From: Sagittula sp. P11
Lineage (GTDB): Bacteria > Pseudomonadota > Alphaproteobacteria > Rhodobacterales > Rhodobacteraceae
Direction: 5' to 3'
Length of the DNA stretch: 64,000 nt
NCBI RefSeq assembly: GCF_002814095.1
Contig: NZ_CP021913.1
Coordinates: 2,576,001-2,640,000, forward strand
Part shown: positions 1 through 64,000 of the stretch, piece after piece
Layout: each line of letters opens with the position of its first letter
Position numbering within the stretch: position 1 is the stretch's first letter
The notes under the pieces: model-generated
The model's input: only the letters and a program-made list of their open reading frames with translations
The model's database searches: none
Told to the model about the DNA's origin: nothing
Made by a program: the position numbers and the translations under genes

Positions 1-30
1 TGTCGTCTGAAGGGAGTTGAAGTGTGGCGG

Positions 31-783
31 TCAGGAAGGTTGGGCCGGGGCCCGGGCCTTCAGCCCCTCGACCAGGAGGTCGAGCAGCAATTCGAAACTG
101 TCGTTGTAGGGATTCACGGCACCGTTCTGCCAGCGCAGGACGAAGATGCGGTTGGAGATGTCGGGCAGCGCGGCCGCCGTCAGCGGGTAGAGGTCCGGAT
201 CGGTCTGCGCGACCCGCTTTGCGAAGAGCTCCTGCCAGGTTTCGCCTTCGCTGCCCGGCTTGCTGACGGGCGGCGGCGCCAGTTCCATGGTGACAAACCC
301 GGCGAGCCCGCCGACCAGCACGTTGAAGGCCGGGCGCAGCGCATCGCCGCGGTAGCCGCCGTCATGCAGCGCCGAAAGGATCGTCTCGACCCAGTCGAGG
401 TTCGCGACACCGTTGGACTTCATCTGCGCGCCCAGCAGCGGCGCGACCGCGGGATGACGATGCACCAGCTTGCGGTAGTTGAGGAACACCTGCCGGAGCC
501 GGTCGTCCCAAGCCATGTCGGCGTCGAGAGTGTCGGACAGGGTCCCGGTGATCGAGGCGGAAATCTCGGCGAAGAGGTCTTCCTTCGCGCCACCGACATG
601 CCAGTAGATCACTGCCGGAGAGACGCCCAGATTGCGGGCCAGCTCTCGGAGGGAGAAGGCCGCCAGCCCCTTTTCGTCGATCTGCGCGACCGCCGCGGCG
701 ACCACCTGATTCTTGCTCAACCCGACCGCTGCGGCCCGTCCACGCAGCATCTTGCCCTTTTTTTCATCATTCTCAGTGGTCAC
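31..783 (-). CDS. TetR/AcrR-family transcriptional repressor
   Basis: A 250-residue regulator with an N-terminal TetR helix-turn-helix at about residues 25-70 (core SLRELARNLGVSPAVIYWHV) and a longer ligand-binding C-terminal half. It is divergent from the TRAP operon that begins at 928. The intergenic space holds a palindrome of the TTGAAC-N3-GTTCAA type, and a better copy lies in front of the permease/amidase pair near 6.27 kb. I infer that it represses both transcription units and is released by the transported compound or a derivative. The family assignment is clear from sequence; ligand and targets are inference. Confidence 0.88.
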   Translation of the reverse strand: MTTENDEKKGKMLRGRAAAVGLSKNQVVAAAVAQIDEKGLAAFSLRELARNLGVSPAVIYWHVGGAKEDLFAEISASITGTLSDTLDADMAWDDRLRQVFLNYRKLVHRHPAVAPLLGAQMKSNGVANLDWVETILSALHDGGYRGDALRPAFNVLVGGLAGFVTMELAPPPVSKPGSEGETWQELFAKRVAQTDPDLYPLTAAALPDISNRIFVLRWQNGAVNPYNDSFELLLDLLVEGLKARAPAQPS

Positions 784-858
784 CGGTACGATTCCCGTTC
801 AAAAAATAGGCGTGTTTCATTTTGCGTGACGGACTCGACGAGTTTGGTTTAACAGTTA

Positions 859-873
859 TAGAACATCGTTCAA
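859..873. promoter_or_regulatory. Candidate TetR operator upstream of the TRAP operon
   Basis: TAGAACATCGTTCAA is an imperfect 6-3-6 palindrome (one arm mismatch) between the divergent tetR and dctM genes. A stretch of 15 bases including it (GAACATCGTTCAATT) recurs, on the opposite strand, inside the perfect palindrome at 6263-6283. A shared operator upstream of two divergent units next to a TetR gene is the expected arrangement. Confidence 0.6.
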
Positions 874-927
874 TTAAAAACCAACACAACCGGCCGAACA
901 CTCTCGAACCTGACGACTGGGGTACAA

Positions 928-2214
928 ATGACAGCACTGCCGATCCTCATCTTTTCCGTCGCCCTGCTTCTGGGTGGCGCCGTGCTTGCGCACCTGATCG
1001 GGGCGGCCTCCATCCTGTCCTTCATCGCCGCCGACAGGGCGCGCTTCCTTGCTGCGGCGCCCCAACGGATCATCGCTCATATCGACCTGTTCTCGATCAT
1101 GTCGATGCCGTTGTTCATTCTGGCCGGTGAAATCATGAACCGTGCGGGCGTCACGAAAGCGCTGATCGATCTGGCCATGGCGCTGATGGCACGTCTGAAG
1201 GGCGGGCTGGGGCATGTGAACATTCTGACGTCGGTGTTCTTCGCCGGGATTTCCGGGTCGGCGATGGCAGATGCGGCTGCGGTGTCCAACACGCTGGTCC
1301 CGGCGATGCGGAAGTCGGGCTACACGGTGCAATATGCCGGTGCCGTCACCGCCGCGTCGTCGGTGATCGGGCCGATCATTCCGCCGTCGATCATCATGAT
1401 CTTTTACGGGGCGCTGATGAACACCTCGGTGGCAGCGCTGTTCATCGCGGGCATCGTGCCGGGTCTCATCATGGCGGTTGCGCTGTTTGGTGCGAACGCG
1501 TGGCTGGCGCATCGCCACGACCACCCGACGGGGGAGCGTGTCCCTGCACGCGAAGTGCTGCGCCGCGCGATCTATGCGCTGCCCGCCACCGTGATCCCCG
1601 TCATCATCCTCTCGGGTATCGTCTTCGGCGTCATGACCCCGACCGAGGCCGCCGGCGTCGCGGTCTGCTGCGCCATCCTCGCCGGGATCATCTATCGCCA
1701 GATGTCCTGGGGCACGATCATCAAGAGCCTCGAACGCACGGCAATCCTGTCCGGTTCGATCTTCATCCTGCTGTCGGGTGTGGCGATCTTCGGCTATCTC
1801 GCCGGTCTGGAGAAACTGCCGACGCTTCTCGCCGATGCGCTGATCGGGCTGGGGTTCGAGGGCTGGAAATACTTGTTGCTGCTCAACGCGGTCTTCCTCG
1901 TGGCGGGCATGTTCCTCGAGGTGCCGGTGGCGCTGGCCCTGCTGGTGCCGCTGCTCGTGCCCACGGGCATCTCGATGGGCGCCGATCCGATCCACCTGGG
2001 CATTGTCATCGTGGTGAACCTGATGCTGGGCATCGTCACTCCGCCGTTCGGTGCGGCGCTGCTGGTCGTCTCGGCTGTATCGGGTGCGCCCTACTGGGGC
2101 ATCGCCAAAGCCGCCGCGCCCTTCCTGGTGGTCCAGCTTGGTGTCCTGCTGATCCTGACCTTCACCCCTGAACTGACACTGTTCCTGCCGCGCCTGGCCG
2201 GTTTCGTTGAGTGA
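928..2214 (+). CDS. dctM: TRAP transporter large permease (DctM family)
   Basis: A 428-residue, very hydrophobic protein of normal DctM length. It is the proton/sodium-coupled transport subunit of a tripartite ATP-independent periplasmic transporter in the inner membrane. Visible family motifs include GISGSAMADAAAV near residue 110, GPIIPPS near 150 and NLMLGIVTPP near 370. It is the first gene of an M-Q-P operon; the small permease starts 10 bases after its stop. The substrate cannot be read from the permease; the neighbouring amidase suggests an amide or organic acid. Regulation is probably by the adjacent TetR protein. Confidence 0.93.
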   Translation: MTALPILIFSVALLLGGAVLAHLIGAASILSFIAADRARFLAAAPQRIIAHIDLFSIMSMPLFILAGEIMNRAGVTKALIDLAMALMARLKGGLGHVNILTSVFFAGISGSAMADAAAVSNTLVPAMRKSGYTVQYAGAVTAASSVIGPIIPPSIIMIFYGALMNTSVAALFIAGIVPGLIMAVALFGANAWLAHRHDHPTGERVPAREVLRRAIYALPATVIPVIILSGIVFGVMTPTEAAGVAVCCAILAGIIYRQMSWGTIIKSLERTAILSGSIFILLSGVAIFGYLAGLEKLPTLLADALIGLGFEGWKYLLLLNAVFLVAGMFLEVPVALALLVPLLVPTGISMGADPIHLGIVIVVNLMLGIVTPPFGAALLVVSAVSGAPYWGIAKAAAPFLVVQLGVLLILTFTPELTLFLPRLAGFVE

Positions 2215-2224
2215 GGAGAGACAG

Positions 2225-2761
2225 ATGATCCGTATCGCCAATCTCACCTATGCCACGTCGCAACGGCTGAACTTCTTCGCCACCCGGATCGCTGCGCTGT
2301 GCTTCGGAGCGATGCTCTGTGTCATGATGCTTCAGGTGGTGGCGCGCTACGCCTTTGCCTCGCCGCCGTTCTGGACCGAGGAACTGGCCCGCTGGCTCAT
2401 GGTCTGGGGCGGGCTGCTGGGCGCCTCGGCGGCGTTCCACACTCATGCCGACCCGGCGATGGTGCATCCGCCCAGCCACGTGGTCTGGCGCCAGAAGGTG
2501 CAGGTCGTGGCGCGGTTCCTCGCGTCCTGGACCTTCTTCGCGCCCGTGCTGTGGTTCACCTGGCCGTATCTCGAACGCCAGATCGGGCGGACCTCCGAAG
2601 GGCTCGAAATATCCACCGCATGGATGGCCTCGGCCCTGCCGGTCGCGTTGATCCTGATCCTGTTCCACGGGCTTGCCGGTCTTGGCGCGCTCATCTCGCC
2701 GAAGGTTCTCGAGGAGGAGATCGCCTTCGCAAAATCCACTGAATCCAACATGCTGGAGTAA
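2225..2761 (+). CDS. dctQ: TRAP transporter small permease (DctQ family)
   Basis: A 178-residue four-helix membrane protein that partners DctM. The ATG at 2225 is chosen over the upstream TTG at 2207 because a GAGGAG ribosome-binding site at 2214-2219 directly precedes it. The motif FWTEELARWLMVWGGLLGAS is typical of DctQ proteins. Only three bases separate it from the substrate-binding protein gene, so the three TRAP genes form one operon. Confidence 0.92.
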   Translation: MIRIANLTYATSQRLNFFATRIAALCFGAMLCVMMLQVVARYAFASPPFWTEELARWLMVWGGLLGASAAFHTHADPAMVHPPSHVVWRQKVQVVARFLASWTFFAPVLWFTWPYLERQIGRTSEGLEISTAWMASALPVALILILFHGLAGLGALISPKVLEEEIAFAKSTESNMLE

Positions 2762-2764
2762 CTG

Positions 2765-3751
2765 ATGAACTTAACGTCCACCGCCACCCTCACCGCGCTG
2801 TTCCTGGCCTCTGCCGCCTCGGCGCAGTCGGTCAACGTCGCGCTCGATTCCAACCCCGACCGGGAGCAGTCCGGCACCTATCGATATGTGGAAAACCTGT
2901 TCACCACGCTCGAAGAAGCAGGCTGGGACACCGAGACCTTCCCGCGCGACACAATCGGCGGCGAAGACGAGCGCCTTGACCAGATCCGCGCCGGTATCCT
3001 CGACATCTCGATGTCGAACTACGCCGTGGCGACCCAGTTCGTCGAGGAGATGCGCGCGCTGCAACTGCCCTACACCTTCGAAAATCCGGCGCACGAGTTC
3101 AAGTTCTTCACCGAATCCGACTACCTCGATCAGGTGAACGAAGAGCTGGCGGCCGAAGGCATGCGCATCCTGGCAATCGTGCCCACCGGGGGCTTCCTCG
3201 GCATCTTCAACAACGAGAAGGAAGTCCGCACCGTATCCGACATGGAAGGCCTGCGGATGCGCGCGCTGGATCCCAACCAGTTGGAAATGTTCCAGATGAT
3301 GGGCGCCAGCGGCGTTGTCATCCCGTTCTCCGAAGTGCCGAACGCGATCCAGACCGGCATCGCCAACGGTTACGTCAACGCGTCGCTCGTGCCGCTGACC
3401 TTCGGGCAGGGCGACCTGTTCACCAACTTCACCGACGCCAAGGTGATCATGTCCGCCCGCCTCGCGCTGGCCTCCACCACGTGGTGGGACGGTCTGTCGG
3501 ACGAGGAGCAGGCCACCTTCGAGAAAGCCTCCCTCGACGCGCTGGCCGAGGTTTTCGAATGGGTCGACGCCTCCGAGGTCGTGCACAAGAAGAACCTCGA
3601 AGAGGCCGGCATCGCCGTTTACGAGCCGACGGAGGAAGAGCTTGCAACCTTCCGCGAGGCGACCCTGCCGATGGCCGACGTGCTGACCGAAGTGCCGGCC
3701 GAGCGGATCGAGGAACTGCGCGCCTTCGTCGCCGAATACGCGCCGGAGTAA
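2765..3751 (+). CDS. dctP: TRAP transporter substrate-binding protein (DctP family)
   Basis: A 328-residue periplasmic solute receptor with an N-terminal signal peptide of about 20 residues ending ASAASA-Q. The DctP fold is supported by the GDxRxxQxxxGxxD-like opening, the segment MEGLRMRALDPNQLEMFQMMG and the following SEVPNAIQTGIANGYVN. In DctP proteins the Arg of the LRMR segment usually contacts a substrate carboxylate, so an organic acid ligand is plausible. It ends the operon and is followed by a strong intrinsic terminator. Operon order M-Q-P is a little unusual; P first is more common. Confidence 0.92.
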   Translation: MNLTSTATLTALFLASAASAQSVNVALDSNPDREQSGTYRYVENLFTTLEEAGWDTETFPRDTIGGEDERLDQIRAGILDISMSNYAVATQFVEEMRALQLPYTFENPAHEFKFFTESDYLDQVNEELAAEGMRILAIVPTGGFLGIFNNEKEVRTVSDMEGLRMRALDPNQLEMFQMMGASGVVIPFSEVPNAIQTGIANGYVNASLVPLTFGQGDLFTNFTDAKVIMSARLALASTTWWDGLSDEEQATFEKASLDALAEVFEWVDASEVVHKKNLEEAGIAVYEPTEEELATFREATLPMADVLTEVPAERIEELRAFVAEYAPE

Positions 3752-3773
3752 ACTTCGCCGCTGTAAAAGATTG

Positions 3774-3800
3774 GGGGCGTCCTGCCGGGCGCCCCTTTTT
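3774..3800 (+). terminator. Rho-independent terminator after the TRAP operon
   Basis: GGGGCGT pairs with GCGCCCC (one G-T pair) around an 8-base loop, followed by five T residues. It lies between the convergent dctP and amidase genes and could act in part on both strands. Confidence 0.85.
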
Positions 3801-3877
3801 CGTGCCTGCCGGAACTTCAGAAGGAACGATGCCGGGCGCGCGCTGCGGCCCGGCACCGTCCTGCTCCGGGGGCCTGA

Positions 3878-5386
3878 TCAGAGGCTCAGGAACCCCTCGA
3901 CGTCCGACAGCCGTCCGGCGGATTTCAACGCGGCGATGTCCGGGCCTTTGGGCGCGAGGTCAGAAATCCCCGCGATGATCGCCTCCAGCTCGGCGGCCAC
4001 CGCCAGCACGCCCAGGTCGTCGTAACGGCGCCCGACGATCTGCAGGCCGAAGGGCATGCCGTTTGCGTCGGTCCCGCAGGGAATGGTGATCGATGGATGC
4101 CCCGCAACGGTGGAGGCGTAGGCCATCGCCAGCCAGTGGTAGTAGCTCTTCGTCGCGACCCCGTCGATCTCGGTCGGGTAAAGCTCGTGCCAGTCGCGCG
4201 GGCTGATCGTCACCGCCGGAGAGATCACGAAATCATGGCTCTCGAACCAGATTTGCCAGCGCTGGTGATAGGCGCCCTGCATCGACAGCGCCTCGGCGAT
4301 GTTGTCGGGGGTGAAGCTGCGGCCCTCGCGGACGTTCTCCGTCACGTTCGGGCCGACCTGTTCGGGGTGGTCATCCAGGCGCTTGCCGTGCGTGGCCACG
4401 AACAGGATGCCGCGCAGCACCGAGAAGATGCGGTCGGCATCGGCGCAATCCGGTGTTCCTTCATCCGCGGTGCCGAACAGCGGAGCAAGCTGCGGCACAA
4501 CGCGTCGGAAGTGGTCGCGCACGATGCCTTCGGTCGGCGCAAAGCCGTAGTCCTCGGTGAACGCAACGCGCAGCGAGGACAGATCGCAGCGCGGCAGCGT
4601 GGCAAACCGCGCCGGATCCCATGCGGTGCGGCCATCCACGACCGCCGTGTAGGGGTCGCGCATGTCGGGCCGTGCCAGCACCGACAGCATCAAGGCCGTG
4701 TCCTCCACGTTGCGGCCCATGGGGCCGGATGTGGACAGCGGGAAGTACCCGATGCCGCGCGTGTTGCCCGGCACCACACCCGGCGACGGGCGATACCCCA
4801 CGACGCCGCAGAAAGCCGCCGGGTTGCGCAGCGACCCGCCCGTGTCCGATCCGGTGGCCAAGGGGAAGTACCCGGCTGCCAATCCCGCCGCCGACCCGCC
4901 CGAGGACCCGGCGCAGGTGCGTGTGAGGTCATGCGGGTTGGCCGTGGCACCGTAGACGCGGTTGCGGGTGTTGCCGCCCGCGCTCCATTCCGGGTTGTTG
5001 GTCTTGCCCATGGGGATTGCGCCCGCGCCGCGCATCGCGGCGACCATGGCATCGTCCTTCTTGGCGATGTTGTCGCGGAACAGTTCAGACCCGAAGGTGG
5101 TAGGCAAGCCGGCCACGTCGATCATGTCCTTCACGCCGAACGGCAGGCCGTGGAGCGGCCCGAGATCGGCGCCGGAGGAAAGTGCCTTGTCCGCCGCCCA
5201 AGCCCCCGCCCTCAGCCCGTCGAAGTCCCGCGCCACCAGCGCGTTCACCGCGTGGTCCACGGCCTCCACACGGGTGATGCAGGCCTCGGCCAGTTCGGAT
5301 GCGGAAAGCGCCTTGCGGGCGATCAGGCGGCGCGCTTCGGCGGCGCCAAGGTCTGCGGGATCGGTGGGAGTGGAAGTCCGGTCCAT
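3878..5386 (-). CDS. Amidase of the amidase-signature family
   Basis: A 502-residue cytoplasmic hydrolase. The amidase-signature catalytic triad is intact: Lys86 in GVKDMID, cis-Ser161 in CAGSSGGSAAG and nucleophile Ser185 in SDTGGSLRNPA. It should hydrolyse a C-N amide bond; the exact substrate is unknown and GatA is unlikely because no gatB/gatC is adjacent. The start at 5386 has AAGGAAA about eight bases upstream. It lies 14 bases downstream of the TauE/SafE permease and is co-transcribed with it, probably under the TetR regulator. Confidence 0.9.
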   Translation of the reverse strand: MDRTSTPTDPADLGAAEARRLIARKALSASELAEACITRVEAVDHAVNALVARDFDGLRAGAWAADKALSSGADLGPLHGLPFGVKDMIDVAGLPTTFGSELFRDNIAKKDDAMVAAMRGAGAIPMGKTNNPEWSAGGNTRNRVYGATANPHDLTRTCAGSSGGSAAGLAAGYFPLATGSDTGGSLRNPAAFCGVVGYRPSPGVVPGNTRGIGYFPLSTSGPMGRNVEDTALMLSVLARPDMRDPYTAVVDGRTAWDPARFATLPRCDLSSLRVAFTEDYGFAPTEGIVRDHFRRVVPQLAPLFGTADEGTPDCADADRIFSVLRGILFVATHGKRLDDHPEQVGPNVTENVREGRSFTPDNIAEALSMQGAYHQRWQIWFESHDFVISPAVTISPRDWHELYPTEIDGVATKSYYHWLAMAYASTVAGHPSITIPCGTDANGMPFGLQIVGRRYDDLGVLAVAAELEAIIAGISDLAPKGPDIAALKSAGRLSDVEGFLSL

Positions 5387-5400
5387 GGGATGCGTTTCCT

Positions 5401-6261
5401 TCAGAAGAGGGCCTTGCGGAGCATATTCAGGGCCGCAAGGATGATGAACAGGGCAAAGACCTTGCGCAGGCGGCCCGTGGGAAGAACGTGGGTCAGCCGG
5501 GCGCCGATGGGCACCGTCACGAAGGTCATCGCCGTGATGGCGAGGAAGGCGGGAAGGCTGACGAGGCCCAAGGTGAACGGCGGCAGGGTGACGTCATCCG
5601 GCGATGCCAGCAGGTAGGTCACGCTGGCGGGGAGCGAGATCAGCAGCCCGAAGCCCGCCGAGGTGGCAATGGCCCGGTTGATCGGTGTGCCATAGGCGGT
5701 CAGGGCGGGCACCCCGAAGGTCCCGCCGCCGATGCCGATCATCGCGCAGACAAAGCCCATCACGCCGGAATAGGGGGCATAGACCCGAAGCCCGGGGTGG
5801 CTGTCACCCAGCCGCCAGTTGGGGTTGCCGGCCAGCATGTAGATCCCCATTACCGTCGCGAGGCCGCCGAAGATCAGCATCAGCGTGTCCGACTTCAGCG
5901 TGGTCGCCGTCAGCACGCCGAGGATCGCGCCGACCGCCAGCCATGGCGCCCAGGCCCGCAGGATCCCGACCTCCACGGCGCCGCGCCCGTGGTGCGCCCA
6001 GACCGACCGGATCGACGTGGCCACGATTGTGGCCGTGGACGTGCCGACGCAGAGCTGCATGACGATCCCGTCCGACGCGCCCAGCCCGCGAAAGATGAAC
6101 AGAAGGACGGGAACGAGGAAGATGCCTCCACCGATGCCCAGCAGGCCCGACAACAGCCCGGCGAAGGCGCCGGTGGCCAACAGAAGCAGAAGGATGGGAA
6201 GCAGGGAGGGATCGAACACGGGGCGCGCTACGTCGTTCAGGGAATGCGCTGGCGGTAGCAC
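5401..6261 (-). CDS. TauE/SafE-family anion permease
   Basis: A membrane protein of up to 286 residues with repeated glycine-rich helices (GLLGIGGGIFLVPVLL near residue 40 and a second GIGGGTFGVPAL in the other half), the internal duplication expected of TauE/SafE exporters (sulfite, sulfonate or carboxylate anions). The GTG at 6261 falls two bases inside the edge of the operator at 6263-6283; a GTG at 6219 giving 272 residues is an alternative, and neither has a clear ribosome-binding site. It heads a two-gene operon with the amidase. Confidence 0.88.
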   Translation of the reverse strand: MLPPAHSLNDVARPVFDPSLLPILLLLLATGAFAGLLSGLLGIGGGIFLVPVLLFIFRGLGASDGIVMQLCVGTSTATIVATSIRSVWAHHGRGAVEVGILRAWAPWLAVGAILGVLTATTLKSDTLMLIFGGLATVMGIYMLAGNPNWRLGDSHPGLRVYAPYSGVMGFVCAMIGIGGGTFGVPALTAYGTPINRAIATSAGFGLLISLPASVTYLLASPDDVTLPPFTLGLVSLPAFLAITAMTFVTVPIGARLTHVLPTGRLRKVFALFIILAALNMLRKALF

Positions 6262-6262
6262 T

Positions 6263-6283
6263 CAATTGAACGATGTTCAATTG
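6263..6283. promoter_or_regulatory. Candidate TetR operator upstream of permease/amidase
   Basis: A perfect 9-3-9 inverted repeat, CAATTGAAC-GAT-GTTCAATTG. Its core matches the site at 859-873 upstream of the TRAP operon. Its position just in front of the permease start would block transcription of the permease-amidase pair. Confidence 0.7.
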
Positions 6284-6448
6284 TTGATGGTCTCGCGCTG
6301 AAGGCTTTACGGAAATAATCGCTTCCGGTGCCGCTTTGCGATGCACCGACCTTCAAGCGGTCATTGTCCGTGAACCACGGCAGTCTGACGGTGCCGGCGC
6401 TCCTTGCGTGCCGCGTCGGGACCATCCTTACGTTGCTCTTGAGTACCC

Positions 6449-7477
6449 TCAGCCCCCTGCGGGCGCGGGGGCAACGGAGGCGCGGCCGATCCACTCTGCC
6501 GTTTCGAGGACTTGCAGGTTCCGCACCGGTTCGCCGTTCAGGCGCCTCTGCATCAGGTCGGCAAGCGGCGTTCCGGCGTCCCGGAGCGCACGGCGGGTGA
6601 CGGTCAGAGGCGGGTTCAGGTCGCCGGTCTCCATGCCCGGCAGGACATCGTCATGCGCGACGACAGAGAGGTCGCCGGGAATGCTCAGGCCCGCCTCGCC
6701 CGCGGCGTCGAGCACGCCGCCCGCCACCAGCGAATTGCAACAGACGATCCCGGTCGGGCGATCGGGAATGGCGATCAGCGTGCGCGTGGCGTCCCGACCG
6801 TAGGCGCGCGACGTGTCGCCGTAGCAGATCAACTCGGGGACGGGGTGCAGCCCTGCCCTCATCAATGCATCCGCAAAGACTTCGGCCCGTTCCCTCGAGA
6901 CCTGCCAGCCTGCCTCGCCGTTCAGAAGTGCGATCCGCCGGTGGCCAAACGCGGCCAGGTGGGCGACGGCCCTCCGGACGATATCAGCCGTGTCGAGGTC
7001 GAAGAACGGATAATCCGGGTCGGGGACATGTTTGCCATGCACCACGAAGGGCACATCCCGGCTGCTCAGGAACGCCATCCTCGCATCGTCGGCACGTGGA
7101 AAGAGCAGCACGAAACCGTCGAATACCCCCTGGCCGATCAGGCGGTCGTAGGTCTGCAGCGGGTCCGCGTCGGTCGAGATGTGCAGCATGAGATCGAGGC
7201 CCCGGCCTGCCATCGCCTGCGTGATCGAATGGGCGATCTCGAAGAAGTGGGGAGACTCGAAGTCGGCGGGCGCGGTGTCGAGGACAAGACCGACGATCCC
7301 CGACCGTCCGGAGACCAGTTTTCGTGCGCTGTGGTTCGGTCGGTAGTTCAGTTCGCGGGCAACCTCCCTGACCCGGGTGCGGGTCGCCGGAGAGACATCG
7401 TCGAAACCGCGCAAGGCCCGGCTGACCGTCGTCGCCGTCAACCCGGTTATCTTCGCGATGTCCTTCAGGGTTGCCAC
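6449..7477 (-). CDS. LacI-family transcriptional regulator (AglR-like)
   Basis: A 342-residue LacI/GalR protein. The N-terminal helix-turn-helix is LKDIAKITGLTATTVSRALR (residues 4-23), followed by the YRPNHSARKLVSGRSG hinge and a periplasmic-binding-protein-like sugar domain. It is divergent from a GH13 alpha-glucosidase gene, with two LacI-type operators between them. It most likely represses the alpha-glucosidase gene and itself in the absence of an alpha-glucoside, as AglR does in rhizobia and rhodobacters. No aglEFG/K transporter is present here. Confidence 0.9.
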   Translation of the reverse strand: MATLKDIAKITGLTATTVSRALRGFDDVSPATRTRVREVARELNYRPNHSARKLVSGRSGIVGLVLDTAPADFESPHFFEIAHSITQAMAGRGLDLMLHISTDADPLQTYDRLIGQGVFDGFVLLFPRADDARMAFLSSRDVPFVVHGKHVPDPDYPFFDLDTADIVRRAVAHLAAFGHRRIALLNGEAGWQVSRERAEVFADALMRAGLHPVPELICYGDTSRAYGRDATRTLIAIPDRPTGIVCCNSLVAGGVLDAAGEAGLSIPGDLSVVAHDDVLPGMETGDLNPPLTVTRRALRDAGTPLADLMQRRLNGEPVRNLQVLETAEWIGRASVAPAPAGG

Positions 7478-7616
7478 GTCTGGGGTGTCCTTCGGAATGC
7501 CGTCCGAGATTTACGAGGTCGCTGCACAGAGGAGCCGCTGTCCCGGTACCCTCACCAAGCGGCAATCGTGAGCGCGGTCAATGCGCGATCCGCCCATTTC
7601 GGGAAAATTTGTTGTC

Positions 7617-7649
7617 CTTAACGTTAAGATATGTGATCTGAACGTTAAG
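7617..7649. promoter_or_regulatory. Two LacI-type operators in the agl promoter
   Basis: CTTAACGTTAAG at 7617-7628 is a perfect palindrome with the central CG typical of LacI-family sites; CTGAACGTTAAG at 7638-7649 differs at one position. Their centres are 21 bp apart, two helical turns, so both could be bound on the same DNA face. Confidence 0.7.
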
Positions 7650-7760
7650 GATTGCGGCTTGGATGGATTCGCCATCAGTGTCGGACTGAGCGTCTCAACA
7701 TCCCGCCACCACCAGATCCGCCTCGTGAGAGGCGATAGTCACCTGAAGGACAGCGACGCC

Positions 7761-9362
7761 ATGCAACAGGAAACCGTCCGGACCACCGCGCAGACCACCC
7801 CCGAATGGTGGAAGACCGGCATCATCTACCAGATCTATCCGCGCTCTTTTCAGGACAGCGACGGCGACGGTGTGGGCGATCTTGCCGGGATCGAAAGCCG
7901 CCTCGACTATCTCGCGGAGCTTGGTGTCGATGCCATCTGGATCTCTCCGATCTTCCCGTCGCCGATGGCCGATTTCGGCTATGACGTCTCGGATTACCGC
8001 GACATCGATCCCATGTTCGGCACGCTCGCGGATTTCGACCGGCTCGTCGCGGCCACCCACCGGCGCGGGATGAAGCTGATACTCGACTTCGTGCCCAGCC
8101 ACACGTCCGAGCAGCATCCGTGGTTCACCGACGCCCGGTCTTCGCGAAGCAACCCCAAACGGGACTGGTATGTCTGGCGCGACGCCAAGCCCGACGGCAG
8201 CCCGCCGACCAACTGGATCAGCGAATTCGGCCGTTCCGCCTGGACCTGGGACGAGGGCAGCGGCCAGTACTACCTGAACATCTTCCTGTCCGAGCAGCCG
8301 GCGCTCAACTGGCGCAATCCCGAGGTGCAGGCCGAAATGCTCGACACGCTGCGCTTCTGGTACGACCGCGGGGTGGACGGGTTCCGGGTGGACGCCATCA
8401 CACATATCGCGCCCGATCCCGACAAGGGCGATCACCCGCCCGATCCGAATTGGCAGGAGCACATGGACCCCTCCTACCGCTACCTGAAGGTGCACTCCAA
8501 GCATCAGCCGGAGGGGCTCGACTTCGTCCGGATGATGCGCCGGGTCACCGACTCGTATCCGGACCGGGTGCTGATCGGCGAGACGGACGGCGAACTGAAG
8601 GCCGTCATGACCTACTATGGCGAGGCATTCGATGCCTTCCAGCTGCCGTTCAACTTCACGCTTCTGAACGCGCCATGGGAGATGGCGGAAATCGTGCGCC
8701 GGGTCGAAACCTACGAGGCCGCCCTGCCGGACGGGGGCTGGGGCAACTGGGTGCTCGGCAACCACGACTGCCGGCGCATCGCCAGCCGCGCGGGTCCTGC
8801 ACAGGCTGCGGTGGCCGCCACGCTCCTGCTGACGCTCAGGGGCACGCCGACGATGTACCAGGGTGACGAACTGGGTATGGAAAGCGCCGAGATTCCGCCG
8901 CACGCCGTTCGCGACCCGTGGGAAAAGCAGGTGCCGGGCCGCGGGCTGGGCCGCGATCCGGCCCGCACCCCCATGCCGTGGGAGCCGGGCCCGACCCATG
9001 GCTTCAGCGACGGCGACCCCTGGCTTCCGGTCTTCGTTCCGGCGGGCGGAGACGTAGCGGCTCAGCGGGCGGATGCCACCTCCCTGCTCACCTATGTCCG
9101 CGCATTGATTGCGCTGCGCCGTGAGACGCCCGCGCTGACGCTTGGCACCTACGAGACGACGGTGGCGCAAGACGGGGTCTTCGTCTTCACCCGCCGCCTT
9201 GATGGTACGGTCTTTCACATCTGCCTGAATTTCACCGGGGAAACCAGGCTCTGCCCGGTCAAGGGCGAGGTCGTCCTATCCTCCCGCCATGGGTCCGAGG
9301 GCGGTGCGGTAGATACCTTGCAACTTGAGCCCGATGAGGCGGCAATCATCAAGGCCGCCTGA
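7761..9362 (+). CDS. GH13 alpha-glucosidase
   Basis: A 533-residue alpha-amylase-superfamily glycosidase. The catalytic residues are visible: nucleophile Asp211 in GFRVDAI, acid/base Glu274 in IGETDG and stabiliser Asp336 in NHD. A DSDGDGVGDLAG calcium-loop motif near residue 32 and QIYPRSF are typical of oligo-1,6- and alpha-glucosidases. The ATG at 7761 has AAGGA ten bases upstream; the reading frame stays open upstream to 7581, but that part covers the operators. It has no signal peptide and should act in the cytoplasm on imported alpha-glucosides. It resembles AglA; the agl ABC transporter genes are not adjacent. Confidence 0.9.
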   Translation: MQQETVRTTAQTTPEWWKTGIIYQIYPRSFQDSDGDGVGDLAGIESRLDYLAELGVDAIWISPIFPSPMADFGYDVSDYRDIDPMFGTLADFDRLVAATHRRGMKLILDFVPSHTSEQHPWFTDARSSRSNPKRDWYVWRDAKPDGSPPTNWISEFGRSAWTWDEGSGQYYLNIFLSEQPALNWRNPEVQAEMLDTLRFWYDRGVDGFRVDAITHIAPDPDKGDHPPDPNWQEHMDPSYRYLKVHSKHQPEGLDFVRMMRRVTDSYPDRVLIGETDGELKAVMTYYGEAFDAFQLPFNFTLLNAPWEMAEIVRRVETYEAALPDGGWGNWVLGNHDCRRIASRAGPAQAAVAATLLLTLRGTPTMYQGDELGMESAEIPPHAVRDPWEKQVPGRGLGRDPARTPMPWEPGPTHGFSDGDPWLPVFVPAGGDVAAQRADATSLLTYVRALIALRRETPALTLGTYETTVAQDGVFVFTRRLDGTVFHICLNFTGETRLCPVKGEVVLSSRHGSEGGAVDTLQLEPDEAAIIKAA

Positions 9363-9454
9363 TCCGGCAGGACAGCAATGGGCTGGCGGTGTTCGCATGC
9401 CGCCGCACCAATCCCTTCACTGGTTCAGCGTGCTCTTGCTTATCCCGCCCAACA

Positions 9455-12400
9455 TCAGGCGAAGTCACCCGTACCGATGTCGATGACGTCGACGCCTGCG
9501 AGGAATACGGTGTAACCGCCGCCGGTCAGCACCGTGCCTGCACCACCGCCGTACTCCGCCACGGTGAAGTCGGCGAAGCCCAGCCCGTCGGCGGAGAAGT
9601 CGAGCACGTCGATGCCATCCTCGAAGTCGGTGATGGTATCCATGTCACCCGCCGTGGTGAACTTGAAGCAGTCCGCTCCCGCCCCGCCGTTGAGCACGTC
9701 GTTCCGCCACTGGCCGTCGAGAGTGTCGTCGCCGTCTCCGCCGTACAGGCTGTCGCTGCCGCCACCCCCGTAGAGAACGTCGTTGCCGGCCTCGCCGTAC
9801 AGTGCGTCGTCGCCGATGATGCCGTTCAGCAGATCGTTGCCATCACCGCCCCACAGGGTGTCCTTGCCCGCCTGGCCGAAGATGAAATCGTCGCCGCCGT
9901 TGCCATGCACCTCGTCGCTGTGCTTGTCGCCAAAGACGATGTCGGTTTTGTCGCCGCCGATGATCAGGTCGTTGCCCCTGTGGCCGCGCATCACGTTGTC
10001 GCCAGCGCCGCCATCGATCGTGTCGTTGCCTGAACCGCCATAGAGGAAATCGGTCCCGCCGCCGCCGTAGATACTGTCGTTGCCATCCTCGCCGTAGATC
10101 TCGTCATTGCCGAAGATGCCGTGCAGGACGTCATGGCCCGCGCCGCCCCATATGAGGTCGTTGCCTGACTCGCCGTAGACGAAATCGTCGCCGCCATGGC
10201 CGTACAGCGCATCGTCCTGCCTGCCGCCATGGATGATGTCGGTCTGCTCGCCACCGTCGATGAGGTCGCGGCCGGTCTGGCCGCGCATCAGGTTCGTGCC
10301 ACCTCCGCCGTCCATGATGTCGTCGCCCGCTCCGCCGAGCATCGTGTCGTCGCCGTCGAAGCCCTCGATGACGTCGCTGCCGACGGTGCCCACGAGGCTG
10401 TCGGCGCCCCCGGTCCCGATGATCCTCGGAACCGTGCCATCGGCGGTGCCGATGACGATCACCCGGACGGCGGTGGCCTGCGCCGCGCCATGGTTGTCCC
10501 GGATCTCCACCCGGTATTCGATCACCAGCGCGTCTCCGCTGCCCAGGTGCTGGAACTGGGCGGGATCGGCGTCGAAGGTCCAGATCGCGCTGCCGTCCGG
10601 AGAGCTGCCGGAGGTGACAACCGCCAGGCTGAACATCGCCTCCAGCGCCGCAGCGTCGAGGCCGCCGGGGTTGCCGGTCGTGCCCAGCAGGCTGAACGAT
10701 GCCGTCTGGGTATCCACCGCCTCGGGGTCGGAGAACAGCACGACACCGTTCACAAGCGACGGGTCGCGGCCCACGGACGGATCGAAGGGATCCAGGTCGG
10801 CGCTGTCTCCGACACCGTCCCCGTCGCCGTCCTCCTGCCCGGGGTTCGCGACGAAGGGCGCGTTGTCGGCGCCGTTCGCAACGCCGTCGCCGTCGTAGTC
10901 CGCGGCGGGGGCGAGCGGGGCGGCCGGGCCCTCGAACTCACCGGCGAGGATCGAGGTCGCCGTGTCGATACGGGGTGCATCGTTGACCGGATCGACGGTC
11001 AGCGAGACGGTCGCGCTGGCGGTACCGCCATTGCCGTCGTGGACCACGTAGGAAAAGCTGTCGGTCCCGTTGAAGTCGGCGTCCGGGATGTAACTGTAGC
11101 TCCCCGAAGGATCGAGGATCAGGGTGCCGCTCGTGGCATCCGTGCCGATCGTGAAGGTCAGTACGTCCCCGTCGGCGTCGGAGACAAGCGCCGCGAGGTC
11201 GCCGGTGATGACCGTGTCCTCGTGTCCACGCCCTGAAGCATCCCCTGCCGACGGCTCCGTGTTCGGTCCCGTGCCGGATGGCAGGTACATCCGTGCCTTG
11301 ATCGCTGCGCCACTGCCGTCCTGCATGATGTCGCGGCTGTGCCAGGACACCACGAACCCGCCGCCGGGCAGGTTCGTGACCTCGGGAAATTGCTGGTCAA
11401 ACTGCCCTTCGTCGTTGACGAGGAATTCGTCCCCGACAGGGGCGCCCTCGGCATCGAAGACCTGCGCCTTGATCGCACTGCCGCTGCCGTCCTGCCTGTA
11501 GTCGGCGGTCTGCCAGGTCGCCACGAAGCCGCCGTCGGGCAGGCCGGTGATCGAAGGGTAGTCCTGTCCGCCCGCCGCTTGGCTGTTGAGGCGGAACTCG
11601 TCCCTCACCGGCGCGCCTGACGCGTCGAAGATCCGCGCCTTGACTTCGGTGGAGTAGCTGCTTGGCACGGAAGGATCATAGCCGCGCCAAGTCACAATGA
11701 ACCTGCCGTTTGCGAGGCCAGTGATGCCGGGGTTGTACTGGTCACCCGCCGACTCGCTATTCACCAGAAACTCGCCGCCCACGGGCGTGCCCGCGGCGTC
11801 GAAGATCTGGGCCTTTATCTCGAAGTCGCTGCGGTTCTCCTTGATCTCGTCGGTCCGCCACGTCACCACGAAACCGCCGTTGGTCAGTCCCGCCACCGCA
11901 GGGTCGACCTGATCCCTCGAGGTCACGCTGTTCACGAGGAATTCCACCCCCACAGGCGTGCCCGAGGCGTCAAATACCTGCGCCTTGACCGCAGCGCCGT
12001 AGCCGTCCTGTGAGTAATCCTTCGTGTACCACGTGACGACGAACCCGCCGTCAGTTAGGCTCGCGATCCTGGGGTTGAGCTGTTCCTGAGCGGTCTCGGT
12101 GTTGACGAGGAACTCGCCGCCCACGGGTGCGCCTGTGGCGTTGAAGACCTGCGCCTTGATCGCGTCATAACTGCGGTCTTGCGCGCTGTCTTGAGTGCGC
12201 CAAGTTATCACGAATCCGCCGTTGGCAAGGGCTGTGATCTCGGGAAAGACCTGGCCGCTATTTGCCTCACTGTTGACCAGAAATTCCGCGCCGACCGGAT
12301 CGCCCGCGGCGCCGAAGACCTGGGCCTTGATGGCGTAGCTGCTGCCGTCCTGCGTGGTGTCGCTCGTGTGCCAAGACACGACGAACCCGCCGTTTGTCAG

Positions 12401-13975
12401 GCCCGTGATTGTCGGGGAGAACTGCGAGCTCTCCGTCTCGCTGTTGACCAGGAACTCGTCACTCGCGGTGTACCGAGTCTCGGTGGCCTCGTCTTCGACG
12501 GCGATCCGGAACACCTGCTCCCCGGAGTTGCCCTGCGGGTCGGTGATCCTCAGGGTGAGCGATACCTCCGGTGTCGTCTCGTGATCGAGCAGGGTGTTGT
12601 CCAGGACGACAATCGTGTTCCCCTTCAGACCGAAGGCGCCGTTGGCGTCATCGACGATCTCGATCTGGAACCCTCCGCCGAGCGGGAACTGAACATTCGC
12701 GAAAGACGTGTTCGAGATGTGCGTCTCGCTCACACCCGTTGTCGACAGCGTCAGCTCGGGGATATCGTTGCGCGCCTCGTAGACCTTCGCCTTGATGCCA
12801 GAGCCGCTGCCGTCCTCAGGACTGCTTGTGGTGCGCCACGTCGCCACGAAACTGCCGCCGGACAAGGCAGAGATTTCGGGGTCGTACTGGCCGCCTGAAC
12901 CCTCGCTGTTGACGAGGAACTCCTCGCCCACAGGCGCGCCGTCGGCGTCGAAGACCTGCGCCTTGATCGCCGAACCGCTGCCGTCCTGTTTGTAGTCCTC
13001 GGTGTACCACGTGATCACGAAGCCGCCGTCGCTCAGGGCGGTGATCTCTGGTTCGTACTGGTGTTCCACGCTTTCGGTATTGACCAGGAACTCGCCGCCG
13101 ACCGGTGCCCCCGAGGCCTCGTAGATCTGGGCCTTGATCGCGAACCCGTCGCCGTCCTGCCAGACGTTCTTGGTGTCCCATGTCACCACGAATCTGCCAC
13201 CGGTCAGGCCTGTGACCGCAGGACGGTACTGACCGCCGGCCGTTTCGGTGTTGACCAGGAACTCGCCGCCCACCGGGAAACCCGCGGCACTGATGATCTG
13301 GGCCTTGATCGCGGACGTGCTGCCGTCGTCCGGCCTGTAATTGGTGCGCCACGTCACCACCAGCCCACCGTTGGTCAGCCCGGCGACTCTGGGTTCGATC
13401 TGAGATCCCTGAGCGGCGGTGTTGACGAGGAACTCTGCCCCCACCGGCTGGGCCGCCGCGTCGAATGTCCGTGCCTTGATCGCGCTGATGCTGCCGTCCT
13501 GCGTGCCGTCGGAGGTGGACCACGTCACGGCGAAGCCGCCGGTGGTCAGCGCGCTGATCTCGGGCGCGGCCTGTCTGTCGTACGTCTCGCTGTTGACCAG
13601 GAATTCGCCGCCCACCGGTGTGCCGGCCGCGTCGAAGACCTGCGCCTTGATCGCGTTGCTGCTGCCATCCTGAGCGGTGTCGTCGGTCTGCCACGTGACG
13701 ACGAACCGGCCGTCATTCAGGCCCGTGACCGCAGGAACGGTCTGGTTCTGCACCGTCTCGCTGTTCACGAGGAATTCCGGCCCCACGGCCGCGCCCGCCG
13801 CGTCGAAGACCTGTGCTTTGATCGCCGACCCGCTGCCGTCCTGCGAGGTGTCGCTGGTGCGCCAGGTCGCCACGAAGCCGCCGTTGCTTAGACCCGCGAT
13901 CGCCGGCTCGTCCTGGGTAAGCCTCGTTTCACTGTTGACGAGGAACTCGCCTCGATCCGCGTAATAATTCGTCAT
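9455..13975 (-). CDS. Giant RTX calcium-binding repeat protein
   Basis: A 1,506-residue acidic protein that starts at ATG 13975 (AGGA seven bases upstream; a GTG lies one codon earlier). Residues ~9-410 are seven ~57-residue repeats of the form EFLVNSE...Q..P...L..GGFVVTW...QDGS..AIKAQVFDA; a cadherin-like domain follows (~415-505), then seven more such repeats (~510-920), a cadherin/VCBS-like domain, DxDGDGxxD calcium loops and about 26 GGxGxDxLxG RTX nonapeptides. The last ~70 residues resemble the C-terminal domain of type I-secreted proteins. It has no signal peptide and is probably exported through a TolC-type ABC system, none of which is in the window. Role as adhesin or biofilm matrix protein is inferred. 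Confidence 0.9.
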   Translation of the reverse strand: MTNYYADRGEFLVNSETRLTQDEPAIAGLSNGGFVATWRTSDTSQDGSGSAIKAQVFDAAGAAVGPEFLVNSETVQNQTVPAVTGLNDGRFVVTWQTDDTAQDGSSNAIKAQVFDAAGTPVGGEFLVNSETYDRQAAPEISALTTGGFAVTWSTSDGTQDGSISAIKARTFDAAAQPVGAEFLVNTAAQGSQIEPRVAGLTNGGLVVTWRTNYRPDDGSTSAIKAQIISAAGFPVGGEFLVNTETAGGQYRPAVTGLTGGRFVVTWDTKNVWQDGDGFAIKAQIYEASGAPVGGEFLVNTESVEHQYEPEITALSDGGFVITWYTEDYKQDGSGSAIKAQVFDADGAPVGEEFLVNSEGSGGQYDPEISALSGGSFVATWRTTSSPEDGSGSGIKAKVYEARNDIPELTLSTTGVSETHISNTSFANVQFPLGGGFQIEIVDDANGAFGLKGNTIVVLDNTLLDHETTPEVSLTLRITDPQGNSGEQVFRIAVEDEATETRYTASDEFLVNSETESSQFSPTITGLTNGGFVVSWHTSDTTQDGSSYAIKAQVFGAAGDPVGAEFLVNSEANSGQVFPEITALANGGFVITWRTQDSAQDRSYDAIKAQVFNATGAPVGGEFLVNTETAQEQLNPRIASLTDGGFVVTWYTKDYSQDGYGAAVKAQVFDASGTPVGVEFLVNSVTSRDQVDPAVAGLTNGGFVVTWRTDEIKENRSDFEIKAQIFDAAGTPVGGEFLVNSESAGDQYNPGITGLANGRFIVTWRGYDPSVPSSYSTEVKARIFDASGAPVRDEFRLNSQAAGGQDYPSITGLPDGGFVATWQTADYRQDGSGSAIKAQVFDAEGAPVGDEFLVNDEGQFDQQFPEVTNLPGGGFVVSWHSRDIMQDGSGAAIKARMYLPSGTGPNTEPSAGDASGRGHEDTVITGDLAALVSDADGDVLTFTIGTDATSGTLILDPSGSYSYIPDADFNGTDSFSYVVHDGNGGTASATVSLTVDPVNDAPRIDTATSILAGEFEGPAAPLAPAADYDGDGVANGADNAPFVANPGQEDGDGDGVGDSADLDPFDPSVGRDPSLVNGVVLFSDPEAVDTQTASFSLLGTTGNPGGLDAAALEAMFSLAVVTSGSSPDGSAIWTFDADPAQFQHLGSGDALVIEYRVEIRDNHGAAQATAVRVIVIGTADGTVPRIIGTGGADSLVGTVGSDVIEGFDGDDTMLGGAGDDIMDGGGGTNLMRGQTGRDLIDGGEQTDIIHGGRQDDALYGHGGDDFVYGESGNDLIWGGAGHDVLHGIFGNDEIYGEDGNDSIYGGGGTDFLYGGSGNDTIDGGAGDNVMRGHRGNDLIIGGDKTDIVFGDKHSDEVHGNGGDDFIFGQAGKDTLWGGDGNDLLNGIIGDDALYGEAGNDVLYGGGGSDSLYGGDGDDTLDGQWRNDVLNGGAGADCFKFTTAGDMDTITDFEDGIDVLDFSADGLGFADFTVAEYGGGAGTVLTGGGYTVFLAGVDVIDIGTGDFA
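9695..10288 (-). repeat. Duplicated 99-residue RTX module (2 x 297 bp)
   Basis: Within the RTX protein gene, the segment 9992-10288 and the segment 9695-9991 encode two 99-residue blocks that match position by position: MRGQTGRDLIDGG... against MRGHRGNDLIIGG..., each ending in NTIDGG or DTLDGG followed by a spacer and NV/DV. Each contains eleven nonapeptides. The calcium-binding array therefore grew by one block duplication of exactly 297 bp. Confidence 0.75.
11280..13955 (-). repeat. Fourteen tandem ~171-bp coding repeats in two blocks of seven
   Basis: The motif EFLVN (EFRLN in one case) starts each ~57-residue unit. Seven units lie at roughly 12780-13955 and seven at 11280-12465, separated by a cadherin-like domain. 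The units are diverged, so they are old protein repeats and not recent DNA amplification. Confidence 0.8.
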
Positions 13976-13978
13976 CAC

Positions 13979-14868
13979 TCAATCCTCGCTACCCGAACCG
14001 GGGCAAATACACGTCCCGTCACCCGTCACGATCAGCCGCCAGAGGCGCCAATACAAAAACAATCCGAACCCAAGGTCCGCTCGAAGAGTCTTTATCCTTT
14101 TCTGCGCAAAAAACAGGTCGGAAAATGCAGGTGGGGAGTTCCTGGATCGCTGGCCGTTTGGCGATCCAACTCCGCCGGGAAGCAGGGCTTCTCGGCACGA
14201 ATGGGTGCTGAGCAAGGCCGTGCCGACAAAAACGGATCATCACCTGCGTTTGGGTAGGTCCTTTGTCACCTTAGTCTGCCGAAAGCGAAGCGAGCGCTCT
14301 CGGCACACTCACCATCGATGAGCGACCGGCAGCGCGGGCCTCCATCCTCACTGGCCGCATCGCGCGCACCGATGCCTGTTGGATACGGGAGGTCAAACCA
14401 CCGGTGCACCAAGCGCGCCTGGATCGGGCACGATGAGGACGGACACACTAGGTCGTGGGCGTCACAATGCTCAATAGGAGGCTCAGCAAGCTGCGGTCGC
14501 CGACGAAGCCTCGGGAGTTTCGAGCCAGGCCGCGGTCAATGCCATAAGGGCCGCTCTTCGCGGGACGGGCATCATCGCGCCATGGAGACCCAGTGCCTGA
14601 CCCGCGCGCGTCATTCGCTTGATGGTGGCGGAGGAGGTGCGCTTCCAACTGGACCGTCTCCTGTGACCCTTGAGGAAACTCCGGCAGGCCGACGTGTCTT
14701 ACGATGTTCTGACGGAAATTGCGTGATCCGACATGGCCTTGGCCTGAAGCTCGCTGCTGCGCCGACTGTGCGAAGAACCCTGAGCGCAACGCGCAGAACC
14801 CCGCAACACACTGACTTGAATACGTTTTCTTTCTACGCATTCGTTGTCGTGCGACCACGGTGGTCGTT
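13979..14868. other. Intergenic stretch with no supportable gene
   Basis: About 0.9 kb between the RTX gene and the AlpA-like genes. Open frames here are short, have no start signals and look like no family I know. The only structure noted is an 11-bp imperfect hairpin at 14277-14305 (TGCCGAAAGCG / CGCTCTCGGCA, one mismatch) without a T tract. The region may be decayed mobile DNA bordering the insertion sequence and prophage. Confidence 0.5.
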
Positions 14869-14883
14869 CGAAAGGAAACGAAA

Positions 14884-15084
14884 ATGCGAGAAATATGCCT
14901 CAGTCAAATCGATCTGGCTGCCCGATGGAGAATTAGCCCGAGGACACTTGAGCGGTGGCGGTGGACTGGCGAAGGACCGAGCTTCATGAAGCTCGGCGGG
15001 CGCGTGATCTACCGCCTCGAAGATGTGCTGGCGTTCGAAAATCAAGAGCGGCGCGACTTGGAGGAAATAAAAGCCGGGCGCTGA
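14884..15084 (+). CDS. AlpA/MerR-like small DNA-binding protein (excisionase type)
   Basis: A 66-residue protein with a winged helix-turn-helix: LSQIDLAARWRISPRTLERW then a short wing and GGRVIYRLEDVLAFE, the layout of AlpA and Xis-like regulators from prophages and integrative elements. AAGGAAACGAAA precedes the ATG. An incomplete second copy with the same leader follows at 15186. It may have regulated or excised the adjacent element. Confidence 0.7.
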   Translation: MREICLSQIDLAARWRISPRTLERWRWTGEGPSFMKLGGRVIYRLEDVLAFENQERRDLEEIKAGR

Positions 15085-15185
15085 ACTGGCCCGGGCATCG
15101 TCAGAAAAACCCTGCGCGAAGCATCGTGTTGGACGCGCAGGGAATTATCATTTCGGCCGTTAAGGTCGCACGAAAGGAAACGAAA

Positions 15186-15287
15186 ATGCTTGACTTACGT
15201 CTGACCCAAATTGAGCTGGCAGCACGATGGAGGATCAGCCACAGGACCCTCGAATACTGGCGCTCCCTTGGTGACGGGCCTCGCTGA
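15186..15287 (+). pseudogene. Truncated second AlpA-like gene, cut by an insertion sequence
   Basis: The 33 remaining residues (MLDLRLTQIELAARWRISHR...) align with the start of the protein at 14884, and 18 bases including the ATG (15171-15188) are identical to 14869-14886. The frame stops at TGA 15285-15287, which is the first codon of the insertion sequence, so the wing half of the domain is gone. Confidence 0.75.
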
Positions 15288-15302
15288 CCTGCCACTGAAC
15301 TT

Positions 15303-16232
15303 TCATCCAGCCACGACCGGAGCCCGGTTAGTGTTTACGCCGGTTGGCGCAGGTTGAGCAATCGCCCGGCGCGCGGAGCTTTCATCTCGCGCAGCGGGGC
15401 GGGCGATTGCGGTGGTCAGGGTCCGCGCGTAGGCAGCCGGGGTCTGGTAATCCAAGGCCGAATGGGGGCGCTCGGTGTTGTAGTCCGTAGCCCAGGCTGC
15501 GATCACGATCCGCGCATGGGCCAGATTGCGGAACATGGTCTCGTTGAGCAGCTCGTCGCGCATCCGGCCGTTGAAGCTTTCGACGAAACCGTTCTGCATC
15601 GGCTTGCCCGGCGCGATGTAGTGCCATTCGACCCGGTGCTCGGAACACCACCGCAGGATCGCGTTACTGGTCAGCTCCGTCCCATTATCGCTGACAATCA
15701 TGCCGGGCTTGCCGCGGCGCTCGATCAGGGCCGTCAGTTCACGCGCGACACGGCGCCCTGAGATCGAGGTGTCCGGGATCGCCGCCAGGCATTCCCGGGT
15801 GACGTCGTCGACCACGTTGAGCACGCGGAAGCGCTGGCCGTTGGCGAACTGGTCATGGACGAAATCCAATGACCAACGGGCGTTCGGTCGCGCCTCGACC
15901 AGGATCGGTGCCCGCGTTCCGACCGCCTTGCGCCGCGCCTTCCGCTTGCGCACCGTCAGCCCTTCTTCGCGGTAGAGCCGATAGATCCGATTGATCCCCG
16001 AGGGCTCGCCCTCGCGGCGCAGCAGCACGAACAGGCGCCGGTAGCCGAACCGCCGACGCTCGTTGGCCAGGTCCCGCAACCGGCCGCGCAGAACCGTGTC
16101 CGGCGCGCGCTGAGATCGATAGCGGATCATCGTGCGATCCGCGCCGACGATGTGGCAGGCCCGCCGTTCCGACAGGCCATGCTCAGCCTGAAGATAGGCG
16201 ACGACTTCGCGCTTCACCGCGGGCCCTACCAC
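15303..16232 (-). CDS. IS3-family transposase OrfB (DDE catalytic part)
   Basis: A 309-residue rve integrase-core protein with HTH_21 at the N-terminus. The acidic triad is visible as Asp123 (SLDFVHD), Asp182 (IVSDNGTE) and Glu218 (FVESFNG), a D-x35-E spacing. The frame opens with GTG directly at the slippery site, so it is normally made as an OrfAB fusion by -1 frameshifting. The downstream KTERPHSAL-like segment ([12 protein letters not shown]) is standard for IS3 elements. It looks intact. Confidence 0.92.
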
Positions 16233-16492
16233 TTTTTTGAAACCAGATCCTTCATCGCCGCCAGATCCAGCATCTGTTCGGCCAGAAGCTTCTTCAACTT
16301 GGCGTTCTCATCCTCAAGCGCCTTCAGCCGCTTGGCCTCTGATACCGTCATGCCACCGAACTTGGCCTTCCAGTTGTAGAAGGTGCCTTCCGACATGCCG
16401 TGCTTGCGGCATAGATCGGCGCACTTCGCGCCGGCCTCATGCTCGGCCAGGATGCCGATGATCTGCTCGTCCGTGAATCTCGTTCGCTTCAT
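16226..16492 (-). CDS. IS3-family transposase OrfA
   Basis: An 88-residue HTH_Tnp_1 protein ([15 protein letters not shown]..., then a leucine-zipper-like [20 protein letters not shown]). It recognises the terminal repeats. Its end (SKKW) overlaps OrfB by seven bases at a slippery A-run. Confidence 0.92.
16232..16238 (-). other. -1 ribosomal frameshift site in the insertion sequence
   Basis: Read on the minus strand the heptamer is A AAA AAG in the OrfA frame. Slipping back one base puts the ribosome on GTG GTA GGG, the first codons of OrfB, which yields the OrfAB transposase as in other IS3 elements. Confidence 0.8.
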
Positions 16493-16556
16493 TGTCCGTC
16501 CTCAGGTTGGGCCGGACTCTAATCGACGGTGGAGGAAAAATCCCGTGGCAGGTCAG

Positions 16557-17213
16557 TCAGGCCCTCCGGATCAGGGTGGAGAAGAAGGCGGCCAACCGGG
16601 CGAGCCAGCCGTTCGGCGCGGTGGTTGAAGGAGCGAGGACCGGAGGCGTCGGCGACGGCCCGCGAGCCAAGGCCAGAGCCTCATCCTCGGTCAGGCGACG
16701 GATCGGTCGCGAGAAGTCCACCCGGCCCGTGCGGTCCACGGACCAGACAGGGATCGTGCCGCCGGGATAGCGGGCGTGGCGGAACAGGTCGCGCTCGGCT
16801 TCCCGGCGCGGAATGATCGAGGCCGGTCGCCGCCAGTTCAGAAACGCGTCGGCGGCTGCATCGCGATTTCCGGCATTGAGGCGCCGGGTCAGCGCAGCCT
16901 TCGCGATGCCGCCGGTGTTGTAGTGGAAGCTGACCAGCGCATCGAACTCGTGCGGCGCCAGAGGTACCTTCACGGCGCGCAGGACGGCGGCCTCGTAGCG
17001 CGCGAGGTCGGCCCGAAAGACCCTGAACGCCTCCCGGACCCCGGCGTCCAGATCGGCAGGCATGCCGCGCGGCATGGTGGCGGGATCGGGCGGCCCGGCC
17101 GCGGCCGTGTGGCCGATGCCGAAGGTCCAGACCTGTTTCACATCGAGATAGGGTCCGGGCACGAGTCCTTCGTGCCGGACGAGGGCCAGCAGGCCCCGGT
17201 CAGTCATGTGCAT
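16557..17213 (-). CDS. Phage endolysin, T4-type lysozyme (GH24)
   Basis: A 218-residue muramidase. Glu15, Asp24 and Thr30 have the same spacing as the E-D-T catalytic triad of T4 lysozyme (E11-D20-T26): RHEG, YLD and WTFGIGHT. It cleaves peptidoglycan once the holin opens the inner membrane. A Pro-rich linker and an amphipathic C-terminal tail follow the enzyme domain. Its stop codon lies one or two bases from the insertion sequence. The preceding small membrane gene ends four bases before its ATG, so it is in the lysis operon; no clear ribosome-binding site is seen. Confidence 0.9.
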   Translation of the reverse strand: MHMTDRGLLALVRHEGLVPGPYLDVKQVWTFGIGHTAAAGPPDPATMPRGMPADLDAGVREAFRVFRADLARYEAAVLRAVKVPLAPHEFDALVSFHYNTGGIAKAALTRRLNAGNRDAAADAFLNWRRPASIIPRREAERDLFRHARYPGGTIPVWSVDRTGRVDFSRPIRRLTEDEALALARGPSPTPPVLAPSTTAPNGWLARLAAFFSTLIRRA

Positions 17214-17217
17214 GGGA

Positions 17218-17349
17218 TTACCGGAGAAGCGAGAGAACCAGGATCAGCGCCGCGACGGCGAGACCGATGCGCAGGCGATGGGCGAAGGCCTGCCGAGGGT
17301 CGGCAGGGTCGCAGCGGAGGGAGCGCGCAAAGCGGAGAAGGTCATTCAT
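17218..17349 (-). CDS. Small membrane protein of the lysis cassette
   Basis: A 43-residue frame between holin and lysozyme; the ATG overlaps the holin stop and its TAA is four bases before the lysozyme ATG. It has a basic N-terminal half and one C-terminal hydrophobic helix (IGLAVAALILVLSLL). It could be a lysis regulator or spanin-like peptide. The position and tight packing support it; function is unknown. Confidence 0.6.
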   Translation of the reverse strand: MNDLLRFARSLRCDPADPRQAFAHRLRIGLAVAALILVLSLLR

Positions 17350-17692
17350 CGCCGCCGCCTTCGTTGGCGCGGCGCAGGCGGGCGAGCAGCATCTCGATGA
17401 AGGCCGGACCGAAGACGCCGACGAGATAGGCGGCCGAGCCCGCCGCCCCGCCCGCTGGGATAGCTTCGGGCGGCAGGCTGAGCCAGGCGGTGATCACGGC
17501 CATGGAGAGGCTGCCCATCCCGGCCGCGATCAGCCCGCCTAAGAGGATGTGCCGGAGTGCGTCGCGGAGGCGCATCTTGGTGGTCAGCGCGTTCGTCGCG
17601 CCGCCGAGCGCGCCCCATGCGGCGAGGATCACGGCCGTCGAGGCCGCGAGCTCGCGCAGCACGGCCGCAACGAAGCTGCCGGTGTCGTTCAT
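17342..17692 (-). CDS. Putative phage holin
   Basis: A 116-residue protein with about three hydrophobic segments (AVILAAWGALGGATNAL, ILLGGLIAAGMGSLSMAVITAWL, AYLVGVFGPAFIEMLL) and a charged C-terminus (RLRRANEGGGDE), which is the look of an inner-membrane holin. It starts inside the stop of the DUF2460 gene and lies directly upstream of the lysozyme. The precise holin class cannot be told. Confidence 0.75.
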   Translation of the reverse strand: MNDTGSFVAAVLRELAASTAVILAAWGALGGATNALTTKMRLRDALRHILLGGLIAAGMGSLSMAVITAWLSLPPEAIPAGGAAGSAAYLVGVFGPAFIEMLLARLRRANEGGGDE

Positions 17693-18315
17693 CGCCAGAT
17701 CTCCAGCAGCGGAATGGAGGTGATCGAGCCGAGTCGCTCGAGGTCGAGCGTCACGTCGAGCACATCGGTGTCGAAGCGGACCGGCACGTCGAACTCGAAG
17801 CCCGCGGTGATCGCGACGCCAACGCCCGGCGCGCCGCTGAAGGTGACGACGCCAGTGGCGGTGTCGACGGACCAGCCGGAGGGCTGCTCGACCCCGGCGA
17901 GCGCGATGCGCACGGTTCCGGTCACCGGCTTGGCGATCGCCCGCGTCCAGGATTGCGCACCGGAGGCGTAGCGCTTCACCAGCTGGAAAGCGGTCGTCGC
18001 GCCGTCGCCGGTGCCGATGACCTGATCGGGGGGCGACGGCGTGCCCGAAGGCAGGCAGGACTTGTGGTCGGCCCAGTCCTTGAAGCGGAAGCCATGGAGA
18101 CGACCGTTGCGCGCCTCGAAGAAGGCGACCACCGCCGCCAGATCGTCAGCGCGGCGGATGCCGTAGGCGACGTCGTAGCGGCGGCGCGAGTTGGCCCAGC
18201 TCGCATTGCGCTCCTCGTCGCCCGAGGCGAGCTCGACGATCTGGGTGCGCCGTTCCGGCCCGCCCCGCGCGCCGCGGCTGATGTTGTCGGGAAACCGGAC
18301 CTCGTGAAACGCCAT
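17689..18315 (-). CDS. Distal tail protein of the DUF2460 family (GTA gp12-like)
   Basis: A 208-residue protein starting MAFHEVRFPDNIS, with GGPERRTQIVELASG and RRYDVAYGIR typical of the DUF2460/TIGR02217 family found after the tape-measure gene in rhodobacterial phages and gene transfer agents, where it forms part of the tail tip. The ATG at 18315 has GGGAGAAAC upstream; a longer open frame to 18687 is not used. In relatives, DUF2163, a cell-wall peptidase and a large tip protein follow; none is present here. Confidence 0.85.
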   Translation of the reverse strand: MAFHEVRFPDNISRGARGGPERRTQIVELASGDEERNASWANSRRRYDVAYGIRRADDLAAVVAFFEARNGRLHGFRFKDWADHKSCLPSGTPSPPDQVIGTGDGATTAFQLVKRYASGAQSWTRAIAKPVTGTVRIALAGVEQPSGWSVDTATGVVTFSGAPGVGVAITAGFEFDVPVRFDTDVLDVTLDLERLGSITSIPLLEIWR

Positions 18316-18376
18316 CAAGTTTCTCCCTCGTTCGTGCTCTGGCCCCCGCAACCGGTTCCCACTTGCGGGGTCGCAC

Positions 18377-20794
18377 TCACATGCCCCTCCGCCCGAGCGA
18401 GACCGCACGGGCGATGTCGGCCGCGACCTGCGTCCGCGATTGACGGAAGCTCTCGGCATCGCGCGCCATGATCGTGACGTTGACCCCGCCGCCCGCGCCG
18501 TAGCTCTGGGCCTCCCGCCGCGACAGCACCCGCTCGCCGCGCTGCAGGATCGCAGGCACCTCGTCGTGGCGAAGTCCTGCCATGCCACCGCCATGCATTC
18601 GGGGGGCAGCGACGAAGGCCATGGCCGGGACCATGCGCGAGGGCCCGGCCGATCCGACCATCCCACCTGCGTGCAGGACGTTGGCAAAGATACCGCCCGC
18701 CCCGGAGAACACGCCGGAGAGCGCGTTGGCGATCGGCCCGAGGATGAACCGCCGCGCCGCCAGCTGGGCGAGATCGGCCAGGAGCGACGTGACCAGGTCG
18801 CGGAAGTTCAGCTTGCCGGTCCGCACGAACTGGCCGACCGCGTTCTCGGCCGACTGGAAGGCGCCGACGAGGCTCTGGCCGATTTCGCCACCGATCTCGC
18901 GCGCCTTGCTGGCGTAGTGCGAAAGCGCGGCGGTGACGGCCTGCCAGCCAGTGACGGCTGTCTCGACATTGGGTTCCGCTGCCGCGGCAGCAGCTCCGGC
19001 CGCCGCACCGGCACCAGTCGCAGCCCGTCCCGCATCGCCGAGCGCCGTCTCCAGCCGCTCGGCCGCGCCGGTAGCCTCGGTCAGCGCATCGTCTCCGTCC
19101 TCATCGGTGCCGCGCACCGCATCGCGCAGGGCCTGCCAGCTTTCGAGCGGGGCGCGGGCCCCTTCGGCCAGATCGCGCGCGGCGCCCCTATAGAAGTTGG
19201 CGGACTCGAGCGCCCGGTTCGCCGCGTCGGTCAGACCGAGATCGGGTGCGGTGAGCGGGTTGTCGTCGAAAGCCCGGTCGAACGCCGCCTGCGCCGCTGT
19301 CGTGGCAGCGCTGGCCGCACCCTCGAAACGGTTCTCGATCTCGCCGAGGTCGAGGTCCGGCACCAGCGAGATGCGCCGTTCGGAGCCGAGCGCTTCGAGC
19401 CCCTGGTTGATGCCGCCGATGAAGCCATTGATGCGCGAGACCACGCCGTTCAGCATAGCCTCGACGCCGTCGACCAGGCTGTTGGCCGCCTGGAACGCCA
19501 GATCACCGATGGCGGCAGGCAGCAGGCCCCAGATCGCCTTGATCGCCTCGTAGGCGCCCTCGAACGTGTTCGCGGCGGTGTTGCCGAATCCGACGACACT
19601 CTCGATGGCGCTCTGCATGCCCGACGCGGCGTCGGCCTTCAGGTCGAAGAACATCGCCGTGGCGGCCGCGCCCGCCGCAGCGGCGCCCATCCTGATCCGC
19701 TCCCAGACCTCGACCGCGAGGTCCTTCAGGAGCGACATCGCCTCGCTGAAGCCACCCGCACCCGAGACGAGACGGGTAAACTGGTAGACGAGCTCGCCCG
19801 CGCCGACGATCAGCGCGCCGATGCCCGTGCGGATCAGCGCCCCGCGCAGGACGACCAGCGCCGTGGCGAGACCACGGACGGAGAGCGCCGCAGCGGCCAT
19901 GCCGGCGACCCAACGACCGGCGAGGAAGGCCGCGAAGGTGGCGGCATAGGTGGTCAGGCGGCCGATGTTGTCGAAGAGACCGCGAATGGCGATGCCGAGC
20001 GGACCGGTCCGACTGGCCACCGCCGCCATGGCGTTGGCGACCGCTTCCAGCGCAGGCGCCGCTGCGACGGCCAGCTGGTTCGACAGCCCGCGCCAGATCA
20101 GCCCGAGCCGGGAGATCGCATCGTTCGTCCGCTCGATCTGGTCGGCATCCTGCTCCGAGACGACGACCCCGAAGGCAAGCACGTCCTCCGTCGCCTGGCG
20201 CAGCGTCGCCGTGTCGATCCGGCTCATCGCGATGGAGCCCTCCTCGCCGAAGAGCTGCCCCGCCACGGCGGCGCGTTCTGCGGCGGGCACGAAGCTCTCG
20301 ATGGCGGCGTTGATCGCACCCACACGCTGGTCCAGCGGCAGCGCGATCAGGTCTGTCGCAGAAAGCCCGAGGCGATCCAGCGCATCGGCGGCAGGGCCAG
20401 TCCCGGCGGCGGCCTGGCTGAGACGGCGCGTCAGGTCCTTGGTCGCCTGCTCGATGCCGGACATCGACACGCCCGCCAGTTCGCCCGCGCGCTCGAGCGT
20501 CTGGATCGAGGCGACGGTAGTCCCGAGGGACTGCGCCAGCTTCGCCTGCGCGTCGACGGTCTGCAGACCGGACCGGATCATCGCGACGCCAGCAGCAGCA
20601 GCGGCTGCCACGGCGGCGGCGGCAGCCACAGCGACGCGGCGAGAAAACGCTGCCAGCCGAGTGTTCGCCGCTTCCATCTCGCGGCTCAGCCGTCCGAAGC
20701 CGCGCGACCCGGCCTCGCCGACACCTTCCAGCTCGGCGCGCACCTGCCGTCCGCCCACGGCCGCGAGGCGGACGCTAACCCGTTTTTCCGCCAT
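18377..20794 (-). CDS. Phage tail tape-measure protein
   Basis: An 805-residue protein that sets tail length and helps DNA ejection. It begins with basic residues and an alanine-rich coiled region (VAVAAAAAVAAAAAAGVAMI near residue 55), contains hydrophobic segments around 290-340, and ends with a glycine-rich tail with KLNFRDLVTSLLADLAQLAARRFI, the usual C-terminal motif of lambda-type tape measures. Its start overlaps the end of the frameshifted GT frame by 20 bases. Confidence 0.92.
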   Translation of the reverse strand: MAEKRVSVRLAAVGGRQVRAELEGVGEAGSRGFGRLSREMEAANTRLAAFSRRVAVAAAAAVAAAAAAGVAMIRSGLQTVDAQAKLAQSLGTTVASIQTLERAGELAGVSMSGIEQATKDLTRRLSQAAAGTGPAADALDRLGLSATDLIALPLDQRVGAINAAIESFVPAAERAAVAGQLFGEEGSIAMSRIDTATLRQATEDVLAFGVVVSEQDADQIERTNDAISRLGLIWRGLSNQLAVAAAPALEAVANAMAAVASRTGPLGIAIRGLFDNIGRLTTYAATFAAFLAGRWVAGMAAAALSVRGLATALVVLRGALIRTGIGALIVGAGELVYQFTRLVSGAGGFSEAMSLLKDLAVEVWERIRMGAAAAGAAATAMFFDLKADAASGMQSAIESVVGFGNTAANTFEGAYEAIKAIWGLLPAAIGDLAFQAANSLVDGVEAMLNGVVSRINGFIGGINQGLEALGSERRISLVPDLDLGEIENRFEGAASAATTAAQAAFDRAFDDNPLTAPDLGLTDAANRALESANFYRGAARDLAEGARAPLESWQALRDAVRGTDEDGDDALTEATGAAERLETALGDAGRAATGAGAAAGAAAAAAEPNVETAVTGWQAVTAALSHYASKAREIGGEIGQSLVGAFQSAENAVGQFVRTGKLNFRDLVTSLLADLAQLAARRFILGPIANALSGVFSGAGGIFANVLHAGGMVGSAGPSRMVPAMAFVAAPRMHGGGMAGLRHDEVPAILQRGERVLSRREAQSYGAGGGVNVTIMARDAESFRQSRTQVAADIARAVSLGRRGM

Positions 20795-21451
20795 GGGAGT
20801 GATCCATCTGTACGTTGAGTTTGGCGACCATCACCGCCTCGATGACGGGCAGCACTTCGGCCGTGACGAGCGGCGGCACGCCGAGCGCGTCACCGAGCGC
20901 CAGCGCCGCCGAGATGTCCCAGCCGATCACCGCGCCAGGCAGCACGCGCAGCTGGCCACCGAGGCGGCCGACGAGATCCCAGACCTGCCAGCCTTCATGC
21001 GTCAGGGGCCGGTTCAGCCGCGCCGGGCAGTCCGGGCAGGCCTGCGCGCAGGCTTCGCAATAGCGCTCGCCCCCGCCGAAGGACCATTCGGCGAGAGCGC
21101 GGAGGCGTTTTTTTCCTGTTCCAGCAGCAGGCCCTTGGAGACGTAGGTCAGCTGGAACGCCTCGAAGATCGGCCAGATGTCGAGCAGCGCGTCGACGGAC
21201 TCGTGGCTCGGATCGAGCGCGTTGCCGTCGGCATCGCCGATGCCCTCCCACGCGAGCACCGCCCGCCGCGCCAGCGCCTTGGCGAAGGCAACGGCGCGTT
21301 CCTCGTCGGAAGCCTTCTCAGGCACCGCCTCGACGGCCGGATCGCTGCGTGTCGCCACCATCAGCGCGGTGGTCAGCGGTCGCAGCTGCACCCGCACGCC
21401 GGGGGCGAGGTCGTGCCAGCGGGGCGCGTTGGTCAGGTCGAGCGTCAGCAT
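20775..21451 (-). CDS. Tail assembly chaperone GT (made by -1 frameshift)
   Basis: Ribosomes that slip at A AAA AAC leave the G frame after Asn and continue with RLRALAEWSFGGG to a TAG at 20775, giving about 225 residues. The T part carries a C-x2-C-x3-C-x2-C cluster (YCEACAQACPDC) that may bind zinc. By analogy with lambda, G and GT coat the tape measure and recruit tail-tube subunits. Confidence 0.75.
21014..21451 (-). CDS. Tail assembly chaperone G
   Basis: A 145-residue non-frameshifted product (MLTLDLTNAPRWHDLAPGV...). The ATG at 21451 lies two bases after the tail-tube stop. Its position between tail tube and tape measure, with a slippery site near the end, is the hallmark of the lambda G gene. 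Confidence 0.8.
   Translation of the reverse strand: MLTLDLTNAPRWHDLAPGVRVQLRPLTTALMVATRSDPAVEAVPEKASDEERAVAFAKALARRAVLAWEGIGDADGNALDPSHESVDALLDIWPIFEAFQLTYVSKGLLLEQEKNASALSPNGPSAGASAIAKPARRPARTARRG
21107..21113 (-). other. -1 frameshift heptamer A AAA AAC in the tail chaperone gene
   Basis: The minus strand reads GAA AAA AAC in frame G within a run of seven A. A one-base slip joins frame G to the downstream T frame. Such heptamers at this position are conserved in function across long-tailed phages. Confidence 0.8.
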
Positions 21452-21453
21452 CC

Positions 21454-22395
21454 TCAATACACCTCTATGTCATTGATCAGGGTGGCGGTGCACATCCGGC
21501 CGACCACGCTGTCACGCGCCGCCTGCCAGTCGAACGTCGCCTGCACGCCCTGCGGCCCGGAGATCTCGATGCGAGGGCGCGGCAGGTAGACGGCGTGCAC
21601 GGTGAAGGTGAAGCTCTCGCCGGAGGGCAGGACGTAGGCGAATTCCATCTCGCAGGCCTCGCCGTTGATCGCCTGCGTCACCAGCGTCTGATCGGCGAAG
21701 CGGACCTCGATCCGGCCCGTCAGCGTGGCGATGGACGGGTCGGCGCCGTCGATGCGGCCGTCCGAGCGGATGGTCTCGATCCGGTCGAGGTTGTTGGCAT
21801 AGGTGATCTCGGCCGAGACGACGTTGCCGAGCGCCGTGCCATTGCGCGTGATCGCCCCGTTGAAATGGCCGAAGCGCTTGAGCTCGAGCGCAGCGGGCGT
21901 TCCAGCGCTGGTCGTCGTGCCCACCGTCTCGCCCTGCGCCACCAGCCGCGCAGTCGCGGTCAGCAGCCCCGATCGCTGCATCTGCCAGGTGATCTGGTCG
22001 AGCACGCAGCCGGAATACATCGCGTAACGTGGCACCTCGGGCATGCCGGTCTCGATCGACATGCTGGGCAGCGTCCAGGACCCCGACTGGAACTCGTGGC
22101 TGTACGGGGCCTCGACGCCCGTGGTCGTGGGCGCGCCGAAGGCCGCCTTCAGCCAGAAGCCGAATGCCTCGGCGTCGAGCGGCACCACTATGTCGCCGTC
22201 TGCCGTCACCGCGTCCTTGATCGGCGCCAGCGGATCGCGACCATAGCCCAGAAGCTCCGAGTTCAGCAGCGGCTGTTCCGCCCCCAGCGAGGTGCTGGCG
22301 AAGGGCATGCGGGTGAAGCCGCTCGCGGGCGGCGTTCCATAGGTCGTCTCGAATGCAAGCGCCATCAGCGCCCGCGCCCCCTGGGCTCGTGCCAT
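21454..22395 (-). CDS. Phage tail tube (major tail) protein
   Basis: A 313-residue protein (MARAQGARALMALAFETTYGTPP...) of the phage tail tube 2 type, with LNSELLGYGRDPLAPIKDAV and an even beta-rich composition. It polymerises into the siphovirus tail tube. It lies between the tail-terminator-like gene and the G/GT chaperone, as expected. Confidence 0.85.
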   Translation of the reverse strand: MARAQGARALMALAFETTYGTPPASGFTRMPFASTSLGAEQPLLNSELLGYGRDPLAPIKDAVTADGDIVVPLDAEAFGFWLKAAFGAPTTTGVEAPYSHEFQSGSWTLPSMSIETGMPEVPRYAMYSGCVLDQITWQMQRSGLLTATARLVAQGETVGTTTSAGTPAALELKRFGHFNGAITRNGTALGNVVSAEITYANNLDRIETIRSDGRIDGADPSIATLTGRIEVRFADQTLVTQAINGEACEMEFAYVLPSGESFTFTVHAVYLPRPRIEISGPQGVQATFDWQAARDSVVGRMCTATLINDIEVY

Positions 22396-22419
22396 GGTGT
22401 TCTCCTCGGGTTGTCGGGG

Positions 22420-22839
22420 TCAGGCCAGCGGGTCGGCCGTGGAATAGTGCAGGACGACCGGGATCACGGCGGCCTTCAGGCTGGCCGCGCCCTCGACCGG
22501 TAGATCGACCGGCCGCGGTGCTTCCGCCTCGACCCAGTCGCAGAGCCCGCCCAGCGTTCGATCCGCGGCGAGTACCGTACCGATGCTGGCGGTCAGCGTG
22601 TCGAAGGCGGCATCACGCGCTGCGCCCTGGACGACGGCCTCGATCTCGGCGCGGTGCTGGTAGTGGTAGCGCAGGGGCGACAGCGTCACCTCCGGCTCCC
22701 CCGGCTCACCGTCGCGCAGGATCAGCAGTCCCTCGGCCGGGACGCGCTCGGGCAGCACCTCGCCGCGGAGCGCGGTGGCAACAAGCATCGAGAGCCGCCC
22801 GTGCAGCGCGGCGAGGATGGTTTCGCGAGAAGTGGACAT
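22420..22839 (-). CDS. Tail completion/terminator-like protein
   Basis: A 139-residue protein (MSTSRETILAALHGRL...LRYHYQHRAEIEAVVQG). Length and position immediately before the tail-tube gene fit a minor tail protein of the lambda gpU group; such proteins are often mis-annotated as acyl-CoA transferases in this phage group. Assignment is by context more than by motif. Confidence 0.6.
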   Translation of the reverse strand: MSTSRETILAALHGRLSMLVATALRGEVLPERVPAEGLLILRDGEPGEPEVTLSPLRYHYQHRAEIEAVVQGAARDAAFDTLTASIGTVLAADRTLGGLCDWVEAEAPRPVDLPVEGAASLKAAVIPVVLHYSTADPLA

Positions 22840-22930
22840 ACTGCGCGCTCTTCCAAGGTTGTCGAAGCCGTGCCCAGCGGTCTTCTGGTTCCAGTTCGTC
22901 GATCACGTAGACGGATACTTGAAATCGAGT

Positions 22931-22945
22931 CTTACAACATGTAAG
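22931..22945. promoter_or_regulatory. Candidate autoregulatory operator of the PadR gene
   Basis: CTTACA-ACA-TGTAAG is a perfect 6-3-6 palindrome ending five bases before the PadR start codon. A TTGAAA at 22919-22924 with TAAGTT 17 bases on could be a promoter that the site would occlude. Confidence 0.55.
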
Positions 22946-22949
22946 TTAC

Positions 22950-23291
22950 ATGGAGCCGAACAAAAATGTGAGCTACAAGATGGACTTCCCACGCCTCTCC
23001 GAGAAAGAATATCTCATTTTGGACCAACTGCGCGCTGGGGGTGAGCGCTATGGTCTTGAGATGGTCACCGAGAGTGGGGGCGCACTCAGACGCGGAACCA
23101 TCTATGTGACTTTGGGGCGCATGGTCGAAAAAGGCTATCTAAGTTCAAGGCGAGAAAGTTCGCCTAAGGACCCCGGGATGCCTCGGCGGCTGTACATGAT
23201 AACCGGTGAAGGACAGCGTGCGCTGCGCGTTGCAGATGCGGCAATGTTGGCGGCGAAGTCAGGCCAATTCGGAGGGCCGGGCTATGCGTAA
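22950..23291 (+). CDS. PadR-like winged-helix transcriptional regulator
   Basis: A 113-residue protein with the PadR signature: LSEKEYLILDQLRAGGERYG, RRGTIYVTLGRMVEKGYLSSR and RRLYMITGEGQRAL. It is transcribed against the surrounding late operon and its DNA is visibly less GC-rich than its neighbours. Its stop overlaps the start of a second gene, so the two form one unit. PadR proteins usually repress a linked membrane or efflux gene; here the partner is unknown. An alternative start is the ATG at 22980. Confidence 0.8.
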   Translation: MEPNKNVSYKMDFPRLSEKEYLILDQLRAGGERYGLEMVTESGGALRRGTIYVTLGRMVEKGYLSSRRESSPKDPGMPRRLYMITGEGQRALRVADAAMLAAKSGQFGGPGYA

Positions 23292-23868
23292 AAGAATGAA
23301 ACTGCATCTGTCCCCAAAACAACTCTCTAGGCTCAAAGGAATCTCTGAGCTTACAAAAGCTGATCTGCGTGGCGCAGATCTTAGTGACGTCGACTTGCAG
23401 GGGATTGAAATTGACTCCTCTCATTTCAATTTTGACCACGGTTTGACCGAAAACACCGCTCGGGAAGAGATTGAAGGTAGTAGTTACCCAACCGATCAGA
23501 TGAGGCAAATCGTGTCCCGCATCGATCGTATGCTGCGGCTCGTGAAGGGCGTGGACGGCTTGATGTCGATTGTTGCCATTCTGGAAGGCAAATCAGAGAA
23601 ACGTCGAGCGCGAGTGCATATGCCGCCGGGCACATTTGCTCGTAGTCTGCTCTCCTTCGTGTTTTCTAAGAAGGCCTTTGAGACCGTCTTTGCGCAGGCA
23701 ATCGTCGACATGCGCGACGAACACACGGAAGCCCTTGCACGAAGCCAGACATGGAAGGCCAAATGGATCGTCATCAGAGATCACATGAACTTGAGCCTCA
23801 CCGTTGCGTTCTACGTAGCAACGAGCTTGGGCAAGAAGGTGATCGGAATCTGGAAGATGATACCTTGA
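23284..23868 (+). CDS. Unknown protein co-transcribed with PadR
   Basis: A 194-residue protein I do not recognise. It starts within the PadR stop (ATGCGTAA). The first third contains LTKADLRGADLSDVDLQGIE, a pentapeptide-repeat-like stretch (A(D/N)Lxx pattern); residues ~85-110 are mildly hydrophobic (LVKGVDGLMSIVAILEG), and a C-terminal hydrophobic segment LSLTVAFYVATSLGKKVIGIW could be membrane-associated. Codon use is AT-richer than that of flanking genes. The pair looks like lysogenic-conversion cargo inserted into the tail operon. Confidence 0.65.
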   Translation: MRKRMKLHLSPKQLSRLKGISELTKADLRGADLSDVDLQGIEIDSSHFNFDHGLTENTAREEIEGSSYPTDQMRQIVSRIDRMLRLVKGVDGLMSIVAILEGKSEKRRARVHMPPGTFARSLLSFVFSKKAFETVFAQAIVDMRDEHTEALARSQTWKAKWIVIRDHMNLSLTVAFYVATSLGKKVIGIWKMIP

Positions 23869-23938
23869 ACTAGGGCTCCGTCGGCAAGACCGACGTCAAC
23901 GTAAGAGCAGGCTTCTGGGCAGGATACAGCTACCAGAG

Positions 23939-24568
23939 CTACCGGACCAGCACCCAGTTCGCGACGATCAACCCCGGCACCCTGTCGTGCGCCCGCTCGG
24001 CGTCACGGACCAGATCGAGCCGCTTCGGCAGCTTGACCTGCGGGACCAGCAAGAAGATCGGCGCGGTGACCTGGTTGCGGCCAGTCTTAGAGCGCGACGC
24101 CACCGCCTGACCGCGGATGTTGATCCGGGCCCCGTCGGCAACGAGCAGGCTTGGGCCGCGCCGGCGATAGACGAACCGCAGACGCAGCCCGCGGCGGCGT
24201 TCCCATTCGCCGGGGGTGAGCTTGGCGCCTCGCAGGCCTCGCCCGGCGGCCTCGGTCGGGATCGCGAGCCAGAAGCCGTCCTTCGAGCGGATCAGCGGGC
24301 CGGTGTCGTGTGCGCCGACGATGACCGGGGCCTTCGACCAGACCAGTGCGGCGGCGTTCAGGCTCTCGCCGGCCTTCGGGTAGGCCTGGCTGCGGATCGA
24401 GTTCGCCAGCCGCCGGCCCAGCCCCGCGCCGGTGATCTGCCCGCGCCATGCTGTCTTCAGCCCGGTCCCGGCCTCGCGCATGGCAGCGGTGACCGCCTTC
24501 TCGCCGGCCTTCACCTCGGCGGCCATGGCGGCGACCAGGTCGGGCGTGATGTCGAGCTTCACCTTCAC
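23939..24568 (-). CDS. Phage structural protein, DUF6441-like
   Basis: A 209-residue basic protein (MKVKLDITPDLVAAMAAEVKAGEKAVTAAMREAGTGLK...). The N-terminal helical part followed by SIRSQAYP resembles HK97 gp10/DUF6441 head-tail or tail-completion proteins. Its ATG overlaps the stop of the preceding FII-like gene. Confidence 0.6.
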   Translation of the reverse strand: MKVKLDITPDLVAAMAAEVKAGEKAVTAAMREAGTGLKTAWRGQITGAGLGRRLANSIRSQAYPKAGESLNAAALVWSKAPVIVGAHDTGPLIRSKDGFWLAIPTEAAGRGLRGAKLTPGEWERRRGLRLRFVYRRRGPSLLVADGARINIRGQAVASRSKTGRNQVTAPIFLLVPQVKLPKRLDLVRDAERAHDRVPGLIVANWVLVR

Positions 24569-24876
24569 GCGGGCCTCAGATCCACAGTCCAGACGAGCCG
24601 CTCGCGGTCGCGAACAGGCTCGCCCTTGATCAGGAAGGCCTCGCCGTCGATCTCGATGCGGTCGCCGGGGCGCGGGCTCCCCACCTCGGCGAGGCGCAGA
24701 TCCAGCCGAGTGGTTTCCGACCAGATGCGTGCCTCGCTGAAGCCGGTCACGTCGTCCGGCCGGCGCAGGATCGCCCGGACCAGCGACGGCGCGCCGCCCT
24801 CAGCCGTGTAGACGACATCGCGCGCGAGATGTGCATCCGCGAAGAGTGCGTCGAGGGCGGCGGCGAAGGCGGTCAT
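24565..24876 (-). CDS. Head-tail joining protein, lambda FII-like
   Basis: A 103-residue protein (MTAFAAALDALFADAHLARDVVYT) whose second half, DLRLAEVGSPRPGDRIEIDGEAFLIKG, is the beta-barrel motif of the FII attachment family. It seals the connector for tail joining. The start is placed at ATG 24876, overlapping the DUF2190 stop; the frame is open further upstream. Confidence 0.7.
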   Translation of the reverse strand: MTAFAAALDALFADAHLARDVVYTAEGGAPSLVRAILRRPDDVTGFSEARIWSETTRLDLRLAEVGSPRPGDRIEIDGEAFLIKGEPVRDRERLVWTVDLRPA

Positions 24877-25211
24877 CAGAAGGCCGCGTTCAACCGCACC
24901 CGGCCGATGGTGTCGCCGGCCCCGCCCGCCACGGCCTCGACGGCGACGCCGATGAGGGTGTTGTCGGTCGCGACCGTGGTGCAGCGCTTGTTGGTGTCGT
25001 CCCAATAGATCTTGGCGCCGACGGTCCAGGCCTGCGAGCCGATCTTGGTGAGATCGAAGACGCCGGTGAGCGCCGCCTCGACCGTCGCGCCGCTGGCGGC
25101 ATCGCCGGCGGCCACGCCGAAGATGGCACCGACGAGCAGGCCGTCGCCGGAGGTCACGGCGTAGGGCGCGGTCAGGGTGAGGGTGGAGCCGGGTTGGACG
25201 TAGTTCTTCAT
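24876..25211 (-). CDS. DUF2190 capsid decoration-like protein
   Basis: A 111-residue protein beginning MKNYVQPGSTLTLTAPYAVTSGDGLLVG, a clear DUF2190 pattern. Members sit next to the major capsid gene and are thought to stabilise or decorate the head; some carry the misleading label recombinase. The start is ATG 25211, after a GGATCC-rich leader. Confidence 0.8.
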   Translation of the reverse strand: MKNYVQPGSTLTLTAPYAVTSGDGLLVGAIFGVAAGDAASGATVEAALTGVFDLTKIGSQAWTVGAKIYWDDTNKRCTTVATDNTLIGVAVEAVAGGAGDTIGRVRLNAAF

Positions 25212-25294
25212 TGCGGGATCCTTTCGCGGAACGACGACGGGCGGCGAAAGGACCGCCCGCGCATCAGGCATCAGGGTTCAGGAGATTGCCTGGC

Positions 25295-27349
25295 TTACGC
25301 GCCGGGGTTCTTGTAGAGGCCGCGCCAGTCGATGGCCTTGGCGCCGAAGTCGAGGCGGCACTTGATCTCGACGCCATCCACGTCGAAGCCGTTGCGCGTC
25401 TCAATGTAGGCGCCCTGCTGGCCCTCGAGATAGGCGTACTCGATGGTGTCGATCTGGTTCGGCGATGCCGCCAAATACCAGGCCGTCTCGCTGGCCGCGT
25501 CGAGCCGGGGCTCGGCGATGGGCGACAGGGTCCGGATCGACTGCGGCACCACGCTGGACGTCGCGGCGGGCACGAGGTTCTGGGCGACCAGCTGCTCGGC
25601 CTTCAGTTCCAGCGAGGCCGGCACGATCAGGAAGGCGGGGCGGACGTTCAGAACTGTCTTCTTGTCGAGGCCGGTCTGCTTGGCCATGGCCGCGCGGGCC
25701 GCGCCGACGCTGCCGACGTCGAGCGCCGCGCCGGTGCCCGCAAGGTTCTTGTGCGTGGTGTGGAACAGCGCGTTGCCGTCGGCCATCGCCGGGTTCGAAG
25801 TGATGATCCCCCAGACCACATCCGACTCCAGCTGGGCGATGGAGTTGCCGTACATCGCCGGGATCCGGGTGAAGGCGTCGAGATCGTCGTTGATCAGGGT
25901 CTGGCGGGTGATGGCGACCACCCGGCCATAGGTCTTGACCTTGTAGCTCTCCTTGCTCTCGCCGAGCGTGCCGCGCTTGAACTCACCGCTCTCGCCGACC
26001 TCGAGCAGCTGCGGCGCTTCGCCCAGCTGCACCCGGTGCATCGCCTTGAAGTCGGTGGCGAGCACCTGGCGGCAGAACAGCATGAAGGTGCGGGGATAGG
26101 CCTCGTAGGCCTGCCGCAGGGTCTTGTTGGTGACCGCCGAGAGGATCTCGGGGAAGTCCGAGGTCGAATGCAGGGCCCGTGTCGCCACTTCGTCGCGCGA
26201 CAGGCCCCGCGTGTTGACGCCCGCATTGCCGAGGCTTTCGCGGGCCAGTTCCAGCAGGGTCATGCCGCGGTACTGGCGCGCGGCGTCCTCCAGCTGGAAC
26301 AGCGTCGGGCTGTAGCGGTGCAGCAGCGCGTTCGCCACCGCGTCGCGGCGGGTGATGCGCTCGTCCCGGCCGCCGAGAGGGACGGAGACATGCGGGAAGG
26401 TCCGGGTCTCGTCCGACTTCGCGGCGACCTGATCGAGGATCAGGCGGCGGGACTCGTCGACGCTGACGCCGCGTTTCACCAGATCCTCGGCGAAGCCGCG
26501 CTCCAGGTTCAGCCGCCCAGACAGATCGTAGATGGTCGAGACGCGGTCGCGCTCGGCCTCACGGGCGCGGGTGGCGACCGCTTCGGTGTCGGGCGCGGGC
26601 GTTGCCTGCGTCTTCGGCTGGCTGCGGGTCTCGCTGGCGGCGACCTTCGGGTCAGGCGCAGCCGCTTTCGGCTCGGTCATGGGGGTGTCCTTGGTTTCGA
26701 CCGGCTCGGTCGGCTGGGGGTTGGCGGGGGTCGCGGCGTCGCTCGCCGGGGCCTGGGTCTTGTCCGTCATCGGGGATGCTCCTTGCGGTGTGGGGGCGTC
26801 CCGGCGGTGAAGGACGCAGTCGTGAAGGGGATGCTGGGCCCGGAAACCGGCGGCGGGGTCGGCGCCGACGGCGACCGCGGAGACCTCGAACGGCGTCCAG
26901 TCCACCGCGCGCCAAAGCTCTCGGGCGGCCTCGGGTTTCGAGACCTCGAAGCGGTGGACCTGGTAGCCGATGGAGACTGCACGGATGTGCCCAGCCTGGA
27001 TGTCGCGCCAGATCGGCTCGACATCGGCGCGTTCGCTGATCCGGACCAGCGCAATGCCGCGGCCGTTCTCGATCCGGGCCGAGCCCGGCACGACCGAACC
27101 GATCACCGCGTCGAGCGTGTCGAGCTCGTGCACCTTCAGGAACGGCGCGCCCGCGTTCAGCCGATCGAGCCGGACATGGGCGGGATCGAGGCTCAGTTCC
27201 TCGTCATACGGCTCACCGAAGAAGGTTGCGCGGCGGACGCGAGCTCCGGCCGACCAGACCACCTCGACGGTGCGGCTGTCGGCATCGGCCGTGTTCGGCG
27301 CAAGCTCCGCCGACCGGCGCATGGCCGGCAGTTCGATCATCGTGTCCAT
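25295..27349 (-). CDS. Prohead protease / major capsid protein fusion
   Basis: A 684-residue protein. Residues 1-~170 are an S78-type prohead protease with His74 (FLKVHELD) and Ser126 (AVSIGYQV) as the likely catalytic pair and the DWTPFEVSAVAVGADP motif after it. Residues ~190-260 are a Pro/Ala/Thr-rich linker that may act as scaffold, and residues ~270-684 are the capsid subunit (TLRQAYEAYPRTFMLFCRQV..., RPAFLIVPASLELKAEQLVA). The ATG at 27349 lies five bases after the portal stop. An in-frame ATG at 26770 with a strong ribosome-binding site could yield capsid protein alone. Confidence 0.88.
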   Translation of the reverse strand: MDTMIELPAMRRSAELAPNTADADSRTVEVVWSAGARVRRATFFGEPYDEELSLDPAHVRLDRLNAGAPFLKVHELDTLDAVIGSVVPGSARIENGRGIALVRISERADVEPIWRDIQAGHIRAVSIGYQVHRFEVSKPEAARELWRAVDWTPFEVSAVAVGADPAAGFRAQHPLHDCVLHRRDAPTPQGASPMTDKTQAPASDAATPANPQPTEPVETKDTPMTEPKAAAPDPKVAASETRSQPKTQATPAPDTEAVATRAREAERDRVSTIYDLSGRLNLERGFAEDLVKRGVSVDESRRLILDQVAAKSDETRTFPHVSVPLGGRDERITRRDAVANALLHRYSPTLFQLEDAARQYRGMTLLELARESLGNAGVNTRGLSRDEVATRALHSTSDFPEILSAVTNKTLRQAYEAYPRTFMLFCRQVLATDFKAMHRVQLGEAPQLLEVGESGEFKRGTLGESKESYKVKTYGRVVAITRQTLINDDLDAFTRIPAMYGNSIAQLESDVVWGIITSNPAMADGNALFHTTHKNLAGTGAALDVGSVGAARAAMAKQTGLDKKTVLNVRPAFLIVPASLELKAEQLVAQNLVPAATSSVVPQSIRTLSPIAEPRLDAASETAWYLAASPNQIDTIEYAYLEGQQGAYIETRNGFDVDGVEIKCRLDFGAKAIDWRGLYKNPGA
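26768..26784 (-). promoter_or_regulatory. Internal ribosome-binding site and start within the protease-capsid gene
   Basis: The minus strand has AAGGAG, eight bases, then an in-frame ATG (codon 194, 26770). Nothing in a simple fusion requires this. It would give a 491-residue linker-plus-capsid product without the protease, recalling the nested C/Nu3 genes of lambda. Confidence 0.6.
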
Positions 27350-27354
27350 GAAGG

Positions 27355-28899
27355 TCAGTCCTGTTGGTCGGCCTGCGCCGGGTCGGTTTTCGCGTCGGCG
27401 GAGGGGTCGTCGGTAGCCGGATCGTCGGCCGCCGGATCGCTCGTCTGCGCGCTGCCGGTCTTGGTGACGCGGCGCGGGTCGCTGTCGAGCACCAGCCCCA
27501 GCGCGTCGAGCTTGGCGTTGGTCGCGGCGATCTCGGCCAGCACGGCGTCGGGATTGCGGCCCTGTTTCGCGATAACCTCCGCCAGCGTCATCGTGCCCGA
27601 ACGGATCGACAGCAGGTTCGCCATCGCGTCCTTCTGCGGGTCGACGGCCTCGAACTTCGGCGGCGACCATTCCACCGGCACGGTCGGCGATGGGATCTGC
27701 CCCGCTGCCCACGCAGCCTCGGTGAACCAGCGCCAGACCGGCGCGCAGAACATCGGGATGAACAGCTGCCACTGCACCGCGTCGATCTGGCGGCGGAACT
27801 CCACGAGCCCGGCCCGGATCGAGGAATAGTTGACCTGGCTGAGGTCCCCGGTCAGCAGCTCGTAGGGCACCCGGAACCCGGCCGAGATCGTGTGCAGGCT
27901 GGCCCGCTTGTATTCGCCGTAGCCGCCGGTGGCCGAGGGCTGGTTAAAGCGAATGTCCTTGCCGCCGCGGGCATAGGCGATCAGCCCCGGCTCGAACTGC
28001 TCGACCCTGTTGCCGTCGGCATCGACCACGGAAGGCGCGATGCCCTGCTGCGCCTCGTCGTCGCCGAAGACGATGGCGGTGACGCAGGCCTCGGTCTTCT
28101 TGCGGACCAGTTCGGCCACCTCGTAGTCGTCGAGATCGCGCAAGGACCTGATCACCGGCGCGCCCCAGGGAACGCCGCGCGCCTGCGTGCGCTGCTTCTC
28201 GTAGACATGGGCGATCTCGGTCGCCGGGACCGGGCGACTCTGCAGACCGTTCTGCAAGGCGCCATAGGCGTCGCCCGGATGCTCGGCATGCAGCCAGTAG
28301 GCCTGGCGCTTGCCGACCGGGTCGAACTCGATCCCCTGCACCAGCCGTCCCGCACCGAGGGCGCCGGACTTGGTGGCGTCGAGGAAGTCGGCCTCCAGCA
28401 CCTGCAGTTGCAGCGGCACCGGCAGACCGTCGCTTGCCCGCCGCAGGCGGCGGCGCACCAGCACCTCGCCCGCCTCGACCATCTCGCGGCAGATCAGCGT
28501 CTGCAGGCCGTAGAAGTCGAGCTGGCCGTCGGCATCGCACTCCGCCGTCCAGCGCTCGAAGAGCGCGTCGACCTTGCGGTCCAGCTTGTCGTCGCCACTT
28601 GCGGCGCGCGGCATGATGCCTGCGCCGATGATGTTGTTCACCAGCACCGCAACGGCCTTGGCCGCATGCGGGTTGTTGCGCACCAGATCCCGCATCCGGT
28701 CGCGCAAGAGCGCCCCGGCCACGCGGATCTCGGTGTCGGCCGAGGATCCCGGTGCGCGCCAGCCGTCCGTCCGTCGGCCTTTCGCAGCACCGTCATAGCC
28801 CCGTGTCAGGGTCTCGAAGGCCTGACGGGCCAGGACACGGCGGGCTGCAGCACGTGGGGCGACGGAGGCAATAGCCCTATCGAACCAGTTTGCTGACAT
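27355..28899 (-). CDS. Phage portal protein, lambda family
   Basis: A 514-residue dodecameric portal at the capsid vertex. RNNPHAAKAVAVLVNNIIGAG, GVPWGAPVIRSLRDLDDYEVAEL and VPYELLTGDLSQVNYSSIRAG are lambda-type portal motifs. The ATG at 28899 overlaps the gpW stop by one base (a GTG lies one codon upstream). The acidic, Asp/Ala-rich tail is variable. Confidence 0.93.
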   Translation of the reverse strand: MSANWFDRAIASVAPRAAARRVLARQAFETLTRGYDGAAKGRRTDGWRAPGSSADTEIRVAGALLRDRMRDLVRNNPHAAKAVAVLVNNIIGAGIMPRAASGDDKLDRKVDALFERWTAECDADGQLDFYGLQTLICREMVEAGEVLVRRRLRRASDGLPVPLQLQVLEADFLDATKSGALGAGRLVQGIEFDPVGKRQAYWLHAEHPGDAYGALQNGLQSRPVPATEIAHVYEKQRTQARGVPWGAPVIRSLRDLDDYEVAELVRKKTEACVTAIVFGDDEAQQGIAPSVVDADGNRVEQFEPGLIAYARGGKDIRFNQPSATGGYGEYKRASLHTISAGFRVPYELLTGDLSQVNYSSIRAGLVEFRRQIDAVQWQLFIPMFCAPVWRWFTEAAWAAGQIPSPTVPVEWSPPKFEAVDPQKDAMANLLSIRSGTMTLAEVIAKQGRNPDAVLAEIAATNAKLDALGLVLDSDPRRVTKTGSAQTSDPAADDPATDDPSADAKTDPAQADQQD

Positions 28900-29108
28900 C
28901 ACCGGTCCCCGCGCGAAAAGCCCGCAAGCCCGGCCACTGGCAGCGGCCGTGTGGTGCCCGAGATGGCGCGTTCGATGGTGCGGATGCGGGCGAGCAGATC
29001 CTCGGCCGAGCCGTAGTCGACGGACTTGCCGTCATAGCTCACCCGCGTCGTGCCGCTGGCATAGGCCCGGCGCAGCGCCGAGAGCTCGGTTTCCGTCCAG
29101 TCCGTCAT
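28899..29108 (-). CDS. Head-tail connector gpW-like protein
   Basis: A 69-residue protein, the usual gpW size (68 in lambda). DWTETELSALRRAYASGTTRVSYDGKSVDYGSAEDLLARI fits the family. It completes the head after packaging. Start and stop overlap the terminase and portal genes. Confidence 0.88.
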   Translation of the reverse strand: MTDWTETELSALRRAYASGTTRVSYDGKSVDYGSAEDLLARIRTIERAISGTTRPLPVAGLAGFSRGDR

Positions 29109-31111
29109 CAAAACCATCCTCCACGCCTTCCGAGCCAGTCGGAGCGGCGCTTGCCCTGCGGGGCCTGTCCCGGCCGGTTGATCTGCCCGGCGGGATCGGT
29201 GTCGGTGGGCGCCGCCCCAAGCTGATCCTCGAGGTCGCGCCATTTCTCCTCGGGCCAGCGGTCCGCGCCCGCGATCCAGGCGGCGGCGCGGGCATAGACT
29301 CGGCAGTCCAGCGCCTCGTTGCGCTCGCGCAGCTTCTGCCATTCCAGCCGGGCGAAGCCGCGTTTCGTGCGCACGGTGACCAGCTGCTCGGCAACGAACT
29401 GCTTCAGCCATTCGTTCTCGACCCAGTGCGGCAGGTGCACCGAGCCGGGCGGGAACGCCGCCCCGCCGGCCATGTCCTCCTCGGTCGGCCGCGCCAGCCG
29501 CAGGAAGCGGTAGGTCTCGGCCTTGAAGGTCGAGACCGCCACGGTCCAGAGCCGGGCACCGCGCCGCAGGCGTTTGCCGCCCTCGGTCGCGTCGACGAAG
29601 GTCGGCCCCGACACCGGGCTCGAGCGGTTGAACCCCTCGACGCCTTTCACCGGCGACACCTGCCCAAACCCCTGCGCCCGCGACCAGGAATAGACCGCCG
29701 GGGCCTCGTAGCCGGTGTCGATGGCGAGCCGCGCGATCCTGAGATGCGCGCCGCGTTCATGTGGCCAGCTTCTGTCCAGCAGTGCCGTCAGCTCCGACCA
29801 TGCGTCATGCCGGTCGGGCCCGCCCTCGATCACGACGTGGTCGACGAGCCAGGACTCAAGTCCGCGCCCCCAGGCCCAGACGTCGACCTCGATCCGGTCC
29901 TTCTGCACGTCAGCCCCGGCTGTCAGGAACAGCCCGCCTGCAGGCACCCTGCCGGATGCCCAGCGCTCGCGCCGGTCGTAGAGCCGCTGCCAGTCGGGCG
30001 CTTCGCCGGTCTCGACCCATGTCTCGCCAAGGATCGTGTTGCGGAACGCCTTGATCGCCTCGTCCGACCCCTGTGCCGCGTCCCAAGCCCGCACGATCCG
30101 CTCCCAGCTCAGCCAGCCGATCGGCGAGTAAAGCGCCGAGAGGTGATACCCGACCGTGGTCGGATCGGCGGCCGTGGCGGTCGCCCGCCACTCGCCGCCC
30201 TCCAGCATCGCCGTCTTGTGGTGTTCCGCGATGGGCGTCTCGCACCCCTCGCAGTGATATTCCGCCGTCTCCGGGCGGCCCTTCTGCCAGCGCAGCCGAT
30301 CGAACTTCAGCCACTGCATCGCGCCGCAATGCGGGCACGGCACGAAGAACCGCCGCTGATCGCTCGCCTCGTATTCCCGCTCGATCCGGCTCAGCCCCCG
30401 GATGGTGGGCGTCGAGACCAGCAGCACCTTGCGCCGGTGCGCGAAGGTCAGCGACCGCGCTTCGGCCAGCGTCACCGGGTCGCCTTCCTCGTCGGCCGAG
30501 GCCGGATAGGCGTCGACCTCGTCGAGGAAGATGTAGCGCGCCGGGGTGGACCGAAGCCCGACCGCCGAGTTCGCGCCCGTCATGATCAGGATGCCGCCCG
30601 CGAACTCCTTCGACAGCATCGTGTTGCCCGCATCGCGGGATCGCGCGGGCTTCACCCGCTCCCGCAGCTCGGGGCTTTCGTCGATCAGCGGGTCGATCCG
30701 CTGGCGCGAGTTGCGCTTCGCCAGTTCCACCGTCGGCTGGACCGCCAGCATCGGCCCGGGCGCCTGGTGGATTGCAAACCCGATCCAGTTGTTGCCCGCC
30801 TCGGTCGCACCGACCTGCGCGGCCTTCATGAACACGATCCGCTGGGTCGGATCGCCGGGCGACAGCCGGTCCATGATCTCGCGCATGTAGGGCGTGCGCA
30901 CCGTGCGATACCGCCCGGGTTCGGCCGAGGCGCGGCCCGAGAGCATCCGGTGCCGGTCCGCCCATTCCGAGACGGTCAGGTCGGGGTCGGGCCGCAGCCC
31001 GTTGCCCCAGGCGCGCAGGATCTCGCCTGCGCCGTCGAAGTCCGTCAGGCCATCATTATCACCGGAAGTCGGGCCGGACCTCGGCGAGTTCGTCGAGGTG
31101 GGCGCGTACAT
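29108..31111 (-). CDS. Terminase large subunit (GpA family)
   Basis: A 667-residue packaging motor. The ATPase part shows a Walker A-like KAAQVGATE (residues 96-104) and Walker B IFLDEVD (194-200). A zinc-binding cluster Cys259, Cys262, Cys287, Cys290 lies between ATPase and nuclease parts. The C-terminal nuclease includes TAGADVQKDRIEVDVWAWG. The long frame overlaps the small-subunit gene by 53 bases; a non-ATG start near 31050 is possible and would remove about 20 low-complexity residues. Confidence 0.92.
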   Translation of the reverse strand: MYAPTSTNSPRSGPTSGDNDGLTDFDGAGEILRAWGNGLRPDPDLTVSEWADRHRMLSGRASAEPGRYRTVRTPYMREIMDRLSPGDPTQRIVFMKAAQVGATEAGNNWIGFAIHQAPGPMLAVQPTVELAKRNSRQRIDPLIDESPELRERVKPARSRDAGNTMLSKEFAGGILIMTGANSAVGLRSTPARYIFLDEVDAYPASADEEGDPVTLAEARSLTFAHRRKVLLVSTPTIRGLSRIEREYEASDQRRFFVPCPHCGAMQWLKFDRLRWQKGRPETAEYHCEGCETPIAEHHKTAMLEGGEWRATATAADPTTVGYHLSALYSPIGWLSWERIVRAWDAAQGSDEAIKAFRNTILGETWVETGEAPDWQRLYDRRERWASGRVPAGGLFLTAGADVQKDRIEVDVWAWGRGLESWLVDHVVIEGGPDRHDAWSELTALLDRSWPHERGAHLRIARLAIDTGYEAPAVYSWSRAQGFGQVSPVKGVEGFNRSSPVSGPTFVDATEGGKRLRRGARLWTVAVSTFKAETYRFLRLARPTEEDMAGGAAFPPGSVHLPHWVENEWLKQFVAEQLVTVRTKRGFARLEWQKLRERNEALDCRVYARAAAWIAGADRWPEEKWRDLEDQLGAAPTDTDPAGQINRPGQAPQGKRRSDWLGRRGGWF

Positions 31112-31655
31112 GTTTTTCCAGAACCTTCTGCATCGCGGCTGGCTCCACGGCGATCTGCTGGCCCGTCGCGTCGCGGCACGACGCGGAGAGCTCGGCCGCC
31201 ATCAGCGCCGCCGCGCGCGCGGGCCAGTTCACCCACGTGTCCCGTTCCTCGCGCGCCAGGCGGAACACCAGCGCCAGCGCGCGGGCCCGCTCGATCAACT
31301 CCCCCTTCAGCTTCTGCAGACGGATGCGCCGTTCCTGCGCCTTCAGCACCTCGTTCGCGGTCTTCGCCTGAAGAAAGGTCGTGCCGCCGCCGACGGCAGG
31401 AACCGCCAGACCCTGTTCGCGCAGCGTGTCGCCGACGGCGGCCACCGCCGCCTCGGGGACGGGCTTCAGCTTCGGCGCGGGCGGCTTCCGCGTCTTCGAC
31501 GGGTCGGTCGTCTCGGCCCGCCGCGCATCGCTGGCCGCCGCGTTGATGCTGCCGTCCGGATAGAGGACCAGCCGCTCGGCCGTCTTCGCCTTCTGGATCG
31601 CGCCCCGCGACAGGCCGACATGCGCGGCGTACTGGCGCTCGCTCATGCCCTGCAT
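31059..31655 (-). CDS. Terminase small subunit (Nu1-like)
   Basis: A 198-residue DNA-recognition subunit with an N-terminal helix-turn-helix, MSERQYAAHVGLSRGAIQKA, and a helical C-terminal half (ELIERARALALVFRLAREERD). Its position directly before the large subunit supports this. It is the first gene of the late operon, so late transcription should begin between 31656 and 31766. Confidence 0.82.
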   Translation of the reverse strand: MQGMSERQYAAHVGLSRGAIQKAKTAERLVLYPDGSINAAASDARRAETTDPSKTRKPPAPKLKPVPEAAVAAVGDTLREQGLAVPAVGGGTTFLQAKTANEVLKAQERRIRLQKLKGELIERARALALVFRLAREERDTWVNWPARAAALMAAELSASCRDATGQQIAVEPAAMQKVLEKHVRAHLDELAEVRPDFR

Positions 31656-31686
31656 CGACGGCTCCGATTATCATTCAAGATCATGT

Positions 31687-31705
31687 GCTTATCGAGTTGA
31701 TAAGC
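31687..31705. promoter_or_regulatory. Palindrome in the divergent late/rightward promoter region
   Basis: GCTTATC-GAGTT-GATAAGC is a perfect 7-5-7 inverted repeat between the terminase operon and a rightward gene. It is a reasonable operator for a phage repressor or late regulator. Confidence 0.5.
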
Positions 31706-31766
31706 GTGGCAGACGGAGCGAACGTCACTCCAGCGAAGCGATGCAACTCACCAAGGAGCCACCCCG

Positions 31767-32039
31767 ATGACCACCCGCCTGAACCCGATCACCACCCCGC
31801 GCCACGAACTCCGCGCCGAGAAGGCGCGCCGGAACAAGGAAGCCGCGCTCGCGGCCTTCATCGGCAAGAAGGCGGAGATCGACGAGATGCTCGCCCGCCT
31901 GCAGGCGCTCAGCGACGACCATTTCAACTGTCACCCGGACGAGGCGGGCTGGGCCATGGTCGGCACCCTCGAACACTACGCCAGCCTCCTGAAGCGCATC
32001 ACCGACAGCGCCTTCGGCGAGGGCGAGCACGCCCGCTGA
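31767..32039 (+). CDS. Conserved-looking phage protein of unknown function
   Basis: A 90-residue charged, mainly helical protein (MTTRLNPITTPRHELRAEKARRNKEAALAAFIGKKAEIDEML...). AAGGAG precedes the ATG at a good distance. It lies upstream of a DUF3489 gene on the same strand. I do not recognise the family. Confidence 0.7.
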   Translation: MTTRLNPITTPRHELRAEKARRNKEAALAAFIGKKAEIDEMLARLQALSDDHFNCHPDEAGWAMVGTLEHYASLLKRITDSAFGEGEHAR

Positions 32040-32134
32040 TCTCCGGCAACGCCGGAACTCCCGCCGCGCGCCCTGCGCGGCTCGGGGTCGTAGAAGGCGC
32101 CGCATGACGCGGGCCCGAATACGGAGACGACCCC

Positions 32135-32707
32135 ATGACCAAGATTTCCGATACCCAAGCCATCATCCTCAGCTCTGCCGCACAGCGCGAGGACCGCATC
32201 GCCCTGCCGCTCCCCGACAGCCTGCGCGGCGGCGCTGCCGCCAAGGTGGTCGGCGCGATGCTCGCTAAGGGCTTCCTGCAGGAGGTCGACGCGGACATGC
32301 GCAACGGCGAACCCGTCTGGCGCGAGACCGGCGACGGCCACGGCGTCACGCTGGTCGCCACAGACGCAGGGCTCGCCGCCATCGGCATCGAGCCCGAGGA
32401 CGCGAACACCGCGCCTGCGGGCGCGACGGACGCGCCGACAGAGGAGCCCGCGCCGGACACTCCCTCCGAGGCCGAAACCGCGCCCAAGACGCGCACGCCG
32501 CGCGAGGGCACCAAGCAGGCCACGATGATCGCCATGCTGCGCGCGCCGGACGGCGCGACCATCGAGGATATCATGGCCGCGACCGGCTGGCAGTCGCACA
32601 CGGTGCGCGGCGCGATGGCCGGGGCGCTGAAGAAGAAGCTCGGGCTCGAAGTGACCGCGGAGAAGGTCGAGAACCGGGGGCGCGTGTACAAGCTCCCCGC
32701 CGCCTGA
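32135..32707 (+). CDS. DUF3489 winged-helix protein
   Basis: A 190-residue protein. The C-terminal ~70 residues, GTKQATMIAMLRAPDGATIEDIMAATGWQSHTVRGAMAG, form the DUF3489 winged helix; an acidic Ala/Pro/Thr-rich linker separates it from an N-terminal domain that also looks helical. In alphaproteobacterial mobile elements DUF3489 genes travel with DUF2924 and serine recombinase genes, both present 17 kb away here. Confidence 0.82.
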   Translation: MTKISDTQAIILSSAAQREDRIALPLPDSLRGGAAAKVVGAMLAKGFLQEVDADMRNGEPVWRETGDGHGVTLVATDAGLAAIGIEPEDANTAPAGATDAPTEEPAPDTPSEAETAPKTRTPREGTKQATMIAMLRAPDGATIEDIMAATGWQSHTVRGAMAGALKKKLGLEVTAEKVENRGRVYKLPAA

Positions 32708-32732
32708 GGCACCGGACCCCGACAAGTTGATG

Positions 32733-32757
32733 ACCGCCGTCCCTCCGGGGCGGCGGT
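32733..32757 (+). terminator. Hairpin after the DUF3489 gene
   Basis: ACCGCCG pairs with CGGCGGT across an 11-base loop 26 bases after the stop. There is no T tract, so terminator function is only a suggestion. Confidence 0.4.
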
Positions 32758-32973
32758 TGATCATCGCCGGTAACGGACAAAATCGACGCGAAGAGCCTTT
32801 TTCGGACTTTGGCCCCTTTAGGGATCGGATCGAGGCATCGGACAAACTCCGTCCGCACTGAGACATAGGGAAGAAGTGGATGTGCAGGCGGTGCCATCTG
32901 TTTCGGCTCTTCCGAGACGTTTCTGCTCTGGCCCGATGGACAAGAGCCTTCTTCCCGCAGAAAGTGCGATGTC

Positions 32974-33462
32974 ATGGATATGAGCGAGAAAACAGACAAA
33001 CAAATTCAGAATCTGATCGAGAATCACCGCCGCGCCGGGAAGCTCGACGCCCCGCTGGCCGTAGCGGCTATCGCAGAACAAGGTCGACGTAACAAAGTGT
33101 TCAACTTCAAGGCCGGCATCGAATTCTTGTTGCAGGCGGCGCATGACAAGCGTCCGGTTAACTATCGGCAGTTGGCCGAAGCTGGCGGTGTGCTGAAGCC
33201 CGGCGACGTTTGGCACCAACACATGGCCCGGAAGATCCCGCTGTCCCAAATCGTAGACTATGCCCACACCCACGACCTGCCAGCTATCACTGCGTTGATT
33301 GAGACAACGCAGGGAGTGACGGACAGTATTCTTGCAGGGTTCCAGAAAGGGCTCGACGATACCGGAATTCGCGTGCCATCGGGCATGTCCATCAAAGAGT
33401 TCTATTTTTCAGAACGGCAACGTGCCTTCGACTGGGCCGCCTCCCAAGAACCGCTCGGTTGA
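32974..33462 (+). CDS. Unknown protein, probable cargo
   Basis: A 162-residue protein (ATG at 32974, or 32980) that I do not recognise. It is soluble and helical, with DAPLAVAAIAEQGRRNKVFNF and RPVNYRQLAEAGGVLKPGDVW. The base composition is visibly lower in GC than the flanking DUF3489 and methyltransferase genes. It is alone on this strand, with a 266-base leader. Confidence 0.6.
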   Translation: MDMSEKTDKQIQNLIENHRRAGKLDAPLAVAAIAEQGRRNKVFNFKAGIEFLLQAAHDKRPVNYRQLAEAGGVLKPGDVWHQHMARKIPLSQIVDYAHTHDLPAITALIETTQGVTDSILAGFQKGLDDTGIRVPSGMSIKEFYFSERQRAFDWAASQEPLG

Positions 33463-33515
33463 ACTTGTGCTGAACCCTCAGTGAGTGTCCGCTCCGTCCG
33501 CATAGCCGACGGCGG

Positions 33516-33731
33516 TTACCGCATCCTGATCGCTTCGAACAACCGCCGCAAGGCGAAGGACCGAACGATGCTGACCACCGTGAACACCGCGCCCATCTTC
33601 AGGTTCTGGGCCAGCGTCGTGTGCAGCCCGAAGACCGGGAAGATCAGGATCTGCGTTACCACCGCGACGCCGTAACCGACGATCACGTTGGCGACGGCCT
33701 CGACCAGCGACATGAGGCGGGACTGCTTCAT
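33516..33731 (-). CDS. DUF7220-like small membrane protein
   Basis: A 71-residue protein with two hydrophobic helices (ANVIVGYGVAVVTQILIFPVFG and NLKMGAVFTVVSIVRSFAL) and a basic C-terminus, matching the DUF7220 phage protein pattern. Its ATG overlaps (ATGA) the stop of the alternate-frame ORF at 33728, not that of the methyltransferase frame. Confidence 0.78.
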   Translation of the reverse strand: MKQSRLMSLVEAVANVIVGYGVAVVTQILIFPVFGLHTTLAQNLKMGAVFTVVSIVRSFALRRLFEAIRMR

Positions 33732-34918
33732 GCCTCCACCTCATCCATCGGCCAGCAGTTCAGCCGCGAGAGTTCGCAGCGCATGCGCCGCAACCAAGGG
33801 GACCACGCCGTTGCCACAGAGGCGAAGCCGGTCCACCCGGTGGGCCAGCCCATCAGCGCCTCGACGAACAGCGGGTTCAAGGTCCGGCGCGCATCGGAGG
33901 TATCGCCCCCAGCCATCGGCGTCACCAGGACCTGGCGGCCAAGCAGGCCGTTCACCGGGGTGTTCGCCAATGTCGTCGCCCCATCCTTGTGATCCCGCGC
34001 CGTCGGCGTCATCCACATCTGACTGGCATGGGTGAGGTCCGCTGTCCGACGGTTGCCTGCACTCGGCTTGTTGCCGTCCGTTGCCATCGGCGTCGGCCAA
34101 TCCCGCGCCATCCGGTCCAGACCCTTCTCGTCGCGCCTGTCGCCGCCCCGGCTCCGAAAGCAGTCGATCTGCGGCGTCGGCCACAGCGCAGCCGTCGTCG
34201 CGAGGTTCATCCCGTGCTGGCCTGCTTCCTGCGAGGGCGTCGGTTTCGTCTGCCGGTTCTCGTTGGCGCTGGCCCTCGGAGTCGGCCAGAGCCGCAGCAG
34301 TTCCGTCCGGTTCCCGCCACTCGAACGGGTGCCAGAGCAGGCGCGCGGGGTCGGCCACGTCGTCCCCCTCGCGGATGGCGAGGATGAAGAGCCGCTCGCG
34401 CTTGTGGGGCGCGCCGACTTTCGCTGCCGTAAAGAGGCCTGCCGCAAGGCGGTAGCCCATTTCGACCAGTCCTGCGGCGACTTCGGGGAAGCCGAGGCGG
34501 AGATGATGGGCGACATTCTCGAGGAAGACGAAGGGCGGCTCGACCTCGCCGATGATGCGGGCGACATGCGGCCAGAGGTGTCGCGGGTCGTCCGCGCCCC
34601 GGCGCTTGCCTGCGACGGAGAACGGCTGGCACGGATAGCCCGCAGTGATGATGTCCACCGCGCCGCGCCACGGGCGGCCGTCGAAGGTTCCAACGTCGTC
34701 CCAGACAACAGCCCGATCCAGGGACGAGTCTTCCATCCGCGCCACGAGAGTGGCTGCGGCGTAGGTTTCCCGTTCGACATGGCCCACAGTTCGATATCCG
34801 GGCAAGGCGATGGTGAGCCCGAGGTCGAGACCGCCCGCGCCGGAGCAGAGGGAGAGGCCGAACAGGCATGCGTCTCCGGCCCCGGAAGCGCCTCCGGAGG
34901 AAGGTAGAGCCAGGTCAT
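33728..34918 (-). CDS. Overlapping +1-frame ORF with repeated W-P-T-P motifs
   Basis: A 396-codon frame that starts (ATGACC, MTWLYLPPE) four bases after the methyltransferase ATG and stops 13 bases beyond it, in an ATGA overlap with the next gene. It contains LWPTPRAS, LWPTPQID, DWPTPMAT, MWMTPTAR and then LNPLFVEALMGWPTGWT, a pattern I associate with the target-recognition part of phage cytosine methyltransferases. In the C-terminal third its codons end mostly in G or C, more so than the methyltransferase frame. Whether it is a separate protein, the real C-terminal part after a frameshift, or an overprint is unresolved. Confidence 0.4.
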   Translation of the reverse strand: MTWLYLPPEALPGPETHACSASPSAPARAVSTSGSPSPCPDIELWAMSNGKPTPQPLSWRGWKTRPWIGLLSGTTLEPSTAARGAARWTSSLRAIRASRSPSQASAGARTTRDTSGRMSPASSARSSRPSSSSRMSPIISASASPKSPQDWSKWATALRQASLRQRKSARPTSASGSSSSPSARGTTWPTPRACSGTRSSGGNRTELLRLWPTPRASANENRQTKPTPSQEAGQHGMNLATTAALWPTPQIDCFRSRGGDRRDEKGLDRMARDWPTPMATDGNKPSAGNRRTADLTHASQMWMTPTARDHKDGATTLANTPVNGLLGRQVLVTPMAGGDTSDARRTLNPLFVEALMGWPTGWTGFASVATAWSPWLRRMRCELSRLNCWPMDEVEA

Positions 34919-34922
34919 GCAT
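33741..34922 (-). CDS. C5-cytosine DNA methyltransferase
   Basis: A 393-residue protein. Motif I (FGLSLCSGAGGLDLG, residues 21-35), motif IV with catalytic Cys98 (GYPCQPFS), motif VI ENV (135-137), motif VIII RERLFI (175-180) and a motif X-like LCGNGVVPLVAAHAL near the end are all in this frame. It should methylate phage DNA, probably against host restriction. Between motif VIII and X the frame reads repetitive DADG-type sequence with poor third-position GC, while the +1 frame there has strong coding character. The true product may combine the two frames. Confidence 0.82.
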   Translation of the reverse strand: MHDLALPSSGGASGAGDACLFGLSLCSGAGGLDLGLTIALPGYRTVGHVERETYAAATLVARMEDSSLDRAVVWDDVGTFDGRPWRGAVDIITAGYPCQPFSVAGKRRGADDPRHLWPHVARIIGEVEPPFVFLENVAHHLRLGFPEVAAGLVEMGYRLAAGLFTAAKVGAPHKRERLFILAIREGDDVADPARLLWHPFEWREPDGTAAALADSEGQRQREPADETDALAGSRPARDEPRDDGCAVADAADRLLSEPGRRQARREGSGPDGAGLADADGNGRQQAECRQPSDSGPHPCQSDVDDADGAGSQGWGDDIGEHPGERPAWPPGPGDADGWGRYLRCAPDLEPAVRRGADGLAHRVDRLRLCGNGVVPLVAAHALRTLAAELLADG

Positions 34923-34923
34923 G

Positions 34924-36300
34924 TCACGCGGCGGTCTTGCGCTTTCGCGCGGGTTCAGGGGCGGCGTCCGTGTCCGGCGTATCGGCCGTGGGTTCGGCGT
35001 CGTCGCCCAGCCGCTCGGTTTTCACCTCGGCGAAGGTCCGACCATCGCCGTCGAGGATCGCGTCGCGGCCGGTCTCGACCTGCCAGCGTTCGATGGCGAC
35101 GTCGACATAGGCCGGGCTGATCTCCATCGCGAACACACGACGGCCGTTGGCTTCGCCCGCCATGATCTGCGAGCCCGAGCCCGAGAACGGCTCGTAGCAG
35201 AGGCCGCCCCGAGCGACGTGCTGGCGCATCGGGATCCCGAAGGCGTCGAGCGGTTTTGGCGTCGGATGGTCGGGACGGTCGTCCTTGGCGAAGCTCGGCA
35301 GCGCCCATGTCGATGGCAGGGTTTCTTCGGCCACCTTCGGCGGGCGGTTCGGGCGGCGCCAGCCCATGAAGCAGGGCTCGTGCTTCCAGAGGTAGTGGGA
35401 CCGGGTCAGAACCCCGCGGTCCTTCACCCAGATGATCTGTTGGTGGACGAAGGCGCCCGCCTTTTCCCAGCAGGCTTCCAGCATCGCCTGGCGGCGCGAG
35501 GCGTGCCAGCAATACCAGGCGGCATCGTCGGCGATGGCCTCGGCGACCGCCGCAGCGATGAAGCCGTCGTAGAGTTCCGCTCCCTGCGAACTGTCGTCCC
35601 AGGTCGTGCCATAGGATGCGGACCAATCCTTGTTGCGGGTCGGATGGTTCGAGCCATCGTAATCGACGAGATACGGCGGGTCGGTCGCGAACAGGATCGC
35701 CCGCTCGCCATTCATCAGGCGGCGCACATCGGAAACGCTGGTGCTGTCACCGCAGAGCAGACGGTGGTCGCCGAGGATCCAGAGATCGCCAATGCGCGAT
35801 GCCGGGTTGCGCGGTGGCTCGGGGATGGTCACCGGCGGCACGGAGCCCCCGGCGCCACCTTCTTCCCCGTCCCCCTCCGGCAAGAAGGCCAGCAGCTTGT
35901 CCAATTCGCCGTCGGAGAACCCGACCAGCGACAGGTCGAAATCCTCGGCCAGCAGGTCGTTCAGTTCTGCCGACAGCAGCGCCTCGTCCCAGGTGCCGAG
36001 TTCGGTCAGCTTGTTGTCCGCGATGCGGTATGCCCGCCGTTGCGCCTCGGTGAGGTGACCCAGCACGATCACCGGCGCTTCGGTCAGCCCCAGCTGCGTC
36101 GCGGCCAGCACGCGCCCGTGCCCGGCGATCAGTTCGCCGTCCTCGGCGACGAGGCATGGCACCGTCCAGCCGAACTCGGCCATGCTGGCGGCGATCTTGG
36201 CGACCTGGTCCGCGCCATGCCCCTTCGCGTTCTTCGCGTAGGGCTGGAGGCGCGACAGCGGCCAAGTCTCGATCGCGTCCGAGGCGAAGCTCAGCATCAT
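34924..36300 (-). CDS. ParB-like / N6-adenine DNA methyltransferase fusion
   Basis: A 458-residue protein. The N-terminal ~110 residues are a ParB/sulfiredoxin-like domain (RLQPYAKNAKGHG..., LIAGHGRVLAATQLG). The methylase domain follows with the catalytic DPPY (FATDPPYLVDYDG) and C-terminal SAM motif YEPFSGSGSQIMAGE, an order typical of beta-class enzymes. The start is placed at ATG 36300; the frame is open to 36420 but that part is not conserved in character. Its stop is one base before the cytosine methyltransferase ATG. Confidence 0.9.
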   Translation of the reverse strand: MMLSFASDAIETWPLSRLQPYAKNAKGHGADQVAKIAASMAEFGWTVPCLVAEDGELIAGHGRVLAATQLGLTEAPVIVLGHLTEAQRRAYRIADNKLTELGTWDEALLSAELNDLLAEDFDLSLVGFSDGELDKLLAFLPEGDGEEGGAGGSVPPVTIPEPPRNPASRIGDLWILGDHRLLCGDSTSVSDVRRLMNGERAILFATDPPYLVDYDGSNHPTRNKDWSASYGTTWDDSSQGAELYDGFIAAAVAEAIADDAAWYCWHASRRQAMLEACWEKAGAFVHQQIIWVKDRGVLTRSHYLWKHEPCFMGWRRPNRPPKVAEETLPSTWALPSFAKDDRPDHPTPKPLDAFGIPMRQHVARGGLCYEPFSGSGSQIMAGEANGRRVFAMEISPAYVDVAIERWQVETGRDAILDGDGRTFAEVKTERLGDDAEPTADTPDTDAAPEPARKRKTAA

Positions 36301-36716
36301 GGTGGGCAAGGTTCCTCGGTCGGGTGGATACCGGTGGCTTCCGGACTCCGGATGCCGGGCTGGACTCCACACGGGGTCCAGCGGCAACCAGCGGTGTCCG
36401 GTCGTAAGGCCAGCGTTCATTGGTGTTTGCGCGGGGCGCGCGTGGGTCCGGCTTCCGGGTGGCTTCCCAAAAATCCGGCCCTGTCGCTGGCGATGTTCCG
36501 CGCTTCGCCCGCCAGCATACGAAAACGCCCAGGAAGGAACCGGAAACTGCCATGGGGTGGACCCCGGCCGGACCCTCGCCGGATGCCGGGGTCCAGAAGG
36601 TCCCCGTCAACGCAAAGGGGAGAGCGAGCTTTCCAGCGCACTCTCCCCATCTTGCCTTCGGAATAGCATGGATCTGTTGCAGATGTCGAAGGAAAAAGTG
36701 TTGCAACACATTGGAG
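36301..36716. other. Non-coding stretch with one hairpin
   Basis: About 0.4 kb in front of the methyltransferase genes. I see no convincing gene. GGGGAGAG (36617-36624) pairs with CTCTCCCC (36641-36648); read leftward it is followed by TTTGCGTT, so it may end transcription of the DUF6362 gene. The remainder probably carries the methyltransferase promoter. Confidence 0.5.
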
Positions 36717-37097
36717 TCACTGCGCATTCAGCCGTGCAGCAATCTTCGTCAGCGCCAGTTGCCAGCGACGCCACGCCGTCGTGCGGTCGCAGCCCAGCTC
36801 CCCGCTGATCTGCTTCCACGGCACACGGGCTGCGCGCGACCAGACCAGCTTGCGCTCCGCCTCCTCGATCCAGAGCACCCAGTCGAAGGTCTGCTCGAGC
36901 CGGGTGATCGCGGCGGCCGAGGGCCAGACCCGCATCGGCTGCGGCTCCATCGCCGCGATCTCGCGGCTGGTCCGCACGATGTCGGGCCAGGTGTTGAAAT
37001 AGCCCTGCGCCTTCACCGGCGGCAGCTTGCGCAGGGTGCGGAACGCCTCCTCGAAATGATCGGCGACGCACTCTGCGGTCCATTCGCGATCAGCCAT
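36717..37097 (-). CDS. DUF6362 phage protein
   Basis: A 126-residue protein: LPPVKAQGYFNTWPDIVRTSREIAAM, then WPSAAAITRLEQTFDWVLWIEEAERKLVWSRA, then a helix-turn-helix-like WKQISGELGCDRTTAWRRWQLAL. This is the DUF6362 pattern of rhodobacterial phages, likely a DNA-binding accessory protein. It overlaps the preceding small gene by eight bases. Confidence 0.82.
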   Translation of the reverse strand: MADREWTAECVADHFEEAFRTLRKLPPVKAQGYFNTWPDIVRTSREIAAMEPQPMRVWPSAAAITRLEQTFDWVLWIEEAERKLVWSRAARVPWKQISGELGCDRTTAWRRWQLALTKIAARLNAQ

Positions 37098-37290
37098 GAC
37101 GCACCTCCCTGTCAGAGGGGCGCGGTCCGTAGAGCTTCTCACCAAGCTGGCGGACCAGTTCACGCTCGGGCCAGGTGAGGCGGTCGTCATCGGCGGAGAC
37201 CGCGAGGACGCCCTGTTCCTGCCAGCCCTCGCGCTTTACCTGTTCGGGATCCCGGCGTCGGCCGCCGTAGCCATGGGGGTGCCATCTCAT
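37090..37290 (-). CDS. Small phage protein of unknown function
   Basis: A 66-residue charged protein (MRWHPHGYGGRRRDPEQVKREGWQEQGVLAVSADDDRLTWPERELVRQLGEKLYG). Its ATG overlaps the RuvC-like gene's stop and its end overlaps the DUF6362 start, which supports translation. The family is not recognised. Confidence 0.65.
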   Translation of the reverse strand: MRWHPHGYGGRRRDPEQVKREGWQEQGVLAVSADDDRLTWPERELVRQLGEKLYGPRPSDREVRHG

Positions 37291-37826
37291 GCGACACCTC
37301 CCTTCGTCTCGATCGCCCAGAGCAGGATGGCGATGGCGTCGGCCTCGTTGTCATCGGCGGGGCTGAAGCCCCGGGCGCGGACGGCGGCGACCATGGCGGC
37401 CTTGCCTGCGTTGCCCTTGCCTGCGGCGTGACGCTTGATCGTGCCGACCGGGACGCCCTCGTAGGGCACGCCCCGCAGCTCTGCCCATGCGGTCAGTGTG
37501 GCCATGAGCCCGCCGTAGATGTGACTCGCGTCGGTGCCCGCGTGGCGGCGGACTTCCTCGAACCAGATCGCCGCGACCGGCCCGGAGAGCCGGTCGATCT
37601 CGGTCAGCCAGTTGGTGAAGCGCAGGTAGCGCATGCCGCCGCCGTCGAAGCGGCCGGGGCGCAGCGAGACGGTGCCGCTGGTGATCAGACCGTCATGGCC
37701 GCGGATTGCCCACCCGGTCGAAGTACCGAGGTCGAGCGCGAGGATGCAGCGGTTGCGGGGGGTGTCGAGCGGCAGCGATTCAAACCTTGCGCCGTCGCAA
37801 TTGGGGATCAGAGTCGGCTGAGCCAT
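37287..37826 (-). CDS. RuvC-like Holliday junction resolvase
   Basis: A 179-residue RNase H-fold protein. Acidic catalytic positions are visible: Asp32 (LALDLGTSTGWA), Glu90 (AIWFEEVRRH), and Asp159/Asp163 (PADDNEADAIAI). KRHAAGKGNAGKAAMVAAV also fits RuvC. It should process branched phage DNA before packaging. The ATG at 37826 has AAGGAGACC upstream and heads a three-gene overlap group. Confidence 0.78.
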   Translation of the reverse strand: MAQPTLIPNCDGARFESLPLDTPRNRCILALDLGTSTGWAIRGHDGLITSGTVSLRPGRFDGGGMRYLRFTNWLTEIDRLSGPVAAIWFEEVRRHAGTDASHIYGGLMATLTAWAELRGVPYEGVPVGTIKRHAAGKGNAGKAAMVAAVRARGFSPADDNEADAIAILLWAIETKGGVA

Positions 37827-38166
37827 GATGGGTCTCCTTTGCCGGTGGCCTGTGGCGGCGGAAGACGACGGCGGTCTGGTGCTTGGCGGTACGGGGCCGC
37901 CGTCGTCGGATCGGGAAGCACAAGGGAGCGTCACGGCGGCGCGCGCGGCTGGCCCGGACGTATGGGAGGAGTGGCCAACCCTGTGGGGTGGCCCTCCCAT
38001 ACGTAGTATGGGGGTTTGACACCTAACTGTTCCGGGGAGGGCAAGTGTCTGAAATCATTGCGGAATAAGACTTCATGAAGTCTTCGGGCATGAGTGAGGG
38101 ACCTAACTCTTATTTGCCCGTAACCCGTTGATTTCGTTGAGTGCACAGTTGGCGCTGTCATATGAG
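37827..38166. promoter_or_regulatory. Intergenic region with several palindromes
   Basis: No gene is supported. AGACTTCATGAAGTCT at 38069-38084 is a perfect 16-bp palindrome; CATATGAGT / ACTCATATG (38159-38167 and 38176-38184) forms a 9-bp inverted repeat at the end of the primase-ATPase gene; GACCTAACTC occurs at 38100-38109 and inverted at 38184-38193. The density of repeats beside replication genes fits an operator cluster or a replication origin. Confidence 0.5.
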
Positions 38167-40168
38167 TCAGGCCTCACTCATATGAGTTAGGTCGTCCTCG
38201 AGCCCCTCCGGGTAGACCCAGACGGCGGGGTTTTCGACCTGCAGGCAGAGCCCGGATTGGGGGCACTTGAAGTGGCTGGGCAGGACCGGACGGGCGCTTG
38301 TGGCGACCTCGCCGGTGTCCGGATCGACCTCCTCGACGGGCGCGCCGAACTGCATGCCCTCGACGCAAAGGTAGCCGAACCGCGACCGGGTGACGGGGAA
38401 GCCGAACCCCGAGGGGTCGCGCAGGAACTTCACGAAGCCCTTGGTCGCCAGCACGCTGAGGCGCTCGCGGATCGTGTGCTTGCTGCCCAGACCTCCCCGG
38501 TTCTCGAAGGTCTCGGCGAACTGCATGGCGGTGTAGAGGCGCTCGCTCGCAGCCTCATCCAGCAGCATGCCGAGGATGACATCGTGCTTGCGCAGCCGTT
38601 CGGCATCGAGCTTGGCGCCGACCTCCTTGCGCACCAGGCGCTCGTTCAGCGGGTTCAACTCGACCCACTCGCCCTTCACCTTGTCGATCAGCTTGCCGGG
38701 CAGCGCGGGGCCGTTCCGAAGCTCGATCTCCAGCCTGCGGACACTGCTGTCCTCGTCGGGCCGGCGCATGAGCAGCCCCGAGGTGTAGAAGCCGCGCAGC
38801 GCGCTGGCGCCGGAGAGCGCGAGGAAGGGATCGTCCTTGACCTGATGCTTGCTGGCCTTGCGGGTATGGTGGGCGAGGATGACGCCCGCGTCCGGATTGA
38901 CCGCCTCGCGCAGGAGCTCGACCCGGTCCTTCAGGAAGAACATCATGGCGCTGTTGTCGTTTTCGCCGCCGCCCTCGGGGCCACCGTCGAAGAGGTTGCG
39001 GATCGGGTCGATGACGATGATGTCGGGCGGCGCGTTGGAGAATGCGGCCCGGATTGCCTCGGCCACGCGGGCGACACCCTCCGCGTCGAGCAGCAGCTTC
39101 AGTTTCGGCGTGGCGACGAAGGTGTCGCGCGCGGCGGCGATCACGGTGGCGGGCAGCGCGATCTGCTGCATGCGCTCGCGCAGGTAGTGATACTGGATCT
39201 CGGCTTGAAGGTAGAACACGCGCAGCGGCCGGGGCGGCGTGAAGCCGAGGAACGGCACGCCAGCCCGCGAAGGGGTCGAGGCGGCCCTCGTGGACGAGGC
39301 GTACGTAATGGCCGATGGCGGCGCTGGCCCCCTGGAAGCGGGACCAGTCATCAACCGCGCCCTCGCGCACCGGCGTTGTGAGCACAGCGTCGATGCCGGG
39401 CTTCGCGGTCGGCGCGGCAACATCGCTGGCGAAGCCCACGCCGGGCAGCGGCGGCATCTCTGCGACCTTTTCGGCGAAATCCGAAAGATCCAGCTCGACG
39501 TCGCGATGCTCGCGGATCTGCACGAGGCGTTGATGGCCGTGCTTGTGATAGACCGTGCCGGGCACCCGGATCGGCTGGTGCGCCGAGCGGAAATGCGTGT
39601 CGCCGCCGACCTTCACGGCGATCTCACCGCGCAGGCGGCAGAGGGTGGCCAGATCCTCACCTTCGACGGGTTCGGTCAGTTTCCACCAGACATGGAGCTT
39701 GGCCGCGCCCTCTGGCGTGCGCCCGCCGCTTTCGATGATGAGGGTCGGCGCGCCGAGGTGGCGGGTGACATGGTCCAGCTTGGCCGGGATATCGCCTGCG
39801 TCGAGATCGACGACGATAGCCTGCATCTGCAGCACATCGGCGGCGCGGGCCTGACCCTGCTCGGCGACGGTGCCGGGGATGACATAGACGGCGGCGCCCT
39901 CGCGGTTCGCCCATCCGGCGAAGGTTGCGAGTTTCTCGGGCGCAGTGTCGTCGGCCGGGATCCAGATGTTGTGCGGCTTGCCGTCTCGGCCCTGACCCTT
40001 GTCGACGAAGCCGCGGAGCGGGATCAGCCCCTCGCACCAGCTGAACACGGTGTCGAGGAAGACGGCGATCTGCTCGGGGTCGGGGTCGCAGCCGAAGGGG
40101 TTCTCGGACGGTGGCCCGTCGTTGAAGTCCATCCACGGGTTGAAGTGCAGGATGCCGTCGTCGCTCAT
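38167..40168 (-). pseudogene. Primase/RepA-type ATPase broken by a frameshifting deletion
   Basis: From ATG 40168 the frame encodes MSDDGILHFNPW... and a primase-like domain (HVWWKLTEPVEGEDLATLCRLRGE, HFRSAHQPIRVPGTVY) as far as GRLDPFAGW near 39260. ATPase homology then resumes in a different frame with VPFLGFTPPRPLRVFYLQAE, Walker B (DIIVIDPIRNLFDG) and VILAHHTRKASKH, and ends at 38167. No Walker A P-loop exists in either frame at the joint, so part of the gene has been lost. The product cannot be a working helicase loader or RepA-type helicase. Confidence 0.75.
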
Positions 40169-40932
40169 GCGGGAAGCCTCCAGCAGCGCTCGGACCACGG
40201 GCAGAAGCGGCATTCGAAGAAGTCGGGCGTGGTGGCGACGCGCGGCAGAAGCTCGGCCGCGTCGGTCGCCTGCAGGATCCGCACGCCCCGGTCGGACATG
40301 CGCTGCGCGAGATCGGCGTCGAAGGGCACCAGTTCGTGGTGCATCTCGGCCGTGTCCTTGTTGATCGCGGTAAACACGGCGGGCGCGGCCGAGATGCCGG
40401 GGACCGTCCCTTCCATGTAGGCTTGATAGACCGCGATCTGCGCGGCGTAGACCGGCTTCGACTTGGTCACGCCATCCTTGACGCAGGCCCGCCAGTTCTT
40501 GGCGTTCATCGTCTTGCATTCCCAGAGCGCGGGAACGGCAAGCCCGAAGCCCTCAGGGCCCGCGGCGACGATGCCATCGACATGGCCCCGGATGCGCCCG
40601 CCCGCGACCGAGAAGCCGAACTGGCCGCCATCGGGCCGGTTGCCCTTCCGGGTGTATAGATCGAAGCCCGCGCCGCGCAGCCAGGCGACCGCCAGATCCT
40701 CGAGCGCATGGCCGATGGCGAAGATCCGCAGCGACTGGCCGCTGAAATCCTGGCCCTCGTCCTTCGGCGTCGCCGTAAACTCGAACTGCAGGGCCCGCTC
40801 GCAGGCATGGCCGAGGCGGGATCCGCCCAAGTAGTCGCGGGGCGGCCGCGTGGCCTGATCGGCGGTGAGCGCCTGATCGACGGTGGCGTTCACCCGGTCG
40901 GCGAAGCTGGGGCGGCGGTTATAGTCCAGCAT
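40165..40932 (-). CDS. PD-(D/E)XK exonuclease with Fe-S cysteines (Cas4/RecB-like)
   Basis: A 255-residue nuclease. His75-Glu78 (IGHALED), Asp119 (GHVDG), Glu138 and Lys140 (LWECK) and a downstream QIAVYQAYM helix outline the RecB-type site. Cys44 together with Cys241, Cys244 and Cys250 matches the four-cysteine iron-sulfur arrangement of Cas4/AddB-type nucleases. It probably resects DNA ends for the Sak4-like annealing system. ATG 40932 has GGAGG upstream; the end overlaps the next gene by four bases. Confidence 0.82.
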   Translation of the reverse strand: MLDYNRRPSFADRVNATVDQALTADQATRPPRDYLGGSRLGHACERALQFEFTATPKDEGQDFSGQSLRIFAIGHALEDLAVAWLRGAGFDLYTRKGNRPDGGQFGFSVAGGRIRGHVDGIVAAGPEGFGLAVPALWECKTMNAKNWRACVKDGVTKSKPVYAAQIAVYQAYMEGTVPGISAAPAVFTAINKDTAEMHHELVPFDADLAQRMSDRGVRILQATDAAELLPRVATTPDFFECRFCPWSERCWRLPA

Positions 40933-41320
40933 GTTGGCCTCCCTCGTAGCTGCGGTGGGCGAGCCCGTGGCAGGTCGAGCAGAGCCATTCGACCGAGAGC
41001 GGCGCGTCATAGTCGTGGTGATGCGCTTCGAGGTCGGTCACGCAGCCACATCGCTGACACCAGACCGGCACGACTATCCGACAAGCCTTGACGGCACGCC
41101 TGACGATGCTGTGGGCCCGATATTTCTCGGCGTGGCGCAGGCGATAGCGACGCTGCGCCTCCCGATGCTTCTCGGGGTTCCTGAATTTCTGCGCGTAGGC
41201 GCGCTGGTATTCCCGGCGGCAGTCGCGGCACCAGGTCTGCCGACCATCGGGACTGAGCCGTCGGCGTCCGAACTCGCAGACGTCCTTCTCGACGCCGCAT
41301 TTCGTGCAGAGCTTGGTCAA
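40919..41320 (-). CDS. HNH-type zinc protein
   Basis: A 133-residue protein with an N-terminal C-x2-C (CTKCG) and C-x2-C (WCRDC) ribbon, a basic helix, then CQRCGCVTDLEAHHHDYDAPLSVEWLCSTCH, an HNH-like His-rich site with paired cysteines. It is likely a phage HNH endonuclease involved in packaging or recombination. The start is TTG 41320, overlapping the DUF6511 stop. Confidence 0.72.
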   Translation of the reverse strand: MTKLCTKCGVEKDVCEFGRRRLSPDGRQTWCRDCRREYQRAYAQKFRNPEKHREAQRRYRLRHAEKYRAHSIVRRAVKACRIVVPVWCQRCGCVTDLEAHHHDYDAPLSVEWLCSTCHGLAHRSYEGGQHAGL

Positions 41321-41727
41321 AACGGCACCTCCGGCGTCTGCGCCCGGGCGATGTCGGATATGGCCTCGCGGAAACCCTCGACGGCTTCCTCGATCAGCGC
41401 GCGCACCTGCGCCTCGGTCAGATCCGCAAGCGGGGTGGCCCAGCCGATCTCGTCCATCAGCAGCGCCACGCGCTTCATGGTGGCGGTGATCGCGGCGCGC
41501 TCTTCCTCGGTCAGGTCAACCATGGCGAAACGCTCCCTGGCCAAGCGCGTCCAGAAGGACTGGCAGGGCATCGAGCAGAACCAGACCGATGGCCGGCGCC
41601 GCTTCGACCGGTGCGGATCGAACCAGCCAAAACCACGGGTGGGTTGCCGGCAGACAGCACAGAGCGTCCCACGCGGATGCCAGAGCCGCCGCCGGTCCTC
41701 GGCGGTGATGGGTGTGGATGTGGGCAT
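41317..41727 (-). CDS. DUF6511 phage protein
   Basis: A 136-residue protein with paired cysteines (LCAVCRQP and FCSMPCQSFWTRL) followed by a helical C-terminal region, the DUF6511 pattern. Three bases follow the helicase stop. Function unknown; zinc binding is likely. Confidence 0.75.
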   Translation of the reverse strand: MPTSTPITAEDRRRLWHPRGTLCAVCRQPTRGFGWFDPHRSKRRRPSVWFCSMPCQSFWTRLARERFAMVDLTEEERAAITATMKRVALLMDEIGWATPLADLTEAQVRALIEEAVEGFREAISDIARAQTPEVPF

Positions 41728-41730
41728 GGG

Positions 41731-43434
41731 TCATGCCGCCCTCCGTTCGGGTGCAGCCGCAGCGTCGATCAGTTGGCGGATGGCGCGCTTGTTGAAGCCG
41801 AAGGTCATCAGCGCCGAGGCGCGGTAGCGCGTCAGGCCGAAGTCATGGCGGCATTCGGGTGGCAGGTACTGCAGCTGCTTTTCGGTCGGCGGCTGGCGCA
41901 GCCAAGAGCGGGTCTTGAAGGCGCTCTCGTCGGTCTCGTGGGTGTTCAGCCAGTCGTCGGCCTGCGCGAGGCAGACGGTGCGCTCGCCCACACCCAGCAG
42001 ATGCGGGCGTTCGCCCTTCGCCCCGCCGATGGCGTACCAGACCCCGTCCAGCCAGAAAATGCCGCCCCAGGCCGCGAAGCCCGTGGCCATCAGCGCGTCG
42101 TCCGTGCCGTAGAGGTCGACCCAGGCGAAGCTGGACCGCTTCAGCAGGTCGATCTCGGTCATCATGAAGCCCGAAAGCGGCGCGGCACCGCCGCCTTCAC
42201 CGGCCTCTTCGTCCTCCCGCGGGAAAACCTCGCCGCAGAGCGGGCATTCGGTGGCGGCCAGCGGGATCTCCGCCTCGCAGGCCGGACAGGACTTGGTGGG
42301 CGCCTCGCCGGTCTCGGTCTTGCCGTCGAGATCGACATCCTGTTCCAGCGTGCCGTGGATCAGGCTCGATGTCCCGAAATCCAGCACGACGCAGTCGGTC
42401 TTGACGATGCCGGGATGTTCCTCGGGGTCGACGGTGCGCAGGCCGCGCCCGACCATCTGGATCATCGTGGACTTGTAGGAGCTGGGGCGCAGCAGCACGA
42501 CGCAGGAGGTGGGCGGGTGATCCCAGCCCTCGGTCAGCACCGCCACGTTGACCACGACGCGGATATCGCCCGCCGCGTAGTCGGCGAGGATCGCCTTGCG
42601 GGTCTCGGCCGCCAGATCGCCGTGGATCAACGCGGCGGAAACGCCCGCCGTCCTGAAGGCGTCGGTGACATGTTCGGCGTGGGCGACGGTGGAGCAGAAC
42701 ACCACGGTCTGCCGATCGCCTGCCTTCTCCTTCCAGTGGCGGATCACCTCGTCGGTGACGGGCGCGCGATCCATGATGCCCGCCACCTCCGCCATGTCGA
42801 AATCCGACATCGTCTTGCGGACCGAGCGCAACTCGTCCTGCACGCCCACATCGATGACGAAGGTGCGCGGCGGGACGAGGTGGCCCGAGGCGATGAGCTC
42901 GCCCAGCCGCACCTGGTCGGCCACGTTGTCAAAAACCTCGCGCAGGCCTTTCCTGTCGCCCCGGTTCGGCGTCGCCGTGACCCCGAAGATCCGGGCGTCG
43001 GGATTGGCTTCGCGCACCCGGTCGATGATCCGGCGATAGCTGTCGGCGACGGCATGGTGCGCCTCGTCGACAACCAGCAGGTCGAGGCGCGGCATGTCAG
43101 CGAGGTTCGAAGCCCGCGCCAGCGTCGGCACCATGGCGAAGGCGACCTGGCCGCCCCAGGACTTCTCCGTGGCGTCGATGACCGAGGTAGCGACGCCGGG
43201 CACTACGCGCTGGAACTTGGCGCGGTTCTGCGCCGTCAACTCGTCGCGATGGGCGAGCACGCAGGCCTTGGCGCCCGAATTCTTTGACATGGCGCCGATC
43301 ATCTCGCCGGTGACCGCCGAGAGCATGATGGTCTTGCCCGCACCGGTGGGCGCCACGCCCAGCGTGTTGCCGCGGGAAGCGAGCGCAGCCACGCTGCGCT
43401 CGACGAAGGTCTTCTGGCGGAGGCGCAGGCGCAT
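41731..43434 (-). CDS. DEAD/DEAH-box SF2 helicase
   Basis: A 567-residue helicase with Walker A PTGAGKT (29-35), DEAH (123-126), motif III TATPNRGD and motif VI QMVGRGLR. After the helicase core there is a C-x2-C/C-x2-C zinc ribbon (SCPACEAEI, CPLCGEVF) and a C-terminal domain of unknown role. It belongs with phage replication or recombination, perhaps opening DNA for the Sak4-like protein. GG-rich spacing of 14 bases separates it from the next gene upstream. Confidence 0.9.
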   Translation of the reverse strand: MRLRLRQKTFVERSVAALASRGNTLGVAPTGAGKTIMLSAVTGEMIGAMSKNSGAKACVLAHRDELTAQNRAKFQRVVPGVATSVIDATEKSWGGQVAFAMVPTLARASNLADMPRLDLLVVDEAHHAVADSYRRIIDRVREANPDARIFGVTATPNRGDRKGLREVFDNVADQVRLGELIASGHLVPPRTFVIDVGVQDELRSVRKTMSDFDMAEVAGIMDRAPVTDEVIRHWKEKAGDRQTVVFCSTVAHAEHVTDAFRTAGVSAALIHGDLAAETRKAILADYAAGDIRVVVNVAVLTEGWDHPPTSCVVLLRPSSYKSTMIQMVGRGLRTVDPEEHPGIVKTDCVVLDFGTSSLIHGTLEQDVDLDGKTETGEAPTKSCPACEAEIPLAATECPLCGEVFPREDEEAGEGGGAAPLSGFMMTEIDLLKRSSFAWVDLYGTDDALMATGFAAWGGIFWLDGVWYAIGGAKGERPHLLGVGERTVCLAQADDWLNTHETDESAFKTRSWLRQPPTEKQLQYLPPECRHDFGLTRYRASALMTFGFNKRAIRQLIDAAAAPERRAA

Positions 43435-43448
43435 GGCCGGGATCCCCC

Positions 43449-44072
43449 TTACTGCGCCCAGCTCGGCCGACCGGCGGCGCCGGGGGCGGACGCGGGCTGG
43501 CTGGGCTGGGTGGCCGTGGCGGGCTGCTGCACGGCGTGGCCCTGCGCCGGGGCGGCGGCGAACTGCGACGCGACCGTGCCCATCAGCGCGGCGTAGTCGC
43601 GGTGATCGGGCGTGACGGCAGCGCGGATCTCGTTCTTGTCTTCGCCGTTGGTGTCGGTGCCGATGTCGATGCGGGCGACGAACTCGACGCCGTCGAGATC
43701 GCCGAAGCCGTTGATGCGGCGGCGCGGCTGCGCCTCGGGCGAGTTGTCCTTGTCCGACACGCCGCGCGCCGAGTTGAGGATGCCGCGGATCAGGCCGCGC
43801 CCCATGTTGGCCCAGTCCGGGCCCTTCGGGCTGTAGAGGCCGATCAGCGACCAGACCTTGCGGCGGGCATAGGGCCCTTCGAGCACCGTGTATTCGGCGT
43901 CGAGATAGACGGCGCCGGTGGCGGCGCGGCGCGCCCAGCCGCCGGTCCAGCCCTGCGAGGGGTCGTCGAAGCCACCCGGGCGGAGCGTCAGGCGCACCTT
44001 GGCGAGCGTGCCCTTGGGGATGACGTTGGTGTTGGATTGGGCGGAGTTGAAGTCGTTCCAGGGTCCGGACAT
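43449..44072 (-). CDS. Unknown early protein next to the Sak4-like ATPase
   Basis: A 207-residue protein (MSGPWNDFNSAQSNTNVIPKGTLAKVRLTLRPGGFDDPSQGW...) with a compact first ~150 residues and a Gln/Pro/Ala-rich tail. I do not recognise it by motif. Its place between helicase and RecA-like ATPase, and a folded core with a flexible tail, would suit a single-strand-binding partner; this is inference. It is preceded by a leader that is repeated at 45579. Confidence 0.6.
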   Translation of the reverse strand: MSGPWNDFNSAQSNTNVIPKGTLAKVRLTLRPGGFDDPSQGWTGGWARRAATGAVYLDAEYTVLEGPYARRKVWSLIGLYSPKGPDWANMGRGLIRGILNSARGVSDKDNSPEAQPRRRINGFGDLDGVEFVARIDIGTDTNGEDKNEIRAAVTPDHRDYAALMGTVASQFAAAPAQGHAVQQPATATQPSQPASAPGAAGRPSWAQ

Positions 44073-44158
44073 TGCGCGGCTCCTTTCAGTTGGAGGATGG
44101 GACGCGCAGAGGCGTCAGAAGGGGAAAGCCACCCCGGGGACCGGATCGGGACACCGGG
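44073..44158 (-). repeat. Repeated early-gene leader, copy 1
   Basis: This intergenic segment and 45579-45663 share the blocks CTTTC(A/G)GTTGGAGG and GGACCGGATCGGGACA(C/T)CGG plus a GGGAAAGCCACC-like block, in the same order and similar spacing. Read leftward both end at a start codon. Confidence 0.65.
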
Positions 44159-44173
44159 CGTGGCGAGAGGCGC

Positions 44174-45049
44174 TCAGCCATGGCTGGGCTCCTGCGCGGG
44201 CGCGGGATCGGCCGGGGTCACCGGCGGCCAGGTCAGGCGTTCGGAGGCAGGCGCCGCGGGGCGCTGGATCTTCTCCATCAGCCGGCCGAGATGCGGGGCC
44301 TCGACCCTGTCGAGGCGACCGGAGCGGTCCTTGGCGGGATAGCCCCAGGGGTTCAGCGTCTGGCAGACGAAGGCGCGCTGCGACTGGCCGCCCGGGTCCG
44401 GGATGTCGGCCATGGTGATGACCTGATCCACGATTCCGGGCAGTTCGAGCCCGGTCTTCGAGCCGTCGATCTGCGGCTGGAAGACCTTGCGGTTGAAGTC
44501 GTCGAGCCGCTCGTCGAGGATGCCGACGAACCAGACATGCTTTCCGCGCGTGTGCTGCAGGTGGGTCAACCACCCAATCATCTCGCGGCCATGCAGCCCG
44601 TAGGCGCCGCGGATGTCGGGCTTCCCGGTTTTCTCGGAGAACGCCTCGGGCTGGCCACGGCACCACTGGAAGCAGAGCCGCCCGGCCACGGTGATCGAGT
44701 CGATGAAGACGGTCTCGTACTTCCCGATCACCGCCGGATCGCCGTAGCGCCCGCAGACCTCGTCGAAATGCGCCTGGCTGTAGGGCTGGTCCTCGCGCAG
44801 CGCCGGGTTCGGCCCGCCGATGAACACCGCGAAATCGCGGCATTCCTTCCAGGTGCGGGGCCGGAGGGTGTCGATCTCCAGACCCTCGACCGCCAGATCG
44901 CCAGCCTCGAGATCGAGGAAGAGCGTGGTCGAGGCGTTCAGCGTCCAGAGCAGGCTGGTCTTGCCGATGCCGGACCGGCCGAAGATGACGCCCTTGATGC
45001 CCTTGCGTTGCGCGAGCCGCTCATCGGCGCCGATGATGGGAAGGGCCAT
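44174..45049 (-). CDS. RecA-like phage ATPase (Sak4-type)
   Basis: A 291-residue P-loop protein. Walker A is GRSGIGKT (24-31) and the Walker B strand is ETVFIDSIT. The single RecA-like core without other domains fits Sak4-type single-strand annealing recombinases or the phage nucleotide-binding family. With the Fe-S exonuclease and HNH protein it would form the prophage recombination set. The ATG overlaps the stop of the preceding gene. Confidence 0.75.
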   Translation of the reverse strand: MALPIIGADERLAQRKGIKGVIFGRSGIGKTSLLWTLNASTTLFLDLEAGDLAVEGLEIDTLRPRTWKECRDFAVFIGGPNPALREDQPYSQAHFDEVCGRYGDPAVIGKYETVFIDSITVAGRLCFQWCRGQPEAFSEKTGKPDIRGAYGLHGREMIGWLTHLQHTRGKHVWFVGILDERLDDFNRKVFQPQIDGSKTGLELPGIVDQVITMADIPDPGGQSQRAFVCQTLNPWGYPAKDRSGRLDRVEAPHLGRLMEKIQRPAAPASERLTWPPVTPADPAPAQEPSHG

Positions 45050-45345
45050 CACTGGCCCTCCTTCTTCATCACCGCCGTGGCGGCGCGGTCGGCACCGATG
45101 CACCCCGCCTCGCGGGCGAGCTTGTAGAGGCGCTTCAGCGCGTCGGCGCGGCGGTAGGCGGCCGTGCTATCGCGCTCCGCTTCCACGACCGCGAAGGCGA
45201 TCTCGTCGACGGTCGCCTCGACGACCGGTAGCGGCTCGCGCGGCTCGTCACCCGCGCGCTGCGGAAAGGCGATGGTTTCGGGGAGGTCTTCGAGCGCGTA
45301 GCTCGCCTTGCGAAGACGGGTGATGTCGTCCGGCTGGTCCGGCAT
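45049..45345 (-). CDS. Small early protein of unknown function
   Basis: A 98-residue protein (MPDQPDDITRLRKASYALEDLPETIAFPQRAG...) with a helical C-terminal half. The ATG at 45345 has GGAG eight bases away; an alternative ATG at 45384 overlaps the previous gene's stop and would add 13 residues. The family is not recognised. Confidence 0.6.
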   Translation of the reverse strand: MPDQPDDITRLRKASYALEDLPETIAFPQRAGDEPREPLPVVEATVDEIAFAVVEAERDSTAAYRRADALKRLYKLAREAGCIGADRAATAVMKKEGQ

Positions 45346-45383
45346 GGCTTTTCTCCGTGAGATGAGGTGATCGAGGAGGCCCA

Positions 45384-45578
45384 TCACGCGGCCTCGCGGA
45401 CGTCGGGCGCGGGCTCGGCGACGTAGATCGCCAGCAACGGCGTCCCGTCGGCATGGGCGCCGGCGTCCTCAATCTGATAGTTGCGGTTGGGCTCGCAGAC
45501 CTCGGTCAGCTCCCAGCGGCGATAGAGCCCCGGAAGACGCCTGAAATCCTCGAGCGACAGATCGGCAGTGCGGTTCAT
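45384..45578 (-). CDS. Small early protein of unknown function
   Basis: A 64-residue protein (MNRTADLSLEDFRRLPGLYRRWELTEVCEPNRNYQIEDAG...). It is the first gene after the second copy of the repeated leader. The frame continues upstream to 45659, through the leader, which is unlikely to be coding because it is shared with another gene's 5' region. Confidence 0.6.
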   Translation of the reverse strand: MNRTADLSLEDFRRLPGLYRRWELTEVCEPNRNYQIEDAGAHADGTPLLAIYVAEPAPDVREAA

Positions 45579-45663
45579 GCGTGTCTGCTTTCGGTTGGAG
45601 GGAAGGCGCTCGGGGGCGCTCGAATGGGAAAAGCCACCGGCGGGACCGGATCGGGACATCGGC
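45579..45663 (-). repeat. Repeated early-gene leader, copy 2
   Basis: Partner of 44073-44158. Conserved blocks include GGTTGGAGGG next to the start codon side and GGGACCGGATCGGGACATCGG on the far side. It fills the whole gap between the sigma-like gene and the 64-residue gene. Confidence 0.65.
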
Positions 45664-46386
45664 TCAGGGGATTTCCTCGAGGGCGTCGTGCAGCCGGCGC
45701 ATGGCGCGCTGGTACCGCTTGCGGGCGGCGGCCTCGGTCAGCCCCAGTTCGACGGCGACCTCGGCTTGCGAGAAACCCTCGATCGCCACGCGGATCACGA
45801 GAAGGGCGTCATCGCCGAGCAACTTCCGCACGGCGCCGTTCAGCCGTGCATACCCGGCCGCGCCGATCCCGCTGTCACCGCTGTCCGCCACCTCGTCGGG
45901 ATCGGCGCCGCTGGCGAGATGTTCGCGCGCCGTGTCGCGCCGGCGCACGCGGATCATGTCGCGCTCGACGTTGCGCAGGACCGTGGCCGCGATCCAGTTG
46001 ACGCGCCCGAGGTCGAGCCCGCGGACCGCCTCGGTGGTGCGCGCCAGAACGTCGGAGGCGACCTCGTCGGCGGTGCCGATCCTGCGCCAGATCGACCGGC
46101 GGCGGATGGCGTCGAGGCCGGGCCAGAGCGCCAGCAACAGCAGCGTCAGGGCGCAGTCGGACGCGGGTCCGTCGCCCTGCGCCGCCCTGACGAGCGCGGA
46201 GAGGATCACGTTCTTCTGGCCCTGATCGCCGGGTGTGCGGTGCAGCCCATCCAGCAGGGCCGCTGGATCCCGGAACGGTGCGAGGTCGGCCTGCGCGCGC
46301 CGGACGGCGTCGAAGCTGCGCTGGAAGTGAAGGTTCGTGGATGAATGCATGAGGTGATCACGGATCTCGTGCCACGCGAAGGACAT
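45664..46386 (-). CDS. Sigma-70-like regulatory protein
   Basis: A 240-residue protein resembling small sigma factors. A region 2-like helical part (VNWIAATVLRNVERDMIRVRRR) is followed by a region 4 helix-turn-helix, GFSQAEVAVELGLTEAAARK. It may direct phage transcription or act as an anti-repressor. A 10-bp hairpin ends exactly at its ATG, leaving no free ribosome-binding site. Confidence 0.72.
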   Translation of the reverse strand: MSFAWHEIRDHLMHSSTNLHFQRSFDAVRRAQADLAPFRDPAALLDGLHRTPGDQGQKNVILSALVRAAQGDGPASDCALTLLLLALWPGLDAIRRRSIWRRIGTADEVASDVLARTTEAVRGLDLGRVNWIAATVLRNVERDMIRVRRRDTAREHLASGADPDEVADSGDSGIGAAGYARLNGAVRKLLGDDALLVIRVAIEGFSQAEVAVELGLTEAAARKRYQRAMRRLHDALEEIP

Positions 46387-46415
46387 CGGACGCCTGCCTT
46401 GCGGCCAGGCGTCCG
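46387..46415 (-). promoter_or_regulatory. Hairpin abutting the start codon of the sigma-like gene
   Basis: CGGACGCCTG and CAGGCGTCCG form a perfect 10-bp stem with a nine-base loop; the stem touches the ATG at 46386. It could hide the translation start or mark an internal processing site. Confidence 0.6.
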
Positions 46416-46485
46416 GCGCCTTCTCGTGGCCAGGTCAGGACGTCGCGCGTCTCTGCGATTTCAGGGGATTGGGTGAATGCGCGCC

Positions 46486-46731
46486 TCAGCGCGCGGGTGC
46501 GGTCGCGTTGTTCAGCGTGCCGCAGCCGCGGCAGGTGGCCTGAACCGGAAAGCCCACGAGATACTCGTGCCCCCGCGCGAAGCGCAGGTGCATGCGGCCG
46601 TCCCGGCAGACGCCGAGCAGCTTGTCACAGCGCGTGCAGCGCCATTCCGAGTTGTGGGTGGTGGGCTTGGTCTTTGCGGCGCCGGACCAGCTCGACTGGG
46701 CTGTCTGGCGCGGGGGGAAGGGAGTCGGCAT
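46486..46731 (-). CDS. Com-like zinc-ribbon protein
   Basis: An 81-residue protein with WRCTRCDKLLG and, about 30 residues later, CRGCGTLNN, the spacing of the Mu Com family of translational activators that bind mRNA. AGAGGAG precedes the ATG. In Mu, Com opens a hairpin at the start of mom; a hairpin-blocked start codon lies just downstream here, which makes a similar role possible but unproven. Confidence 0.7.
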   Translation of the reverse strand: MPTPFPPRQTAQSSWSGAAKTKPTTHNSEWRCTRCDKLLGVCRDGRMHLRFARGHEYLVGFPVQATCRGCGTLNNATAPAR

Positions 46732-46815
46732 GGAAGTGCTCCTCTGATGTGGAGCCCTTCCAATAATCAGCGGTTTGTTAGACCGTCCCGCCCGAAACCC
46801 TAGATGAACTCTAGA

Positions 46816-49011
46816 TCACGCGCTGTCGGTCGCCTCGCCGAGACGCCAATAGCGATTGCTTGAGCCGTGCCGGATGTAAGTCGGATGCGCCTTCGCCCAT
46901 GCGCCGGAAGAGAACAGCTGTCTGGGATTGTCGGACCCCATCCCGTCCATCAGGACCTTGGTCAGCCGCTGGCCTGTGCCATCGGTCGCCGCTTCAACAA
47001 GGCTTTCGAAGAGTTGGATCTGGCCCACGCCGTCGAGCGTGAGCGGCTCGAGACCAGGGATGATGAGCGTCGCAGAGCGAGGCGTGTGTCGCACAACCTG
47101 AGCGACTTGCGCAGAGGTCGCCAGCGTTCGGTTTGCCTCGAAGCGCCGGGCCATTTCCTCTCGGTCCAGATCGCCGAGGCTTCCGTCGTTCAGCAGCAGG
47201 TCGCGCAGCGCGATAACGACGTTCGGCCCGAGGAATTGCGGCGGCTCATCGGAAACGGCGAGTACGAGACCGGGACCCGCCGTGTGCCGCGAACGAAGCG
47301 CATTCTCGACACCGTCGCGGACCTTTGGATCGGCAAGGCGGCGCGCCAGGTAAAGTGGGACCTTTCGCTCACCCAGTGCCATCGGCCCAAGCGAGACGAG
47401 GAACTCGTTGATGGTTTCGATGTTCCTGATGCCGAGAGAGCCAGCTATCGCCTTGAGGATGGTTTCGGCGAGCCATGCTCGATCAATCCCGTACTCGATC
47501 GCATTGGTGTCGAGACGCAATCCATCCGCCTCTCCAAAGGAACCGGTTTGTCGAACCGTCCCTGGCTCCGGACCCGTTTGCTGCTCAACTTCGACAACCT
47601 CATCGTCATCCTCAGCGAGCCCAATCACCTGCCGCCCTTTGCGGGCAATCAATCTCGCACTGACCAGGCGCGCTGGATCGACGCCGGCGGAGTTGAAGAA
47701 CGCACCTGCAACAGTGTCGCCGGGCAGGTCGTACAGCGACAGAAGAAAGCCGAACCACTGCGCCCGTTCCTGATCGGTGAGTGTCCGCAGGTTCTGCGTA
47801 AGACCCCAGTGTTCGAGCAGTCGGAACCCGAGGTCCCGAAGGAACGGATCGCGCATGCTCTGCACGTCCGAACTGCTGCCATCCGAGATCGAGACCCGGA
47901 AGGTTCCCTCCTTTCCGTCCGATCGACGGGTGTAACCAATTGCGATGGCGATTTTTGTGAAGCCGAAACTCCGGATCAGGTTGGCTGAATTGGAGACGTA
48001 TTTCCGGACAACGTCCTCCATCTTGTCCTTTATGGTCACCTTGATGTTCAGTCTTCGGCCCCACGAGCCGAGGCGGACCTCGGCCTCGACTACCGCCGCC
48101 ATCGTGATCTCGACGTCCTCGAGATCCGGACAATCCAGATCGAAGGAAGACCTGAAGCGTTCGAGGTTGAATTCCCGGCGGGTCAACGGCTTGGCCGACG
48201 GCGGGCGCCCTAGAACGACCTCCGCGAAGACCTTAGAGGTCTTTTCGCGAACGTCGCTGCTGGCAGACGCGACCTCGATTTTCTTCAGCTGGGGTGTGTA
48301 GATCAGGACAGCCTCATGCGAGGGCCTGTAGTAATGGACGGTCCAGCCCCCTTCCTCGCGATGATTGTCGATACTCGACAGGGGCCCGGGATGGCGCAGG
48401 GCGACCATGAAGGACGGCGGATAGTTGGCGGTCTCGGGCAATTCGAGGACGGACGCGGTGACCTTGCCCTTCAGTCCCAGAGCTTCCTGAACAGCGTCAC
48501 AGAGCTTCTCGTCAGGAATTCCGTCTGTGTCGGCAACAGAAGCGTGGTCGAAGTCCACTTCGCAGCATGTGTAGTACGTCCGCCGTTCTCGATAGCGCCG
48601 CGCGGCATAGAAGCTCTGGGCGTCGTGGAAGTGCATCGGGAAGACCGTGCGCATCCAGATGCTCTTACACAGCAGGTCAGGCTGGGACTCATACTGGTCG
48701 TAGTCGACATTCTGCAGCCTTTGGCCCGCAACCGTTTCGAGTGAGGTCGCTCCCTTGTCCTGGCCCATGTCGAGCAGAGCGCCAGCGATGCCCTCAAGTA
48801 GCCCGATGATTTCCTTGTCCTCCGAACGCAGGTACGCACTCAGCGCTGCCCTGCCCTGATCATCGGTCGTGCCCTCAGTGATTTCCGGCGGAGCGAGAAG
48901 AGTGTCGTCGGGCCGTTTGAAGCTGGCGAGAAACTGCCGGACCAGCGCAGCGGGGGCGCCCTGAAGGATACTCCCGAGGTTCGGTCCGAATTCGCTCTTC
49001 CTCCGCGCCAT
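46816..49011 (-). CDS. Large orphan protein of unknown function
   Basis: A 731-residue soluble protein that I cannot place. There is no signal peptide, membrane segment, Walker motif or obvious nuclease signature. Visible features are a cysteine pair (TYYTCCEVDFD, residue ~150), a mixed alpha/beta middle part with SANLIRSFGFTKIAIAIGYTRR (~350-370), an acidic linker (EDDDEVVEVEQQ, ~470) and a helical C-terminal third. AGGTGAG precedes the ATG. The DNA is less GC-rich than its neighbours. Its place between early phage genes and the integrase cassette, with no phage role evident, suggests accessory cargo such as a defence or exclusion factor. Confidence 0.75.
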   Translation of the reverse strand: MARRKSEFGPNLGSILQGAPAALVRQFLASFKRPDDTLLAPPEITEGTTDDQGRAALSAYLRSEDKEIIGLLEGIAGALLDMGQDKGATSLETVAGQRLQNVDYDQYESQPDLLCKSIWMRTVFPMHFHDAQSFYAARRYRERRTYYTCCEVDFDHASVADTDGIPDEKLCDAVQEALGLKGKVTASVLELPETANYPPSFMVALRHPGPLSSIDNHREEGGWTVHYYRPSHEAVLIYTPQLKKIEVASASSDVREKTSKVFAEVVLGRPPSAKPLTRREFNLERFRSSFDLDCPDLEDVEITMAAVVEAEVRLGSWGRRLNIKVTIKDKMEDVVRKYVSNSANLIRSFGFTKIAIAIGYTRRSDGKEGTFRVSISDGSSSDVQSMRDPFLRDLGFRLLEHWGLTQNLRTLTDQERAQWFGFLLSLYDLPGDTVAGAFFNSAGVDPARLVSARLIARKGRQVIGLAEDDDEVVEVEQQTGPEPGTVRQTGSFGEADGLRLDTNAIEYGIDRAWLAETILKAIAGSLGIRNIETINEFLVSLGPMALGERKVPLYLARRLADPKVRDGVENALRSRHTAGPGLVLAVSDEPPQFLGPNVVIALRDLLLNDGSLGDLDREEMARRFEANRTLATSAQVAQVVRHTPRSATLIIPGLEPLTLDGVGQIQLFESLVEAATDGTGQRLTKVLMDGMGSDNPRQLFSSGAWAKAHPTYIRHGSSNRYWRLGEATDSA

Positions 49012-49202
49012 GAACTCACCTCAATGAACAACTGCTCTCGATTGATTCAACCCACGATAATCATGGACATGTCCGTGATCGGCAAGCCCTGATGTTCTCT
49101 CCCTGTTCGCATTTCTGCATTCCGTTCTTCTGAGATGTCCTGTCCCGGGCGGCTGGGTGGCTTTTGATCGGTAACGACACCACCGAGCATAGCCACCGAG
49201 AC

Positions 49203-49406
49203 ATGAAACGCCCGAACCCGCTCCCTCCCGACCACATGACGCCCGCCGAGCGCCGCGCCGAGCTCTGCGGCCTGTTGGCGCTCGGGCTTGTTCGGTTGCG
49301 CATGCGGGAGAAGGGCGAAGTATCTGACGATACTGGAGAAAGTTGCCTACACTATCCGCCCGACCAATGCCGTCATGCAACTCCAACTCACCGGAGAAAC
49401 GCATGA
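49203..49406 (+). CDS. Small protein of the recombinase cassette
   Basis: A 67-residue protein (MKRPNPLPPDHMTPAERRAELCGLLALGLVRLRMREKGE...). Short proteins with an MTPAERxxELxxLLAxGLxRLR core accompany DUF2924 and serine-recombinase genes in alphaproteobacteria. Its stop overlaps the DUF2924 start. Confidence 0.7.
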   Translation: MKRPNPLPPDHMTPAERRAELCGLLALGLVRLRMREKGEVSDDTGESCLHYPPDQCRHATPTHRRNA

Positions 49407-49858
49407 CGAAGCCCGATCCCATCCCTGCGCGCCTAGCCGCGCTGAAGTCCATGTCCGTCACACAGTTGAAGGCGGAGTGGCAGACGATCTTTGCCACGGC
49501 GGCGCCGAACAACAGCCGGGCGTTCCTCGAGAGCCGGTTGGCCTACCGCATCCAGGAACTGACGTACGGCGGTCCGGATCGCGAAACCCGGCGCATGCTG
49601 GACCTGCTGGCCGACGAGGTCGGCGGCACACTGACGCGCAAGAGCCAGATCGCCGATCCTCGCAATCCCGTGGTCGGCACGAGGCTGATCCGCGAATGGA
49701 ACGGGGTCGAGCACACGATCACGGTCTTGCGGGACGGATTCGAGTGGCAAGGCCGCCCATACAAATCCTTGTCCGCGATCGCGCGGGCGATCACCGGAAC
49801 GCGCTGGAATGGCTACCGCTTCTTCGGGTTGCGCGAACGAAAGCGGGGGAATGATTGA
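49403..49858 (+). CDS. DUF2924 protein
   Basis: A 151-residue protein. NNSRAFLESRLAYRIQELTYGG and a C-terminal GTRLIREWNGVEHTITVLRDGFEWQGRPYKSLSAIARAITGTRWNGYRFFGL are the DUF2924 signature. The family nearly always precedes a large serine recombinase and probably assists DNA binding or directionality. GGAG lies seven bases before the ATG; the stop overlaps the recombinase ATG. Confidence 0.88.
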   Translation: MTKPDPIPARLAALKSMSVTQLKAEWQTIFATAAPNNSRAFLESRLAYRIQELTYGGPDRETRRMLDLLADEVGGTLTRKSQIADPRNPVVGTRLIREWNGVEHTITVLRDGFEWQGRPYKSLSAIARAITGTRWNGYRFFGLRERKRGND

Positions 49859-51183
49859 TGGATCAGCGTGCAAATGCCGTCCGCCGCCAGCGCTGCGCCA
49901 TCTACACGCGCAAATCCTCCGAGGAAGGGCTGGAACAGGAATTCAACAGCCTGCACGCCCAGCGAGAGGCCTGCGAGGCCTATATCGCCAGCCAGCGCTC
50001 TGAGGGCTGGGTGCTGGTCCGCGATCAGTATGACGACGGCGGCATCTCAGGCGGAACGTTGGAACGGCCCGGCCTCAAGCAGCTTCTGGCCGACATCGAG
50101 GACGGCCTGATTGATGTGGTGGTCGTCTACAAGATCGACCGCCTGTCGCGGTCGCTGATGGATTTCTCGAAGCTGGTCGAGGTCTTCGATCGCAACGGTG
50201 TGACTTTTGTCTCGGTCACGCAGTCCTTCAACACGACGACTTCCATGGGGCGGCTGACGCTGAACATCCTGCTCAGCTTCGCCCAGTTCGAGCGTGAGGT
50301 CACGGCCGAGCGCATCCGCGACAAGGTCCGCGCGTCCCGCATGAAGGGCATGTGGATGGGCGGCTACGTCCCGCTCGGGTATGACGTGAAGGACCGCAAA
50401 CTCGTGGTGAACGAGGAAGAGGCCGCCACCGTGCGGGGCATCTTCGAACGGTTCGTCGAGGTCGGCTCAGCGACCGTGCTGGCCCGCGAACTGCGCCGCA
50501 AAGGGGTCCGCAACAAGCAGGGCACCTTGGTCGACAAGGGATATCTCTACAGGGTGCTGGTGAACCGCGTCTATCGCGGCGACGCGGTCCACAAGGGCAA
50601 GGCCTATCCCGGCGAGCATCAGGCCATCATCGACGGGCAGCTGTGGGATGAGGTCCATGCCATCTTGCGGCAGAACCCGCGAAAGCGCGCCAACAACACG
50701 CGCGCGCAGGCGCCTGCGCTGCTTAAGGGGCTGATCTTTACGGCCACGGGCGCCGCCATGACCCCGAGCAGTACGAAGAGGGGCACGCGCCGATACCGGT
50801 ACTACGTCTCGATGGACGTCATCAAGAATCGCGAACCCAGCGATGAGGGCATCCCGCGCCGCCTTCCTGCCGACCTCGTGGAAGCGGCCGTGGTGACCGA
50901 GTTGCGGCGGGTGATGCGCGCGCCCTCGATCACGGCGCAGGTCATTGCCCACTTGGCGCGCGAGGGCCACGCCTTCGCCGAGGCCGACGTGATCTCCGCG
51001 CTGCAGACGTTCGAAGACGTCTGGGGCCAGCTATTCCCTGCAGAGCAGACCCGGATCGTGCAGTTGCTGGTGCGCCGGGTCACCGTGACGTCCGAAGGGC
51101 TGGTGATCGATGTCCGGACCGACGGCGTCTCGGGCGTCATGCGCGACATGATGGCCCCACGAAAGAAGGTGGCGGCGGAATGA
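49858..51183 (+). CDS. Large serine recombinase (integrase)
   Basis: A 441-residue site-specific recombinase. The catalytic serine is Ser20 in YTRKSSEEG; the resolvase domain continues with DGGISGGTLERPGLKQLL and YKIDRLSRSLMDF. The recombinase domain (GYVPLGYDVKDRKLVVNEEEA) and a zinc-ribbon/coiled region follow, though the usual four-cysteine ribbon is not evident. It should integrate and excise the element. The attachment sites were not found. Confidence 0.92.
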   Translation: MDQRANAVRRQRCAIYTRKSSEEGLEQEFNSLHAQREACEAYIASQRSEGWVLVRDQYDDGGISGGTLERPGLKQLLADIEDGLIDVVVVYKIDRLSRSLMDFSKLVEVFDRNGVTFVSVTQSFNTTTSMGRLTLNILLSFAQFEREVTAERIRDKVRASRMKGMWMGGYVPLGYDVKDRKLVVNEEEAATVRGIFERFVEVGSATVLARELRRKGVRNKQGTLVDKGYLYRVLVNRVYRGDAVHKGKAYPGEHQAIIDGQLWDEVHAILRQNPRKRANNTRAQAPALLKGLIFTATGAAMTPSSTKRGTRRYRYYVSMDVIKNREPSDEGIPRRLPADLVEAAVVTELRRVMRAPSITAQVIAHLAREGHAFAEADVISALQTFEDVWGQLFPAEQTRIVQLLVRRVTVTSEGLVIDVRTDGVSGVMRDMMAPRKKVAAE

Positions 51184-51563
51184 TGAAACCCGACGAGTCC
51201 ATCCAGATCTTCGTGCCGCTCAAGGTCCGTAAGCAGAACGGCAGGCCGAAGATCATGCCGCCCGCCACCTATTTGCCGAGCGAAGACCGGACACAGGATC
51301 CGCATATCCTGCGCGCAATTGGCCGGGCGTGGGGCTGGCGGCGGCGCATGGAGGCTGGCGAGTTCAATACGGTCACCGATCTGGCGAAAGCCGTGGGGCT
51401 GGCCGAACGCCATGTCAGCCGACAGCTGCGGCTCGCCTACCTCGCGCCGGGAGTCCTCAAGCGCCTCGTCTACAAGCGTGAGGTGCCCGCCGTGACCCTG
51501 TTGAAACTGACCGATGTCGCGGCCCTGCCATGGCACGAACAGCCGGAGCGGGTGTTCGACTGA
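51180..51563 (+). CDS. Helix-turn-helix partner of the recombinase
   Basis: A 127-residue protein overlapping the recombinase stop. The motif FNTVTDLAKAVGLAERHVSRQLRLAYLAP is a ParB/KorB-type helix-turn-helix. It commonly follows DUF2924-recombinase pairs and may be a directionality or regulatory factor. Confidence 0.72.
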   Translation: MMKPDESIQIFVPLKVRKQNGRPKIMPPATYLPSEDRTQDPHILRAIGRAWGWRRRMEAGEFNTVTDLAKAVGLAERHVSRQLRLAYLAPGVLKRLVYKREVPAVTLLKLTDVAALPWHEQPERVFD

Positions 51564-51566
51564 GGC

Positions 51567-52403
51567 TCAGTGAAAACTCGCCTGAAACGTCGTCGCGGTC
51601 AGCGAGACATGCGCGTCCAGTGGCGGGTGCAGTTCGAACGCCTTCGGCTCGCGTGAGAAATTCCACAGCCGGAACAGGCGCCATTCCGACCGGCGCTCCT
51701 CGGCCACCGCCAGTTCGTTGCGGGTGATGTGGAAGGGCGTGCGCTCCCATCCGTTCGTGGTCTTGACCTCGATCAGCCGCGGGAGCCCGTCCGGAGCGAA
51801 ACTCGCAATGTCGTAGCCTGCGCCGTCGCCATCCTCCTCCGACACCCAGCGTACCTTGCGCGCCAGATCGTCCCGTCCTGCCGAGCGAAGAGACGCCCGT
51901 TCATGCGCCAGCACGCGCTCCTCGCCCGCGCGGCCGAGGGCCCGGTTGCGCTCGTCCCGGCCCGCCACGTCGAACTTGCGGGCGATGTGCAGCATCTGGT
52001 CCAGCTCCTGCGGCGGGGGCTGGTTCGATAGCGTTGGCGGCGGCCCGAGCCAGATCTGCGCCGCTTCGCGCAGGCCAGCAGCGGTTTGCAGCCCCGGTTG
52101 GCGCCCGAACCAGGCCGGGTTCAGCGCCAGCCACCGCGCCACGGCATCCACCAGCGTCATCTGAAAATTGAACGCGGGCTTGTAGCCGGGGATCCAGTCC
52201 TCGCCGAGACCCTTCAGCACCGCGCTAATGTTCTGGTGCTTGAACTCGACGGACCCCTCGGACCGGTCGTTCAGCAGCGGAAGCAGCGCGCGGCGATGCT
52301 CGGCCTTGCTGTAGCGGCGCGCGGAGATGTCATCGGCCAGCATCGCGAAGTAATCCGCGACGATCAGGTCGTTCTCTTCATCTGTCCACGCCCCGTTCGA
52401 CAT
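51567..52403 (-). CDS. DUF3883 protein
   Basis: A 278-residue protein whose C-terminal ~110 residues, VSEEDGDGAGYDIASF then RLIEVKTTNGWERTPFHITRNE, form the DUF3883 domain, a PD-(D/E)XK-like fold found in restriction and defence proteins (Asp in GYDI, Glu and Lys in IEVKT). The N-terminal part is helical and unknown. Convergent with the recombinase cassette; probably cargo at the prophage edge. Confidence 0.78.
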   Translation of the reverse strand: MSNGAWTDEENDLIVADYFAMLADDISARRYSKAEHRRALLPLLNDRSEGSVEFKHQNISAVLKGLGEDWIPGYKPAFNFQMTLVDAVARWLALNPAWFGRQPGLQTAAGLREAAQIWLGPPPTLSNQPPPQELDQMLHIARKFDVAGRDERNRALGRAGEERVLAHERASLRSAGRDDLARKVRWVSEEDGDGAGYDIASFAPDGLPRLIEVKTTNGWERTPFHITRNELAVAEERRSEWRLFRLWNFSREPKAFELHPPLDAHVSLTATTFQASFH

Positions 52404-52746
52404 TGCGCCAGGCTATGGGCGCGAAGTCTGTTTGTCATCAGAGACTTCCGGCAGGGTTCTCGCTGGTGTCACTGACCGTACGCTCTGGCGCGCTGACCAT
52501 GCAATCGGCCGCCACGGAGCCGTCCTTTCGACCGCCCTGCGCCTTCGTGTCGGTCTCTGTCACCGGATTATCTCGCGAACGGGGCGAGCCCATGAACGCA
52601 GCAAGCCATTGGAAATGCGAGGATGTTTTGTGCCGTCCCATGGTCGTCGAGGGGCGCTCGAAGAGAGACGCAGGCCATTCGGAGACCCATTCTTCGGCAA
52701 GCGCCCAGTCTCCGGAGGGCGGATGGGCCTGCCAACGCCCTTTGAA
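52404..52746. other. Intergenic stretch, prophage-host junction
   Basis: No gene is supported; open frames here lack start signals and family resemblance. The right prophage boundary probably lies in or near this stretch, before the tRNA-Ser gene. No copy of the tRNA 3' end was seen near the left prophage end. Confidence 0.4.
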
Positions 52747-52776
52747 ACAAAAAGAAAAAAGGCCCCGATCGGGACC
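52747..52776 (-). terminator. Terminator of tRNA-Ser
   Basis: Read leftward, GGTCCC-GATC-GGGGCC forms a 6-bp stem (one G-T pair) followed by TTTTTTCTTTTT. It lies 25 bases after the tRNA gene. Confidence 0.8.
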
Positions 52777-52801
52777 CTTGGACGGATTCAGTATCTGAAT
52801 G

Positions 52802-52891
52802 TGGCGGAGAGGAAGGGATTCGAACCCTCGAGACGGTCTCCCGCCTACACACTTTCCAGGCGTGCGCCTTCGACCACTCGGCCACCTCTCC
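52802..52891 (-). tRNA. tRNA-Ser (anticodon GGA)
   Basis: A 90-base gene including an encoded CCA. The acceptor stem pairs GGAGAGG (52891-52885) with CCTCTCC; the T-loop reads GGTTCGAATCCC and the anticodon GGA lies at 52857-52855 between C-T and A-A in the loop. A long variable arm, as in all class II serine tRNAs, is present. Confidence 0.95.
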
Positions 52892-53051
52892 GCCGTCGCG
52901 TCTATCAAAGGGCGACAGGCGGCTGCAAGGCGTTTTTCAACATTTATCCATCGGTTTCTGCAGATTTTTTGGATGCCGTCGCGGCCGGACGGCCACGGGC
53001 GTGGCCTATGGGGGCAAAACCTGCGGGAAATGACCTGGGAGCTGTGAATTG

Positions 53052-53074
53052 CCGGTGCGCGCTTGGCGCACCGG
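53052..53074 (-). terminator. Strong hairpin after the capsule export genes
   Basis: CCGGTGCGC and GCGCACCGG form a perfect 9-bp stem with a five-base loop shortly after the kpsE stop. No T run follows, so it may be a weak or Rho-assisted terminator. Confidence 0.5.
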
Positions 53075-53080
53075 GCAGGT

Positions 53081-55030
53081 TCAGCTCGAGACCTGTTCGC
53101 GCAGGATGGAGGCGGTCAGCGAGACCATAAGGTAGGCGCCGGCGAAAATCAGGAAGGCGAGGATCGTGTTCTCGAACTTGCGCGGATAGCTGGGATCCTC
53201 GGACGCGACCGGCGTCACCGATGTGGTCATGTAGCGCGCCTGGCTGTCGGCCTCGCGCCGCGCGGTTTCCAGGCGCTCCAGCGCGGATTGAAGCATCAGG
53301 TCGCGGGTGGCGAGGTCGGCTTCGGCCAGCTTGATCTGGACGGCCAGCTCTGCCAGCGACTGCTCGCCCGTGGTGGCGGTCGTCATCTCGGCGTTCAGGG
53401 TCGCCAGCAGCGCTTCGAGCCGCCGGATGTCGCCCCGTGTGCCATCCACCTTGGCCTGGTTCGGGCGGGAGTTGTCGAGCAGGGCCTGCAATTGCAGCCT
53501 CTTCTCCTGCAGCTCCAGCTCCCGGGTGTTGATCTGGGCGCGCAGGGCGCCGATCCGGCCCTCGGGATCGACGATATTGCCCTCCTGCTGCATGCGTACC
53601 AGCTTTTCCTGCGCGTCGCGCCGGTCGGTCTCGGCCTTCTCGAGGTTCACGAGCGCCGAGTCCACGGAGTCGTTTCGCTTGCGGGCGGTCAGGTTGTCGA
53701 TGCGTTCCTCGGCGTAGCCGATGAGGGCCCGGCTGAACTCTGCCGCGAGTTCGGGGTCGGCGGCCGTCACCTCCATCTTGATGACGCCCTCCGTCGGGTC
53801 GAAGCTGATCTGCACGCTCTTCTTGTAGAGCTTGTAGGCGTCTTCGTTGGAGGCCTCGGGATCGAGCCGCTGGATGGGGTCGATGGAGGGCTGCGAGAAG
53901 TGGTCCTTGAAGCCCTCGTCGCGGTCTAGGCGCATCATCACCTCCTTCGACTGCAGGAAGCTTTGCGTGGCAATCGCGTCTTGCGACGTGTCGAAAGCGG
54001 AGCCGCTCAGCAGACTGGGCACGGCAGAGCCCGCGCCGTCGTTCTTGAGGATCAGGAACTCCGACTTGGTGGCGTACATCGGGGTCGCGACGTTGTAATA
54101 GTAGTAGCCCATCACCACCGTCGGCAGCAGTACGAAGACGGCCAGCCGGACCATCAGCAACAGCGTCTTCTTGCGCCGACGCTGGGCCAGGTCCTTCTGG
54201 ATGCGCTTGATCTCGACCGCGCGCCGTTCGGCGGGGCTGATCGTTTCCGTCGACGGGAGCTTGTTCTTCTCCACCTCGACGGTCTGGGGCAGCTGGACCT
54301 TGAACTGCTGCGTCTCGCTCTGGGCCTCGGCGGGCTTCACCAGTTCAAGCATGTTGGTGCGCTGGAAAGGGTCGATGCCGCGTGCGCGCAACAACCGCAC
54401 CGCGTCGAAATCGGAGGTCGGCGCAAGGCCGTGTTTCTGTGCCACGCGACGCGCCATGCGCAACTGGCGCCCGGTCAGACCCTCGTGGCGGATCGCGTCC
54501 ATGTCGGTTTCGCCGGCGACCTGCGCGGCCGAGGCGACGTCGCCGCTGCGTGGGGCGTCCGAGGGCTGGGCTTGTGTCTGCGGGGGCTGCGATTGCGGCT
54601 GCATGTGGGCCGTCTGCGCGGCGGAGGGGGCGGCCCCTGTCTGCGAGAACATCGGTCGCGAATGAGCAGTGGCGGTCCGCACCGATGTCTCAGCCTGCGC
54701 GGGGGTCTGCGACACGGCCCGTGCCGGCGCCTGACCGGTCACGGGGGCCTGCGCCCGGGGCTGTTGCGATGCCGACCGGTCCGAGAGGCGTGCGGCGGCA
54801 TCCGCGGCCGAGGCGGACGCTGCGGGGCGCGGGATGGGCCGTGATGCGCCAGTGTCCTCCGGAGGACGGCGCGACAGGCTGGCCCTGGGCTGGGCGGGCG
54901 GCTGTTGCGCGGCGGGGACCGGGCGCACCGGCGCCTCGGACACGTTATGGTCCGCGCCGGATGCGGCCTCTGCCGAGGTCGTCGGCGACCTGCGGATCCT
55001 GAACTTCTTAGCCTTGGGTTTCGTAGTCAT
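53081..55030 (-). CDS. kpsE: Capsule polysaccharide export inner-membrane protein (KpsE-like)
   Basis: A 649-residue polysaccharide co-polymerase. A hydrophobic helix at about 296-318 (LLLMVRLAVFVLLPTVVMGYYYY), a periplasmic PCP domain with long coiled coil (RRDAQEKLVRMQQEGNIVDPEGRIGALRAQ...) and a C-terminal helix (NTILAFLIFAGAYLMVSLTASIL) match KpsE/BexC/CtrB. Residues 1-~290 are an extra Pro/Ala/Gln-rich cytoplasmic region; typical family members are near 380 residues. It bridges the ABC transporter to the outer-membrane channel. The start overlaps the kpsT stop by 23 bases. The permease kpsM is not in the window. Confidence 0.85.
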   Translation of the reverse strand: MTTKPKAKKFRIRRSPTTSAEAASGADHNVSEAPVRPVPAAQQPPAQPRASLSRRPPEDTGASRPIPRPAASASAADAAARLSDRSASQQPRAQAPVTGQAPARAVSQTPAQAETSVRTATAHSRPMFSQTGAAPSAAQTAHMQPQSQPPQTQAQPSDAPRSGDVASAAQVAGETDMDAIRHEGLTGRQLRMARRVAQKHGLAPTSDFDAVRLLRARGIDPFQRTNMLELVKPAEAQSETQQFKVQLPQTVEVEKNKLPSTETISPAERRAVEIKRIQKDLAQRRRKKTLLLMVRLAVFVLLPTVVMGYYYYNVATPMYATKSEFLILKNDGAGSAVPSLLSGSAFDTSQDAIATQSFLQSKEVMMRLDRDEGFKDHFSQPSIDPIQRLDPEASNEDAYKLYKKSVQISFDPTEGVIKMEVTAADPELAAEFSRALIGYAEERIDNLTARKRNDSVDSALVNLEKAETDRRDAQEKLVRMQQEGNIVDPEGRIGALRAQINTRELELQEKRLQLQALLDNSRPNQAKVDGTRGDIRRLEALLATLNAEMTTATTGEQSLAELAVQIKLAEADLATRDLMLQSALERLETARREADSQARYMTTSVTPVASEDPSYPRKFENTILAFLIFAGAYLMVSLTASILREQVSS

Positions 55031-55667
55031 ACAATTGCTTCGCTTCTTCCAAGGAATCGAACATGTGGAGCTGACCGTCCATCAGGACCGCCGCCTTCTT
55101 CGCAAACTTTTCCAGGACCTTCGGCTGGTGCGACACGATGATGATTGTCGTCGTGCGCAGCCGTTCCGCAAGGAGGTCGCCGGCCTTCTGGTTGAACTCC
55201 GCATCGGTGGAGTTCGGCATCCCTTCGTCGATCAGGTACATGTCGAAGTCCAGCGCCAGCATCAGGGCGAACGTGAAACGCGCCCGCATGCCCGATGAAT
55301 AGGTGCCGATGGGCTGGTCGAAGTACTCGTCCAGTCCGCACAGCCACCGGCAGAAGCTTTCGACGTAGTCCGGGTCGAGCCCGTACATCTTCGCGATGAA
55401 ACGGGCGTTTTCCTTGGCAGAGATCTTCGAAACCACGCCGCCCATGAAGCCCAGCGGAAAGGAGATCCGGCAGCCGCGCCGTATCTCTCCCTCGTCGGGC
55501 TTTTCGAGACCGGCCATCATGCGGATGATCGTCGTCTTGCCCGTCCCGTTGGGCGCGAGAATGCCCAGGGATTCCCCGAGTTCGACACGGAAGGACGCCC
55601 GGTCAAGGATCACCTTGCGCTGGGTGCCGGTCCAGAAGGACTTCGAAACCATGTCGAATTCTAGCAT
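55008..55667 (-). CDS. kpsT: Capsule polysaccharide ABC transporter ATP-binding protein (KpsT-like)
   Basis: A 219-residue ATPase with Walker A APNGTGKT (38-45), signature YSSGMRARF and Walker B DMYLIDEGMP. The short length and the GMR form of the signature fit KpsT/BexA/CtrD, which power export of lipid-linked polysaccharide. It is upstream of kpsE; its promoter probably lies in the AT-rich 55690-55750 stretch. Confidence 0.9.
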   Translation of the reverse strand: MLEFDMVSKSFWTGTQRKVILDRASFRVELGESLGILAPNGTGKTTIIRMMAGLEKPDEGEIRRGCRISFPLGFMGGVVSKISAKENARFIAKMYGLDPDYVESFCRWLCGLDEYFDQPIGTYSSGMRARFTFALMLALDFDMYLIDEGMPNSTDAEFNQKAGDLLAERLRTTTIIIVSHQPKVLEKFAKKAAVLMDGQLHMFDSLEEAKQLYDYETQG

Positions 55668-55783
55668 TCAGGGATGCTCCCCGTTTCTGCCCGTTATCCC
55701 CGTGTGGGGTTTGGATTTTATTAAAAAAGGAATTTGGCTACATTATGACCCCGGGCCGAAACAAAGACAACGGACAGGGCGGT

Positions 55784-56884
55784 TCACTCGCCCGGGTTTG
55801 AAACAGTCCGGCGCAGTTTCGGGAGGGCGAGGGCCGCTTTCCGCTTCAGTACGGGGCGCGCCGTGGGACCATAGGCCACAAGCGCGGTGCGGTCCGCAAG
55901 GGCCGGCAGAAGAGTCAGCAGGGACAGGCGTTCGGGCTGGCCCAGACCGGCGATGCCGATGGGGCCGGGATAGAAGCTTTCCGACAGGACGCCCTCGGCC
56001 AGCAGGATGTGATGTTTCGCCAGCATGAGGTGGTGATAGCGGACGTGGCGCGTGCCCGCCGCGGCTTTTATCGGGCCGTCCGCCTCGGCCAGGTGGCGGG
56101 CGCGCACAAGCCGTTGTTCGGCCACCGATGGCGCGGGCCAGAGCAGACAATGCTGCGGCGAGACCAAGACCTCTTTCCGCGCGCCCAGCACGCCCGGCGG
56201 GATGCGGATCGGCTTCAGGTGCGGGTTCAGTTTCAGCGTGCGTGGCCCGTGTCCCCGCGCTCCGACCCAGATCAGCGGCTGCGGGCCTGCGTCCAGCGTC
56301 CATACGATGTCGCCGGGTTTCAGCGTCTCCACCGCACGCGAGCCGTAGGGTGTGGCGATCCGTGTTCCGGTGGTGAAGCAGGCGGTGACGAGATTGTCCT
56401 GATCGAGGTTGATCTTGACGTCATCCCCGCTCGGGTTGAAGTCGATGCCGCTTGTCTGGATCGAGGTGATGTCCGGCAGGTCACCGACACCGTCGTCGAT
56501 GGCCATGAAGTAACGGTCAGAGCCGCCGCCGATGGGGCTGGCGACGATCCATGACACTTGGGACGAGAAGTCATCGCCGACGAGATCGACCGTGCTGCCG
56601 CCGTCGTAGGTCACCGTAACCGGGTTCGATGTGTTCGTCGGTGTGTAGATCTGGATGTTGTATGAAACGCCGTCGATGACGAGGATGCCATTGTCGGCGT
56701 CCGCCGTTTCATTGATCTCGTTGATCTCAGTGGCGGTGTTGCTGGATTCCTGATCGGAGTAGGTGGCGTTGTCGACAAAGCCGATGATATCACCGCCGCC
56801 CCCCGGCGCGGTGGTGTAGGTGGTGAAGGCACCTATGCCTGACAGCTCGATCAGGTCGTAGAGCGGCGTATTGCTTGCTCCCAT
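55784..56884 (-). CDS. Hint (hedgehog/intein)-domain protein
   Basis: A 366-residue protein. Residues 1-~165 are a beta-rich acidic region with low complexity; the Hint domain begins at Cys169 (ACFTTGTRIATPYG) with VETLKPGDIVWT and later VSPQHCLLW and KHHILLAEGVLSESFYPG. Such Hint_2 proteins of roseobacters may self-cleave at the cysteine, and some are RTX-associated exoproteins. ATG 56884 has GGAG seven bases away; a TTG at 56911 is less likely. Confidence 0.82.
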   Translation of the reverse strand: MGASNTPLYDLIELSGIGAFTTYTTAPGGGGDIIGFVDNATYSDQESSNTATEINEINETADADNGILVIDGVSYNIQIYTPTNTSNPVTVTYDGGSTVDLVGDDFSSQVSWIVASPIGGGSDRYFMAIDDGVGDLPDITSIQTSGIDFNPSGDDVKINLDQDNLVTACFTTGTRIATPYGSRAVETLKPGDIVWTLDAGPQPLIWVGARGHGPRTLKLNPHLKPIRIPPGVLGARKEVLVSPQHCLLWPAPSVAEQRLVRARHLAEADGPIKAAAGTRHVRYHHLMLAKHHILLAEGVLSESFYPGPIGIAGLGQPERLSLLTLLPALADRTALVAYGPTARPVLKRKAALALPKLRRTVSNPGE

Positions 56885-57020
56885 GCCGGACTCCGTAGTT
56901 TTGTCCGGCAATCGTGGTAAACGCGTGCGTCAGGTCTGCGGCGGGTTTCGGACAATTCGGCGGCATTGCCCTGAGTGTTCAGCGCTCAAGAGGAACTGGG
57001 GCGTTCGTACAAAACGAAGA

Positions 57021-57047
57021 ACGGCCGCCGGGGGTGCCGGCGGCCGT
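57021..57047 (-). terminator. Terminator of nhaA
   Basis: ACGGCCGCCGG and CCGGCGGCCGT form an 11-bp stem with a five-base loop; read leftward it is followed by TCTTCGTTTTG. Confidence 0.75.
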
Positions 57048-57071
57048 CCAGATTTCGCACGATCAGGCTTG

Positions 57072-58355
57072 TCAGAGTTCCTGCTTCTCCACCTTCGTTA
57101 CCTTGCCGACGATGATCGACACCACGGCGGCAAAGAAGCTGAAGAGCGCGCCCATCTTTGCCGCATCCTGCACCGGGCCGGCATCGAAAGCGACGGACGC
57201 CACGAAAAGCGACACGGTAAAGCCGATGGCCGCAACGCAGCCGATCACCACGAGGTCGATGATCCTCATGCCTTCGGGGATGCCCAGGCCAAGCGGCCGT
57301 GCAGCGATCCAGCCGAAGATGAAGATACCCACCGGCTTGCCGATCAGCAGCCCCGCGAGAACCAGCCAGGTCGCAGCCCCCATGGAGGAGAACTCCACAC
57401 CCGCGTTCAACAGGCCGAAGAAGAACAGGATGACCTCCACCGGGTATTTCAGCGCGTGTTCCATGGCGTTCAGCAGGTCGTGCAGGTGTTCCTCGGCGGC
57501 GGCGAACAGGCCGAAGGCGCGGTCAGCGTGCGGGATCGCCGGCACGATGGGCAGCAGGCCAAGCGCCGGATGCAGGCCGGACATCATGAAGCCGTACCAG
57601 GAAATGCAGCCCGCGATGGCGTAGGGCCAGAACGACAGCGTCTTGCGGACCCACGTCGAATTCGGGCGGTCCTGCTTGCCGATGTCCAGCTTCCGCGGGA
57701 GCGAGTTGAAGGCGAAGAACGCCACGAGCGACGCGCCCACCGACAGCAGCAGCCATGCCGGGGTAAGGTCGCCCGACGGGTAGAAGATCGCGAGGATGAT
57801 GAGACCCGCGGCATCGTCGGCGATGGCCAGAAGCAGCAGGAAACGCACCGCCGGGTGGCCCGCACCGAAGACCAGGCGCCCGACGAGGTAGCTGAAGGCG
57901 ATGTCGGTCGCGGTCGGGATGGCCCAGCCGTTGGCAACGGCGCTGTAGGTCTCGGAACCCATGACCATGGCAAGGCCGAGGTAGACGGCAATCGGACCGA
58001 ACATGCCGCCCGCGGTGGCGAACAGCGGCGTCGCAGCCTTCTTGCCCCGCAAGGAACCCTGTTCGAGGATCACCGCCTCCCAGACTTCCTTTGCCGCGAT
58101 GGCGAAGAACAGCGCCATGAGCACGTCGTTGACGAGGTAGTGCAGGGTCAGCGTCCGATGGCCGTCATGCGGATGGCCGATGGGCGCGTGGTCCCAGATC
58201 ACGAATTCGACGAAGTGGTGATATGTGTCCGCCCAGTAGTGCGGCTGCCCCGCGACCGGAGCGATCACGTCGAGGTTGGCCCAGATCAGCGCTATGACAG
58301 CGCCGATGATCAGCAGCAGCGAATAGCTCGCCAGAAAATTCCAGACGCGATACAT
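57072..58355 (-). CDS. nhaA: Na+/H+ antiporter NhaA
   Basis: A 427-residue, 12-helix inner-membrane antiporter. The NhaA hallmarks are visible: ATDIAFSYLVG, the paired aspartates of the ion site in LLLLAIADDAAGLIILAIFY, and VGIFIFGWIAARPLGLG. It exports sodium in exchange for protons, which suits a marine or saline habitat. It is a single gene with its own terminator. Confidence 0.93.
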   Translation of the reverse strand: MYRVWNFLASYSLLLIIGAVIALIWANLDVIAPVAGQPHYWADTYHHFVEFVIWDHAPIGHPHDGHRTLTLHYLVNDVLMALFFAIAAKEVWEAVILEQGSLRGKKAATPLFATAGGMFGPIAVYLGLAMVMGSETYSAVANGWAIPTATDIAFSYLVGRLVFGAGHPAVRFLLLLAIADDAAGLIILAIFYPSGDLTPAWLLLSVGASLVAFFAFNSLPRKLDIGKQDRPNSTWVRKTLSFWPYAIAGCISWYGFMMSGLHPALGLLPIVPAIPHADRAFGLFAAAEEHLHDLLNAMEHALKYPVEVILFFFGLLNAGVEFSSMGAATWLVLAGLLIGKPVGIFIFGWIAARPLGLGIPEGMRIIDLVVIGCVAAIGFTVSLFVASVAFDAGPVQDAAKMGALFSFFAAVVSIIVGKVTKVEKQEL

Positions 58356-58547
58356 GAGGCCCCTCTCCCGTTCCTGCGTTGGTAATCGGGGTTATCCGAT
58401 TGCGCGCGGCGGGGCAACGCAGGCCGCAGCCAAAATTGCCCGAGCGTCATGAGTTGCGGTGGCTTTGACACTTCCCTGCGCGAATGGCGCGGCGGCGGGG
58501 CCGCGGTTTGCCGGAAATCGGGCGATTCCAGACCGCTGAACGGGAAA

Positions 58548-58592
58548 GGCCCCCTGCAGAAACCGGCGCGATTCCGGACTTGCAGGGGACCT
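58548..58592 (-). terminator. Inverted repeat after the permease gene
   Basis: GGCCCCCTGCA and TGCAGGGGACC pair over about ten positions around a 22-base centre that itself contains CCGG pairs. It lies about 25 bases after the permease stop. The T run that follows is only TTTCCC. Confidence 0.5.
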
Positions 58593-58614
58593 TGGTGGCC
58601 GGGTTGTCAGAGCC

Positions 58615-59649
58615 TCAGGCGATGGCGCCCCAGGCCAGTCCGGCGACGATGGAGCCCGCCAGTGCAAAGGCAAGGTAGGCGGCGAAGACGCGCGGCTTGA
58701 CCAGCGCCCAGACCGCGATGGCGGCGGGGATGCAGCTGACGCCCCCGGCGAGCATGAAGCTCATCGCCGCGCCGTCCGCCATGCCCATGTTCAGCAGCTC
58801 GCTGACCAGCGGTACGGCCGCGTAACCGTTCAGGTAGGCGGGCATCCCGACCAGCGCCCCCAGCAGGATCGGCATCAGTCCGCTGCCGCCCAGCACCGAG
58901 GCGACTGCGTCGGCAGGGACGTAGTGGATCATCACCGCTTCGATGATGTAGGCCAGCGTGAGCCATTTCAGCAGGAACAGGGCATTGTCGGTGGCGGCCG
59001 AACGAAAGACCTCGCGACGTTCCGGCTCCTGCCAGAAGCGCCAGACCGGTTTGCCTTGGAACGGTTTCTTCACGCCGCAGCAGCCGCCGACCTTGGGCTT
59101 TGCACGCAGCGGGTCGGCGAAGACCGGAGAGGACTTCAGCATCATCGTGCCCAAGCCGCCCATCAGGCCGATGCCAACCGCGGCCAGCAACTTGGCGGTC
59201 GCGAACTCCATGCCCAGAACGCCCGCGGTTATCGAGAACATTGCCGGGTCCATCAACGGAGAGGCCAGCCAGAAGGCCATGACGGCGGACAGCGGCGCGC
59301 CGACGGCCAGCAGTGCGGCGATGAAGGGGATCACCTCGCACGAGCAGAAGGGGGACAGTCCGCCCAGAAGCGCGGCAAAGACGATCATCCGGGTTTCCCG
59401 GCCCTCGAAGGCCTTGGCAAGCAGCGTCTCCGCCCCTGTCGCCTTCAGGTAGGCGACGGCGAGGACCGCGAACAGGATGAACGGTGCGGTGTTCAGCAGC
59501 GCCCGGGCAGCGAAGGTCACGCTGGGCCAGAACTGCGGCGTGTCCAGCACCGCCACGGCAAGAAGGATCGCCGCAGACGCCATCCAGGCCCAGGAGATCC
59601 GCGCCCGGACCTGCGGCCAGAACGGCGTGTTCGAAGAGGTGTCAGCCAT
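58615..59649 (-). CDS. Permease of the ArsP/SO_0444 (DUF318) family
   Basis: A 344-residue membrane protein with the family motif SPFCSCEVIPF (about residue 100) and GAPLSAVMAFWLASPLMDPAMF. A cysteine pair in a cytoplasmic loop (GGCCGVKK) and the linked ArsR regulator suggest efflux of an organoarsenical or of zinc/copper. ATG 59649 overlaps the regulator gene end by eight bases, so they form one operon. Confidence 0.85.
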   Translation of the reverse strand: MADTSSNTPFWPQVRARISWAWMASAAILLAVAVLDTPQFWPSVTFAARALLNTAPFILFAVLAVAYLKATGAETLLAKAFEGRETRMIVFAALLGGLSPFCSCEVIPFIAALLAVGAPLSAVMAFWLASPLMDPAMFSITAGVLGMEFATAKLLAAVGIGLMGGLGTMMLKSSPVFADPLRAKPKVGGCCGVKKPFQGKPVWRFWQEPERREVFRSAATDNALFLLKWLTLAYIIEAVMIHYVPADAVASVLGGSGLMPILLGALVGMPAYLNGYAAVPLVSELLNMGMADGAAMSFMLAGGVSCIPAAIAVWALVKPRVFAAYLAFALAGSIVAGLAWGAIA

Positions 59650-59983
59650 GGGAATGCTCCGTTGCACAGCTCGCATCGGCGCAGCAGTGCCGCAAAAGAT
59701 AATCCGACAGCGCCCGGACTTCCGCGTAGTCCGCCCCGGCACAGATGATGCTTCTTCCCTGACGCGACTGGGTCACCAGACCGGCCGCGGCAAGGATTTT
59801 CAGGTGATGGGTCAGGGTCGATCCGCTGATCCCGCACCGTTCGCCCAGAACGCCGATGGGCAGCCCCTCCGACCCGGCACGCACCAGGACATCCAGAACC
59901 GCAAGGCGCTGTTCCGAACCGAGGGCCGCGAACTTCGACGCGGCGGTTTCGGGCGTCAGCCCGCTGTGAATCGTCATTTCCAT
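59642..59983 (-). CDS. ArsR-family metal(loid)-responsive repressor
   Basis: A 113-residue winged-helix regulator (FAALGSEQRLAVLDVLVRAG, then GISGSTLTHHLKILAAAGLV). The C-terminal cysteines and histidines (HCCADASCATEHSH) are candidate metal ligands. It probably represses itself and the permease. The ATG at 59983 lies within an inverted repeat that is a likely operator. Confidence 0.88.
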   Translation of the reverse strand: MEMTIHSGLTPETAASKFAALGSEQRLAVLDVLVRAGSEGLPIGVLGERCGISGSTLTHHLKILAAAGLVTQSRQGRSIICAGADYAEVRALSDYLLRHCCADASCATEHSHG

Positions 59984-60003
59984 ACTTCTAAGGGTATCGA
60001 AAT
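59976..60003. promoter_or_regulatory. Candidate ArsR operator over its own start codon
   Basis: ATTTCCATAC and GTATCGAAAT form a 10-bp inverted repeat (one mismatch) with an eight-base spacer. The left arm contains the arsR start codon, so bound repressor would block both transcription and translation of the operon. Confidence 0.6.
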
Positions 60004-60144
60004 GAATCCGTCGCGCAAGTGTTATTTCAACAATCTTCGAAATGTCCGGTCCATGCGCGGGCTGGCCGGATCCAACGGCCGATCCGCTTGCCAGCGGGCG
60101 CCGCGCGGGCGACAGTCGCCGCACCCTGAAATCGGAGTTTCCAG

Positions 60145-61149
60145 ATGCAGCCCGGCCCCCTGAACCTAATCACCGACGTGGCTGGTCTGCGGGTCGGGAA
60201 CGCTTCGGACCCCACATTGAAATCGGGCACGACCGTCCTGACTGCCGACCGCCCCTTCACAGCCTCCGTCGCGATACACGGCGGCGCGCCCGGCACGCGA
60301 GAGACTGCGCTTCTCGCCCCCGACAAATCGGCGCCGGGCGTGGATGCGCTGGTGCTGTCGGGCGGCAGCGCCTTCGGCCTCGCCGCGGCGCAGGGAGTCA
60401 TGGATGCGCTGCACGTACAGGGCAGGGGGTTCGAGGTCTTCTCGGCTCGCGTGCCCATCGTGCCCGCGGCGATCATCTTCGACCTCTTGAACGGCGGCGA
60501 GAAGCGTTGGACCGTGAACCCCTATCCGGACCTGGGCGCTCGCGCGCTCGCCGCCGCCGACACGACCTTTGCCATCGGGACGCAGGGGGCGGGCGCTGGC
60601 GGGCAGACGGCGCAGCACAAGGGCGGGCTTGGGTCGGCCTCGCTGGTGCTGGCGGACGGCACCACGGTGGGCGCGCTTGTCGCGGTGAACCCGATGGGAA
60701 GCGTGACGACTTCCTCGGGCCGGCACTTCCATGCGGCGCCCTACGAGGTAAACGCCGAATTTGGTGGCCTCGGCCCGGACCCCCAGCCGTCGCTGGCGTT
60801 GCTGCCCAGCCGCAAGGTCGGCGCCATGGCCCAGCAGGGCAACACCACCATCGCGATCGTCGCCACCGATGCCGCGCTCGACAAGGCACAGTGCAACCGT
60901 CTTGCCGTTGCGGCGCATGACGGCATCGCCCGGGCCATCCTGCCGGCGCATTCGCCGATGGACGGGGATCTGGTGTTCGCCGCCTCAATGGGGGACCGCC
61001 CACTGATAGAGCCAGGCGCACAGCTCGCCATGATCGGCCACGCCGCCAGCCTGTGCCTCAGCCGAGCAATCGCACGCGCGGTTTGGGAGGCAGAGCCCGA
61101 ACCCTACGATACCCTCCCGGCGATCCGGCGGGAGCTTGGGCTCGTCTGA
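60145..61149 (+). CDS. P1-family peptidase (DmpA/NylC-like, S58)
   Basis: A 334-residue protein. LVLSGGSAFGLAAAQGVMDAL, VPIVPAAIIFDLL and GTQGAGAGGQTAQHKGGLG are DmpA/NylC family blocks. These enzymes are N-terminal nucleophile hydrolases that cleave themselves before a Ser or Thr. Here the likely position reads VNPMGSV, with Pro where NylC-type members have Thr, so autocleavage is doubtful. GGAG precedes the ATG by eight bases. It has no signal peptide. Confidence 0.82.
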   Translation: MQPGPLNLITDVAGLRVGNASDPTLKSGTTVLTADRPFTASVAIHGGAPGTRETALLAPDKSAPGVDALVLSGGSAFGLAAAQGVMDALHVQGRGFEVFSARVPIVPAAIIFDLLNGGEKRWTVNPYPDLGARALAAADTTFAIGTQGAGAGGQTAQHKGGLGSASLVLADGTTVGALVAVNPMGSVTTSSGRHFHAAPYEVNAEFGGLGPDPQPSLALLPSRKVGAMAQQGNTTIAIVATDAALDKAQCNRLAVAAHDGIARAILPAHSPMDGDLVFAASMGDRPLIEPGAQLAMIGHAASLCLSRAIARAVWEAEPEPYDTLPAIRRELGLV

Positions 61150-61159
61150 GGCAGGTTTG

Positions 61160-61960
61160 TCAGCGCAGGATCGGCGGCTTGTCGGGGTCGGAGCCCGGGG
61201 CGGCGCGTTCGAATTCCACCCGCGGTTTATCCGGCTCCGGCAGATCGAAGCGCAGACCGACACGAGCCAGACGCGCGCAGATCGGATCGTCGGCCTTAAG
61301 GAAGACCACGTCCAGCGCGCCCGCTTCGAGACCGGAGAACACCAGCGCCTCCTGCACCGCTCCGGCCAGAGCCGGTTCGGCCCGTTCCGGAGCGCCGACG
61401 ATCCCCAGCAGGTGACCGCGCCCGCCGCCCTCATAGCCGACCTCCGCCAGCCACGCGCAGTCCGCCAGACCCGCCGCCGTGGCCAGCTTGGCGTCGAGCG
61501 CGGTCAGCAGGACTTCGGGCAGGGCGCGGGGTGCGGAGAGGGTTTCGGCGCGCGCCTCGGCCATGGCGGGGGCCTGCGACAGGGTCTCTGCCAGCCAGGC
61601 CAGCGCCTCCGGCGGCAGCAGGATCTGCGAGGGGCCGCTTTCGGGGTTCAGCGCCAGGCCTATGCCCTGACCGGCCAGCATGCCCGCAAGCGCACGGCCC
61701 GACATGGCGACATAGGGCACCGCGCGTCCGGCAAAGCCCGACATCCGCGCCTCCCGGTCGAAGACGAGGACGAAGCGCGCGTCGGCCACATCGAAGATTT
61801 CCGGTTCGATGGTGTCGCCTGCGGGCTCCCGTTCCAGCATCAGGAACAGCTCGCTCGACGCCAGCCGGTCGTAGAACCGCATCCGTGCGGCGTCGTCGTC
61901 CGGGGCGGCTTCCATTTCGGCAAAGGCGCGGTCCAGCGCGGTCTCGGGCATGTCAGGCAT
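61160..61960 (-). CDS. SseB-family protein
   Basis: A 266-residue protein (FYDRLASSELFLMLEREP then VFDREARMSGFAGRAVPYVAMSGRALAGMLAGQGIGLALNPES) with the SseB N-terminal domain followed by an enhanced-serine-sensitivity-like C-terminal region. Function unknown. It overlaps the uracil-DNA glycosylase gene by eight bases. Confidence 0.8.
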   Translation of the reverse strand: MPDMPETALDRAFAEMEAAPDDDAARMRFYDRLASSELFLMLEREPAGDTIEPEIFDVADARFVLVFDREARMSGFAGRAVPYVAMSGRALAGMLAGQGIGLALNPESGPSQILLPPEALAWLAETLSQAPAMAEARAETLSAPRALPEVLLTALDAKLATAAGLADCAWLAEVGYEGGGRGHLLGIVGAPERAEPALAGAVQEALVFSGLEAGALDVVFLKADDPICARLARVGLRFDLPEPDKPRVEFERAAPGSDPDKPPILR

Positions 61961-62546
61961 CCAGAACCTCTCTGACGCGGGCGCGCAGCACGGGCAGCAG
62001 GTCTGCCGCGAACCACGGGTTGCGTTTCAGCCAACCCGTATTGCGCCACGACGGATGCGGCAAGGGCAGGGCGTCGGGCAGAAAGTCGCGCCAGTTGCTC
62101 ACCGTCTCGGTGACATTTGTCGTGACGCCCAGATGCCAGCGCTGCGCAATGCCGCCGATGGGCAGGGTCAGGCGGACCTCGGGCAGGCGGTCGACCAGCG
62201 GCGCGCGCCATGTCCTTGCGCAGATCGCAGGGGGCGGCAGGTCCGACCCCTTGCGGTAACCGGGAAAGCAGAACCCCATCGGCAGGATCGCCACGCGTGC
62301 CTCGTCATAGAACGTATCCGCGTCGAGGCCGAGCCAGTCGCGCAGCCGGTCTCCAGACGGATCGGTGAAGGGCCGCCCGGAATGGTGCACTTTCATCCCC
62401 GGCGCCTGCCCGGCAATCAGCAGGCGCGCGGTGGGCTTGGCGCGCAGCACGGGGCGCGGCGCATGCCCGGTTTCGGTCGCCGCAAAGCGGTCCTCGCAGA
62501 TGCGGCAGCCGCGCACGTCCTCGATCAGGGCGGAAAGGTCGGTCAT
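61953..62546 (-). CDS. Uracil-DNA glycosylase-superfamily protein
   Basis: A 197-residue protein. Cys14 and Cys17 (CRIC), the catalytic-loop motif GQAPGMKVHHSGRPFTDPSGDRLR and the HPSWRNTGW motif near the end belong to the UDG-like superfamily. Whether it removes uracil is unclear, because this subgroup lacks proven activity. It is first in an operon with sseB. Confidence 0.85.
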   Translation of the reverse strand: MTDLSALIEDVRGCRICEDRFAATETGHAPRPVLRAKPTARLLIAGQAPGMKVHHSGRPFTDPSGDRLRDWLGLDADTFYDEARVAILPMGFCFPGYRKGSDLPPPAICARTWRAPLVDRLPEVRLTLPIGGIAQRWHLGVTTNVTETVSNWRDFLPDALPLPHPSWRNTGWLKRNPWFAADLLPVLRARVREVLDA

Positions 62547-62585
62547 CTTTCGTAGCTAGGACCGGAACGGCCGTCCTTCAACGCG

Positions 62586-63326
62586 TCAGATGCAGCGCCC
62601 GCCGTCGACGTCCATGCAGACGCCGGTGATCATGCTGGCCTCGTCCGAGCACAGGTAGAGCGCCGCGTTCGCCAGGTCCTCCGGGGTGGAGAACCGGCCC
62701 AGCGGGATGGTCGACAGGAACTTGGCCCGCATCTCGGGCGTGTCCTCGCCGAGGAAGCTGGGCAGCAGCGGCGTGTCCCCGGCCACCGGGTTCAGCGCGT
62801 TCACCCGGATGCCGAAGGGGGCGAGTTCGACGGCCATCGCCTTGGTCGCGGTGTTCATCCAGCCCTTCGACGCGTTGTACCAGTTGAGCTTCGGACGCGG
62901 AGAGACCCCGGCGGTGGACGCGATGTTGAGGATCACGCCCGACCCGCGCGCCTTGAAGGCGGGCACCACGGCACGGGCAGTCAGGTAGACCGACTTGCAG
63001 TTCACCGCGAACACCCGGTCGAAGTCGTCCTCGCTCACGTCCTCCAGCGGTGTCGGAAGATGCGTGATGCCCGCGTTGTTGACCACGATGTCGGGCGTGC
63101 CGTGGGCGCCGGTGAAGCCGTCTATCATCTCCGCGACCGAGGTTGGGTCGGAGACGTCGACATGGGTGTGCGGCGCGCCGATCCGCGCCGCGACGCGCAC
63201 GGCGGCGTCGGTGTTGATGTCGGCCACGAGCACCGTTGCACCTTCGGCGGCAAACCGGGCGGCGATGCCTTCGCCGAAGCCCGAGCCGGCCCCGGTCACG
63301 ATGGCGCGTTTTCCCTGCAATCTCAT
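62586..63326 (-). CDS. Short-chain dehydrogenase/reductase
   Basis: A 246-residue SDR enzyme. TGAGSGFG (11-18) binds NAD(P), NNAG is at 83-86 and the catalytic residues are Ser137, Tyr150 and Lys154 (WYNASKGW). The C-terminal GVCMDVDGG is standard. It lies 11 bases downstream of a second SDR gene, so the pair may act in the same sugar or alcohol pathway; the substrate is unknown. Confidence 0.9.
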   Translation of the reverse strand: MRLQGKRAIVTGAGSGFGEGIAARFAAEGATVLVADINTDAAVRVAARIGAPHTHVDVSDPTSVAEMIDGFTGAHGTPDIVVNNAGITHLPTPLEDVSEDDFDRVFAVNCKSVYLTARAVVPAFKARGSGVILNIASTAGVSPRPKLNWYNASKGWMNTATKAMAVELAPFGIRVNALNPVAGDTPLLPSFLGEDTPEMRAKFLSTIPLGRFSTPEDLANAALYLCSDEASMITGVCMDVDGGRCI

Positions 63327-63337
63327 CGCCCTGATCC

Positions 63338-64000
63338 TCAGTAGGTTGCGCGACCGCCGGACTGGTCAAAGACCGACGCGGTGGTGAAGGACGCCTCGTC
63401 CGAGGCCAGCCAGCAGGTCATGGCCGCGATCTCGTCGACCGTGCCGAAGCGGCCCATGGGGATCTTCGACTTCATGAAGTCGATGAAGGTCTGGGTCATC
63501 TGGTCGAAGATCGCGGTGTGCACGGCCGCGGGCGCGATGGCGTTGACCGTGATCCGGGTGTCCGCCAGTTCCTTGCCGAGGGACTTCGTCAGGCCGATGA
63601 CCGCCGCCTTGGACGACGAATAGGCAGAGGCGTTGGGGTTGCCCTCCTTGCCCGCAACAGAGGCCATGTTGACGATCCGTCCGAACCCGTTCGGACGCAT
63701 GATGCGCGCGGCGGCACGGTTGCAGTAGAACAGCCCGTGGACGTTCAGCGCATAGACCTTCAGCCAGTCCTCGGTGGGGTAGTCGATCACCGGCACGTTG
63801 GGCCCGGTGATCCCGGCAGAGCAGACCAGCGTGTCGAGATGCCCCATGGCCTGCGCGTCCTCCGCCATCGCGGCGTCAACCGCATCCGGGTCGGTGACGT
63901 CGACCTGGCGGGTCTTCAGCTGTGTGCCCTCGAGCTTTGCGAGGTTGTCGGCGCTGATGTCCCAGACCGTGACTGTGGCGCCCTCGTCGGCCAGGCGGCT
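63338..64000 (-). CDS. Short-chain dehydrogenase/reductase, 5' end outside the window
   Basis: The open frame continues to the window edge (last visible codons encode SRLADEGATVTVWDI), so about 221 residues are seen and the cofactor-binding start is missing. SAYSSSKAAVIGLTKSLGKELA carries the Tyr-x3-Lys site and VNAIAPAAVHTAIFDQM follows. The pattern resembles the 3-hydroxy- or sugar-acid dehydrogenases (for example keto-deoxy-fuconate dehydrogenase type) but is not specific. Confidence 0.88.
   Translation of the reverse strand, partial: SRLADEGATVTVWDISADNLAKLEGTQLKTRQVDVTDPDAVDAAMAEDAQAMGHLDTLVCSAGITGPNVPVIDYPTEDWLKVYALNVHGLFYCNRAAARIMRPNGFGRIVNMASVAGKEGNPNASAYSSSKAAVIGLTKSLGKELADTRITVNAIAPAAVHTAIFDQMTQTFIDFMKSKIPMGRFGTVDEIAAMTCWLASDEASFTTASVFDQSGGRATY

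Follow-up and report, generated by a model that had tools for sequence, protein, structure and literature searches.

The small polypeptide of the C5-cytosine methyltransferase (C5-MTase) M.EcoHK31I is encoded in another frame within the gene for the large one, and we take M.EaeI to be a close known system alongside it. M.EcoHK31I is a natural two-polypeptide C5-MTase in which, according to an extract of PMC3404938, the larger chain contains motifs I-VIII, motif X and a predicted target-recognition domain (TRD), and the smaller chain contains motif IX; extracts of other papers call this enzyme 'naturally split' (PMC3439449) and give the site of M.EaeI (PMC4722110). The same extract presents M.AquI as another natural two-polypeptide C5-MTase (PMC3404938).

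It is probable, at roughly 0.86, that a prophage locus in Sagittula sp. P11 encodes a two-subunit C5-cytosine DNA methyltransferase through an end-to-end overlap of two genes on the same strand, one in the Dcm frame (α) and one in the frame +1 to it (β). As in M.EcoHK31I, β lies in another frame over α. The division of motifs I-VIII and X (α) from motif IX (β) is also shared with that enzyme, but here β is as long as α, starts 4 nt later and overlaps it by 1178 nt with both frames open, and the TRD, predicted in the larger subunit of M.EcoHK31I, is under selection in β (for M.EcoHK31I, extract of PMC3404938). Because β holds the TRD and is full length with a selected N-terminus, the locus is best regarded as a variant of the M.EcoHK31I kind and not as a proven member, the two being compared by description. 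M.AquI differs in that it splits inside the variable region and has motifs IX and X together in its second chain; at the Sagittula locus motif X is encoded in the α frame, where the α ω at codons 361-380 is 0.01. No phage overlap of this kind was found in titles and abstract openings of the open-licence literature (BsuMI ydiO/ydiP, overlapping methyltransferase genes).

Two open frames at a prophage locus

The locus lies within a window of 64,000 nucleotides (the whole stretch of DNA that was analysed) among phage genes, with a terminase, a RuvC-like resolvase, a helicase, a Cas4-like exonuclease and a Sak4-like annealing protein nearby. The genome measures 5.58 Mb, and a Shinella plasmid gives a DNA match of 88.7% across 79% of the query.

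Table 1. Features of the overlapping α and β genes and their neighbours.
Feature	Position in window	Strand	Description
α (Dcm frame)	33741..34922	-	probable C5-cytosine methyltransferase subunit, motifs I-VIII and X, 393 aa, ATG start
β (+1 of α)	33728..34918	-	target-recognition region with WPTP repeats, plus motif IX; 396 aa when counted from the ATG at 34918
Double start ATGCATG	34916..34922	-	α ATG 34920-34922, β ATG 34916-34918
Catalytic domain (motifs I-VIII), α codons 20-190	34353..34865	-
Dual-constrained segment, codons 43-62	34737..34796	-
Dual-constrained segment, codons 148-162	34437..34481	-
Codons 191-330	33933..34352	-	β frame: WPTP-repeat target-recognition region; α frame: stop-free spacer
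Motif IX LNPLFVEALMGWPTGWT	33830..33880	-	β frame
Motif X, α codons 361-392	33747..33842	-	α frame
Upstream gene	34924..36420	-	ParB-like domain and N6/N4 methylase
Downstream DUF7220 gene	33516..33731	-	PF23858 E=3.4e-35; ATG overlaps β stop as ATGA

A preliminary description made from the sequence alone had recognized a Dcm frame with motifs I, IV, VI, VIII and a motif X-like end, a +1 frame open at almost the same length with five WPTP-like repeats, and an ATGA overlap with the next gene made by the +1 stop, and each of these features is borne out. The α protein matches PF00145 (E=4.7e-34 over 23-205) and has its motifs I, IV (PCQ), VI (ENV), VIII and X as well as its invariant columns; the motif names I-X used for both chains follow the usual convention. 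The β ORF contains four exact WPTP repeats and one WMTP, plus LNPLFVEALMGWPTGWT; counted from an upstream GTG it spans 33728-34927 (399 aa, minus strand), and its stop TGA is at 33728-33730. The stop of the upstream methylase gene, TGA at 34924-34926, is one base ahead of the α ATG.

The best PHROG matches are phrog_363 for α and phrog_1008 for β (E=1.8e-19); both families carry the label 'DNA methyltransferase', and the PHROG output holds no frame-overlap link between them. A weak match of phrog_1008 to the motif X end of α (E 0.0083) was also seen. Searches with β gave no Pfam or NCBIfam match and a single match in PDB sequences, at E 0.87. The target-recognition region and motif IX both lie in the +1 frame and not in the same chain as α, and the locus belongs to the PF00145 C5-MTases as a two-chain enzyme only. 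In the AF2 model of α (mean pLDDT 64, pTM 0.57), the catalytic domain (pLDDT mostly 77-97 per ten residues, with one block at 58) and the motif X helix are confident and residues 200-322 fall below 50; among solved structures it comes closest to M.HaeIII and M.HhaI, aligned over some 171 columns. The AF2 model of β alone is of low confidence (mean pLDDT 43).

Selection acting on each frame

Scans of IMG/VR yielded 282 stretches related to β and 360 related to α, and the best 80 of each, which are nearly all full length and share 81-91% (β) or 82-88% (α) amino acid identity, were kept. Among 101 distinct IMG/VR-plus-window sequences, 90 form an ungapped set, the rest being of other length or without an aligned α start codon, and 87 of these 90 entered the main selection fit after removal of L065, which has a β stop, and two near-copies. 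A further sample comprises the best 80 of 286 loci from named genomes, 70 of which were used to repeat the fit after ten non-collinear or too short loci were removed; this repeat is not fully independent, because IMG/VR contigs and GTDB genomes partly overlap. Values of ω were obtained for each frame from a Poisson fit on 4985 parsimony changes, excluding 21 changes on reconstructed ancestors by which a stop was gained or lost in either frame (11 of them in codons 381-392). The upstream methylase gene, represented by 42 distinct among 52 collinear sequences, was given the same treatment as a control.

In this +1 overlap the third codon position of α is the second of β, and the first position of α is the third of β. 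Across the 90 ungapped sequences, the pattern of diversity by codon position switches at codon 191 and reverts from 361. Over codons 11-190 the α third position is mostly the most variable, and over codons 191-330 diversity per ten codons is 0.13-0.36 at the α first position and 0.002-0.118 at the α third.

Table 2. Selection in the two frames along the overlap, given as ω for α/β.
Codons	87 homologues	70 named-genome loci
2-10	0.63/0.15
11-22	0.47/0.76
23-42	0.14/0.88
43-62	0.19/0.26	0.19/0.27
63-80	0.31/0.50
81-110	0.12/0.81
111-147	0.09/0.77
148-162	0.41/0.33	0.46/0.38
163-190	0.11/0.82
191-210	0.57/0.11
211-260	1.15/0.07
261-300	1.07/0.13
301-330	0.86/0.05
331-345	0.39/0.64
346-360 (motif IX)	0.27/0.04
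361-380	0.01/0.50
381-392	0.16/0.61

The frame-wise substitution profiles that the preliminary description had proposed as a check reveal purifying selection that alternates between α and β (Table 2), with the same alternation of ω in the 87 homologues and the 70 named-genome loci. Constraint falls mainly on the α frame at α codons 23-190 and 361-392, only on the β frame at codons 211-330, where the WPTP repeats lie, and on both frames at codons 43-62, 148-162 and 346-360. The 95% limits of the α and β estimates are far apart at codons 111-147, 211-260 and 361-380. With β ω at 0.76-0.88 over codons 11-42, 81-147 and 163-190, it follows that most of the N-terminal half of β is weakly constrained. 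In the control gene the +1 frame has ω of 0.93-1.47 and 10.7 stops per sequence. In 14 sequences of the distinct Roseicitreum-type clade the variable positions alternate likewise, and in the codon-position profile of a Lactobacillus-type set of 10 sequences the alternation was not made out.

Base composition, stops and start codons

In the window's copy of the gene, third-position GC in the Dcm frame drops from 0.71-0.85 over the first half to 0.58-0.66 over the second; there, GC at the first position, which is the third position of the +1 frame, is 0.82-0.87. The reported switch in codon preference is thus present in GC by position, but judged by substitutions it falls at about codon 191, half way along the gene, and not at two thirds. 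By itself, an open +1 frame in one sequence is not remarkable (P about 0.2): after synonymous shuffling of the Dcm codons the frame remained open in 20-23% of trials, and over codons 12-190 such shuffling produced only 0.5 β stops per sequence, so single-sequence openness was set aside as uninformative. The corresponding β-synonymous shuffle over codons 195-350 produced a mean of 3.1 α stops per sequence. The open +1 frame owes its significance to the homologues and not to the single sequence.

If stops arose like any ordinary change, about 149 α-frame stop gains would be expected at codons 191-345 and about 97 β-frame stop gains at codons 11-190; none of the 90 tips carries the former and one carries the latter. 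The nearly neutral stretches of either frame are, in other words, still kept stop-free. Regular interruption of the +1 frame, which the preliminary description had named as the outcome that would count against it, was looked for and not found: beyond that single ungapped sequence an internal β stop was seen in only two of the 80 named-genome loci chosen as the best of 286, with an internal α stop also in two. Among the window-type IMG/VR loci that were fetched, an internal stop occurs in one contig (L065/L133), within β, and two loci (L054 and L157) have an α-frame stop within first codons that were extrapolated from the alignment. In the named-genome sample, the 5' end of L245 is non-homologous; in L202 β is open up to codon 396.

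The starts are conserved as well. The β ATG is present in all 90 ungapped sequences, and among the best 80 of 286 named-genome loci the double start ATGNATG, with N variable, occurs in 79, a TGA in any frame lies at most 12 nt ahead of the α start or overlaps it in 78, and the β stop reads ATGA in 71, counted as a sequence motif alone without the identity of the next gene; only 19 of these 80 carry an upstream SD-like tetramer. In Synechococcus- and Roseicitreum-type sequences, 61 of 88 rows have a recognised β start, and in at least 43 of these an α-frame start is located four bases ahead of the β start; the double start is often (A/G/T)TGAATG.

Collinearity with single-frame phage enzymes

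The Mycobacterium phage proteins IrishSherpFalk gp71, prophiGD91-2 gp27 and Babsiella gp54 are single-frame Dcm enzymes with LLPTP repeats. They have the same order of segments, namely motifs I-VIII, PTP repeats, motif IX (A.F.EWMMGWP.GW) and motif X (LRI.GNGV.P), but, unlike α and β, they hold them in one chain and one frame. Along IrishSherpFalk gp71, α 24-194 aligns to residues 5-169, β 188-289 (in the 396-aa numbering) to 198-282 (profile E 2.7e-12), β 347-363 with motif IX to 337-353 (12/17 identical) and α 362-391 with motif X to 361-390; the last two alignments rest on pairwise BLASTP, the profile comparison having stopped short of both motifs. The earlier statement that the WPTP/LNP..MGWP part of the +1 frame belongs to the target-recognition part of cytosine methyltransferases is corroborated by this alignment to single-frame Dcm. 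Because they are collinear with the single-frame enzymes, α and β together can be read as one Dcm, cut α-β-β-α. Alternating selection and collinear segments together point to a split C5-MTase in which α would provide catalysis, and β target recognition and motif IX.

We propose a mechanism in which α would combine a catalytic domain that also binds SAM (motifs I-VIII) with the helix of motif X, the two linked by about 130 unconstrained filler residues, and β would offer the WPTP target-recognition region and motif IX after an N-terminal half that is largely filler with a few conserved segments. Ribosomes that end the upstream methylase gene would probably re-initiate at either ATG, four bases apart, to produce α or β, and the two chains may then pair into the fold for which single-frame relatives need just one chain. 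The resulting enzyme would methylate DNA of the phage or its host; its likeliest role is that of an orphan enzyme that shields the phage from restriction.

Distribution and annotation

Alphaproteobacterial prophages retain the overlap over its whole length, and phages of Synechococcus, Paenibacillus and Lactobacillus have related forms of it. A layout with β in the +1 frame of α and motif X in the α frame characterises 74 of 79 Synechococcus-type loci, as well as 14 of 17 loci of the Roseicitreum type and 68 of 80 with a short β. It persists at 35-45% GC, with GC down to 0.35; for the part of this low-GC evidence in which the segment was cut at the last stop upstream of β, the openness of β arises by construction and only the overlap length and the openness of α carry weight. 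Many of the exceptions to the layout are regular-expression misses, and six loci (L363, L382, L425, L426, L446 and L476) seem to place motif IX or X differently.

Among 568 loci with a catalytic domain, a number that includes repeats of one contig, 472 read motif IX in the +1 frame and keep motif X in frame with the catalytic domain; five of these split loci have a stop in between, and the 472 represent 333 distinct catalytic-domain DNA sequences. The remaining loci are single-frame (46), have motifs IX and X both in the +1 frame (17), are unclassified (28) or are of other kinds (5), and none of these counts is a natural frequency, because loci were picked for their resemblance to α or β. In one set of 80 loci, 17 carry both motifs IX and X in the +1 frame. 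In an unrooted catalytic-domain tree of 97 rows, 66 split rows fall on one side of one branch; this tree comes from a quick search, has 33 weak inner branches out of 93 and takes its single-frame rows from one scan.

Annotation of these genes is uneven. The record of Paenibacillus phage Arcticfreeze contains both overlapping genes, gp56 and gp57, with best matches to phrog_363 and phrog_1008, respectively. Only β is annotated in Klebsiella phage PIN2, Tunturiibacter phage Tunturi_1 and Synechococcus Ssp-JY39, and in PIN2 and Tunturi_1 it is named 'DNA methyltransferase' with α absent; the record of Acinetobacter phage ABMM1 has α annotated and β absent.

Alternative explanations

The preliminary description had left a choice between two proteins that share the DNA and a frameshift pair. 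A programmed or suppressed frameshift would fuse the catalytic part of α and the recognition part of β in one chain, with the other ORF ends incidental, and the constrained frame does change near codon 191 and back near 345-361, as a +1 and then a -1 shift would have it. Such a fusion would nevertheless require two precise opposite shifts, and it leaves unexplained the β-frame selection on codons 2-10 (ω 0.15), 43-62 and 148-162, the conserved β start in ATGNATG, and the absence of α stops from codons 191-345 and of β stops from codons 11-190. Programmed frameshifting predicts selection on the shifted frame only past the shift site and no start of its own, and here β is selected at codons 2-10 and has its own ATG. 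The selected N-terminus of β, the kept starts and the stop-free frames are needless for a fusion, an explanation that is poorly supported, is not needed and appears quite improbable, and these same features favour the proposal that two proteins share the DNA over its full length.

High GC and Dcm composition could in principle leave a +1 frame open as a by-product of a single real gene, α, and the shuffling of one sequence (P about 0.2, with 0.5 β stops over codons 12-190) agrees with that; it is already contradicted by α ω of about 1 against β of about 0.1 over codons 211-330, the layout survives at 35-45% GC and the control gene shows nothing similar, all of which make a spurious β hardly credible. 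Both the frameshift and the spurious frame were rejected on the per-frame ω, stop avoidance, ATGNATG, the repeat with 70 loci and the control gene. That α and β are independent proteins of unrelated functions, β being no methyltransferase subunit, would accord with the lack of a Pfam or NCBIfam match to β, its poor AF2 model and the dual-constrained N-terminal segments that have no counterpart in its alignment to single-frame enzymes. However, both the WPTP region and motif IX of β have counterparts in single-frame Dcm, the former in the PTP repeats and the latter in motif IX, and these alignments fill precisely the interval that α leaves uncovered. By itself, α has neither motif IX nor a constrained recognition region; we regard unrelated functions as very unlikely.

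Implications

We lean towards a broader view in which loci of this type are ancient, widespread, reciprocally frame-split genes of tailed phages, in which one stretch of DNA would encode both enzyme subunits, the functional segments of each subunit would be the neutral stop-free filler of the other, a double start behind an upstream stop would set the ratio in which they are supplied, and several records annotate only one subunit. Long same-strand overlaps in the genomes of bacteria and double-stranded DNA phages are easily taken for annotation noise, and at this locus the logic of one such overlap can be read. When annotation keeps only one of two overlapping ORFs, it drops the catalytic or the recognition subunit, and with β as the recognition subunit, methylation specificity would not be predictable from α alone. 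The α/β pair, with what are probably complementary halves of one enzyme on one stretch of DNA and a layout that recurs in several hundred phage and prophage relatives, offers a natural system for studies of overprinting, re-initiation and subunit co-evolution.

Partition and distribution of split methyltransferases

By motif pattern, 17 of the 80 loci of one set (L523, L525-L527, L529, L538, L542, L544-L547, L549-L551, L554, L555 and L566) encode motif IX as well as motif X in +1 relative to the catalytic part, a partition that resembles that of M.AquI, the natural two-polypeptide C5-cytosine methyltransferase. The window locus is cut differently from these 17 loci. In a few homologues (L363, L382, L425, L426, L446 and L476), motif IX or X seemingly has switched frame or sits a long way downstream, which suggests that the partition of split methyltransferases can shift.

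In a genome of the window's genus (L165), the match to beta, the +1-frame product, is limited to residues 3-116 and sits in an open frame of 128 aa, apparently a truncated remnant. Named phage records L486, L487 and L491 annotate one subunit alone of two overlapping methyltransferase subunits (see table). The window also contains a second pair of overlapping open reading frames, the longer of which had no match in PHROG.

Overlapping reading frames in phage records and the window
Feature	Location	Strand	Remark
Methyltransferase subunits	L486 1082-2143		one annotated
Methyltransferase subunits	L487 1094-2065		one annotated
Methyltransferase subunits	L491 1492-2406		one annotated
418-aa ORF	window 38167-39423	-	matches C-terminal half of primase/helicase family
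654-aa ORF	window 38555-40519	-	different frame from 418-aa ORF

Because contigs that share an IMG isolate number (L332 and L065; L394 and L064) carry split methyltransferases of different clades, one bacterial genome may contain two types of these enzymes.
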